From the NCBI RefSeq assembly GCF_052324685.1, contig NC_135212.1, positions 3,666,705 through 3,730,704 of the forward strand: a stretch of DNA of 64,000 nt. The letters run 5' to 3'. The position numbers and the translations under genes are program-made. This document shows positions 1-64,000 of this stretch, piece by piece. The stretch comes from Brachyhypopomus gauderio (Eukaryota > Chordata > Actinopteri > Gymnotiformes > Hypopomidae). The notes under the pieces were generated by a model. That model was not told the origin of the DNA and ran no database searches. It was given only the letters and a program-made list of their open reading frames with translations. The first letter of the stretch is position 1, and every line of letters starts with the position of its first letter.

Positions 1-1649
1 ATAAGCTGGTACTAGATGTATCAGACCCATATTGTTGCTGTACTTGTACGCATATCAGTTCTGTACACATTTTTCTAGGGTTGGATGTCCATTCTGAAGT
101 CCTTTTAGCACAGGAGCCTTCTCTGACCTTAGGTAGTGGTTAGGGCAGGAGTGGTCCTGGGGAACCAGAATCCAGTGTAGTTTGGCCACTCCTACTCTAA
201 CACAGGAAAATCAACCAGCTGAACTCTAATCTTCCAGGACCAGAGCTGGGCACCCCTGGTTTTGGGGGCAGTTATGTTTCAGAGGGTGTGCAATTTTAAT
301 GGGTGGAAATGTAACGGTTGAGCACAACCAACATAATAGGGCTTTGGGTCATCCCCCCTTCATCTGAACACTGACAAAGATCCATACATTAAATAAATCT
401 CTTCAAGAACCCCATCTGATTTGTGCTTTTTCCCCCTCCTTTTCCAAATCATGTTCTTGCTTATAGCTTTGCTCTTGCTATAGAATTTTTTTTCTTTAAT
501 AAATTCTCACCAAAACTGGTAAAGTGACAAACAGAACAGAAAGGGGTAAAACTGAAATTATTTACCACCAGTTTATTATATGGTAACATAACTAGGAAAA
601 CGGTGTGTCGTTTCGCATGTAAACAGTGATGCTTTTTCCTTAAGGTTTGTGAATAAAACAGCATGAAAATGCTGTTATGTATGCTAGACTTTTTTAATGT
701 AGCATGTACACAACCAAGATTCATGTTTTGCCAAACACAATTGGTACTATACATATATATATATGGGTTTTAATCCATATCATGGACCGTTTCTAAAATA
801 GAGGTTCCTCTAAAATGTATTTATCAGATTGAATACCAACGTTAACAGACTTGTAGTTCGAAAGCTAAAATTATGATTTGGAGATTTGTTTTTAATTTAA
901 ACTTAATTAAATTTTGTTTTCATCCATCTGAAAATCCCTCTGAATCCTTCTGAAAAGCATTGTGAACATAGTGGCAACACAATGGGAAAGAAAATATATG
1001 GCCCCTGAATTAGTGAGGTTCTCCTTACTGTGAAAGGTACATGTATGTTGCATGTTTGGTCCTCTGAAACTTGGTGAGGATTTCTCAGAACTGCCAAAGA
1101 AAACGATTATCTAATATGGCATATCCTAATAAATTCACTTGTATTATCCCTTTAGAATTTGGACTGAACTTTCCATCAAAATCAGAACTGCAGAACATAA
1201 AAAAAAGTTTTAAAACGGAATTATTTAAAAACGTTATTAGGACGACGACAATCTTAATGCCATATCTGACAGGAGAAAAATAAAAGACCCAATGTTTCTT
1301 CGTGACAATATCTTCAGTGATCATCCTTCTTTTCTGAGGCAGCAATAACCAGGTAAAAAAAAAAAAAAAAAAAAGAACCATCATGCAGTTTCTAATTAGT
1401 TATTCTTAATGCCTATAATAACTACAGCATAAACTTCTAAGATCACACACGTTTCATAATAAGTTAAATTCACCAAGACACTGCATGTTGGTTCTGTGTG
1501 GTGTTTAAGAAGCAGTGGTCTGGTCCATAAAGAGCAAAAAATAATATCAGATTATGGGGGGCAGCTGATGGTATAACCACTTCTGCATGGAAAGCCTGAA
1601 TGCTGTATATTAAGCTACAAAGACACTTGATGGAGTGAAGGGAGCATGT
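1..1649. other. 3' flank of gtpbp1, no gene seen
   Basis: This stretch lies downstream of the gtpbp1 stop codon on the minus strand and probably holds its 3' UTR. A minus-strand AATAAA occurs near 571-576, which would give a UTR of about 1.1 kb, but this is only a candidate. There is an 18-19 nt poly-A run near 1356. The open frames here are short and show no protein-like composition. Confidence 0.4.
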
Positions 1650-7825
<6,176 letters not shown>

Positions 7826-9179
7826 CGTTCAACCGGGGAGTTTAGTTTAAAAGCACAAATAAAAGCGACGCTCGGTGTTTTAAATCGGCGTCGTGGGAAC
7901 CAAACACGAGCTGATGCAACGAACCAGCGTCTCGTCCAACCCGCTAGCTCCGCGGCTAACTAGCTCGGCGGCTAGCGCGGACGTGCACCCACAACCGCCG
8001 TTAACGCCGAATACAAACGCCGAGACCGACCTACACATTTACACGCGTCGTCGTTAATGTCGTTACGGGTTGACTACATAGTGAATAACACCGCTGGGTT
8101 CACTCGCCACAATAAACGAGCAACGCGCGTCTCGGTGTTTATAGTTTTAAAAACAGGTTAGCTAGCGTGTGCGGCTCAACTAGACACGCCTCTTAATTAA
8201 TTATTCAGCAGCCTCTTTGACCAATCATTTTTTGCTCGGGTTGCACATGCCCACGTGCCACTGATATCCAATCAGTGCCGTGTTCCGCTCGAGTCCCTTC
8301 ATAGAAACCCCTTACTGTTACAGTGTCCCTTTGTAACTGAAGCTTCAAAATTGTTGCACTTTGCCTAATAGTGTTAGCTTGTTAATTGCAATATAAGCAC
8401 ACCGTCACACCTTAGGTAAGGTTATATAAATAGTTTGGAGAATTGGGGGTGTCACTGAGACCATGAGTGAAGAGCCATCATGCCTCTACAAGAAGGGATA
8501 AGATATTCTGAAATGATATTTTAAGTCATCGTTTGTAATTGTGTTTTATCTATTCATAATTGGCCTGTCAACATCTAATCAAATACAAAAGAGAAAAACT
8601 CTTTCAAACTTGCCTTTTCAGTTTGTGTTGAATGAGGTGTTGAAATAAGCCCCTTTGTCTCGCCTTTTGAATTTTGCTGCCTAAAATTGCCCACAAAATA
8701 CTGGTTGGCTGACTACTTTTCAGTCTTTTGTAAGGAAAATCTATTACACAGGCACTCTATACAAATGTCCAAGGCTATCATTTACATGAACATAAGCCAC
8801 AAGGAAAAAACAAACAAACAAAAAAACTAGGGTAGTTCTTCCACTTTGGATAAGCCACTGGTGTAGGCATCAGAGATCAGAACAAAGCACACATGGATCT
8901 TTCTATGACGATTTATAGATTTATGGCCTTAATGCAGCAAACAGCAACACTGACGGTTCTCACCTTACATAGTAGTGCTCTCTAGAGCTCAGTCATCTTT
9001 AACAATGGCACGTGTGATCAAGCCTCTGAGGTGTAGGGGAGCATAAAGGTGCATTACATTTACATTTACGACATTTAGTTGGTTTTGGTTTCTGTTCACG
9101 TGTTTTTGAGATTTTTGACTCCATAGGAAACCAGTCCATGAGAGGACTGTTCCAAAGTGGTTTATTGTGGGCTATTTAT

Positions 9180-9250
9180 TTATTTACATTTACGACATTT
9201 AGCAGACCTTCTTATCCAGAGCGACTTACAAAGTGCTTTGCATCTGACTC
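9180..9250 (+). repeat. Teleost SINE/L2-tail-like repeat fragment
   Basis: Contains the phrase CATTTAGCAGACCTTCTTAT followed by CCAGAGCGACTTACA, a very common interspersed motif in teleost genomes. A second partial copy of its head (TTTACGACATTTAG) lies at about 9064-9078, so two fragments sit within 200 bp. Family name assigned from memory only. Confidence 0.6.
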
Positions 9251-11837
9251 CCACAAGACTCAGGAGGCATTACTCCCACTAGACTCATTGTAATTCATCT
9301 GAGAGTAATAGCAATGGTAGCATGAACGCTAAAGTGGCGTCTGGCTGCACACACACACACATCTAAACACCATTAAAATCAGAATTAAACTGATACATTT
9401 GGTTAGTGTGGGCTTTATGCAAGGCTGTTGCAGAAAAGGCCTCCACATTATGTAACATAGATCTGTTTGTTGTTGTTGTTATTTATGTTATTTAATGCAG
9501 ATTATTATTTATCAATTTATTTTGAAGGCTTAAAATAAATGACACTAGACATTAATGAATTGTGGTCATGTACACGTTACGGTACAGCATCATCCTTTCA
9601 ACAGCCATGTCAGCATCAGAATCAGATTCACCTCTTTGATATGCATCATCTCTTTGATCTTCTACTCATTCTACCACATCTTAACACGCTTAGTAATTTA
9701 TTACCCATTCTGTAGTCCACTACTACATTTTCTCTACCTGATACTTTTAGAGGTAAAGGCTAAATTAATGTACAACTTAAAATAATAAACATAATTTAAA
9801 CATTTAATTTGTTCACCTTCAGTCTATAACTGATTGTACAAAAAAGAGTTTGAGTTAGGTATTTTTTTGTGTGGTTTTAAGGGGCTTTAAGAGTTATCAG
9901 AGCAGAAGAACGGTAAATGGATGCTTCAAGGCCCAGACACACAGCTTTAACTACACCTCTTTAGTTATTAATAACTTTAGGCTGCTGGTATACAGTTTGA
10001 AATGTATTTTCTATAGCATTTGTAGTGTCATTGCATTTATAACAATAACAAACAATAATACAAATCATCTTTTTCAAAAAAAGCCTTTTCAACATGTTGT
10101 TAAACCATGTTGTACAGTGCTAGGCAGAAAGTTGCCTCAGCTCTTAAAAGGTTGTTACAGATGGAAGATGACATGATAGCATTAAGAATGGCTTCTATTT
10201 TTATAACAGTAAAATGTACAGTCATATACAGTTATAACAATTAACCCAATGTTAATTCTAGCCTTCTGTATCAATATTCTATAAGTGTTCTGTTGCAAAC
10301 GTGAAGATGAAGGATGGAGAGTTTAAATTCTCTGATTGGATAGCAGTAATGGCAACGATGACCCAGATAAACCTAAACCCACACCTGCACGTTCTCAGTA
10401 CAAAGCCACGCTTACCAAACAGCATGTCCATGTGTGGAGAGAATGCTTGATGAGCTCAGAATTAACTGAATGTTGGTGAAACAGCATGAAAGATGCTGTC
10501 AGCTCAACCATCCATCAGTATGGATAACTTATGCATTCTTCTAAGGCTCAAGATTCACACTTGCTGTTCACTTCACCCAGGACTGGCCTCGCGAGAACCA
10601 CTGAGCCATTCCTGCATCAGTACGGCACTGCTTACCAGCAGATTAAGTGATACCAAAATTAACTAAACACTCTCTTGTCGGAGTTCTTTTCAGAAACAAA
10701 CGGTTCACAGCAGAAAAATCCTTTCGTCTTTTAGCCATGGCTTACACCAGCAAAGCTGCCTCCTCTGTTGAAAAAAAATTGTCCTGTGTATAATTACTCC
10801 TCCATGAATGTGATTTAGAAAACTCTCCAATGTGTGGGCACTCCTGCCATTAACTACCATCAGCCATGATTCAACATGTTACATTCATTTATAACCTAGA
10901 TACGTCAGTGAAAATTGAACAAGCGTTCACTTTTATTGGGTTAATAGGGTGATTCAAGGAGCACCTGTCACTCCATTGCTAATGATGAAGGATACAGCTA
11001 GTGTGGTTTAATGATATAGGCCAGGTTCAATGTTATATTTGCATATGCAGAGCAGAGTCCGTGCCAAAATCCTCACTAATGAGAGCAGAAGAATCAGATT
11101 ATTCATGAAGCACTTAAGATGGTTAACATAAAGTGTTTATGGAGATAGATGGACTATAGCATTTGCATACCTATAAAGTACATCTGAATGATACACGAAA
11201 TTATACACTTTAACACTGAATGCTAAAGTTTACATAAGTAAAACACTAGTCCTGTGAAATCACAAAGGAACCCTGGTGTGTAGAAAATTGACCTAGCTTT
11301 GTTATTATAATGTCAATTAATTATATTCTGACACAAAGATGTTGGGAAGGGGTTTGCAAACTTAGAAAGCTAGTGAAATAAATTCAGAATCCAGTCTCCA
11401 GATAATTATCCTAAGAAATAAAACTGCATTTAAAAATCCACGGTATCTTTGTAAAGCTGAAATACCATGCTGCCCCCTGTTGACCAAGCGGACCACACGA
11501 GGCTGGTCTACTGGTCTTTTATAAGAAACCAAATTCTAATTGCTAAAATGGTTTATTTTAAGCAGTAACATTTTAAATATATTTTACCATTTGACACTGG
11601 TAGAAATGGGTAGAAGCTGAAAGCTTGGAATTTAGCTTTTAGTAACGTATGTAGCTTGGTGAAAGATCACGGGGAAATAGTTTCACCCAAGTAAATTGAA
11701 CTAACCTACAAGTGAGCACGGCGTGATTTTATCACTTTGACACAGTGTATTATTTTCACGCCACAGCTACGCATTTGCCGTAACACTGTGAATGTTAAAT
11801 AAACAGCGGAACGTGCGTCCAGAGAATTAAAATGACA

Positions 11838-12212
11838 GTTGTAACGGTTGTGCAGCAGAAGGCGGAGAAGGATCCATAAGCAGATATGATAAATAACGTA
11901 TCTTTAATAAAACGTACAAAAATACAACAAACAGATCTCACTAAGGGACAAACCCGAAGGGTGGTGGGCAGCAGTACAAAATGGGCTAGGCTAAACAGGA
12001 CTGAATATCACAAGTCAGAGAAGGTCGAGTGGAAATCAGAGATACGGAACAACGGCTTGGTATGCAACGCAAGGAGGCAATACATCGCAACGGTGCGTTG
12101 TGCAGGTCTTTGATTAGGGTGTATTTGAATAGCTAATTGAAGTCAGGTGTAGTGTTCAGTATTCCGGTGATGGCGCCCTCTGGCGGTCCTGGGTGTGATC
12201 GGCAGCTCTAAC
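11838..12212 (-). repeat. LTR-like or DNA-element block bounded by TGTAAC...TAACA
   Basis: A 375-bp block starting TGTAACGG and ending CTCTAACA, GC-richer than its flanks and containing a GGCGCCCTCTGGCGGTCCTG phrase of a kind recurrent in fish repeats. No matching target duplication was found, so type and exact ends are uncertain. Confidence 0.35.
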
Positions 12213-12520
12213 AATTATTTCCGTTGTTTATCGTGTATCATAGAATGTTACGTAATCTTAAATGATCACACCGGAGCTGCTGGTAACTAGGGTAATAAGA
12301 TGAACAGATAGCTTCTTACCATTTTTTATCTAAAATACTTGGCGTCTCTCCCCTTTTGGGAGAACCCATTAAAGAGTTTTGCTTTGCTTGGATTGCTTAA
12401 TCTATGTTTATAAATTGGTAAAGTCGGTTATTTAGTGTAGTTTATTTTCAGCAGCTAAATAATAAAGGGAACAAATGCCATGCAGCTAAAATAACTTAAT
12501 ACCCAACCTACTGCGTGACC

Positions 12521-13610
12521 ATGTCAGCCGACATATGTTTATTTGATTTGGTGAACCTATCCATCGGCACACCAGAAGCTGGGGCTGTTAACTTCAACGC
12601 CTTGCACACTTTGCTGCACTCAATTTTGGATCACCTGAAGATAAAAAACCTGACAGTTGAACTGAGGGAATGGGACGTGGGCCAGGACCCCCGAGATACC
12701 AAGACGTCCTTACCACGGGAAGGCCCAAGTCCGTACCACTGCATGACGGACAGGCTACTCGAGGTGGAGAGGAAGATAGTCGCTCTAGAGAGACTCCCAA
12801 GCGCCAAGGAGCTTCTGAGTGGCGGAGCTTCGGGGACCATCACATCGGTGAACGACATATGGCAGCTGATGCAACTACGTCGAAAAGTGGAAACTAACGA
12901 AGAGGGAGTGTCCAAGGTAATTTATTAACGTGATGTCATATTATATCTATGTATGTAGTTAATTCATCTCTATTACTTTTTCTATTACTTGTATTTTCAA
13001 AGGAAAAAAGTATAATTGCACTTGTGGACTCTTGATCAGAGGTGGGTGTGGCATACTGTGTTCGTACTGCGTTTTGTTCCTCAGTGTATGACACTTATAC
13101 AAGACTTAATACAAGTGATTCAGGGATTGAAGGAGACCAGAGATAACCTGAAGAAGGAAGTCGGGGACCTTCAGAATCAACTCAGCCAGGTCACAAACAA
13201 AACAGACAGCAAACGTGCATATGAAATATGTGGATATCACATTGCAGTTATGAGCATATAATTGGTAATGGTACAAAACTATCATCTTAAAACCAACACA
13301 TTCATTAAAAGTAAACATTCTGTGTGCTACCGCAACCTTCAAATGATGAGGGGTATAGATGTTTTAGTGTATGATTCTTTTTCATATGTAGGTTAATGTC
13401 GACCAGTTGGATTGTAGAATCACTGTCGTGGAGCAATACTGCCACCTAGTGGACGACCTGGACAGTTTCACGGTAAATAAAGCCATTCAGGTCGCGTGCG
13501 AGCATGCGACAAATGATGACTAAGATGATATCCTGCCCACTGTGACTGCTGTGGGTGTTAATGACCTTTCACACATGACATTTTCTCTGCAGAGTTATGT
13601 TTATTCCTGA

Positions 13611-13648
<38 letters not shown>

Positions 13649-14785
13649 TAGCGAGAGCTGAGGGAGAAGGTGGCGCTCTACCCTCACCCTGAAGAGTTCA
13701 GCCAGTGTGTGACATGGGAGGTTATGCAGGCCACTCTTGTCAATAACAGACAAAAGATGAAGAAGGTTTGCTAGAGCTTTAACACTGAATGTGCTATTGA
13801 GATCCAGCCTTTCAAAGTGCACTCAGTGTTCAACACTGAGTCCTATAGTGTTCACTTGGCTTGCAGTGACTTACTTTAAAAGCAGAGATGAAATCTTGTA
13901 CTTTACGTAGACATTCGACTGACATTTGTAATCAAAATATAACTACTAATCTTTTTGATTGCTTGTGAGCATTTATTATGATTGTCACTGCCAACTTCAA
14001 CTCAAAACATTTAACAGAACTTCACATTACAATACTTGTGCTTTTAATACATTTTATTTTTAGAATGAGAAATGTGATGTAGTGCCACAAAAAAAAAAAT
14101 GCTATAAACTTATTGTACACTTCTAATATGATTTAATGGGGGAATATATGATTACTTGTACAGGATCGGAAGGATACACCTTTGAACCCAATGGGCTCAC
14201 CCACAGTGGGTCCACCTGGCATGTCGGACTCCACCAGCTGGACGAGCCCAGATCTTGGGGGTTCCTGTGGGGTTCCCTTGCCTCGCCCGCTCATGACGTC
14301 AATCAACAGTTTGGCTGAGCGCTACCCAGAAACGGTGGAAGCCCTGAGAGACATCGGCTGGTTACTTGAGAGGCACGAGGGTCTGGAGGCCCGTGTGGAA
14401 CACCTGGAGAGGGGCAAGACAGACCGGGCCCAGGTCCAGCAGCTCACGGAGACACACATGGGTATGGATCTGTTCCCAGGGCAACGATGTCAGACTCTGT
14501 TGAATAGAACAAGATTGGCAGACACCAGCCGAACACTCGGTTGAAATACTGCTGTTTTAACTCAGTATCAGTGAGGCCCTTTAGGAGTGTTGGAGAAAGG
14601 GTGATCCTGGTACCGTATTCTATCCTGATTGGTGTTAGATGGCTCTGGAAAAGTTCTCTTCCATATTTGAATTGTTCTGTTTTTGCTCAGGAGAAATATC
14701 CACACCAGAAAATACACTTGAGCAAGTGAATGATCTCAAGACTCTGATTGAGACTGTAATGGAAGTTAAACAGAAGGTATTTAAG

Positions 14786-14831
<46 letters not shown>

Positions 14832-15870
14832 AAGTCACAGTGTACATTATGGTTGTAGGTGTCCAAGTTGGAGCACTTTATGGATACAGTGCGTGTGTCA
14901 GTACGTCCAGACCTAGGTGAGGTGGTGACTCAGTCTGAGTCATGGAGTAGTCAGGATCATGGCGGTATCAGTGATCCCCATCAGCTGCAGCAACAGTGTC
15001 ACCAGATAGCCAACCTCAGGTGATACAGTATTTTCAGCCAGGAACATTGCGGCAATGCACTTCAAATGAGTGACTGGTTAAATAATTCTGGATGATGCAG
15101 TTAGCTGGACCTGACGATGTCCGGTATACCCATTGCACTGAGGCATCGTCTTCACTGTTGTGCACACACACTTACACAGGCAAGGTGTGCAGCAGCTGGA
15201 AGAGGAGGTGGGAAAGCTGAAGAAAGATCTGATGGCTCTCAAGGTGGAGCAGAAGAGCAGTGCGGATAAAGCCATGCAGGATCAGGTAAGAGACAGAGGG
15301 AGAGTGAGAGAAGGATGACTCCAGTGATCGAACACACTGCCTTCACTCTCTTGACACAATACTCGATAGCGTATCTGTTGCGTGTCCGTAGCTAGATAGC
15401 CTCCGATCCAATCTGGAGGATCTGATGACATCATCGCCCGCTATGCTGTCATGGAGTCTGCAGCGGGAGGGGTCTGATGTAGACCCAGGGCAGGAGGGCC
15501 TGGGTCATCGCTGGGGTCCGGCAGCAGGTCGGGGAAGCCCAGGTGGTCCCTCAGGTCAGGCTGGGCCCACGAGCCCCTCCTCCATGGTGGATCTGAGCAG
15601 GAAGATGAGCCAGCTGTTCCAGCGATATGAGAAGCTGCATGGCATGGTCACTGGCTTCATTAAGCAGGAGAGTGACAGGACAGAGCAGAGCATTGGCATA
15701 GTGAGTAAAGTACACAAACACACAGAGAATATATACATATACACACATGGAATACAAACACACACGCACAAACGTGTACACATACTAATCATATACATTA
15801 GTTTTTGTCCAAAATTTGTGATACAGAAACTTTTAATAACGTATATATCTAAAACTATTTACTCTTCTAT

Positions 15871-15943
<73 letters not shown>

Positions 15944-18900
15944 CAGTCTCTCTCCTCCAGTCCTCCAGAGTTAATAAGCCATATTCAGGGTGCTGTTCTG
16001 CAGCTCCAGTTGGAGTGTGAGAAGCTGCACAGCACGACCAGCCAGCTGATGGAGGCCCACGTCCAGAAACAGAGCCACATCGACGTGAGTTCAGCTGTGT
16101 TTGGGGCTGTGTCAGTGGAGCTGTGTTAGGGGCTGTGTCAGTGGAGCTGTGTTAGGGGCTGTGTCAGTGGAGCTGTGTTAGGGGCTGTGTCAGTGGAGCT
16201 GTGTTAGGGGCTGTGTCAGTGGAGCTGTGTCAGTGGAGCTGTGTTTGGGGCTGTGTCAGTGGAGCTGTGTCAGTGGGGCTGTGTCAGTGGGGCTGTGTCA
16301 GTGGGGCTGTGTCAGTGGGGCTGTGTCAGTGGAGCTGTGTTTGGGGCTGTGTCAATGGAGCTGTGTTAGGGGCTGTGTCAGTGGAGCTGTGTTAGGAGCT
16401 GTGTTTGGGGCTGTGTCAGTGGAGCTGTGTTTGGGGCTGTGTCAGTGGAGCTGTGTTTGGGGCCTTGGGTCAGTGAAGCTGTGTTTGGGGCCTTGGGTCA
16501 GTGAAGCTGTGTTTGGGGCTGGGTCAGTGAAGCTGTGTTTGGGGCTGTGTCAGTGGAGCTGTGTTTGGGGCTGTGTCAGTGGAGCTGTGTTTGGGGCTGT
16601 GTCAGTGGAGCTGTGTTTGGGGCTGTGTCAGTGGAGCTGTGTTGGGGGCTGTGTCAGTGGATCTGTTGGGGGCTGTGTCAATGGAGCTGTGTTAGGGGCT
16701 AGGCTCAGTGGGTCTAGGTTAGAAAAGGATTTTAAATGGATACTAAGGTATTAAGAGTGCAGTACAAACAGGTTAAACTTTCCCCATGTCCCTGTGCTTT
16801 CGGTCCTATTTTTAGGAATGCCTGATTTACCTTGTGAACTAGCTTTTGTCATGATCATGATCCTTTGCAGTTCCCACAGCAATGCCCCCTTGTGTCTTTG
16901 TTATGGTTTAGTGTCCTGGTTAGTATTATCATGTCAATCGTCACATCTGCTCATTTGTAACCCCGCCTCTCATTAGTGTTGTCACGTGTCTTGGTTTGGT
17001 TCCTTGTTTTACCTGTGTATTTAAACACTGCATTTTATATTCTCGATTGTAAGTTATTGTCATATTCAAGGTATGTTTTTGTTTACCTGTGTTTTTCTGA
17101 CTGTGGTTTCCTATTCATGTTTGTGTTTGTCTCTTTCACTGGTGTTTCACCTGTTAGTCTCGTTTGTTTCAGTTTAGTTATCTTGGATGTAGTGTCCGTG
17201 TTATCCTTGTTTCAGTTATCTTAGGTTTAGTGTGAATCCTCCGCAATATGTCCTGTTTAGTGACTCGTTCCTGGGTAACGTTATTAGCCATTGAAACCTC
17301 ATAAGGTTAATCAGGAATGTTTAGAGTGGGAACAAGACAAACATGTCCAAGTCAGGACTGATGAAGGAGAACCACTATAGTGCTACTGGCATTCTGGGTG
17401 TGCCTCAGAAAACTACATTTACTGAAATGCTTTTACCACCTGTACCAATTACACAGCACCTGTACCAGACCATGCAGGAACTGGAAGAGAAGAAGGCAGA
17501 CAAGGAGAAGGTGGAGATGGAGATCGGTGCTGTGAGTGTCTTAAACTTTAACACAGTCTTAAAGATGGCCCCATGCTGTGGCTTTCAGTGGCTGGATCTG
17601 CCCTTTCTCCCTTGTCCAGAAAGCTGACAAACGGGCCCTGGAGTCCAAGGTCAGCCGATTACAGTATGACGCCATGACGGAACAGCTGAACGGGATGTTT
17701 CAGGAGCTTCTGAACAAGGTCACGGGCCATGAGCAGGACTGGCATAAGGTGATCGAGAAGATCTCCAAAGAGATGGAGTGCAAGGTGAACTAAACACACC
17801 TGTAACAGAGCTGGATATTAACATATTGCATGTATTATATAATTGGATACAAACCAGGTAAATATGTTGGGTTACAATTGTGAACACTTTTTTTTCTCAT
17901 GTAAAAATGAGGTTTGTTTATCATGAGCATTGAATTTTAACATCAGAGAGAAGAACCCAGATTATGTCCCCTTCTCAGAGCAGAGAGGCTGTAAACATGG
18001 GACGTTTGCACTGTTGGTGTAAGTGCTGCAGCACCATATCACCACTGGCCACCAGAGGGAGCCAATGGGCTAATCAAGCCAAATGGGCTACACCTGCTTG
18101 ACAGCCCTTTATAAGCAGCTCCTGCCAAGATACTGGGTGCTGAATTGTATGTCCAATGTATGTCAGAATGGTATCTCGGGTAGGGGTTGTTGTGCATTTT
18201 TTTTTTTTTTTTTTGTCTTTCTTTTTTCTTGAGTCCTTCTCTGGTCTTGGTGTTTTTTTCTCCTCCTCTAAAAGCCTTTTAAATCTAAAGAACAAGTTTG
18301 TTCCCATCTTTCTTGGTTTTCTTTTTGCTACTCTTTTAGTTGGGGAGTTTTTCTTTTTCTTGTGCCTCGCTGTATGAGAGCTAGTCCTCCCCCTGGTGCC
18401 CTTTGTTCTCTCTTTCCCGCCCAAAACCGTTTTGACTACAACCTTCTTTTGTTTTCTCCTCCACCTCCTCCTGGCTGTTCCTTTCGCCCCCTCTCTGTTC
18501 TCTATCCCAGTTGTAGTTCAGCTCAGCAACTGGGTCCCACCTACCCAAAACCCGTCGTGGCTCATATGGTTCACCGCTGCCTAGCCACCCCGTTACAGAT
18601 GGAGCCTGTTGGTTTGACATGATCGTAGGAATTGGGCATTCAGCAGCAGAACTATGGTGTAGTTTCACCTGTTCTAACACATTTAATTCGAGTCATCACT
18701 TATCAAGCCCTCCATGAGATGGAGGGAAAATGTAAATCTCTGTGGTACTTTGCTTGACTGGGAAGGGGATCAGGAGGCCCTGAAGAAGATATTCAGAGTC
18801 TGGGCAGGCCGAGGATGTCGAGGGGTTTTGTTGCGGATGAACCCAACAAATGTGCTTCGTGGATAAATGTCATACTATGCAATTGGGATTATGATTCCAG

Positions 18901-21900
18901 TTGAATCGTATCGAGCTGGACCCCTTGAAGAAACAGCTAGAGGATCGCTGGAAAAGTATCCATACCCAGCTGCAGACCCAGCCGGCCCCCGACCACGATG
19001 ACGCTGCTGGCCTGAGAAAGTGAGAGAACCCTGTCACTGTCCAACGGTGTGACGATAAAGCTCAGTTTTATAGTGACACCCTGCTGTTCAAACACTGCCT
19101 TCTTCTCTCACAGGCAGCTTGTGGAGAAGTTCCACTGCATCTCCTGTGATCGGCCTGTCAACATCGTGACTCCTGGACCGTGCGTTTGACTTTTTCATCT
19201 AACCGTTCAATCGACTGTATTGCACGAGTTCAGGGACGTTAACCATCTCCTGTTTGTTTCCCTTGTGTTCCAGGCCCATCTTGACGGTACCTTTCACACC
19301 CAGGCTGCCCTCTCGCTGGTCAAGCGGGCTCCACACAGTGTACGAGTTGGAGCATATACGTCAGCGCAACAGGAGGTAAAGAGCTACAAGATCCATCTTC
19401 CTTCTGTAGGAGGCATCACATACCACGTCTATCAAACAACAGGATCTCACCTGCTAGGTGTATTTATTTACAACTAACATTATGTATTGATACTAATTTT
19501 AGATTATTTTGGCACAGATACAAACTTGATAAATGTAGAAAGAAACAGTAGAAATTATGGAAAGAAGTGAAGGAGCGTTATATTTTTATTTTGAGGTAAG
19601 CTTGAGTTAAATCCCAGTTGGTTCTGAGTAGGGCCATCTAAAGTTTAACCTTCTACCCTGTCAATTAGGCTTAATACAGCAAACCCCTGTGTAGTAATAT
19701 CCAGTTGTTTGGTTGTCACTTAGGCCAGGCACTAACCAGGCCCACTATGAGAAGGTATGTTCAAAGAGTTTGGCACAGATGTGATATACCCAGTCGCACT
19801 AATGGTGATAAAATCTGTAATCTGAAACTCTGTAAAAGCCCCCAAGAGGTAGCTCCCAAGGGCTAGTACATGAGCCGACACCAGTGTGGATCATTTCTAA
19901 TCTAGATTTCATTTGACTTCAGTTATCAAAAAAATTGTCTACAGCTGTTATGAGCAAATTTGTCATCCGACATCTGAGTAATCACGATTTGTCCAGGTTC
20001 GGCCTTAAAAGCCTGACGTCTGCTTCATAACCTCAGTTCTGTGTTAAATTTGCTGTGCCTTGTTTCATTACATGTGCAGCCAACGCGTTACGGAGAGGGC
20101 TGACTACGGCTACCTGCCCATATCCCGCAGCTGTGGAGGCAGACACACCCTCACCTCCCCCACGCAGCGCTACAGCCGTCTGCGGTGCATCACCCGCATG
20201 ACCCAGACTGAAGATGATCACCTGGTTCAGGTCAGGAGTGGGTTGTGATGTGAAAACTCCTAGAATGTCATAGGGTTTCAGCTGAAGAAAACCTGAAATT
20301 CTATCTCACTGCCAGTTTGAAAGTATGAAAATGAGTTATGGGCTACAGATGACTAAAATCCAACTGTTCTTGTCCTGTCCATTAAGCCAGAGGAGGTGGA
20401 CATCCTCGGTCTGGACGGACACATCTATAAGGGCCGTCTGAACAGCAGGGCTGTGGAGACCGTGGAGTCTAGACTTCTCACCCAAGGAAGGCAAGGCCAC
20501 CTTATTGCTCTCCAAACTCTGAGCATTGAGCACTCACTCAACTGCACTGGACAAAAGACTGTCTGTGGTGTGTGTGTGGGGGAAAAACTGTCTGGCATTA
20601 TCTGGAATGAGCCGGACTGATCTGGAATGCCGTGGGTTGCAGCGGCCGCTGTTCCAGTGATGGAGCCCACTGCCAATATGGAGTTGCTGTGGTCAGCTGT
20701 GTGAATTTGATCCCTTGCTGCTCCACAAAAGCATCTTGAGATGATTCCATGGTATCATTCTGGCTTGACCTTGGTCCCCTATTGGCAGAAAATGGAGAAC
20801 TGCGCTTATTCATCCTGACCTGAAAAAACCCTCATTGGATCCTGAAAACCTGGAAAATTATAGACCCGGGGTACTCAAATAGAAATGATGACAGGTCACA
20901 TTTTATTTTTTCAATCACTGAAGGGGCCAGTTCCGGGGGGAGGAGTGGCGAACGTGATTTGTTGACCGGGGGGGTGGCGAACGTAATTTGTTGACCATAG
21001 AGGCAATCGCCAGCATCGTCTTGAGATCGCGGTGCGCGATTTCAAAATAAGAGCGGATAGCGCTATTGGAAAAAAATAAAATAAAAAATCCTAAAAAAAA
21101 ATATAAAAAAAAACACTTTTCAAAACAGCTCGCAGACCAGAAATAGATGGCCGCTACTTGAGTATGGGGGTTATAGACCAATCTCCAACTTATAATTTCT
21201 TTCCAAGGTTCTGGAAAAAAGTTGTTGCAGCCCAGCTTCATCACCACCTTCATCGACATAACCTCTATGAGAACTTTCAATCTGGTTTCCGCTCTGCACA
21301 GAGACTACCCTGGTCAGAGTTACTAATGACCTGTTGATGGCTGCTGACCAGGGCTCCCCTTCACTTCTCATACTCTTGGACTTCTCCGCTCCCTTTGATC
21401 CTGTGGATCTTGACATCCTTCTACATCGACTCCAGACTACAGCTGGAATTTCTGGGACTGTCTCCCAATCAATCAATCAATCAATCAAATTTTTTTTATA
21501 TAGCGCTTTTTACAACAGTTGTTGTCACAAAGCAGCTTTACAAGGGCCGAGTCCTAGCCCCCAGGGAGCAAGCCAAGGGCGACAGTGGTTCAGTCATATC
21601 TCGCCAGCAGAGCTGAGTACGTGGTCCTAGGGGAGGCGAGATCATCGGACTTGTAGGGTCCCTCAGGGGTCAGTGATTGGACCAGCACTACATGCTCTCC
21701 TTGGGCCATATCATCAGAAGACATGGAATATCATTTCATTCTTATGCAGATGATACACAACTTTATTTAAAGACAGATCCTAATTCCCCCACAGCCACCC
21801 CACCAGCACTCACCGCATGCCTGGAGGAGATAGACATGGATGTCAGAGAACTTCCTTCAGTTGAACAGCAGCAAAACTGAGGCCATTCTTATCGGTACCC

Positions 21901-23056
21901 CACATCAGATCAAGATATCCCTCATCAGTAGTATAGTTTTTCTGTGGTCACTGCATTCCTTTCTTCTCCTCCTCCGTTACAAATCTTGGTGTAAATTTGA
22001 CCCACATTTATCATTTGAAAATCATGTTCGATATCTTTGCAAAGTTTCCTTTCTACACCTCAAAATCCTCATCCCACATAGTACATCAAGACTACTCCGC
22101 TCAACAAACACACAGTCTTCAGCAGCCCCCGACCAAACTCCGCACCATGGGAGACCGGGCTTTTCAAGTTGCTGCCCCATGTCTGTGGAACGCCCTTCCT
22201 GACAATCTGCACAGAGTGTGGAGTCTTTTTTAAAGTAAATTAAAAACATTCTTATTATTTTAAAAGTCTATCAGGGCTTTAAATGCATTTTTGCTGACAG
22301 TGTTTAAATTCTGTTTTATAATTATTTCATTATTTATGTCCAAAATTGTATACTGTAGCACTTTGAGATTTCGCTGAAATATGAAGTGAGTTATAAATAA
22401 AATTTACTATTATTTTTTTTTTAAGAAGTCGAGACATTTGGAGTTTGAAATGTACAAAAAATATTTAAAGCAAATGACCTGATGTCAGTATGGACACTGC
22501 TATGCACACACTTGGCCACCAGAAATCACCCTCTCTGGAAACCTAACATTAGCAGGGAGATTAATCAGCCTCATCTGAACCTCATCACATACACACAGTA
22601 GTTAAACTTCTGGATACCTTCCAGTCCTTGCTAAATACTGCCTACTGCCGACCTTCTCTGTTAGCATGTTAAATTCCAGCCTATTAATTTGCATCATATC
22701 TCATGTTTACCATAACCACAATCAAAATACATTGTATCTGACAGTAGCCCTCGTGTATGACCAGTAAATTTCAACAGGGTCTGTGTAAGTGGATATTGGA
22801 ATAAAGAAGTGATTTATGTATTTATGAATTTTTGCATTTAAGGTCATATACATTGCCTAATATAGATTTTGCCTCTATCTTGGTTCTGTTGTATTTGTGC
22901 AACTGCAGGCAAAGGTCAGCTGAGCTGCTGTCAGACACAGAAAAGCACCAGAAATGGGACCAGCCACAAGTCTCTTCTGCGCCCTCAGAGTGCCAAGACA
23001 CAATGCAGCCATTAGAAGAAGTCCCAGACAGCCACAATACAACAATAAAGCTCTAA
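12521..23056 (+). CDS. QRICH2/C16orf96-like coiled-coil protein with DUF4795 domain, 18 exons
   Basis: Large coiled-coil protein; the mammalian relative QRICH2 is a sperm-flagellum protein, so an axonemal or testis role is inferred. Exons: 12521-12916, 13085-13189, 13392-13472, 13652-13765, 14164-14461, 14691-14776, 14859-15019, 15180-15285, 15392-15700, 15947-16084, 17457-17531, 17620-17784, 18901-19019, 19114-19179, 19274-19375, 20080-20230, 20387-20490, 22909-23056. Phases match at every join; total 2724 nt, 907 aa. The N terminus (LVNLSIGTPEAGAVNFNALH) is family-like. Residues about 553-770 form the DUF4795 region with KADKRALESKV, EQDWHKV, LEDRWKSI and a CISC pair at 726-729. The start is ATG 12521. 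The last intron uses a GC donor (AAG|GCAAGG) and holds a LINE; without it the frame would read on to a stop near 20620. The stop codon TAA overlaps AATAAA. QRICH2 versus C16orf96 orthology is unresolved. Confidence 0.88.
13616..13647 (+). repeat. Poly-C run of 32 forming an intron acceptor tract
   Basis: An uninterrupted run of 32 cytosines is followed directly by GTAG and then exon 4 of the QRICH2-like gene at 13652. It replaces the usual mixed pyrimidine tract. Confidence 0.9.
14787..14826 (+). repeat. CA microsatellite
   Basis: About 20 CA units just inside intron 6 of the QRICH2-like gene, 10 bases after the donor of exon 6. Confidence 0.95.
15874..15941 (+). repeat. TC microsatellite serving as pyrimidine tract
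   Basis: Roughly 34 CT units run directly into the acceptor CTCCAG before exon 10 (15947). Three CCAG candidates occur within 25 bases; only the first keeps the reading phase. Confidence 0.9.
16088..16720 (+). repeat. GT-rich minisatellite in intron 10
   Basis: Tandem, imperfect copies of a unit like GGGGCTGTGTCAGTGG plus AGCTGTGTTA (about 26 bp, with shorter variants), beginning within a few bases of the exon 10 donor. The array is stop-poor on the plus strand, which creates long false reading frames. Later copies carry GGGGCCTTGGGTCAGTGA variants. Confidence 0.92.
20866..21170. mobile_element. 305-bp hAT MITE nested in the LINE
   Basis: Imperfect inverted ends (CCGGGGTACTCAAATA and TACTTGAGTATGGGGG) with a perfect 8-bp target duplication TTATAGAC at 20858-20865 and 21171-21178. 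The 8-bp duplication is the hAT signature. Removing element plus one duplicate reconnects the LINE RT reading frame, confirming the boundaries. Its interior carries two copies of the G-rich unit GGCGAACGTAATTTGTTGAC. Confidence 0.88.
21470..21590 (-). mobile_element. Short non-LTR tail copy inserted in the LINE
   Basis: Begins with CAATCAATCAATCAATCAAA, then the complement of the CTTTGTGACAACAACTGTTG tail seen on the plus strand near 25280. It splits the L2 RT frame between SGTV and WFS. This is a 3' fragment of another teleost retroposon with a 4-bp tail repeat. Confidence 0.7.
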
Positions 23057-23060
23057 TAAA
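23055..23060 (+). terminator. Polyadenylation signal of the QRICH2-like gene
   Basis: AATAAA overlaps the TAA stop codon (23054-23056); a second AATAAA lies 11 bases upstream inside the last codons (23044-23049). This implies a very short 3' UTR. Confidence 0.7.
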
Positions 23061-23595
23061 CATTTATAGCATTTGGAGTGGCAATTATATTTGTATATAT
23101 ATATTTATATATATATATATTTTTTTGTTGTTTTAGTGGTTAATTACAACACAGTTTAAAATGAGAAAACTTGAATATTGTACTTAAAGGAGCTGCCTGG
23201 TATTCCTTTGTTAAAATGGGATGACGTCAGTTGCACAGAGGACCATGCAGACTTGCTGAGTAAGTTTAAGTAGATAAACTGCACACGAGTACTAAACACA
23301 CATCTACTAAGCACACTACTACTAAGCCTTTATAAGATGGTACTCCAGGTTCACGAATGCCTTGAAAGGCAAGGAGCTGATTTTCAGTTCTGAACATTTT
23401 AGCCTAATTTGCTAAAAATAGCAACTAAATCGCCAAGTTGCCAATACTGCTGCATATTTATCGCCATTCACAAAAGGGAGAGAGAAAAATTTTCACAGGG
23501 GATCTACCCCATCTTCCTGTTGTATGCCATGTGTCCAGTTACAGTTTTTGACCTGGTTGGTTCTGTTTCTTGTTTTAGTTTCATGGACTTTATAA

Positions 23596-23850
23596 AGCAG
23601 GGCTATTCAACTGGTGGCCCGCGGGCCAGAACTAGCCCTTTAATGAATTTGTACCGGCCCGCGGCCCATCTCCCCATAAATAATAATAATAAATATTTGA
23701 TAAACCGGCATAAAAATAAATAACTTTTTATTTGCAACATTTTATGACACTGTGTGGCGCTTTACGGCACGTTGTGTCTCTATGCGGCACGAGTGTTATG
23801 TTCGCAACCACCCCCCCCCCATCCCGTCAACAATTTACGTTCGCCATTAG
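23596..23850. mobile_element. hAT-like element fragment with G-rich unit
   Basis: Starts CAGGGCTATTCAACTGGTGG followed by GCCCGCGGGCC palindromic text typical of fish hAT termini. The other terminus is not recognisable. Near 23803-23847 it contains, on the minus strand, the unit GGCGAACGTAAATTGTTGAC next to a run of ten C. Confidence 0.6.
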
Positions 23851-25149
23851 GGTTTTCTTGATTCTTCTTTTATACATTAAATAGTTGGTAGAATGGTTAG
23901 AAAGCAGGCACACAAATCCAGAATCTCCACTTTACAGATTAGTGAGATTACATTCTGTCCATTGCTGTGGAGCACAGTTACTGTTAATTCCAACCAAGAT
24001 CAGATGCTAGATGCAGAATTCTATAGTGTTCAGAGACTATGAATAGTTTCCTGGTAGATAATTGCGAGACGCTCTCCATTAATCATACCTTTGTGGGGAT
24101 AGGTAAATGCAAAGTACTTCAACAAGAATGTGAAAAATTTTATATTGGGCCAGACAGCTGTAGCCCAACTGAGCATTGAGCAGACAGAAAATGAGACAGT
24201 TTAGAACTAGAAGGGAAGTGAATATACAGAACACACTGCAGTTGGAAACACCAACACATATAAAAATGTGCAACTGAACTCATTCAGGTGGAGAGGCCAA
24301 AATAATCAAAGCAGCACCAGGATAGTAAAGTCTAACTGGAGACAGGGTGTGTTACGTCCCCCTCTCTACGGGTGCACAGGGTTGTCACTGGATGTAGGGT
24401 GGAATAAGATAAATTCGTATTATCCCAAGAGATAAATTTATAAGCAGTCTGGGAATTTTTCAATTTAGGTAAAATTTTAACAAAACCCTGCATGAAGCCC
24501 TTTTCTTTCACCTGGCTAAAACTAAATAACACATGTATGTCATGTTTTTGATATTCAATTATAATTATGGTAAAAAGTTGTAAATAAATAACTGATAAGT
24601 TTTAATTATGATCACAATTCTGATATTGAAAGTCAAATTTATGAGTTTATCTCTTTATTTGTCAACTCTCCCCGTTACAGCTGTAGTTTTCATAAATTCT
24701 TTAAGTGCAATACCTCTTATATATGTTCAAGTATAATATGAGATGGCATCAGTGTGGAGGAGCATCTTTGAGCACTACATGGCTAAATGTGGGTGAAATT
24801 AATTATGAAATTATGATAGAGAAAATAATGAGTTTGAATCTGAAATTTATGACAAAATTTGTCAGATTTTTTTTTACCTTCAAGTAGCAGAAAAGAGCTT
24901 ACACAATTCAGTTCCCCACAAATACATAGATAAATTGACATGACACAAAATATACAATTTTCAAAATCATTTATTGTAGCCACTTCTCATTGGCTACAGA
25001 ATTTCATCAACTTTAATAAAAAATGGTTTTGGTCTATGTCTGAAAGATGACTCCAAAAGAAATAATCTTAACAATTTTGGGGCTCTGGGATCTTTCTAGG
25101 TAAGCTGCACGTGGTCACTGGTCACTCAATTTGTTGAAGGTGTAGTGAA

Positions 25150-25327
25150 TAGACTCATGGGCCAATGTCTCAGAATGCTCCAAGGTTCCTCTCAAGGTTT
25201 CTTCCTAATGCTCTTAGGGAGTTTTTCCTTGCCACTGTCATCGTTGGCTTGCACACTGGGGGCTTGGACTTGTAAAGCTGCTTTGTGACAACAACTGTTG
25301 TAAAAAGTGCTATATAAATAAGCTTTG
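25150..25327 (+). repeat. Teleost non-LTR retroposon 3' tail
   Basis: Contains CAAGGTTTCTTCCTAATGC, AGGGAGTTTTTCCTTGCCAC and CTGCTTTGTGACAACAACTG, then GCTATATAAATAAGC and TTGATTGATT. This phrase order recurs across teleost genomes. It is the inverted relative of the copy at 21470-21590. Confidence 0.75.
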
Positions 25328-25587
25328 ATTGATTTAACAAACCATTAGAACACCTCTGGTATAGATCTTTGTGTGAGATGCGTAACAGGGAAAGAAAGGG
25401 AAAATCTGTGGATGAGTCTTTTTTCTTGTGAAAACAGTTTGTAACTTCCATTGATGAGAAATCTTGCTAACTTCACATAAATGCACATGAAGTCTCTGTT
25501 AAAGTCCATTTCACAAATTGAAGTTCAATACCCACAATGGGGAGCAGAATGGTTCATGGACTGAATCAATCAAGAATAACCTAATAT

Positions 25588-25740
25588 CAGTGTTGCGAAT
25601 AACGCAGTTAAAAATAACGGTGTTAGGTAACGGCGTCATTTTGTCAGTAACGGGATAATATAATTAATTACTTTTCCTGTCGTTACAACGCTGTTGACGT
25701 TACTGGTCATTAAAAGCGGTGCGTTACTATATATTGATAT
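25588..25740. repeat. hAT-like terminal fragment (AACGG-rich)
   Basis: Begins CAGTGTTGCGAATAACG and continues with repeated AACGG/GTTAC phrases, resembling the ends of a common fish hAT family. No opposite terminus was found. Confidence 0.55.
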
Positions 25741-26667
25741 ACTAACAGTAATGCGAGCGGACCGCTGCCCAGGCTAGTGAGGAGTAACAGATCTCGATAG
25801 GTCACAGTTCTCTGTGTGACACCTATATAACTTAACAGATTAACTTAAGCGATTGGCTAAGGCAGCATTATGGTAGCCAATCAGAGCCAGTGTTGTTACA
25901 CGCCTGCCAAAGCACACCAGTAACACATGACACAAACAGAGAAGAGGCAGAAATGGCGAGTCAGGAGCAAGCCAAAGAAAAATTTGCATTTTCAAGGTGG
26001 CGATATAAACATTATTTAAGAAAATACTTGAAGTTCCTGAATGTCTACCAGACTGGGTATTTGATTTATTTAATTAAGAATAGAGGTTTTATTGTTAAGT
26101 TTACTTCTGTTGTGAACAAACCAGTTGTCTCAGGTTGGGAGAATTTTATTATTTATTTTATTCTCTTAGTTTTAATCAGCTGCTCTGAGGGCTCTTGAGG
26201 GTACAAGCCTCATGATCCTACTGCTGTGGTGTACTACAGACTGCAAGATCTGAATATACTTCAGAATAATCTATACGAAATGTGTAATATCAAACACTGG
26301 AATATGAACAGGCATGTTATGAAGAATGGAAAGACCAGACAATAAAAACTTACTAATATATCACCGGTTTACTGATAGAAGGTAAAGTGTCCCAAATACA
26401 AAACAACAAAATTGGTGTAATCTCTTCAGGAGTGGCATTGCCAACATAAACAAAATGCACATGAAACAAAAGTCAACACCAACACTAACAAAAGAAATGG
26501 CCAATAACTATAACTACACTCACAAAACAGAGGTAAACCCACACCCAAACCCACTCCCTACTACCAAAATGTAATACCACCACTATATTCAGATATATAC
26601 AATATATTACAAGAGAAATCACAAATCATAAACCACGAGGAAAGCCAAAGTCACATCAGAAGCAGTG

Positions 26668-27345
26668 ATGTCAAACTCGAAACGCGGAATCGAACTGAAT
26701 CGATTCATTTGTATCACGGTGTTCTGAAACACTGTTTCGAAGTCCGTGTCAAAAGGGGAAAGTCACGTGACTGTTCCAAACACGGGGTTCGTTACGTCAC
26801 GCAGTTTCGATACGCTTCGAATCTTTTCGCACGTTTTAGTCCGCACTTAAGTTCAAGCAGCTGGTCTGAGATCAAAATGTTTACTGATTACTTGTAATCA
26901 GTTCTGATTACAACTGATTACTTGTAATGCTTAATACATAAAGTATTACACAAACATTTCCCTACATTGCAATGTAAAATGAATAATATCAGCTATATCA
27001 ATCCACTGACTAACAGTGTATCATAATGAAAAATACATCTTAATAATGGTATCAATAAAACAACCCTGTTCTCTGCAAAATAATATGTTTTCATGGCTAT
27101 TTTTTTAGGGACACAATATGCTATGGGGGAATATTTCATGTCATTTTTCATAAAAAAGCACGTTACTTCTTCGATCTCTCCAAAACCCCACTTTTGCCAT
27201 CACTAACTAAAAATGTATTAATAAAAGACGCTGCTTTCTCTGTCCACCAGATGGCGGTAATGTCCACTGGTTCATGAGGCTTCATGAAGTGAACATTTTT
27301 TTCGGCTTCAGTGCTTCAGAAAGCTTTGAATTCCCATCACTAGAC
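26668..27345. repeat. Interspersed repeat, copy A
   Basis: Starts AGTGATGTCAAACTCG and ends CCCATCACT, so the ends are inversely related (AGTGATG / CATCACT), suggesting a non-autonomous DNA element. About 500 bp of it (CACGGTGTTC... to CCCCACTTTTGCC) recur in the same orientation at 53.1-53.7 kb. No coding potential. Confidence 0.75.
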
Positions 27346-27527
27346 CTATAACGATTAAACATATAATATCTACGCATCTTCCTCTTGTTAGAGCGCGTTT
27401 ATTCGTCACTTCAAACGAGCTCATAACAAACTGCGCGGATTAACTGTTTAGTTCCCAAAGATAAATGAACGGTAATTGTTAATGAAGGCCAGGCGAGATG
27501 GACACCTGCTCACGACTTGTACTCGGC

Positions 27528-27535
27528 TATTTAAA
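27528..27535 (+). promoter_or_regulatory. TATA-like box of the small secreted-peptide gene
   Basis: TATTTAAA, 63 bases before the start codon, predicts a start site near 27558 and a short 5' UTR. A nine-codon upstream reading frame starting at ATG 27555 may lie at the edge of the transcript. Confidence 0.5.
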
Positions 27536-27597
27536 GTCCGATCCAAGCAGCAAAGATGTGTTTCAATACGACTTTGATATTTTAGTGTGTAGCCGTA

Positions 27598-28073
27598 ATG
27601 GGTCTTCAGCGAGTCTTCATTTTTATGACTCTGATCGCTGTCGTTAGTCTCGGTAAGTTTATCTGTGTGGCTGTTGTATTTGTATTGTGTTTCAGTTATG
27701 GGGATTCTGAGTTTGTCGTCCTCTCGTGTTGCAGCATTCGGTTCAACGGGAGAGCGAGAACAACGACGTGAAACTGGCCTGCTGCTATCGCGAGTGATCA
27801 GAGACTACAAAGGTTTGAGTGTTGTCTGTATTGTCTCCCAACAGTTACTGGGACACAACTATCAGGTCTTGGATGCACTGTAATCATGGCTGCTAGTTTA
27901 ATTTGGTTAATGTGGTGTTTTTTTTCTGTGGCTTGACCTAAACTTACAGTTGTCTGCATTATGGGTGCAATCTCTGTTTTATAGACGCTCGTGGTGAACC
28001 AGGCCAGCTCAAGAAACTACTGCTTGTGGAAGGGTCAGGGATTGATTTGGACCTTGAGCAAGTGAAAGAATGA
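27598..28073 (+). CDS. Predicted small secreted peptide, 73 aa, family not recognised
   Basis: Coding exons 27598-27652, 27735-27812 and 27985-28073 join in phase (55+78+89 nt) to 73 codons plus stop. All boundaries are clean (G|GTAAGT, TTGCAG|C, G|GTTTGA, ATAG|A). A fourth, non-coding exon starts near 28183 after the donor at 28081 and ends beyond AATAAA at 28361. Residues 1-18 (MGLQRVFIFMTLIAVVSL) look like a signal peptide. The mature part is highly charged with two leucine-rich amphipathic stretches (GLLLSRVIRDYK, QLKKLLLVEG) and no cysteine. The stop lies only 8 nt before the last junction, so decay would not be triggered. The layout (TATA, short exons, signal peptide) fits a hormone-, apolipoprotein- or cytokine-like gene, but I recognise no family. 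It could also be a young or decaying gene. Confidence 0.6.
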
Positions 28074-28360
28074 CCTGGAAGGTAAAGTCTTGCTACTGTT
28101 GTGCTTTCCCCATTCTTGGTTCCTAGCCTTCACCTTGTTTAGCTGACTTCCTTTTCACCGACTTCCCCCATGTTCTTCCCAGGCATTAATAAAGCAGATG
28201 TAGTGGGACCATCTCTATGGGGTTGGGACCTCTGGCATTCTTTGCTGTGCCCTGAACGTCCTGCAGCACTCCAGACCTCAACCTTCTGTGTACTTGGATA
28301 CAGACATGTGCATGATCAAAGGCTCCAGCAACTTCAAATCTGCTCTGCCTGTGGTTTGTG

Positions 28361-28366
28361 AATAAA
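28361..28366 (+). terminator. Polyadenylation signal of the small secreted-peptide gene
   Basis: AATAAA about 180 bases into the putative fourth exon, consistent with the end of a transcript of roughly 450-500 nt. Confidence 0.55.
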
Positions 28367-28389
28367 TGTTTTTGAGAACTTGCTGCTCA

Positions 28390-30020
28390 ACCTGCCTTCT
28401 TTCAAATACAAAACTAGTCCACTAATGGTTCTGTAAGATGGTAGGTATTTCCTTATTCTGCTCTGGAGTAATGTGGTACTTGTTTAATCTGAAGTCTTGT
28501 CTAGGTGGTCATAGCCATCAGGGTTCACATGGCAGTGTACATTTATTGAGCCCTCCGTGTTCATAACTGGCACCAGGAAAATGGAATCACGACACATGGG
28601 TGATGGGAAGAGTTCTGAAGTTCAGTAAGGAAGACTGCTAGTTGTATACAGAAGAAATGGGCTGCATCTTAAGCATGACTAAACTGTCCAGCTTCTATGG
28701 AGTATATCCATCCTCCTCCTTGCATGGGTGCCTCTGCATTAATGGGTTGGTAAACTAGCATGGCGTATGTAGCCCTTTATCAAGCCCTTTTATCCGTTAT
28801 ATTTCTCATGTTGTTGTGAAACCCCAAGGCTCATAAACCAGGTTTGTTAAACCATGTTTATGCTTTTCATGCATTTTTGAAGTGTCGTTTTAAGACTGGG
28901 TCTGTGTACCTTCAGTAAGTAAATGAATATGATGCACAGAACCATGTTTAAAAGTGGTGAAGTGCCTGTTTGCAAAATGGTCCTGTGGAAAGATTTTTCC
29001 ATTACATTGGTTTCTTGTTGACCTAGTAGTCATATTTGCCCATTAGGCTAGTGTGAAATATATATATATATATAATTAAAGGCGGGCATAGATTAATTAT
29101 TTTAATCTCACTGAAATCTTGAAATTAATCTATATTAAAATGGCTCATATGCTTGCTACCCAAGTAATGACTAAAAGTCAGTTTTTGAGAGGGTTTAATA
29201 CAGAGGGTGCATTAGACCAGGGGCTCATCTCCTGTTTCCAATATGCATCAATGACTGCTTGAGAAAGCTGTTCTACTTTGATACTTGAAGGAAAAAAAAA
29301 CATGCTCAATAAAATGTAGGCTACTCGTGTTCAACGGTTTATTCAGTTAAACATGAATTTGTAAGCCTACATACTGTACATTAAAAGGGGTTGATAACAT
29401 GTTTATTCAGCTAAACATGATATTTGAAATGTAAGCCAACATTTAGTACATTTAACCTCACGGACGTAATTTGGGGGGGACTTCTTCAAAAGCCGGTTTT
29501 GGTCCTCTGCAGTTTTAACGGTTAAAAATAAATATTTAAATAGCGACGAATATAGCGCTAGGACCATGCAGAAAACGACCGCTCCGAGCTCCGCTCCGGT
29601 AACATTTTACGTTCCTAAAATGAATTTTCCATGAAGCAAACCTGGCGACTTCGTGCCTGCATCCATGTAAACACACATACAATTTGTAATTCACAGGTTT
29701 GAAAACTCGTTCTCGCCCCTACTGTGCAATTTGGTTAGGAATACAGCCGAGCTAAACTATCAAGTTGAAAGTCATCATAGAAAGTCATATCTCAAATCTG
29801 TTTCCTTCATGTCCCAAGTATCACAAAATGGCTTAATCTGATCCTGAATATTGTATACATTATACACTTGTTACTTTCAAGTACTTGCTTCAGGAATCCA
29901 GTTGATGGCACACTAGCATAATGGGCTATTTGAATTTGCTAGATATTTTTGTGAAGACAAATTTAATGCAGACAGGGTTGGGCATGTAAATGTAAACTAT
30001 AGGCCTAGCATTTTTAGTGT
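28390..30020. other. Intergenic region, repeats only
   Basis: AT-rich, no gene seen. It includes a short TA run near 29060 and a GC-richer repeat block at 29455-29620, listed separately. Text near 29085-29150 (GATTAATTATTTTAATCTCA) looks like a fish interspersed repeat, but I cannot name it. Confidence 0.45.
29455..29625 (+). repeat. Interspersed repeat related to 49.76-50.11 kb (inverted)
   Basis: Begins CACGGACGTAATTTGGGGGG, then AAAAGCCGGTTTTGGTCC, TATTTAAATAGCGACGAATA, GCGCTAGGACCATGCA and CGCTCCGAGCTCCGCTC. The same phrases occur in inverse order on the other strand at 49.76-50.11 kb. Non-coding; type unknown. Confidence 0.7.
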
Positions 30021-30027
30021 ATGGTTA

Positions 30028-30945
30028 AAGTAAGATGTACGTCTTGAGTAGTTCGGTTTATTGTTGCAGTTTTTCTCAGTCGATTTGGTATATTTCTCAC
30101 ATGATTTACATTGGCATCACAAGTGCATTTCTCAAAGCCGTTGCACAGTACAGACTGTAAGTATATTCTGAGGCAAACTGCTAAGCTTTTGATTTCAAGA
30201 ATGCTGTTCATTCTATGGTATATCAAATGAAATAATACGTTACACACAAACTTACACAGAACACAAAGTTACACATGACTGTATGTGGGAGACTGATAAC
30301 AAGAAATTGGACTGGCAAATCTGTACAGCAATATTGTTTAACTGTATTGTTTGCACTGCAATGTGTTGACAAAAACAAATGTGATTGAAATTCAGAAAAG
30401 AGACAACTGACTAGAAAAACTGCAAAATTAGAAACTTACTCTACACATTCAAAACAACTTGAGCACATACAGCCTCCTCTTGTTGAGGTGTGAAAATGGT
30501 ACTTGCCACCCCAATGAGCTAGTCTTGATATCCTATATTGTATAAGAATGCAAAAATGTCAGAATTTGTCAATGTACAGCAAAGAGCACATTTCTGAATT
30601 ATATACATGTTTTCTCTATGAAATGTTTGAACGATTGAAGACACAGTTGTTCTTCCAATATTCGGCTGCACCCAGCGACCAGCTTCAGCCATTGTGAGAC
30701 CATGACTTACATGTAAAACATGGTCCACAATTGTTGCCCTTATTTCACTGTGTTGTCCCCGCCAGCCTTACACCACACAGTCTTATTCCTCTTCTTGGCT
30801 GTTCACCCTGTACATGGCCTCGTATTTCCATTATGAGACCTTCTGATACTGCAGTGTTTAGCGTCTATAAATGTTTGCCAATTACAGTAAAGGTTCATGA
30901 GATGCACCTCTGATGTATGGTTGAGACCAACTACAGTGTCTGAAG
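30028..30945 (-). mobile_element. Degenerate IS630/Tc1-mariner-related transposon
   Basis: The minus strand encodes a helix-turn-helix-like transposase piece: DHVLHVSHGLTMAEAG, RVQPNI-like text and TTVSSIVQTFHREN at about 30600-30730. An upstream, frame-broken arginine/glycine-rich part lies at 30730-30870. The flank at 30035-30080 (AGTTCGGTTTATTGTTGCAG) resembles the end of such an element. No catalytic domain is seen, so it is deleted or non-autonomous. It abuts, and may have truncated, the gene fragment that follows. Confidence 0.55.
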
Positions 30946-30946
30946 C

Positions 30947-32584
30947 TTCCCTCCAAAGTCATGCATTTGCCTCAGCAGTATCCGTTGTAAATGGACTGAC
31001 CTACGCATTCAGACGCACTTTTGAGGAGGATTTGTTTTTAACATTAACTCATCCTTTCACTGCCACAGAACTGTACACATCTGAAGTGCAGCTGGTGTCA
31101 GAAAGGCTCCCGAGGTCCACCCAGGGGAAACTTAAGGAAGCTTTTGTGACAAACCTCCTCGTGAGGGCTGATGCAGCTATGGCTGACCAATACAGTGCCA
31201 ATCAGAGCTACAATCTACTGTTGAGCTCAAAAATCATCACAAAGACCATTACTGAATGCGTAGTGTCAATGCTACCATGCTCAATTATAAAGAGCTGATG
31301 GCAAAGGATTTTCTAAAAATTCTGAATGAAAAGCTGGAGATCTTTTACATGAAGCAGATCTTAACACCATCTGCCATGCGTTTAGAAGGCCTCAGTGACC
31401 TAATAATTGTGGACAGTTTTGAACGAATTGCTGAAAAAGTGATCAGCGGTGGAACCCTTGAGCAAAATGAGGAGTCTGAGTGTTCCTGGAAAGCACTGGA
31501 CAGGATACTCTCCATAGATTCTCTCAGGCAGTCCTCCCTGGAGCTCATCCCCATAGTGGCCAACCTGATCCTGGTCAGGATTGTTGCTCTGGGCCATGTA
31601 AAGGTGCAAATCAGCTGCAGGGCGACTCGGTCATTGATGTTAGATCCTGACCTTTCCAAAGAGGCACTGCAGTCAGGCATCATGAGGAGCTTTGTGAAGA
31701 CAACTACAGACAAACTTCTCCAACAATGCCTTGGTTTGATATCCTGCACCAAGCCTCACACCAAGTGCTCTTTATTTGAGCGCCATTCTCCTGGGAGAGC
31801 CTCTGTGATGGAGGCTGCCTTAGAAGTGCAGCAGTCAGTTGAGCGATTCACAACTGATTCACACAGTCAGCTGCGATTGCCCGCAATGTGATCAGTGATC
31901 TCGCTGGTATTACCACTTCTCAGACAGAGCAGGACCACACAAGCTCTGATCTGCATAGTGCTGCACAGACAGTGGACGTGGGGCTAGAGAAGAAATCTCG
32001 CCAACGGTTCAGGTTTCCAAGGTTTCTGAAGCTCAGATTCAAGGTATCCGTTTTATTCTTTAAAATGTTTTCCGTTTAATCCCAGTCATTCAGCTATTTT
32101 GAATCATCTTCAACCGTACATTTATACAGTATTGTCCGAATCATATTTTGAATTATTTTTTAAACAAATCGTCTCCAAACAAAGAGTGTGTTCACACAGA
32201 GGACCAGATGGGAGACAAACATGTTCCATATGGTATGTGTTCAAGTATTTCTATGGTGAATGTTCATTCATGACTGTATTATGAATAAAGAAATGAGTGG
32301 TTCATGGTTTAGTTCTCATTGTTCTTCATGTCCTATTTGAGTTGTGAAGCATGAAAGATAAAACCTTTATTTCATTACACACAACATCCCTCTTATACCG
32401 TCTGTGGCCTTTGACCTTTTCTTCTGCACATCTTTCCTCTTCTGCAGGTTTCCAGTCTCCCAGTGCTGTTCCACCATCCACCTCTGACGGGACCATGCCT
32501 AAGCCCAGGAGGAAGTCGTTGTGTACCAGAATGGCAACAGCTTTCTCCAAGATCTGCAAGAAATTATGGAAAACGTCTAATTAG
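30947..32584 (+). pseudogene. Frameshifted gene of an unrecognised protein family
   Basis: Protein-like frames continue across two frame changes. The first (about 30947-31265) includes VNGLTYAFRRTFEEDLFL and TATELYTSEVQLVSERLPRS. The second (about 31256-31862) includes KDFLKILNEKLEIFYMKQIL and LGLISCTKPHTKCSLFERH. The third (about 31862-32043) includes ARNVISDLAGITTS and a basic FRFPRFLKLRFK end before a possible donor. A small basic exon after CTTCTGCAG (32448-32584) ends KICKKLWKTSN, in a frame I could not prove. The amphipathic helical composition suggests a cytoplasmic helical protein; no enzyme motif is seen. The first exons are missing, apparently lost to the adjacent transposon. The two shifts could be sequencing errors, but their number argues for decay. 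Confidence 0.5.
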
Positions 32585-32639
32585 ATGATATTGATGGAAT
32601 GAGAAAATGTTATTCAATTAAAAATAAAAAAAGAAACAC

Positions 32640-33000
32640 GCTGCTTCTTTGTAACGCCGAGTGTGTCGTAGAGCGATTAGGATGCAGACGCAGGTGCTGA
32701 GATGAGCAAGGTGCAAAAGAAGAAGCGTTAAGACGGTCCAAGGTTATGTCAGAAAATCCAGACAGTGAAACAAACCCAACACAAACATTTCTTAGACATT
32801 ATAAAACATATACTAAACCAGAATACAGCCACAAACAACAAAACATGGTGTATAAATACTCTAAAACCAACAAGGAACACATGAGACTAATGCATTGCAA
32901 ATTGATAGGGGAGTGGCAGGAGCACACGCGTGAACACACAAAAAGACATGACTGACAGGAGGGGGCGGGGCTAGATGTGACATTAAGGGGCTTGACATCT
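32640..33000. repeat. Repeat-like block with GGAGGGGGCGGGGCTA end
   Basis: AC-rich block ending GACAGGAGGGGGCGGGGCTA, a phrase common at the edges of fish LTR or DNA-element repeats. No ends could be defined; weakly supported. The remainder to 33.41 kb is AT-rich with nothing recognised. Confidence 0.3.
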
Positions 33001-33682
33001 TGTTCATTAATTCCATGAGTCATAATTTTGTCACTGGTGACTTGTTCAAAAACATATCAATGTACACATGCATGCACATTTGGAAGACAGACTCATTCAC
33101 ATTACATATATAACTCATCTGCAATTAAGCATGCAAACCAAAAAAAAAGATTTGATCTGAGCAATATATCAGAATTAAACAATATGTAGTATAAGGCAAA
33201 TATTGCACCAATTTCTTATAAACAGCAACAGACTTAACATTAATCAAAATTACCAGGTGCAAACCACACAAATCTTTCTTTTTTTCCCCCCATTTTTCTC
33301 ATTTGTCTAAACTACTCGGTTTTTGAACCTTTAACCACTCCCTCATTCTAAAAGGGATAAACCATTTATCCAAGATCGGCAGTTATACAGAGTTACCAAT
33401 ATGCAGCATCCAGGGCTGGACTGGGACAAAAAATCGGCCCTGGCATTTTTGGTTTTGACCGGCACCTCATAATTAGCAGAGTACAACCAATTTGTAATTT
33501 ATGTATGTGGGGTACGACGTAGAAAAAGAAATAAATAAAAAATTACTGGTTAAAGTCATTGGATTCAGTCTTAGCATTATTATATTACAATCACTTGTAA
33601 TTTTATTGAAATCATCTCTAATATGTATTTTCTGAATTTCTCCGATATAACAGCTCAATTCTAATTATTCAGGTTAAAGGTG

Positions 33683-33962
33683 TGTGCTGTCCTGTCTCGA
33701 CGCCTTGTCAAAGTAGACAGCCAGATAACTTCTCTCCCAAATAAAACACGAACACAATTCTCAGTTGACCTTTTATGAAATTGGGAATAGGGTAAAACGA
33801 GGGTGACTTCAAAGGAAATCTTGAAACGCAGGAAAGAAATCCACACCACGCTATGCTTTTTTCTTAGTCTCGCTCCCGTCTCTCACTTTTTACGTCATCC
33901 GCTAACCCCCACACAGAGAATATCAATATCTGCCGGTAGATGGCAACACATTAAACAGAACA
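33683..33962 (-). repeat. 3' LTR of the BEL/Pao element
   Basis: 280 bp, reading TGTTCTG...CAGCACA on the minus strand (TG...CA ends). Its distal 110 bp are nearly identical to 42039-42148; one difference is visible (AACTTCTC versus AACTCCTC). The rest has no match at the 5' end, which is truncated. Confidence 0.75.
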
Positions 33963-34144
33963 CTCCCCGTCTGATACCCAGAGGGTTTCACTAACCATTT
34001 TCTTTCTCCTTAATTTCCTATACCTATAATATATATATATATGTATACATATATACTGTATATATATTTCCTTCTCTGAGTGGTAAGATAACTCAGCTAT
34101 GCAATCAACCCAACTTAAACTTCTTAACAAGCATCACATACTTA

Positions 34145-35827
34145 TTAATCTGGTGGTAAGAGCAAAATCAGTTCGTTCACTGGTCTTAGAAAGGATGCAG
34201 TTTCACTCTTCCTAGTGACTCTCAACTGGACCTTGCGTACTCGTCCATCTTTGCTGGGATACACTTCGGTGACAATACCAAGGGGCCAGTCGTTCCTTTT
34301 GCATTGCATGTCCTTGAGAAGCACCACAGTGCCGACCTTGAGATTTGGTTGGTTAAGTGGCCACTTCCTGCGGGGTTGCAGTGTAACCAAGTACTGCTTG
34401 CGCCACCTGTCCCAGAATGTGTTTGACAGACTTTGAACTCTGCGCCACTGTTGCTTGTACAGGTCCTTGTGGTCGAATTCTCCAGTCGGAGGAGGGCAAG
34501 GGCCTACCTTTTGAGTCAGTAGAGATGCGGGTGTGAGGATGAAAGGATCTGTGGGGTCGGTTGACACAGGCACAAGTGGGCGATTGTTCACAATGGCAGT
34601 GACCTCTGCTAAGAAAGTTGTGAGTACCTCGTGTGTGAGTTTAGAAGATCCCATCTGCATGAGCATGGAATCAAGAATGCGACGTGCGACACCAATCATT
34701 CTCTCCCATGCTCCTCCCATGTGAGAGGAGTGTGGGACGTTGAAAGACCATGTGCATCCCTGCTCAGAGAGGAATCTCTCTACTGTCTTCTCAATGACAT
34801 AGGAAGGGATTCCTAGCTCTCTAGAAGCTCCGACAAAATTTGTGCCCCTGTCAGAGCGCAGGAGCTTCACTGGTTCTCAAATCGCCAGGAACCTTCTGAG
34901 TGCGTTGATAAAGCTGGAAGAGTCCATAGATTCCATGACCTCGATATGAATAGCTCTGACAGATAGGCAAGTAAAAAGAACTGCCCACCTCTTGCTCTCG
35001 GCATGTCCACCCCTTGTGCGTCGTGCAGCAACGGCCCAGGGTCCGAACACATCCAATCCAACATTGGTAAAGGGTGGCTCGGTGCTGAGTCTGTCCGGTG
35101 GCAGGTTAGCCATTTTTTGCACTTCACCTTTTCCTCTGAGTTTGCGGCAGACAACGCATTCAAAAATCAACCTATTGACACATCTCTTTCCACCCAGTAT
35201 CCAGTAGCCGGCATATCGGATGGCACCCTCTGTGAAGTGCCGCCCTTGGTGTTGTGTCTGTTCATGAAAGTGTCGCGCGATGAGTGTGGCTACATGGTGT
35301 CGTCCAGGCAAGATAAGTGGCCTCTTTTTGTTGGGTCCCACGTCAGCAGCCGTGAGACGTCCCCCCACTCTCAGCAGACCTGCTTGATCGAGAAAAGGAT
35401 CTAAGGCCCAGAGAGGACTGCTCTTTGGGATGTGTGCGTTGGATGAGAGGCACTCTAATTCCTTCTCAAAGGCTTCACGCTGGACCGTGCTAATGATGGC
35501 TGTTGTGCTCTGGGTAAGAACATCTACCTTTAGCAGCTCATGATGGGACTGCAATTTTTGATGCTGTTCCCCGTCATTGCTCCGTTTGAAGCGTTGAATA
35601 GTGTGAATCAGCACACCGATGGCCCTCGAAAGAGAACTCCAATGTGAGAAGCGACTGAAGCGCTGCGCACCAAGATGTTTAAGCACTGTCGTGGACAGAG
35701 TGGTCACTTGTGGCCGGATTTCAGGATCTTGGTCTGGCTGCAGGAGTTCAAAGGTCTGCTCGTCAGGCAGCATGTCGATAGGCTGAGTTAAAAAGGCTGG
35801 TCCAGTAAACCATATCGTGTCTTTCAA
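34145..35827 (-). pseudogene. BEL/Pao integrase region, two reading blocks
   Basis: Upstream block 34877-35827 holds the zinc-binding part (H...H with CVVCRKLRGKG) and the core start (VGLDVFGPW; a further Asp is expected in the next block). Downstream block 34145-34870 holds LLRSDRGTNFVGA and ERMIGVARR, the distal catalytic region, then a C-terminal beta-rich tail (GTVVLLKDMQCKRNDWPLG). A TGA at 34877-34879 separates them in the same frame and looks like CGA to TGA decay. Cut-and-join of cDNA is the ancestral function; inactive as written. Confidence 0.85.
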
Positions 35828-35845
35828 GCGGTTTGCTGGGATTCC

Positions 35846-36298
35846 TCAGGTCGCGATGTCTGCAGGGTTGTGCTGCGTGTGTACGTATTTCCACTGTTGA
35901 GGCAGTGTGCTTCGCCTAATTCGTTGGACCCGGTTGCTCACATATGTGTGGAACCTTCTTTTCTCATTGAAAATGTACCCTAGTACAATTCTGCTGTCTG
36001 TGCAAAATGTGACCTTGTCAAGACGAATGTCAATTTCAGACATAATGGTCTCAGCTAAGTTCACTGCCATGACTGCTCCACACAGCTCCAAACGGGGTAT
36101 GGTGTGTTCTGGCCGTGGCGCAAGTCTGGCTTTGCTTGAAATAAGTCCTGTATGGAAATGTCCATCTGTGTCTATGGCTCTTAGATTGGCGACGGCAGCA
36201 ACTGCCATTTCCGATGCATCTGAAAAAACGCAAAGATCCGTTCGCTTAGCAGACTTGGACCTGTGGGTGTAGGGTCTGGGGATCTTTAGTTTTTCCAA
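35846..36298 (-). pseudogene. BEL/Pao RNase H region
   Basis: Frame with LCVFSDASEMAVAAVANL (first catalytic Asp), RLELCGAVMAVNLAE and VTFCTDSRIVLGYI (later Glu and Asp), ending at HNPADIAT and a TGA at 35846-35848. It is in the same frame as the pieces on either side, separated by single stops, so it belongs to one ancestral pol. Confidence 0.85.
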
Positions 36299-36325
36299 AT
36301 CTTGGAGAGAATCTCTCCAGCGGTC

Positions 36326-38402
36326 TCATGATTTGCCCTTTTCTGCAGGCAGTGGAGCATCCCAGTCAGAAGAGTCAGTGACGAGTTCCCGAAGGATTGC
36401 TTTTCCTTGCACTGTCACTGGAGTTACAAACCCGAGGGGGTCATACAGGCTGTTCACTGTGGAGAGGACTCCTCGTCGGGTAAAAGGCTTCCTCTCGTTC
36501 TCCATGCGGTAAGTGAAGCAATCTGACTCCAGGTCCCAGTGCAGTCCGAGGCTCCTTTGTATTAGTAGACTGCCAGCGGCCAGGTCCAAGTCAAGGTCCT
36601 TTAGTTCTGTGGCGCGATCTTCACTGGGAAAGGCTTCCATTACCTCTTTATTGTTCGAGGCCAGCTTGTGTAGCCTGAGGTTGGAGCGGGCCAGCATAGC
36701 TTGGGTCCTTTTAAGCAGACTTATTGCCTGTTCGGGTGTAGAAAGTGATTTCAGCCCATCATCCACATAAAAATCTCTGTCCACAAACTGCCGCACATCT
36801 TCTCCATACTCACCCTGCCCTTCCAAAGCTGCACGTCTGAGACAGTAGATGGCCACAGCAGGAGAGGAGCTAATTCCCGAAAACGTGGACGTTCATGCGG
36901 TAATCTATGACTCTTTTTTCTAAATCATTACCTTTAAACCAAAGGAACCTGAGGAAGTTGCGGTCCTCAGGTTTGACCTTGAAGCAGTGAAACATTTGCT
37001 GTATGTCCACTGAGAAGGCGACTTGTTCCTTTCTGAAACGGAGGAGGACGCCGACAAGGCTGTTATTGAGATCTGGTCCAGTTAAGAGCACTTGGTTCAG
37101 TGACAGACCTCTGTGCTGTGCACTGGAGTCAAACACGACTCTTATCTGGGAGGGCTTTTTGGGATGATAAAACCCGAATTCCTCTCCATGTTTCATTGGG
37201 GGAGCTTCTTCAGCATGCCCCTTTTGAAATATCCTTTCCATGAAGGCGACGAACTGTTCCTTCATTTCAGGCTTTCTCTTGAAGGAGCGCTGCAGCGAGT
37301 TGAGGCGTTCTAGTGCTTGTGTGCGATTGTCAGGCAGCTGTGCCCGGTGGGCTCGGAAAGGCAGAGGAGCCACCCAACTGTTCCCTTCATCTTTGTAGAC
37401 GCCATGGTCCATGATGCTCAGAAACCGCAGATCCTCTATGGATGGAGCTTCTGTGTTGTCATCCTTGGTCGTTTCAAACACGTCGTTGTCTGGAATGTTT
37501 GGCATTTCCTTTGTGTGACTTTTCCTGTGCGGATGAGGGTAGGAAAGGTCTTTAGTGTTCCAATACATTTCTTTCACTAAATAACTGTTTGGGCACGCCT
37601 GAAAGAGGGAGGGGCGACCATTTCTCAGCACATTGGTGTAGTATGAATGGACAAGGGGTGGTTTGTGCGTGTCTCCGATGCACACGTCTCCCACGATCAC
37701 CCACCCGAGGTCCAGCCTTTGGGCATAGGGTGCATTGTGTGGGCCGTTCACCTGGCGTCGCACCTTGTGAGCTCTGATTATGTCTCGGCCTAACAGGAGT
37801 AAGATGGGGGCTTGTGGGTCGAGCTCTGGGATGTGTTTTGCCAGATGTTTCAAGTGGGCATGACTGGAAGCGACCTCCGGTGTAGGAATTTCTGATCGAT
37901 TGTTCGATATTTTGTTACATTCGATCAGTGGTGGCAGTGGGAGCGCGATGCCGCCGTCAACAGGTTCTACCATGAAGCCACGTGCTTGTCTGCCTTGAGC
38001 TTCTATCGTTCCTGCACATGTCTTTAGAGAGTATGGTGAGGGGCATCCTGAAATGTTGAAAATGCTGAAGAACTCAGACCGTGCGAGTGATCGGTTACTT
38101 TGGTCGTCTAATATAGCATACATGCAAAGTGCAGCATTGGACTTGGTGGCTGGGTACACTCTTACAAGGCATATTTTCGAACAGGAGCGCCCCGACATGC
38201 CCTTTCCACACACCTCAGTGCATGAGGCTGATACAGCAGTCTCCCCGCCATTCTCTGAGATGGAGTCTTCTGAGATGTTGGCTTTTGTCGTTGAGTCAGG
38301 GTGTAGTGCTGCGACATGTCTGTTGCTTCCACACTCTGTGCAGCTTACCTCATCGTTACAGTTCCTTGCCAAGTGTATGGCTTTACAGCACTTGTAGCAC
38401 AC
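36326..38402 (-). pseudogene. BEL/Pao zinc knuckle, protease and reverse transcriptase
   Basis: Block 36870-38402 opens with the knuckle CYKCCKAIHLARNC, then the protease box AILDDQSNRSLA, then RT start text (GFYHPKKPSQIRVVFDSSAQ, VAFSVDIQQMFHCFKV). Block 36326-36856 continues RT with the YVDD box (RDFYVDDGLKSL) and LGLHWDLESD. A one-base frameshift near 36865 separates the blocks, and a TGA at 36326-36328 ends the second. Confidence 0.87.
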
Positions 38403-38500
38403 TCCATGTTTCTTTAAGAGTGCCTTTCTCTCCTCTATAGGCTTATCTCTAAACCCACGGCACTTGTGTAAGGGGTGGGGCTTGTTATGCAGGAGACACG

Positions 38501-38847
38501 GGCTGTGTTCGAAATAGTCTACTACATACTACTGGCATACTGATCGAGCCCCAAATCAGTATGTCGTATGCAGTATGTGACCAAAATGAAAATTTCCAGT
38601 ACGCGAAACATACCCGGATGACTTACTACTTCCGCAAAATATTCCAGTACGCGAACAGAGCTATCTTCGTGGTGTACTGCATCCCATCATGCAACGCTAC
38701 GTTCACGTGACCCCGTAGTGTGCTTTGCTTTTGTCGCATACTGGAAACTGTACTGCATACTACTACGAGGACCAGTATGCAGTATCCAGTATATACCGAG
38801 TCCAGTATGCAGTATTCAGTATGTAGTAATCTATTTCGAACACAGCC
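38501..38847. mobile_element. 347-bp MITE inside BEL/Pao, no visible target duplication
   Basis: Ends are inverted copies: GGCTGTGTTCGAAATAG on the left and its complement on the right, followed by related TACTACATACTG text. The interior is full of CAGTATGC-like sub-repeats. Flanks (GAGACACG and AATGTTTT) share no duplication, and deleting the element exactly leaves the host gag in frame. Its non-duplicating behaviour recalls the Spy group of Harbinger-related elements (recollection, unverified). Confidence 0.75.
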
Positions 38848-38882
38848 AATGTTTTGCCAGGTCCTCTCTACTGGTGTACTTA

Positions 38883-40412
38883 TGGCGCATTTCCACTAGG
38901 GCCTGCTTGGCGCGGTACGGTTCGATACGGGTCGATTCGCAACAGAACGGTACGGTCGCGTTGTGTTTCCATTACAATGGTGAACCACCCCAATGTGGGT
39001 GGAGTCGCTGTTGGCGCGCGGGTTGTAGCGTCGTGATATCATTTGTATGCGACCACAACACCGGTCGATGCCCCTTAACACATAGCATTATTGTATCTTA
39101 TTTATCTTTATCTTCATTATTGTATGTGGTTGCTCTAATTATTGATAATAATTTGGTATTACTCAAACAGGCTGAACACACCCTGCATAAAAAGCATCAG
39201 TCATACAATCAAATGAAATCAAACTATTATGAAATATAGATATTTAAAGTACAACATATGTAAGTAATATAGTTATAGTTAAAAAAAGTGCAAAAAGCAA
39301 ATATATACGTATAGCTTTATATGAAATAAATATTTATAGTACTACAAGCAACATTTTGTGTGCTTTTACTGGCGTCTGTCTCGCATGGTGTTCACAAGTT
39401 CACCAAGCACCCCGAGGAAAGCCCGGTTGAAGGAAACATTTTCCGCCAACTCCGCTCGCCTCGTCAGTGGAAGGGGAATCTTGAACGTAAAAAATAACAA
39501 ATATTAAACACAAGCATTCCCGTGAAAGCAACAACAATATAGCGTAACTGCACAAAATGTGTAGCACGTCATCGCTGCTCATGCTGTGTTTATGGCTACA
39601 GCTAACTAGCAACTAGCAAGGCTAAGAGCTAGCTATTGTACAGTAGTGACTGTGGTGGTAACATTAACTACAAACACAGCTCTAAATTCCTGCGTTTACA
39701 ATAGATGCGTTCATATTACATTCATATTACATCTTTTACGAGCCTAGTAGTAAAACTGTGAAATCACAATACACTCACCATTCTCTGTGGCCTCCAGCAC
39801 CGACATTGTCCAGCACGTTTTCTCTTTCGTTAATGGCTGGCCGGTGACCGTATATGACATCCATTTGCTGGAACCATTTCCAGTCTTTGCGGTTTGCTCC
39901 GCTGTGTCCGTTATGGTCCTTCACCGCCCGGTAATCGCGTTAAGCTTTTTTAGCTTGGACCGACCGGCACTGCTGAACAGACCGCTGGTAGCCATGAGTG
40001 GCCATTAGCGCGCAAACCTCGCTAAAAACCTTTACATTTCTAGTGGCCCCGTCCAGTTCGCCCTGGATTTTTTGATCGCTGATTATTAACAGAAAGGTTT
40101 GTACCTCGGCATTTGACCAGGGAACAGACTTCGCTCCTTGGGTTTTAAAAATGGCTGAGGAGTCCATAGCATAGCGGAGGAGTCGCTCTCCTGACGCAAC
40201 CTGTGACGACACTCCCTGGCCAATCAGTGTCATGCTGTTCCTCCACGTCACAGAACTGTACCGCTTTGGAACGGTTAGAACCTCGAGCGAGCAGGTACGA
40301 AAATAGTACCCGAAAGTACCGGCTAACCGGGACCTGGTACTAATGGAAACACTCACAAACCGTCGCGAATCGAACCGTACCGCGCCAAGCAGGCCTTAGT
40401 GGAAATGTGCTA
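38883..40412. mobile_element. 1.5-kb PIF/Harbinger-type element in BEL/Pao gag
   Basis: Inverted ends TGGCGCATTTCCACTA and (complement) TAGCACATTTCCACTA, continuing with GCTTGGCGCGGTACGGTTCG on both sides. A 3-bp target duplication TTA lies at 38880-38882 and 40413-40415, the Harbinger size. It carries a Myb/SANT gene but no recognisable transposase. Restoring the single TTA site keeps the host frame. Confidence 0.88.
39783..40167 (-). pseudogene. Myb/SANT-like DNA-binding protein of the Harbinger element
   Basis: Starts MDSSAIF at 40167. It has the trihelix/Myb_DNA-bind_4 pattern: W at WSNAEVQTFLLI, then IQGELDGATRNVKVFSEV and GYQRSVQQCR. The frame breaks after AKKA (stop near 39940), while the expected continuation (VKDHNGHSGANRKDW, GHRPA) follows in another frame down to about 39783, so one indel has occurred. 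In Harbinger elements this protein partners the transposase and binds element ends. Confidence 0.8.
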
Positions 40413-40415
40413 TTA

Positions 40416-41905
40416 CTTGTGGAAGCGTGAGTGGCGCAAGGCGTGGGCGGAGCATCAAAGGACACCCCAGTCTTGAGAACAGCTACTGCTCTCTGACTCT
40501 CTAACTTTGACACCGGCTTGATATGACCAGGCTGCTCGGTATTGAGTGCTGCCTGCGTAAAGCCTGGGTCATTGCGCATCCTAGCTTGTTGGCACACAAA
40601 ATTCACAAAGAAGTTAAATGGAGGATAGGGAGCCCTGTATTGCTCCTTGTAGTTGAAACCTTGCGTGAGCCACTTTTCCTGCAGGTAGAACGGCAGTTTC
40701 TGTACGATGGGGTTAACCCCGCGGGGTGTGTCTAAGTAGCTAAGTCCAGTCAGGTCCCCATCCATTTTAGCAGCTTGAATTTCTAGTAATAAGTCCCCCA
40801 ATTCTCTTAGTTCGCGGCCGTCCTTGTTCTGCACTCTAGGGAAACTGTCAAGCCTTTTGAACAAGGAGTTTTCGATTATCTCTGGTGCTCCATAGTACTC
40901 ATAGAGCCGATCCCATACAGCTCTGAGTCCGGATTCAGGATAGTTCACATGAACCGTTCTTATACGCCTAGCGTGTTCAGCCGAGTCTTTGCCTAACCAT
41001 TTTACCAGGAGGTCGAGTTGCTCACTAGCTGATAGGTCAAGATCTCTGATAGAGTTTATGAAAGATGCTCTCCAAGCTCTAAAACATTCTGGACGGTCAT
41101 TGAATTGCATGAGTCCAGTAGACATAAGCTCACGCCGGGCCATGAATCTAACAAGGTCTGACATTCCTCTGCTTTCATTAAACTGGGCGTGCACAGGACT
41201 TCTTTGATGGTAAATAGCACTGGGTTGTAAACAGGTGTTGCCTAATAGTTTGTGTGTAGTGTCACTGTAATTGATACCTGGAGGTGGCTGCACTATCTCA
41301 GGGTGAGCCGACATCGTGGGGGCGTCGTCGGTTTGCAGCGGTCGTAGAGCGCACAATTCTGTGATGCCTTGCACATCAGGCGGACCCAGCGTTTGGGGTT
41401 GGTGTATGTGAAACGGTGTAGAATTCTGCTGAGGGACCGATTTAATTGAAGTATTGTAAGGCGGAACAGTACGAGCATACTCAGGATCATGCAAATCTGG
41501 ACTGCTAACATGAGCATTATTGGACATTCCTTCGACGTAGTCTTTGGTGCGCGCTTTTGCGTCATCAGATGGCACGTCAATGTCGCTGAAATCCTGCTCA
41601 ATTTCCCTTTGAGCGGCAGCCTCTAAGACATTTGCCTTGGCTGCGGTAGACGCAGCTCGTTTTTCAAGGCGAACTTTATCTAGTTTCAGTTCCAGACATT
41701 TTTTTTCTAACTCCAATTCTGCTTGTTTTAATTTCAGCTCGTTCTCTTTTACAGCGAATTCTCTTTCGGTCTTGGCAGCCTCTGCTTCTGCGCGCGCTTG
41801 GGCAGCAGCTAGTTTGCTAGCGGAGGAGTTCGAAGACCTTTTGGATGCGCTCGGCGCGTTAGACCTGGTTCTAATAGACCCTGTAGTTGAAGCCTTTCTC
41901 GACAT
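40416..41905 (-). pseudogene. BEL/Pao Gag, interrupted by the Harbinger insertion
   Basis: Starts MSRKASTTGS at 41905. Residues about 30-110 form an alanine/glutamate/lysine coiled coil (AARAEAEAAKTEREF-like). A capsid-like region follows, with FNDRPECFRAWRASFINSI, LVKWLGKDSAEHARRI and FYLQEKWLTQGFNYKE. The frame runs about 497 codons without a stop to the insertion at 40415, so gag decayed less than pol. It would continue beyond both inserted elements into the zinc knuckle. Confidence 0.85.
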
Positions 41906-42038
41906 CTTGACTGAGATCGTTTTTGTAACTTACTCGAAAGATGAACTAGCTTCGGTATATCCGTAGGGTGAGTTGCTCTCGTGATGAAGCTCTATTCTCC
42001 GAGCGCGAAGATTAGCCCGCCAGAAGTCCTCGTTTTAC

Positions 42039-42148
42039 TGTGCTGTCCTGTCTCGACGCCTTGTCAAAGTAGACAGCCAGATAACTCCTCTCCCAAATAA
42101 AACACGAACACAATTCTCAGTTGACCTTTTATGAAATTGGGAATAGGG
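42039..42148 (-). repeat. Truncated 5' LTR of the BEL/Pao element
   Basis: Near-identical to 33683-33792 and then diverges abruptly into the acidic-repeat ORF sequence. The 5' half of this LTR was therefore deleted or replaced. Confidence 0.8.
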
Positions 42149-43415
42149 CTCAGGAGTGCCCGGACCCCGAGATGGCGGAAATGCTCCGCGAGGGCGCGGT
42201 GAGGATATGGAGACATCTACACCCCTCTCCTTCCCGCGCCCTCTCACCTCTGAACCCGGAGACCCCGGAGAACGAATTCGGGGAGTCCAAAGAGGAGGAT
42301 GAGGACTACCCGCCGTCCGTATGTACCGCTACCACCGTAGACTACGGTAGGGAGGAGGAGGACGAGGAAGAACGCTACCCTCCGTCTGTGTGTACCGCTC
42401 CCACTGTGGATTACGGTGGGGAAGAGGAGGAGGACGAGGAAGAGGATTACCCTCCGTCCGTATGCTCTGACCCCACTGTAGACTACGGTGAGGAGGAGGA
42501 AGAGGAAGACTACCCCCCCTCTGTATGCTCCGCCCCCGCCCGAATTCTACGGTGGGGGCGAAGAAGAAAAATATCCGCCGTCCGTGCGCTCGGGTATTTT
42601 CGAGTGCACGGATAGCGAGCTCTGTACAGAGGATGAGGGGAGTTCGCCCCCTTCTGAGCGCTCCCCCTTACCGCTCCGAGTGGTGCGCGATGGACTGCTC
42701 CCAGGGTGGGAGCCCAGCCGTGCCCATGAGCTGGAGCCTGGGCAGTGAGGAGGAAGAGGAGATGGAAGTTGCAGACAGCTCTCCCACTGCCAGGCTAGGA
42801 AGGCTCACACTCGGAGGGAGGGAGGAGCCCCAGCGGGCTCCGCCAAGAGGAACGAGAGAACGTGGGCGAAATCGTCCTGCGGCATGCCCCTCGGGGGCTA
42901 CTGGTGAAACCAGCCGCGTTGTATCTGACGCGTCCGCCAATCGCGCTGCACCCAGTGGAGGGTTTGCGGCGAGGGCGGGGAGAGGGCCGCCCACCGCAGC
43001 TCCTGCAGCTCCCGGGTTCTCCCCGCTAGCCGCTCTCCTCCTGGCGCAAATCCTGGCGCCCGTTACATGTGTGTCTATTCCTGTGTTCGTATGTCTTCCC
43101 GTATGTGTGCCAAACCCCCTTTTCCCTTTTATTCCTCTATGTGTAAATGTCCCTGTTTGTGTGTTGTACAGGTCCCAGTGTGTTTGTCTAACGTGTTTTC
43201 CCCGGTCTTCCCAGGGAGGGTGTTCTAGGCAGTTTGTGGCGGACTCTCCCAGGCGCAGGACTGAGCGCGTCGGATCCGCCCATCGACGTGGGTTCGGGGC
43301 ACTCGGTCCTGTTGGCACCCCGGGATGGGTAGTGCCCTTGGTGGGGGAGTCTGTTACGTTGAGGACTCCGGCCCCTCCCTTTTGGGCGTGTGTTTACGTC
43401 GTATACGTCTCCTAG
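42121..43415 (+). pseudogene. Acidic tandem-repeat ORF, probable retroelement-derived
   Basis: The reading frame from about 42172 (EMAEMLREGAVRIWRHLHPS) runs into at least four repeats of about 60 bp (42290-42545) encoding YPPSVC, TVDYGG and long Glu/Asp runs. It then shifts frame near 42545 and continues as EEEKYPPSVRSGIFECTD and, in a third frame, SWSLGSEEEEEMEVADSSP and an Arg/Pro/Ala-rich part. A hydrophobic, valine/cysteine-rich end (PVTCVSIPVFVCLPVCVP) precedes an LTR-like tail. It is not homologous in any way I recognise to the neighbouring pol genes. The C-terminal half may be translated LTR-like text rather than protein. Three frames imply decay. Confidence 0.5.
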
Positions 43416-43640
43416 TCTGCGTCTGTGGATCTCCGTGGGTGCGGTTATGTCTTGTGATCATCCGTCTCACCTGTGGCTCGTCTCGTAATCACATGGGACT
43501 TATGTGGTTTGTCTACTTAATGTGCGTTCGCACAGTGTCATGCGTTGTCTCGTCGTTGTCTGAGTCTGCACGTGTGTGCGTGTTGTTCTTCGTGCGCTTA
43601 CTGCGCTATTTGTAAAGAAAATAAAAGTGACCGTGTGCTA
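43352..43640 (+). repeat. LTR-like block, relative of the solo LTR at 50.76 kb
   Basis: Begins TGTTACGTTGAGGACTCCGG and shares TGTTACG, CCCCGG-like, GTGGGCGTG-like and ACTTAATGTGCGTTCGC phrases, in order, with the minus strand of 50761-51100. AAAATAAAAGTGACC near 43617 supplies a polyadenylation signal. Its 3' end is unclear. Confidence 0.6.
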
Positions 43641-44099
43641 AAGCCGAGGATTTGCTATTGACCATTTGCTATTTTATCTGAATAAGCGCGAGTGGCTGCC
43701 AGCTTTTCGGAAGTATGCAAATACCAATTAATATTGATACTAATCAATCGCCATTACTCATCATTCTCATGTAATAAAGTCCCTGTGTTATCTTGACGTT
43801 ACTACGTGCTTACGTACTACCCATGCTGCCTCTCCTTTAACAACGCGCTCAACACTGAACGTAGCGGGAGTTACAGCGGACCATGCAGAGAAAGGGTGGG
43901 GCCACTTTCGTCCTAAATCCTGTTTGGTTCAGTCCACTGTCTATATCGAAGATGGGCCAATGGGCCGCCCCCCTCTAAATTGTGGGCCGGTCTCTTAGAA
44001 AAAAGGGAAAAAAATCCATCGGCCCCTGAGGACTGTCGGCCCACCAGGCAAATGCCCGGTACGCCAGATTACCAGTCCAGCCTTTGTGACTGGTTAAAT

Positions 44100-44244
44100 A
44101 ATTCTGTCATAAATAAATCCTTCCTTTTGCGGCATGTGTCTACGTAGTCCGTGTCCGTGTATGTACATGTGGTTGTGTGTGTGTTCACTCGTGTCATTAG
44201 TCTAACATGTTTCACACGGTGCTTGTTAGTTAAAGTGTATAAAG

Positions 44245-44285
<41 letters not shown>

Positions 44286-44400
44286 GGTCTTGAGCTCGTC
44301 TTTGTCAGAGTCATACGCCTATATGTGTCTATGTTCGATGTGCGCTGACTGCACTTTTCACAAAAATAAACATTATGTGTGTATCTTCGCTTTGCAGTGT
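44100..44400 (+). repeat. LTR-like relic with TG microsatellite
   Basis: GT-rich text with a TG array at about 44247-44283 and AAAAATAAACATT near 44362, resembling a decayed copy of the same LTR superfamily as 43352-43640. Assignment is weak. Confidence 0.4.
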
Positions 44401-44498
44401 GGTTGAAATTCTAAAACTCTTAAATGGTGAGCACAATAAGAGTCAGAAGCAGTTGGGTTAAGATAATAGAGTACAAGTATGGATTAATTAAGCAAGTA

Positions 44499-45167
44499 CA
44501 GTGGTACCTCGAGATACGAGTTTAATCTGTTCCAGACCCGTGCTCGTATCTCAAACTGCTCGGTTCTCGAAGCAATTTAACAATGTAAAGTATTGTAATT
44601 GGTTCCGGTCCTTAAAAAAGTCACAAAACTAGCGTAAATGTGGAAAAAAAGACATGTTCTTTATTAATAAAGGCACACGCAACATGTATAATTAAACAAT
44701 AAAATAAATGTAGGAGAAATAGTTACTACAGTACTACAAAAAACGTTTGTAGTATTGAAATACTGTACTGTATACACCGTACGTACTGTTACTCGTTGCA
44801 AAGCACACGTGCGAATGGCTGTGATGACCGGGTACAGGAGTCGACCTTACCAACACCTCAAGAATTAAAAAAACGCTATTGGCTGCTAGAACGCGCTAAA
44901 TGACGTCATCTCCGCACATACAGGTATGTTTGTGTTTTTGAACCTAAGGTTGTGGGGGAGGGAGAAAAAGAAAAGCGTTTGAGTGTGTCTTTGAGCTGAT
45001 TAATGATTTCTTTTTTTCCATAGGCCTATAGTACTGTACTGCCACCTAGTGGTTCATGCTCGTATCTCGAGCATGCACTCGGGTGTCGAACAGAAATTTT
45101 TCTCGTCTGGGTGCTCGTATCTTGGATTGCTCGTATATAGAGCAGCTCGTATCTCGAGGTACCACTG
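44499..45167. mobile_element. 669-bp Tigger/pogo-like MITE
   Basis: Near-perfect inverted ends CAGTGGTACCTCGAGATACG and (complement) CAGTGGTACCTCGAGATACG, with TA target duplication (44497-44498, 45168-45169). Subterminal CTCGTATCT motifs are repeated inside both ends. No transposase frame. It is inserted exactly between two tandem copies of an AT-rich 19-mer. Confidence 0.88.
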
Positions 45168-46007
45168 TATGGATTAATTAAGCAATTAAGCATGGATTAG
45201 TTCCAGAGACCCCTGTTACAAACGCACAAGGCGTCTGCCACAGAGAGCCTAGAGACCCCTCTCCAAGAGACCCCTGTTACAAACGCACAAGGCGTCTGTA
45301 AAAGAGAGCTAATTCCCCTCTCCGAACTCTCATCTTTTATACTTTAATCATAAGCGCACACGGTGTCCACGAGGTGAACATGAGGTGATTAACCTCTGCA
45401 GAACTGCAGCAGGATCCCGTATGTGCGAGCCTGCTGCGTCACCCTCAGGAGGCCCAGGAGGAGTCTATTGCGGAGCACTTCAAGCAAACCGCACAGAGGG
45501 TGTGGAGAGAGACACACCGCTCCCCGACCAGAGCGAAAAGTACCCGGATGGCTTACTGATCACGAGCCATTTTGAAGTGTGCGACTGCAGACTGTCCTAT
45601 CCGATGATTCAACTTTAGCTATGACATATGACAAATATAACATATGACATAGGTAAAATGGCGGACATAGTATGTCCGAGGTTGTCAGCATACTGCCCAA
45701 TCGTCTACTGAAAGAACTTACTGCTTTGAGCAGAACGTACTGCACTGAAATCTAGTGCATACTGCTTAAGTACGGCATTTCGGATTGAGCCAATATATTA
45801 TTATTGCTCAGCACCAACATATTACCAACTTTAACAGCAGTCCTCCTTTTTTTTGCACTGATCATTCTTTAGGTTGTTATCGGTAGGTAGGAGTGTGGCT
45901 ATCTGACATGTTTATCTGGCAATCTAATGTTGAGCTTTAGCACCCACAGGGTGCTCTGAGCACCCGTAAAGCTCTGATGCTAGGATCGCCCCAGAAAAGC
46001 TTTAATT
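45168..46007. other. Repeat-rich spacer before the Tc1 element
   Basis: Contains a local duplication of GAGACCCCTGTTACAAACGC (copies at about 45208 and 45269). It also has a fragment ending GGCATTTCGGATTGAGCCAA (about 45510-45795) that resembles the terminus of another TACT-rich MITE related in style to 38501-38847. No gene seen. Confidence 0.4.
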
Positions 46008-46009
46008 TA

Positions 46010-47532
46010 CACTACCATTCAAAAGTTTGGGGTCACCTAGACAATTTTGTGTTTTCCCTGAAATCTCATACTTTTATTTATCAAATGAGTTGCAAAATGG
46101 ATAGAAATATAGTCCAGACATTGACAAGGTAGAAATAATGTTTTTGTTTTTTTTTTTTTAATAATTTTCTACTTTCTACAATTACAGCATTGCAGACCTT
46201 TGGCATTCTAGCTGTTAATTTGCTGAGGTAATCTGGAAAAATTTCACCCCATGCTTCCAGAAGCCGCTCCCACAAGTTTGATTGGGTTGATGGGTACTTT
46301 TTTCGTACCATACGGTCAAGCTGCTCCCACAACAGCTCAATGGGGTTGAGATCTGGTGACTGCGCTGGCCACTCCATTACCGATAAAACACCAGCTGCCT
46401 GCTTCTTCTCTAAATAGTTTGTGCATAATTTGGAGGTGTGCTTTGGGTCATTGTCCTGTTGCAGGATGAAATTGGCTCCAATCAAGCGCTGTCCACAGGG
46501 TATGGCATGGTGTTGCAAAATGGAGTGATAGCCTTCCTTATTCAAAATCCCTTTTACCTTGTACAAATCTCCCACTTTACCAGCACCAAAGCAACCCCAG
46601 ACCATCACATTACCTCCACCATGTTTGACAGATGGTGTCAGGCACTCTTCCAGCATCTTTTCAGTTGTTCTGCGTCTCACAAATGTTCGTCTGTTTGATC
46701 CAAACACCTCAAACTTTGATTCGTCTGTCCATAACACTTTTTTATGTTTTTTCTTTTTTTTTTAGGCTTTTTCTTTGCCACTCTGCCCTGAAGGCCAGCA
46801 TCCCGGAGTCGCCTCTTCACTGTAGACGTTGACACTGGCGTTTTGCGGGTACTATTTAATGAAGCTGCCAGTTGAGGACCTGTGAGGCGTCGATTTCTCA
46901 AACTGGAGACTCTAATGTACTTGTCTTCTTGCTCAGTTGTGCAGCGGGGCCTTCCACTTCTCCTTTCACTCTGGTTAGAGCCTGTCTGTGCTCTCCTCTG
47001 AAGGGAGTAGTACACCCCATTGTAGGAAATCTTCAGTTTCTTGGCAGTGTCTCGCATGGAATAGCCTTAATTTCTCAGAACAAGAATAGACTGTCGAGTT
47101 TCAATTGAAAGTTGTATTTTTCTGGCCATTTTGTGAGTTTAATCAAACCAACAATTGTAATGCTCCAGATTCTCAACTAGCTTAAAAGAAGGTCAGTATT
47201 ATAGCTTCTCTAATCAGCAAAACTGTTTTCAGCTGTGCTAACCTACTTGCATAAGGGTTTTCAAAATATCCAATAGCCTCCTTACACAGTTAGCAAACAC
47301 AATGTACCATTAGAACACTGGAGTGATGGTTGTTGGAAATGGGTCTCCATACATCTATGTAGATATTGCATTAAAAACCAGACGTTTACAGCTAGAATAG
47401 TCATTTACCACATTAATAGAGTATAGAGTGTATTTTTGATGCATTTAATGTTAGCTAAATTGAAAAAAAAAACTGCTTTTCTTTCAAAAATAAGAACATT
47501 TCTAAGTGACCACAAACTTTTGAACGGTGGTG
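46010..47532 (-). mobile_element. Tc1-like DNA transposon, full length
   Basis: Inverted ends CACTACCATTCAAAAGTTTG and (complement) CACCACCGTTCAAAAGTTTG, both continuing GGTCAC, flanked by TA (46008-46009 and 47533-47534). The 1523-bp size is normal for Tc1. It encodes a transposase on the minus strand with one stop and one frameshift, so it is recently dead. Confidence 0.93.
46081..47129 (-). pseudogene. Tc1 transposase, one stop and one frameshift
   Basis: Start MARKIQLSIE at 47129. A TAA interrupts at about codon 22, just before GYSMRDTAKKLKIS. The paired-like DNA-binding domain includes LTGPQLAASLN and VSTSTVKRRLRDAGL. A frameshift lies within the A/T homopolymers near 46740-46765. The catalytic part carries LWTDESKFEVFG (first Asp), ILQQDNDPKHTS (second Asp) and SPDLNPIELLW (Glu), the DD34E pattern. 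The lysine-rich run KKKKQKHYF near the end may reflect homopolymer change at the C terminus. Confidence 0.92.
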
Positions 47533-48460
47533 TACATACACATATACAGGTGTGCTGGGTTACTTGAGATTAAACTAGTTGATTTGAAAGGTGTATTTTT
47601 AGCTTCTACATGTTTGTATCAATCATTTTAATAATTGAAATGCTTAATAAAATTATTTATGTCTCATGTAACTACAATGTTAAACATACATGTTGTGAAA
47701 TTGTTGCGACATTTACGTTAAATCATGAAGCGTAAAAAATGTCATATGCCCTCTTATCACAACAATAAACAATATGAATTAGCTGCTCAATTGCATCAAT
47801 ATTCAGAACATAGTCTGGATTCTTATTGGTTAATAATGATGGGAAAATTCTATTTTAGTTTGCTTACTACTTTTAGTATTGATAGTAGCGTAATTAGTGC
47901 TAATTCCCTTCCTTTAAGTTGTTTCAAATTTAGTCAAGCTGCCAAGTAGCCATAAAGGTAGCCAGAACTAACGAACTAAGGCACAGTAATGCTAGCCAGA
48001 TTCATCCTTCATGACATAATCATTACGATAACACAAAAATGAACTTCAGATATTATCATATATCTATCATATATTATTGTTGCTTACAAACATCTTTCTT
48101 CCATCTGCTTCCACGACATACCATTATTTGAAAATTGCGTTACATCCCGAGCTGCTAGGTGGCGCATGTCTAAAACTACGGCATGTCTAGAACTGCAGGT
48201 CTAAAACTGCAGGTCTAGAACTGTGGTTGGCTCTCCAACTGTGCAATTGGATGCATCTCGTTTCAACTCCACCCCCCAGTTAGTGTTTTTTTTTTCTCAT
48301 TTTTAATAAATATTCATACTATTGCATTTGTGTCACACCTACCTTGGATAAATGGTACAAATATACTGTATGTTTCCTTGTTTTCATTTACAATAGTAGG
48401 ACGTTTTAAAAGTTGCAAAGTAGTCTTTAGAAAATTTTAACACAACTGCTATGAAGTAGT
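47533..48460. other. AT-rich spacer, nothing recognised
   Basis: No gene or defined element. One small block near 48160-48235 repeats TCTAGAACTGCAGGTCTAAA-like text two to three times. Confidence 0.4.
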
Positions 48461-48468
48461 GTCTATAC

Positions 48469-48601
48469 CAGGGGTCACCAACGTGGTGCCCGCGGGCACC
48501 ATGTCGCCCGCGAGGACTTCACGAGTCGCCCGCGGGCTTGTTTTAAAAATAGCTCACTATAGTGAAGTAGCTCCCAGTTTCAAAAAGGTTGGTGACCCCT
48601 G
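48469..48601. mobile_element. 133-bp hAT MITE with perfect 8-bp duplication
   Basis: Ends CAGGGGTCACCAACGTGG and (complement) CAGGGGTCACCAACCTTT; 8-bp target duplication GTCTATAC at 48461-48468 and 48602-48609. The core has the GCCCGCGGGC palindrome twice. Confidence 0.93.
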
Positions 48602-48808
48602 GTCTATACTTACTGAACTCTGGGACCAATAGCGATCAAAAGAACCTTCCTTGGATGCTCAGGTGAGCCACAGAACGAATGGCGTTGCAGTTGTTAGCGT
48701 TTTATGTTACCTCTCCACCCAATCTGAAGACTATCTGTGGTTAGCAATTCATGTTTCATTGGGGTAGAAATGCATGGTCCTATAAGGTTTCTCTCACACG
48801 GGTTTCAT

Positions 48809-49107
48809 TAGGGTGACCATATTTTCATTTGGCAAAACCAGGACACCTTGGAGGGGCGGTGTGCGGCACATATACTGTGGCATGCACTCACTTAACATAG
48901 GCCCACGCAATCTTACAATATGATATTTGCAGTTGGTTTATTACAAATGCTTTTCAGTAAAAGTCAACAACTAAAACTCCAATAACAAATGATAGTCCAA
49001 GGAAGGTAATTAAAAAATTTTCCTCACTTAAAAAAAAAACCGGGACGCCAGGTAACGAACGTGAAATATGGACATGTCCCGGGAAATATGGAGGTTTGGT
49101 CACCCTA
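48809..49107. mobile_element. 299-bp MITE with TAGGGTGACCA termini
   Basis: Ends TAGGGTGACCATATTTTC and (complement) TAGGGTGACCAAACCTCC. GTTTCAT is duplicated at 48802-48808 and 49108-49114. A 7-bp exact match suggests hAT with one base changed or uncertain edge placement. Confidence 0.8.
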
Positions 49108-49759
49108 GTTTCATGTAAATTATTTTGGCCATACATTCATGATTACTTTGACTTCATAAAGTCATAAATTCATGAGTTTCTAAAGGCATTAAACTGAATT
49201 ACATGAATGTAATGTAAGCTAAAGCAATGACAAAAACATGGACAATGTGGCTAATGTGCACCTACCTCTTTAAATAATGTGTTGCTTAAAACTTTTACTT
49301 TTTATGGTTTAATATAATGTGGTGGATGTAGGGAATCTCGCTCTCCTCAGCATTTGTGTCCGCTTCCTCGCTAAGCAGCATATGCTGCGTTACACATGAA
49401 TGCAGAGGAAATACGGCCCCAAATATCTTTATTCTGCACATGGTCCAAGAGGCTCAAACAGTGATTACCCTTCATTTATATTATATTATATTTACATTAT
49501 ATTATATTTTTGTGAATAATATTAGTCCATGGGCCATGAACAAAGTAATGCATTCTGAGTAATCAATTTCAACACATTTGTAGTGTACTTGTGTACTGGC
49601 GTTTTTTTCTTGTAGCTTTGACAGTGACAGAAGAGAGAGAAAATACATCGTCAAAAGACATCTGTAGCTACAATGTATCTGTATGTTGATCGTTCTCACC
49701 TGTGGCTCATCTCGACATCACTTGGGTCTCGTTTAGTTCTTCTTGCGCAGTGTCCCATG

Positions 49760-50112
49760 CATGGACGTAATTTTGATTTCATAGGTGGGGGGGCACAAAT
49801 GGTGGTGCTGGTGTGTTCCAGATCACTGACGGGGGGTGGCGAACGAAAAGTGTTGAAGGGGGGGTGCGGAGAACATAAAGTGTTACCAGAGCAGAGCTTG
49901 GAGCGGTCGATTTATGCATGGTCCTAGCGCTAGATTCGTCGCTATTTAAATTTTTGTTTTTTAACCGTTAGAAAGTGGGAGGGACGACGACATGGATTCG
50001 TCGCTATTTAAATATTTGGTTTTAACTGTAAAAACTGGGGGGACCAAAACCGGCTTTTGAAAAGGTGGGAGGGACATGTCGTTGTCCCCCTCCAAATTAC
50101 GTCCGTGGTACC
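49760..50112 (-). repeat. Interspersed repeat related to 29.46 kb, partly duplicated
   Basis: Contains on the minus strand GACGTAATTTGGAGGGGG, AAAAGCCGGTTTTGGTCC and TTTAAATAGCGACGAATC, the last twice (49.94 and 50.00 kb), plus GCGCTAGGACCATGCA. It ends at GACGTAATTTTG near 49764. A G-rich unit pair lies at 49826-49885. Non-coding. Confidence 0.65.
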
Positions 50113-50153
50113 ATGCTCGTATTTGTCGATGCCGATGCCATATGTGTGTACAG

Positions 50154-50478
50154 CAGGGGTGCTCATTACGTCGATAAGGAAGGAAGTGTCGGTCGATCGC
50201 GAAGGAATGTGCGTAGATCGCGTCACATAAAATAGTAGTAGATGAATCGCACATCTGCACTGACGGTTGTATTTTGATTGACATTCACGGTAGCCAATCT
50301 GCAATCCACTCAACAAATTACGTTCGCCACCCAACCCCCCCCCCCCCGCTCAACATATTACGTTTGCCAACCCCCCCCCCCCCCGCTCAACAAATTACGT
50401 TCGCCGCCACCCCGGTAGATCTTTCTGACTTGGTCATCTTATAAGTAGCTCGCAAGCTGAAAACTGTGGGCACCCCTG
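50154..50478. mobile_element. 325-bp hAT MITE with internal C-rich minisatellite
   Basis: Ends CAGGGGTGCTCA and (complement) CAGGGGTGCCCA; 8-bp target duplication GTGTACAG at 50146-50153 and 50479-50486. Between about 50287 and 50410 it holds about 2.6 copies of CTCAACAAATTACGTTCGCC followed by C runs of 13-16. Confidence 0.92.
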
Positions 50479-50760
50479 GTGTACAGTATATGTTAATGTG
50501 CGCTGCCTGCGATATATCTCACTTTAATAAACGTGAGTATATACGCAACTGCCTCGTCACTCCGCCTGTGCATCGTCGTTACAGTAGCAAGACATGAAAA
50601 TTTTATTTTTATGCCACTTTGAGAATTGAGAATCGTACAAAGGTAAAAAGAAATACAATTCAAGGATTTATTATTTTTTTATTTCAAGTAGGGGTAAATA
50701 AATGCAGTAGCTACTTAAATTACAGCCTGGTTTTCGCACAATTAAAGTTGAAGCTGTAGG

Positions 50761-51100
50761 TGTAACGCTGGGAGGAGGCAGGAACGACGAGCAGGTGCGA
50801 CAACACAACGTTTATTTATACAGACGATAGTGAAAGTGCGGTGCAAACAGCGCAAGCACTTGGACATAGAACACTCACTAAGCACGAGCATTAGACAAAG
50901 ACGAGCACAAGACATTGCGCGAACGCACATTAAATAGGTGATTAAAACATACCCTCGTGATCTCGAGAAAAGGTACAGGTGCGACTACGAACACGCTCAA
51001 AAATGACCCACACCCACGGAACTACAAACATGGACATAACTGCATGCAGACAACGTAGCGGCACGCCCACAGGAAAGGGTCCGGGGCTGTCACCGTAACA
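50761..51100 (-). mobile_element. Solo LTR, 340 bp, 5-bp target duplication
   Basis: On the minus strand it reads TGTTACGGTGAC...CCAGCGTTACA with inverted TGTTAC/GTTACA ends. The duplication GTAGG lies at 50756-50760 and 51101-51105. An AATAAA is present 3' (minus strand, near 50813-50818). Size, TG...CA ends and 5-bp duplication define a solo LTR. Confidence 0.9.
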
Positions 51101-51105
51101 GTAGG

Positions 51106-51865
51106 TTACCTGACAAATTCTAGGTTCAGTTTTTCTTCACTCAGAAATCTGAATTTATCCAAAGCAACTATCCTTAGCTAGCATATATAGGTTTAATTCC
51201 AAAAACCCTTAACCAAAACTATCAGAACATCACATTAATGTTGAAGCCTAGAATGAGAGCTACAATATAACACTCTAAAATACAACACAATTCAAGAGCA
51301 ATCACTAAACAATTATAACTGCAAAAATGTAATGTTCTGTACCAATGCCTAAGTATAATTAAGGTGCTTTTCATAGAGCAATTCAAGTTGATATTTGAAG
51401 ATAGTGAGTCACTCCACTGTTTGGACTGTTTGGTCTTGATCCTGGTCTTCCATGAAACTTGAAATATTGTGGGTCAAGCCAGGCCATACTTAACAGTCAA
51501 ATAAAAAGGTAGCTCAGTAACTAAAAATTGGCATAATATTCAGAAGCTTCCTTCAAACCCACCATTGTCAACGTATCACTGTTGGGCCCTTGAGCAGTCC
51601 CTTAACCCTCAATTGTCTGATCTTGCTCAAAACTGTAAGTTGATTAGAATAAAAAGTGTCTGAAATGACTAATGACCTCTCAAAACAGATGACAAGACCT
51701 CTGTGAGGATCAGTTGCTCTGGGGATGTGTGATAACTTAGTCTTGCTTAACAATTTTAGACTTATTGTTCAATTAGCATCATTAACATATTGGCATCATT
51801 AATTATTCTTAAGTCATTGATTACCTTGACTAGAGCTCTGTTCCCTGTTTTGTGATAATTTTGGC
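51106..51865. other. Spacer downstream of the ApoL-like pseudogene
   Basis: AT-rich, no gene. A possible 3' UTR of the minus-strand ApoL-like gene would lie at its right end. Confidence 0.35.
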
Positions 51866-53086
51866 TTAACATTTGTTTGTGTGAAATGGCTGCTCTAGAA
51901 TCTTTTGACTTTTGCAAAATTTCCAAATTCCTTTACAAAGACACTTAAAGATCTTCTCCCATGCCTCCAATTCTGATCGCCACAGAGCTGATCTAGAGCG
52001 GATAAGATGAGAGGTTTCACTTTTCTTGCCTTTGGCCAGGCTAATGCTTTCTTTACAGATAAACAGGGCATCAACACCAATGAATAAGGCATTGAGACCA
52101 ATGAAACCAGCCCTGGCTGACTTTGACTGGGCCAGTGGTGCGCCCTTAGCCAGCTGCCCAATGTCAGGCAGGTCTGCAGTGAGATTAGGGATGCCGCGAG
52201 CTATTTTAGCCTCCTGAACCACAAGGACCTTCATGGCTGATGCCCCATCTACAACGGCATCAATACCTTTGGCTACTGCCTAGTTGTTAAGAGTTTTGCT
52301 CCAATAGCCATAGGGTTATGGTTACGGTTGGGGTTATGGTAATTTATTTGAGTTTGTAATTTATTTATTTGACCCTCTCTGTTATCTAATTCCTGCAAAC
52401 AATTTAGAACCTTCTGCACATCATCCATAAATCTCTTAAAGGTGTTGTTGGCCTTTTTCCCACGATGACTCTTTACTGCTATTTCAGTAATGCCTGTGAC
52501 TAAACTGTTAACCCCACTTGTGACCCCCAGTCCAACCCCTGTCAGTGTGAGGGCCAGGGACACTCCTGCAGTGACAGGGGCCAGAGCCAAGCCAACGATG
52601 GACAAGACACCTCCTGCAATGCCAACTGAACTGCCAGCCACAGTGGAGATGCTGAACCCCAGCTTCATCTTATCCAGCTGATTTGCATCCTCCTCTAATT
52701 CAGACAGGAACTGAAGCATTCTGGGGCCACACTGACTGAATAAGCCAATGAAGCGCAGGGCCTCACCACCAAAGAGGAACGTCATCCTGAATGATTCATC
52801 CATCCTGAAAAGGTCAGGAAAGAAAAAAATCAATGCACCACAAATGTTCAAAAGGTAAAAATGTTCATGCAAGAGAAGACGTGCGTTTACCTGATACTGA
52901 TTAGCTGTTTTAAGTGGACATACAAGTTACACACTGACTCCTCACTCGGGTTATAAAACTGCAGTGAAGGTTCCGAATTTTCCCAGCTGCAAAGTAATAT
53001 GTAACACAATCTGTCATTTCAATGTTCAGATATAAGCAAAGTAAAATGAATGTTTAATTACTAAAACAATAAAAAGATAATTAATC

Positions 53087-53700
53087 TGAATCGAATTGAA
53101 TCAATTCATTTGAATCACGGTGTTCCGAAACACTGTTTAGAAGTCTGTATCGAAAGGGGAAAGCCATGTGACTGTTCCAAAAACGGGTTTCTTACATCAC
53201 GCAGTTTCGAGACGTTTTGAAACTTTTCACGCGTTTTAGTCCGCACTTAAGTTTGAGCAGCTGGTCTGAGATCAAAATGTTTACTGATTACTTGTGATCA
53301 GTTGTGATTACAACTGATTACTTGTAATGTTTAATAAATAAAGGATTACATAAGCATTTCCCTACTTTGCAATGTAAAATGAATAATGTCAGCTATATCA
53401 ATCCACTGACTAAAAGAGTATCATAATGAAAAATACATCTTAATGACATCATTAAAACAACCCTGTTCTCTGCAAAATTATGTTTTTGTGATTAAAATTT
53501 ATTTAGGGACACAATCTGTTATGGGGGAATATTTCCTATCATTTTTCATAAATTAACACATTACTTCTGTTAAGAAAATGTTGTGGATTTAGGCCCTGGT
53601 TGCCCACTAGATGTTACTGTGGCATGGGATGATTTTTCCAAATCAATTGGTTCATTTGATTCGATCTCCCAAAAGCCCCACTTTTGCCGTCTCTATGAAA
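53087..53700. repeat. Interspersed repeat, copy B, in an ApoL-like intron
   Basis: Same orientation and sequence family as 26668-27345. Shared blocks include CACTGTTT, TTTTAGTCCGCACTTAAG, GCAGCTGGTCTGAGATCAAA and ACTGATTACTTGT, and the copy ends in CCCCACTTTTGCCGTC. It is slightly shorter internally and has an extra TAGATGTTACTGTGGCATGG block. Non-coding. Confidence 0.78.
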
Positions 53701-53979
53701 AACCTTTACCAAAATTACAAACAAAACTGGATAGAGAAATAACAGCATAAGTAAACTTGAGTAAGGGCAGAAGTGGCGAAGGAGCGAGCATACTCGGAAA
53801 CAACAGGGAAAAACCAGAGCAAGGTAAGTACAACAATGTAGCATGAAGCAACAAGAGGCTGACTGAATGTGCGCAGTGTTGGCAACAAACAACTCAACAA
53901 TGAGACTCTGCTGCCATCATCCTGAAATAGGAAGGACAGCTGCAGGTCATCACTGCTGATTGTGTGTTAGTGAGTGAGT

Positions 53980-54066
53980 GCTGGTTCGCAAGCGAGCGTT
54001 GGTTCGAAAGTGGCCGTTGGTTCGAAAGTGAGCGTTGGTTCGCTAGCGAGTGCTGGCTCGCGAGCC
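53980..54066 (+). repeat. About 20-bp tandem repeat (GAGCGTTGGTTCG)
   Basis: Four to five imperfect units of the form GTTGGTTCGAAAGTGAGC, with GCTAGCGAG/GCAAGCGAG variants, between ApoL-like exons. Confidence 0.75.
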
Positions 54067-54669
54067 TCCTCCTGTGGTGACAGGTGGAGCAACTCTGGAG
54101 TCAGCACTGACACAAAGAATTATTTTCCTGTATAATACTTACTCAAGATTGCCTCCAGAAAACACACCCTTTGATCTGCAGAGAATAAAACACTACTTTG
54201 ACAAAAGATAAACAGCTGTTAAAAAAGATAAACAGCTGATAAATAGTTAACACCCCAATACTGTACACCCCATGATAACAGAACTGAGATCTTACTTCTC
54301 TTTCATTCTCTCACACAGCTGTTGTGTGGTGCGAATATACTTGTCCAATTGGAAGGCCAAGACCTCCACATTGAAGAGGCTGGGCATGAAAAAAGCTCCT
54401 GCATCTCTCTTGAAGTGGATGAGGAGTGGAGAGACAACTCTGGTTGTGGAGATCACACAGCTGCAGCACTCACCCCTCTTGGTAGAATGTTTACACTCAT
54501 AAACACAAACAGTGAGGTGACTGCTAGCCTCTCCACTGCATCCATGAAGTGTTGGAGTTTCTCCAGTCCCTGCAGGGTTTCATTCAGGACTGATCCCAGC
54601 TCTTTCTCCAGGTCTTCCCTCCTGGAGTCTGCTGTCATCTGGGTCATACCACTCCACAGATACTCCCCA

Positions 54670-54925
54670 AAAGCCTTGATGACTTTCCACAAGATTTTGG
54701 AATGTGACTGTGGGAATTTGTGGCCATTCATTCAACACAGCATTTGTGTTATTGGGCACTGATATTGGACAAGAAGGTCTGACTCACAATTTAGATTCCA
54801 GTTGATCTCAAAGGTTTTCAATTGGGTTCAGGGCTCTGTGCAGACCACAGTTGTTAAACCATGCCTTTATGGAGCTGGCTTTGTGCACAGTCATGGAACA
54901 GGGGAAGGTCTTCCTGAAACTGTTA
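54670..54925 (-). mobile_element. Tc1-like remnant truncating the ApoL-like gene
   Basis: On the minus strand: CTGAACCCAATTGAAAACCT, TGAATGGCCACAAATTCCCA and CATTCCAAAATCTTGTGGAA. These are the DNA equivalents of the NPIE...LWDEL and QNLVES portions of a Tc1 transposase C terminus. It abuts ApoL exon sequence without an acceptor site. Confidence 0.7.
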
Positions 54926-55329
54926 CTACAAAGTTGGAATCATATAATGGTGTGAAATGTATACTGTAAAATTACCTTCACTGGAACTAAGGGGCCAAGC
55001 TCCAGCTTTAGCCCAATATCCTTATGAGTAATGTAACAAACTATGGTCAATATATATAAATATATATACACACACACAGTATCTGGCAAATGTCCTGTTG
55101 CTTAGCCAAGTTGTAGGAACAACAACAAATAACTTGACTTGTAGTTGATCAATTGAAATCAGAAATAGCTTATATGGAAGGTAAAGCCCTCTAGATTATG
55201 CTTATTATACCAAAAGACGTTTTGTATCATTAATTGAGTTTTATCATTAATTAGGTCTTGTATACAAAATAATGTTGAAATTATACACATACTTTATTTT
55301 GAATACACAAACATGTTACAATAACATTA

Positions 55330-55760
55330 GAAAAATAGTTAATATCAGTATGACTTCCATGAGCTTGGAGGACTGCATCCATACATCTTGGCAATGACTC
55401 AAACTATTGATGAAGTCATCTGCAATGGCAAAGTAATCAGTCTCGCAGGACTTCCAGAGTTCACCAAGATTTTTTGGTTTCATCTTTCAATCCTCAATAA
55501 TGTTCATGTCTGGTGACTGGGCTGGTCAATCCTCAATAATGTTCATGTCTGGTGATGGGGCTGGTCAATCCTCAATAATGTTCATGTCTGGTGATGGGGC
55601 TGGTCAATCCTCAATAATGTTCATGTCTGGTGACTGGGCTGGTCAATCCTGGAGCCCCTTGAACTTCTTTGCTTTCAGGAACCTTGATGTGGAGGCTGAA
55701 GTATGAGAAGGATCGCCATCCTGCTGCAGAATTTTGCAGTCTCCAGAGTTCCTTACCTCA
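55330..55760 (-). mobile_element. Mariner/Tc1-like remnant with internal 39-bp tandem repeats
   Basis: Minus-strand text reads like the SPDMNIIED box of a transposase (CAGACATGAACATTATTGAG), present in four tandem copies of a 39-bp unit at 55492-55650. Flanking text (55690-55735 and 55340-55470) also resembles this transposase family. No intact frame. Confidence 0.65.
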
Positions 55761-56536
55761 AAATATAACAAGAACCACCAACACATTTTAACCTGCAAAT
55801 GGGCATGTAAAAAAACTCATGTGGGCATTTTTCACCCCAACCAAGGTTGCATACCTTCTATGCACAAATTAGAGAATACTGTAAAATGCAAGATATATGT
55901 ATTCTACAGCACATTTTAAACAAATAGAAATAGGTTCTGCTTGATAAGACCATCTGCAGCCACAGTGACCCTGTGTGGATAAGACTGGCCCTGATCTACA
56001 ACAAAGAAATGCACGCTTACTCTGCCAAAAGACTGTTCTTTCATCAAGCATGCCAATAAATGCATGACGAGAAAGCCCAGGAGCCAGCTGCTTCAGATCC
56101 TGGAAAGACTGGAACAGGTCTACATGGATGATGGTCTGGTGGTTGATGGTAGCAGGTAAAGACTGGAACAGGTCTACATGGAAGATGGTCTGGTGGTTGA
56201 TGGTAGCAGGCCAATTTCCGCATTGTACTAGTTAATCAAGTCCAGTGGTCCAGCTTTTCATGCACTGAGAACAGCCCAGTGTTGGCAAATTTAGTTGGTA
56301 CCATCCTGAAATCAAAAAGAGCCGTGTAAGCAGTATGAATTCAGTCTTCTGCATTTAATTGAACTGAATTAAGTACTTACTAACAAGGATGACCTCTTTA
56401 CCACACATCAGCTTTAGCTGACTGGGAGAACAGGCACACTGTTGAGGTAGACGAAGCAATCTCTGTACAGCAAACATCTGTAAAGCGGGATCAACGGGCT
56501 GGGAACAACACAGACATGAGAAACAGGGAAACCAGA
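55761..56536. other. Spacer with a 54-bp tandem duplication
   Basis: The sequence AAAGACTGGAACAGGTCTAC and following text occurs twice with period 54 (56104-56157 and 56158-56210). A minus-strand frame at 55869-56051 (RTVFWQSKRAFLCCRSG) reads like decayed protein, possibly another transposase or helicase piece, but I do not recognise it. Confidence 0.4.
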
Positions 56537-56671
56537 GTGACAGCTAGGAGAGGGGGGCGTAGCCCTACGTGACAGCTAGGAGAGGGGGGCGTAGCCCTAC
56601 GTGACAGCTAGGAGAGGGGGGCGTAGCCCTACGTGACAGCTAGGAGAGGGGGGCGTAGCCCTACGTGACAG
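56537..56671 (+). repeat. 32-bp tandem repeat, 4.2 copies
   Basis: Unit GTGACAGCTAGGAGAGGGGG plus GCGTAGCCCTAC, four apparently identical copies and a partial fifth. High identity indicates recent amplification. Confidence 0.93.
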
Positions 56672-57205
56672 AAGCATTCCACTTCTCTGAGCTTTGAGCT
56701 TGCCGTTCAGCCCAGCTGAGTGGCACAGTGCCCTTCCCTTGTGGAGGAACGTCCCCGAGAAGGTCTTGCAGTGCATTAAGTTCTTGAGCACTATCTGTAA
56801 ATGTAAGACAAAAAAATTACTAAATTATTAAATGTGTGACTTACAGTTATGTATGTATAATCTGTGTAACAGATTTCTACTGACCATAATGTGTTGGCTC
56901 AGGCTGCTGAAATACTGGTTCAGCCACTTCAGAACTGCTCCTTTTACCTGAGTTTGGAACAAAAAGCAATGTGAGACCAAGGTACATTTTCATTATTCAA
57001 CTATCAGAAGACCTGTACAATTCAAATTTGGAGACCAAAAAGAACATTTATTACGTGTAGTCGAGTTATGAGTCTTTGGGGGAAAATTTGGAATAATTTG
57101 TTCTGAATTATCCCTCTGTCTCCACCTAACACCACCAGATACGAGTTTTGCCGACCTTCTTTTCTTTGCCTATGATTGTAAAATAAAAATTAGTACACAT
57201 ACCAG

Positions 57206-57375
57206 ACAGATAGATAGATGGATGAGATAGATGGATGGATGGATGAATGGATGCATGGATAGATATACAGAGAGACAACAGACACACACAGACAATGAAG
57301 ACAGACAGATAAACAGCAAGAGAGGCAGACAGATAGATGATGGATGGATGGATGGATGGATGGATGGATGGATAG
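57206..57375 (+). repeat. Compound GATA/GATG microsatellite
   Basis: Runs of ATAG, GATG and ACAG tetranucleotides with interruptions; the longest pure part is about eight GGAT units near 57338-57370. Confidence 0.92.
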
Positions 57376-57668
57376 ATAGACACAGACAGACGAGTGGCTC
57401 TTAAAAGTGCCGTTGGGTCGCTATAAAGGACAGTGAGATAGATGGATGTGAGGAGGGATCTAAAAGGTCTGTGAAAAGAAAAAAAAGCATTTAATGTTGA
57501 TGTAACCCACCCACAAAGTGGTGTATTTAATTATTTCTTGTTGCTATTTGTTTTATTCAAGAAAAAAATAAATTCTTTTAGTTTGGCATTTCAGGCACGT
57601 TTCTCAACTAATTGCCGCTTACCTGTAATTGTGGGTCTAGAGTTGTAATGCAGCACCCCCTCTAGGTC

Positions 57669-57817
57669 ACGTGAGTGTGCTGTTTTAGCGCCGTGAGAGG
57701 TGAAACGTCTGGTGGCTGCTCGTGAGAACTCGCATCCAGCGCAAATATTATATTTGCTGGTTATATCGCATATACACCCACATATTGTGTCTGAATTATC
57801 ACATTTTTCTTTATCAG
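57669..57817 (+). repeat. 149-bp direct repeat, first copy
   Basis: Identical, base for base by eye, to 58113-58261. This copy is followed by GTAAGAAAATG, a strong splice-donor-like sequence (CAG|GTAAGA); the second copy is followed by TGGACTG. Confidence 0.95.
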
Positions 57818-58112
57818 GTAAGAAAATGTCTTTGTTATTTTATTATTATTACTTAGTAGAGTTATTTTATTTCTGAGTTCTAAAATATGTACCGACCACG
57901 TTGTGCTTTATGCTAGCTATGGGGAAACTTAGCCCGATATGCAGTGGTTAACGTCAAGTTCAGTTTTGTTGTTAACTGTTGTAAATGTATTTGATATTGA
58001 ATTTTTCTGCCATCCAATGTATATATCTTGTAGTTCAAATTGTATAGTTGTTTGTGATTTTATTTAAGCAGGCCATTAGTGCTGCTAGTGTATATTTTAT
58101 TACATTGTCGAT

Positions 58113-58261
58113 ACGTGAGTGTGCTGTTTTAGCGCCGTGAGAGGTGAAACGTCTGGTGGCTGCTCGTGAGAACTCGCATCCAGCGCAAATATTATATTTG
58201 CTGGTTATATCGCATATACACCCACATATTGTGTCTGAATTATCACATTTTTCTTTATCAG
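58113..58261 (+). repeat. 149-bp direct repeat, second copy
   Basis: Second member of the exact pair; 295 bases separate the copies. It begins ACGTGAGTGTGCTGTTTTAG and ends TTTTTCTTTATCAG. The repeat's GC-rich start contrasts with its AT-rich surroundings. Confidence 0.95.
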
Positions 58262-58493
58262 TGGACTGTTGAGAGCGATCAAATTCTGGAACGGCTCCGT
58301 CTTCCGGATCAAGAGATATACTTGCTGGACACCAGTACTGCAATTTTTTTGAGCTCCATCTAACACCGTCACCGTAAGACTGTTCCATACGGATCCGGCG
58401 TTAGTCCGGAGACAAGACATTTTTTTTTGTTGTTTGGTTTGTTTGTTGTATACATATATATATATATATATATATGTGTGTGTATGAATGTAT

Positions 58494-58496
<3 letters not shown>

Positions 58497-58573
<77 letters not shown>
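58497..58573 (+). repeat. TA microsatellite
   Basis: About 38 TA units, with a shorter TA run at 58453-58475, within the Ty3/gypsy leader. Liable to length error in assembly. Confidence 0.95.
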
Positions 58574-58578
<5 letters not shown>

Positions 58579-58834
58579 ATTATTCATGAACATAGTATAT
58601 ATATATTTTTTAATAGACATCATTTTAAAAAAAAATTCCATTCGTCTGCGTTTTTGTGTGCTTAAGTTGAGTGCGAGCTAGAGTTGTCTCTAAGCTGCCC
58701 CAAATATAATTTAAATTATATCAACTACAAATTTTATTTATTCACTCCAATATCCCAGACCCTGTAGATTAATTTCCTTACAGGATCATACCCTATATTT
58801 TATTATTGGGTTACAACTGATAAGAGAAATTAAG

Positions 58835-58852
58835 TGGCGCCCAACGTGGGGC
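58835..58852 (+). other. Primer-binding site, tRNA-Lys type
   Basis: TGGCGCCCAACGTGGGGC matches the 18-nt primer site complementary to the 3' end of tRNA-Lys(1,2), as used by several retroelements (recollection). It marks the start of minus-strand synthesis and fixes element orientation. Confidence 0.9.
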
Positions 58853-58956
58853 CCGCTGCGGAGTAGACTTGTGTTCGCATTGACTAAGCACACACATTGA
58901 GCATACTACATATTGAGTATACTACACATTGGTTATACTACATTTCAGTTTTCAAA

Positions 58957-60712
58957 ATGGATGTGTGTACTCAGTATGATTTTGACCCTGAATGTTCAGT
59001 GCTCTTGAAAAATGTACATCCCACTGTAACACTCAGCGATGTACGTAGAGCCTTCCGTTTGATTGATAAGGTAATGAGAATTGAGTGGGTAGATGGAAAT
59101 ACTTCTGGGGTTTTACTTTGTGAGTTCCAAGAGTGTATTACTCCACTACTGCTGGAGGAGGAACACTTAAATGCAGATGGCAATGGGTATTGGGAAGTAA
59201 TTCAGGTAGATAGTCCTGAAGCTGGCAAGACCAAATTGCAGACAGAGGCTCCCAACAAGTCAGAGCATCTAGACAGTGTTCTGGGAGCCATGGCTGATGA
59301 CCTGGTGGCCCAGATAGAGTGCTTGGCAGATTTATATAGCGTGGATACCAATAACCTTAGCCAGCATATTGCTAATAAAATCACAAAAGGTGTAGGTTAT
59401 GGTGCACAGAACCCAGTTAGTTCCACTCCAGCTTCTAGCATATTTGCTCATAATGCAGACTCTGAGATTTCTGCCCCAACTTTTGTCACACCAACTCGGT
59501 CAGACAGCTCGGTCAGACAGCTCTGATTTTCCACGGGTTGCTCCAAAAGTGTCGTTTGCTCCTAGCGTTGACTCTCATTCTAGGGACAGGACCACTGATG
59601 CTGAGGCACAGGAGAGTTTTCTAATTCCCAGAGATGTACAGCGGGTAGTTGTAGAGCATGTAGTAAAACGTGATGCCAACTCCTTAGAGCCCACCACATC
59701 TCACCATAAGATCCGAACTTTCTCGGGACAGAGTCCAAAGCCGGCTGGGGAAGTTGACTTCAAAACCTGGAAAATATACGCAAGACAGGTGATCAGAAAT
59801 GACGCTTTGTCTGAAAATTACAAGAGGAGGCAGATACTAGATAGCCTTCTCCCTCCTGCTATCAGCATAGCACTCTGCGCTGGTGATAATGCACCCCCCA
59901 AGCTCTATCTACATGAGCTGGAAATTGCATACGGCAGTGTGACTTGTGGTGAAGAACTTTACATCCAATTCCTTGAGACACATCAGAACAGTGGAGAAAT
60001 GTCCTCTGACTTTTTGAGAAGGCTTCAGGCCTTAATGCAGGAAGTTGTTGAGAAGAAGGGTATGGCAGGCAGGCATGCTGATGTGCAGCTCATGAAGCAG
60101 TTTGTTCGTGGTTGTTGGGATGAGGGATTACTAACAGAGCTACGTCTTAAGGATGTGCTGACATGCCCGTCCCAGCCTACCATGAGTTACTCAGACCTGC
60201 TGTTTAAGATTAGGTCGATCGAGCAGGAAAGGCAACTTAAAGAGAGGAGGAAAAGTCGCCATCTTGGCATCCTACCGACTAAGGCACGTAGCCATACACA
60301 TGTCACCTCTAATTCTCAGCAATTACTACCTGAGAGTTGCAATAGTGCTGAAAAGGAAGATTTGAGACGAAGGATTCATCAGCTTGAAATAGAGGTGGCT
60401 GAAGCAAAAGCTGCATCTGAAGTAGGGAACGGTAATAGGGGAGTAATCTACCAAGAGTCTAAATCCACAACACAAGATACAACAAAGAACAAGACAAAAC
60501 TGGAACAAATTCCCATATCTAAATCTCAAGCTCAAAAGACCAGGACACTGAAGTTCTGCTATCGGTGTGGAGAGGACGCACATTTTCTGCAGCACTGTAA
60601 AAATCCAGTGAACGCAGCCCTGGTTCAAGAGAAACTAATGCAAAGACATGAACAAAAGAATAAATTCCAAAACACTAAAGCTTCACCCTCAGTACATTTA
60701 AATGGGGTGTAG
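58957..60712 (+). pseudogene. PNMA-like Gag of the Ty3/gypsy element, one frameshift
   Basis: First frame 58957-59526 (MDVCTQYDF) has an RRM-like N-terminal fold of the PNMA type (SVLLKNVHPTVTLSDVRRAF, GVLLCEF). Second frame, to 60712, has the PNMA capsid region: GEVDFKTWKIYARQVI, EELYIQFLETHQNSGEMSSD and MKQFVRGCWDEGLL. It then has a coiled coil and a CCHC knuckle (CYRCGEDAHFLQHC, 60557-60598). The break is a tandem duplication of TCGGTCAGACAGC near 59498-59523, which shifts the frame by one. Everything else is open. Structural protein forming capsid-like particles in related elements; mammalian PNMA genes are domesticated relatives. Confidence 0.88.
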
Positions 60713-63700
60713 CCTCTGTTGGGGAACAAACGGAGGCTACAAATGAAGAAAGTTCCAAAGCAGCCCAAAAGCAATTTGCATGCACTTTAAGCTTGAGTGA
60801 CAGTGTGTCAAAGCCTGAGAAACAAATACCTATTGGCTTAGTGGGAGAGCCTTATGATGGGGTAGCATGGTTGGATGGGGTGAAGTGTCATTGCCTCATA
60901 GATACTGGATCTCAAGTGACTTGTCTCTCAGAATCATTCTATAGGCAGCATTTGTATCACAGAGAGCTATCTTCTGTAGGTGATATCCTGCGTATTGAGG
61001 GTGCAGCGGGACAAGAGGTGCCTTACCTTGGGTATATTGAGATGGATATAAGATTTCCAGCCAGTGTTTGCGGGACAGGAACAACCTTCACCATTCTAGC
61101 CCTTATCTGCCCCGATCAAAATTATAATGCTAACACTCCCTTACTGGTAGGGACCAATGTCCTTAGACGACTTATTCAAGACTGTCAGAGTACGAGAGGG
61201 AACCAGTACCTCAGCACATTGCCCATACATGCTGACTGGATCAATGCCTATGCTATTTGTGATGCAAAGCTGAAGTCAGAGATGACTGATAGAAATCCTA
61301 TTCCTGTCCGTCTGTCCGGAAAACATGCAGTCACCATCCATAAAGAGGAGAGCCGTGTTTTGGTTGGGATTTGTCATGCCAAAAAGTCTAAATGGATGAG
61401 ACCAGTAGTTCTAGAGGAACCTGCAGGAGGCCCTTTTCCTGGTGGACTTGTGGTGAGTGCACAGTTAATCCAAGTGCAACCCAGATCACACAATAAAATT
61501 AGGGTAGTAGTTCAAAACATATCAGACCACAGTGTAACTTTGCAACCCAGGCAGAGGATTGCAGAAGGTTTTCTGGTGGATTGGGTCAAGCCAGTGAATC
61601 CAGGTGCCAGTTATGGTGATCCAAATGCTTCCAAACTTTCTGTTCAGCAATTCCCTTTGTCGGTTTCAGAAACTGCTGTTCCCCAGGATCTGAATTTCGA
61701 GAATTCCCTTGTGCCAGAAGAGTTTAAACTGCACATCATATCCAGAATAAACCAAGAAGTATCCAGTGCCTTCTCTAAGCATGATTTAGATGTCGGGCAT
61801 GTTAATGGTGTCACACACAAGATTGAATTGTCAGATCACATACCATTCAAAGAGCGTACTCGTCGAGTGTCACCTGCTGATTTTGAGGATTTAAAGAAAC
61901 ATCTGAAAGAGCTCCTATCTATCGGCATTATAGAGGAGTCAAACAGCCCCTATGCTTCCCCAGTGGTCTTAGTTAGAAAGAAAAATGGTGATCTTAGAAT
62001 GGTCGTGGATTATCGCAAACTCAATAATATAACCAAAAAAGATGCATATCCTCTTCCAAGGATAGAGGAGACTTTTGCCTTACTCACTGGTTGTAAATGG
62101 TTCTCCGTTTTAGATTTAAAAAGTGGCTACTATCAGCTGGAAGTTGAGGAAGCAGATCGTCCAAAAACTGCTTTTACTACGCCCTTTGGAAACTGGCAGT
62201 TCCGCCGCTTACCTCAAGGTCTCACTAATGCTCCTGCAACTTTTCAACGGACCATGGAGAGGGTTATGTCAGGGCTCAATCTGCAGGAAGTAATTGCTTT
62301 CCTAGACGATTTGATCATTTTTTCAGAAACCTTAGAACAACATGAGGAGAGGCTAATGAGAGTACTGGGAAGGATCGCTGCATTCGGGCTGAAGTTGTCT
62401 CCTACCAAGTGCAGGTTCTTTCAGACCTCCGTGAGATACCTGGGTCATGTGATTTCAGCCCAAGGTATTCAGCCTGACCCTGACAAATTAGAGGCTATAA
62501 AAGGGTGGCCTACGCCTAAAACAGTCAGAGAGCTCAGATCATTTCTGGGTTTCTCAGGCTATTACCGCCGATTTATGGAAAACTACTCTAGAGTAGTAAA
62601 GCCTCTAAATGAGTTGTTGCAGGGAGGATCCTCCACCAGACACAAAACATCGGCACATCAGAACAGATCAAAATTTCAATCTGTGGTTGAAAAGTGGAGT
62701 CCTGACTGTCAAAACGCCTTTGAGACTGTCAAACAAAATCTAACTGCTGTGCCAGTACTGGGCTTTGCTGACTGGAAGCTACCTTACATCCTCCATACAG
62801 ATGCTAGTACCACTGGTTTGGGTGCTGCACTGTATCAGATTCAGGAGGGGAAAGCTAGAGTCATTGCCTATGCGAGTAGGGGCCTCAGTAGAAGTGAAAG
62901 GAACTACCCTGTCCATAAGCTCGAGTTTCTGGCACTAAAATGGGCCATATGTGAAAAGTTCCATGATTTCCTTTATGGTGCCAATTTCAGCGTGCTAACG
63001 GACAACAATCCTTTAACATATGTGCTTACTACTGCCAAGTTAGATGCAGCTGGACACCGCTGGCTTGCCGCTCTGTCCATGTACAATTTCGATATTAAGT
63101 ACAGAGCTGGGAAAACTAACGTGGATGCTGATGGTTTGTCACGTAGGCCTCATGCCCCTGCAGGGGAGGATGAAGACTCTGAGGATATTGAGATGAGAGT
63201 AATGAGGATGCTGGATAGAGCAGCTCACTCTCCAGAAGAGTTTGAACTAATGAACCCAGCTGTCTTAGAGACTTTGTGCCTTAGACATGGTGTGCGGTGT
63301 ATGAGAGGAGGCGTGCAACTGGACAAAGAATCTGAAATAGACGATAGCGAATCTGAGGTGACTCCTGCAGTGGAAACGCTGCTGTGTGATGAGAGGGCTG
63401 TCCCGAGTGATTTAGTGGATCCTGAACCATGGCCCGGACATTCCACGTTACCCAGCATGACTCCATCTGACTGGGAAGAGCTACAAAGAGATGATCCCGC
63501 TATTAGTTATATAATCAGGCTTTTACAATCGGGTGAGGGGTTAGCTGACTCAGATGAGCAAACGGCACCTAGAGAAGTACATCTGCTCTGGAGAGAGAGA
63601 CAAAGATTGATCTTAATTGACCAAGTTCTATATCGTCAAGTTACCGATCAGTATGGCGAAAAGTATAATCAATTGGTAGTTCCAAGTAGCCTTAGACAAA

Positions 63701-64000
63701 GAGCACTAGAAGGCGTACATGACGAGACTGGTCACATGGGGTATGAAAGAACACTGGAGCTTGCGCGTGCTAGATTTTACTGGCCAAAAATGGCAGTCTC
63801 TGTTGAACACAAATGTAAGACGTGTGAGAGATGCCTTAGGAGGAAATCTCATGCTCAAAGGGCATCTAAGCTTGTAAATATCAAAGTCTATTCACCGCTT
63901 GAATTAGTCTGCATTGATTTTTTATCACTAGAGCCAGACGCCAGTGATACTAGGAATATATCGGTTATTACAGACCATTTTACAAAATATGCCCTTGCAT
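60679..64000 (+). CDS. Ty3/gypsy Pol (protease, RT, RNase H, integrase start), runs off the window
   Basis: Open in one frame from 60679 to the window end, more than 1100 codons, checked codon by codon over almost all of its length. It lies in the -1 frame relative to gag and overlaps it by 34 nt. Protease: CLIDTGSQVTCLS (catalytic DTG at 60901). RT: VVDYRKLNNITKKDAYPLP, LPQGLTNAPATFQ and the AFLDDLIIFS box (FLDD at 62299-62310). RNase H: ILHTDASTTGLGAALYQ, HKLEFLALKWA and LTDNNPLTYV. Integrase: H-x4-H...C-x2-C zinc module from about 63718 (HDETGHMG, CKTCERC), then VCIDFLSL and VITDHFTKY, the first catalytic aspartates. The rest of integrase and the 3' LTR are beyond the edge. An open pol implies a young insertion. 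Confidence 0.93.
60697..60741 (+). promoter_or_regulatory. -1 ribosomal frameshift site with hairpin at the gag-pol overlap
   Basis: Heptamer T TTA AAT (60697-60703) is in the gag phase required for -1 slippage. Four bases later a 13-bp stem begins: TGTAGCCTCTGTT (60708-60720) pairs with AACGGAGGCTACA (60729-60741) with a single G-T wobble and an 8-base loop. The gag stop TAG (60710-60712) lies inside the stem. Slippage would move ribosomes into the pol frame. Confidence 0.85.

Follow-up and report, generated by a model that had tools for sequence, protein, structure and literature searches.

A predicted -1 ribosomal frameshift signal with an H-type pseudoknot between gag and pol of a PNMA-type Ty3 element family in Brachyhypopomus gauderio

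Described frameshift signals and the element of the window

The heptamer of the mammalian Ma3 gene is GGGAAAC. PNMA3 and PNMA5 (Ma3 and Ma5) share a PNMA capsid gene, a -1 shift and an H-type pseudoknot with the element described here, but they are host genes without pol. Ma3 frameshifts at about 20% with an H-type pseudoknot (PMC5009743), and PNMA3 and PNMA5 shift into sequence without recognised domains (PMC11011659, PMC5009743). PEG10 also combines a -1 frameshift with a pseudoknot and is of metaviral gag-pol origin; unlike the element of this study it has GGGAAAC and a spacer of 5 (PMC2800197), and it is related to sushi-ichi, a different metaviral lineage. PNMA-type metaviruses with an RBD-CA-NC gag (PMC11011659) resemble our element in the PNMA capsid, the zinc knuckle and the inclusion of fish hosts. 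The accessible part of that 2024 study describes no frameshift signal for them; its proxy for PEG10, a stand-in for the ancestor of that gene, is said to be an element without a frameshift, and a dUTPase is named for its PNMA-family proxy. Among the matches listed in a literature search (open-access titles and the openings of abstracts), a frameshift signal in PNMA-type elements is not named.

Outside this group, the nidovirus ORF1a/1b signals (IBV, SARS-CoV, Berne and Breda torovirus, EAV; PMC3835772) are similar to the signal of our element in having a spacer of 5-6, a stem 1 of 10-11 bp and a loop 1 of 1-2 nt, and the toroviruses also share its long loop of 10-11 nt. For IBV, SARS-CoV and the toroviruses that paper lists UUUAAAC and a stem 1 of 11 bp, and for EAV GUUAAAC; spacers of -1 programmed ribosomal frameshift (PRF) signals are typically 6-9, with 3-7 listed for the UUUAAAC viruses (PMC3835772). 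The SARS heptamer is given as UUUAAAU in PMC7297798 and as UUUAAAC in PMC3835772 and PMC4769073, and the accessible part of PMC5009743 does not name UUUAAAU as one of the shiftiest heptamers.

The window, by which we mean the whole stretch of 64,000 nucleotides that was analysed, contains the following parts of the element:

57501..58815, + strand: 5' LTR (TGTAACCC...GGGTTACA), compared with the 3' LTR at L098:1430-2808
58835..58852, + strand: primer-binding-site-like stretch, 19 bases past the LTR end
58957..59526, + strand: N-terminal piece of gag, from the ATG to a premature stop after the duplication
59495..59520, + strand: exact 13-bp tandem duplication disrupting the gag frame, present in one of eight copies
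59396..60712, + strand: gag open frame with PNMA capsid (PF14893) and CCHC zinc knuckle
60679..64000, + strand: pol open frame with a weak protease match, RT, RNase H and integrase zinc domain

The primer-binding-site-like stretch is putatively of the tRNA-Lys type. The LTRs are about 1.3 kb long and differ by two mismatches and five gap columns in 1141 sites outside a TA tract, which both mismatches adjoin; no exact target-site duplication was seen at the element. The PNMA capsid of gag is recognised by PF14893 (1.1e-19, Pfam) and by PDB PNMA2 (2.6e-14). The nucleocapsid knuckle CX2CX4HX4C is visible in the translation (CYRCGEDAHFLQHC), and a Pfam search of gag at 0.01 gave no knuckle match. 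Pfam and PDB sequence searches of the N-terminal gag piece gave nothing convincing for an RNA-binding domain, and a single-sequence model of the first 100 gag residues was of low confidence (mean pLDDT 50.5) and too poor for use. The pol frame continues past the window to a stop at L098:1389. Its domains follow the Ty3 order (protease, RT, RNase H, integrase) and LTRs are present, which places the element in Ty3/Metaviridae and upholds its earlier description as a PNMA-type Ty3 element; the protease match (0.004) and the rve match (6.3e-6, past the window) are both below the Pfam cut-offs. No dUTPase was found among the Pfam matches of the pol pieces, which were cut at arbitrary places, and no relative turned up in viral contigs scanned with gag and RT pieces.

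The gag-pol junction in the window copy and its siblings

The features of the junction, in the register common to the aligned families, are these:

60697..60703, + strand: slippery heptamer T TTA AAT in gag phase, with the same letters in eight of eight family copies
60704..60709, + strand: spacer of 6 nt
60710..60712, + strand: gag stop TAG, within stem 1
60710..60720, + strand: 5' arm of stem 1 (11 conserved pairs), extending to 60708 in the window family
60729..60739, + strand: 3' arm of stem 1, extending to 60741 in the window family
60723..60727, + strand: 5' arm of stem 2 (pseudoknot), GGAAC, inside the loop of stem 1
60752..60756, + strand: 3' arm of stem 2 (pseudoknot), GTTCC, overlooked in the earlier note

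The earlier note had placed TTTAAAT in gag phase, four bases before a near-perfect 13-bp stem holding the TAG, with pol open only in the -1 frame from 60679. Direct reading of the sequence and its frames confirms each of these points: the codons of the heptamer (60697-60703) are TTA (60698-60700) and AAT (60701-60703), GGGG (60704-60707) follows directly on its 3' side, and the pol frame, at -1 to gag, is open from 60679 to the window end (64000). The stem (60708-60720 with 60729-60741) has 13 pairs, 12 of them Watson-Crick and one U-G (U60717-G60732). In the window family, formation of two further outer pairs (60708-60741 and 60709-60740) would shorten the spacer to 4 nt.

As a stimulator, the stem described earlier stands, and the description was incomplete: GGAAC of its loop pairs with GTTCC, which makes an H-type pseudoknot with a loop 1 of 2 nt, a loop 2 of 1 nt and a loop 3 of 10 nt, or of 12 nt with an 11-bp stem 1. 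RNA folding with a pseudoknot search had been proposed in the earlier note for 60690-60790. The fold of 60704-60765 has a z of -3.45 and that of the wider 60680-60780 a z of -2.15; in a competing nested fold the GGGG spacer lengthens the stem, and in the fold of 60680-60780 the spacer region competes by pairing with an upstream CCCUC. A search of the window against Rfam gave no match at the gathering score.

The junction has the characters of the canonical -1 PRF class: an X XXY YYZ heptamer in the zero frame within the gag/pol overlap, a spacer of suitable length (6 nt in the shared register, or 4 nt with the two further pairs of the window family), and a stable downstream structure with compensatory change (strong for stem 1, one two-sided change for stem 2). 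Heptamers of the form XXXYYYZ are common, with 392 on the + strand of the 64-kb window and 781 on both strands, so a chance stem beside a chance heptamer has to be weighed. TTTAAAT is the single XXXYYYZ heptamer (Y = A or T) in 59396-60712; its ungapped downstream stem is the longest among the 781 (13; next 12) and was reached by none of 3000 dinucleotide shuffles, its first 45 nt rank second-lowest of the 781 by energy, and the arrangement recurs in 23 other junction families. Coincidence is accordingly extremely improbable.

A DNA search with 161 bases found eight near-identical copies of the window family in the 797-Mb genome, which are useless for covariation. Over about 3.1 kb, identity between the window copy and its siblings is 98.9-99.3%. 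The letters of the heptamer, stem and pseudoknot are the same in all eight, and the sole change in 62 nt lies in loop 3 of L008. Judged from sequence, the window family is young. Over the stretch compared, pol is open at -1 to the end in all eight copies, and gag is open up to the TAG in four; the window copy belongs to the other four. Its 13-bp tandem duplication divides gag into two frames, with a premature stop at 59524-59526, and the other seven copies carry the 13-mer once; the element of the window is thus not intact, as it had been called.

Because of this stop the signal is probably not reached from the gag ATG in the window copy, and if it works, it would do so in the siblings with an open gag. 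That the signal of this copy is a dead passenger behind a broken gag is likely, given the duplication with its stop and the lack of one open gag frame in half of the copies, and is compatible with the family-level explanation below. Against it, the insertion is young (its LTRs have two mismatches in 1141 sites), its signal agrees letter for letter with that of the siblings, and internal initiation is a possible route in the window copy.

Compensatory change among PNMA-type families

A PF14893 search of the genome gave 435 candidates, 150 of which were scored (at least 150 PNMA-capsid places); 97 of these 150 were examined, including the eight window-family copies. L094 and L095 have no match to the window gag and were left out of the frame counts. 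Among the 95 loci with a gag match, pol is at -1 relative to gag in 55, at 0 in 31, at +1 in 3 and indeterminate in 6. An XXXYYYZ heptamer in gag phase within the overlap is present in 48 of the 55 -1 loci (34 TTTAAAC, 8 TTTAAAT and 6 GGGAAAC). Three more, all of one family, have GTTAAAC, two (L076 and L090) have TTTAAAC beyond an earlier gag break, and the remaining two (L038 and L064), kin of fused families, have no heptamer.

In some families a single frame holds both gag and pol (fused families), and the signal is absent from these. One motif-scan match falls in a fused locus (L024), away from the junction, and was taken as chance. The heptamer and knot are missing, although their kin have them, in L055 (where the junction is missing), L077, L087 and L065. 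The L062 family has no heptamer, and in the alignment it shows a gap over most of the stem region of its neighbours L084 and L086.

The structure search covered 44 junctions, that is, 23 families at 85% identity, with two of the eight window-family copies entered. When the spacer and loop 3 may vary, 19 of the 23 families form 14 or more of the 16 pairs; with equal freedom the controls reached this score in 11 of 6900 shuffles and at 22 of 7742 other sites in these loci. L071 and L076 have only 7 of 11 ungapped stem-1 pairs; by eye, a one-base bulge would restore their pairing.

For covariation we used 24 junctions, one per family and at most 80% identical pairwise, comprising 20 TTTAAA(C/T) families and L066, L067, L074 and L090. 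The heptamers are found in the same place throughout: TTTAAAC, TTTAAAT (window family), GTTAAAC and ATTAAAC; the last occurs in one locus, L066, whose gag is broken, and may be a decayed TTTAAAC. The register is 6 nt, 11 pairs, 2 nt, 5 pairs, 1 nt, 11, then 9-18 nt and 5. Pairing is found in 93.5% of the 384 cells, in counts that ignore kinship among families; with the 3' letters dealt anew the mean is 80.0% and none of 500 trials is as high, and sliding the register by 1-3 columns reduces pairing to 36-49% (49% for one column). Two-sided compensatory change is present in 10 of the 11 stem-1 pairs and in one of the five stem-2 pairs, so the alignment of relatives proposed in the earlier note gives a positive result; the covariation value is 0.492 against 0.220 in shuffles, none of 500 being as high. 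Stem 1 stands at a constant distance in all 24 rows, which makes its pairing figure free of row-by-row choice. Stem 2 pairs at 100%, a figure that owes to such choice because its 3' arm had been placed by best pairing. Judging from the letters compared, the window signal is a conserved RNA structure.

A plain stem-loop stimulator beside an incidental 5-bp stem 2 would agree with the predominance of stem 1, which alone provides most of the energy and the strongest covariation and is alone found by RNAalifold (which draws no knots). Three of the five stem-2 pairs never vary, and the single two-sided change, from G-C to A-U, occurs in the window clade (4 of 24 rows, the four being related), where it may be a single event. 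A change on both sides nevertheless speaks for pairing, as does the 5-nt arm complementary to the loop, which by best-pairing placement is found past stem 1 in 24 of 24 junctions (at 9 nt in 1, 12 in 11, 15 in 10 and 18 in 2). The gap is always a multiple of three, as is expected inside the pol frame, and the GGGAAAC clade retains a 6-bp stem 2. Stem 2 is well supported, and the plain stem-loop is unlikely.

We consider a programmed -1 ribosomal frameshift signal with an H-type pseudoknot stimulator to be the best explanation of the junction, with a probability of about 93%; heptamer, phase, overlap, stem and compensatory evolution all support the signal predicted earlier between gag and pol, and we infer the slip and its efficiency. 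Ribosomes translating gag would arrive at T TTA AAT with the pseudoknot (stem 1 of 11-13 bp, stem 2 of 5 bp) at the mRNA entrance, and two tRNAs would re-pair on TTT AAA. A minority of ribosomes would enter the pol frame past the gag TAG, which would set the Gag to Gag-Pol ratio. It is very unlikely that pol is reached otherwise (by stop readthrough, re-initiation or splicing) and that the heptamer is a relic: the fused families without a signal do imply that it is dispensable for the group, but readthrough of the TAG would miss pol, which is in a different frame, and compensatory evolution argues for use across families.

The GGGAAAC clade, fused families and mammalian genes

The capsid tree has 52 rows and is unrooted; L097, which has a long branch, was left out of a second tree. 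One side of the tree (100/99) contains the TTTAAAC-type families, two fused lineages and three unclear rows. On it, the window family groups with L054, L056 and L090 (100/99), and all of these share the GGAAC/GTTCC stem 2. The other side contains the GGGAAAC clade (100/98) and, at 98/95, a clade in which fused families are joined by two unclear rows.

With stem 2 lengthened to 6 bp (e.g. GGAACG/CGTTCC), the register applies almost unchanged to the GGGAAAC junctions. This version was chosen after seeing the sequences and replaced a description as an 8-bp stem with long loops (7 of 11 pairs in the 5-bp stem-2 register). Pairs are formed at 15 of 17 positions in L020, L027 and L097 and at 16 of 17 in L031, scores matched by 0-1 of 2000 shuffles; L035 and L036 have 13 of 17, a level reached by 5-6 of 2000 shuffles and at 42-43 of 3292 other sites. 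The knot seems, from these junctions, to be older than the heptamer exchange. This reading is weakened by the poor stem 1 of L035 and L036, the post hoc register and the small number of GGGAAAC families.

A single clade of all fused families is rejected (AU p = 5.8e-5, for groups already seen on a quick tree), hence families passed between signal and fusion on more than one occasion. For the two fused lineages on the TTTAAAC side, descent as a single lineage is not rejected (p = 0.09), which gives at least two fusion origins, not three. An AU test of L047 with L062 alone was set aside, as near-copies of L062 were missing from it. The nesting of fused lineages among TTTAAAC families suggests loss of the signal, on a tree that is unrooted.

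We give an even chance to a wider reading, in which one pseudoknot (6-nt spacer, 11-bp stem 1, 2-nt loop 1 and 5- to 6-bp stem 2) would be ancestral to PNMA-type metaviruses. The heptamer would have been swapped between G GGA AAC and T TTA AAC, with drift to T TTA AAU and G UUA AAC, the signal would have been lost at fusion at least twice, and the PNMA3 and PNMA5 signals would come from the GGGAAAC branch. Members of this branch score 141.6-169.9 bits with the PNMA family profile, and none of the TTTAAAC-type loci examined exceeds 94.8.

The elements of this genome nearest to PNMA2 are on the GGGAAAC or fused side of the tree, not on the window side. The window family is not the best comparator for PNMA3 and PNMA5, since against PDB PNMA2 the fused L010 scores 128 bits and L027 (GGGAAAC) 143, and the window 56. 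The value for comparison with mammalian genes claimed in the earlier note is retained in part: the window element is a useful member of a series, and the GGGAAAC and fused clades are nearer to those genes.

The mechanism would be an ordinary one, and the interest would lie in an extensive series inside a single genome, across which the heptamer varies, the knot persists and fused families are without the signal. One fish genome contains about two dozen signal-bearing families, two heptamer groups sharing a pseudoknot, and fused families without a signal, which together offer a natural series for testing the origin, exchange and loss of a recoding signal.

Gag-pol junctions in related families

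PNMA-capsid retroelement loci elsewhere in the same genome include the following families:
L010-L012, L014-L016, L018, L019, L047 and L062: examples of PNMA-type families with gag and pol fused
L074, L075, L089 and L096: family with the heptamer GTTAAAC

In these fused families, a single open frame of about 2000 aa spans gag and pol, and no slip signal (slippery heptamer with pseudoknot) was found at the gag-pol junction of these loci, including the examples listed. In the GTTAAAC family, the heptamer is followed downstream by the pseudoknot, with 10/11 pairs matching in stem 1 and 5/5 in stem 2. This family has its heptamer in common with equine arteritis virus, for which GTTAAAC is tabulated in PMC3835772.

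Other features of the window

16093-16712: tandem array whose units are about 26-28 bp long
34145-41929, minus strand: second retroelement
46084-46761, minus strand: frame matching a DDE_3 transposase (3.3e-12)
52276-52926, minus strand: frame with an Apolipoprotein L domain (1.1e-26)

The gag and pol of the second retroelement are spread over several open frames; by eye, it appears BEL/Pao-like. The Pfam scan matched DUF1759 weakly in one of the three frames scanned, and the other two gave no Pfam match. The DDE_3 frame is presumably Tc1-like. The tandem array sits within a GC-skewed stretch.

Direct repeat of the LTR

57669-57817 and 58113-58261: 149-bp exact direct repeat within the 5' LTR of the PNMA-type element

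Because both copies are also present in the 3' LTR, the duplication probably predates the insertion of the window element.
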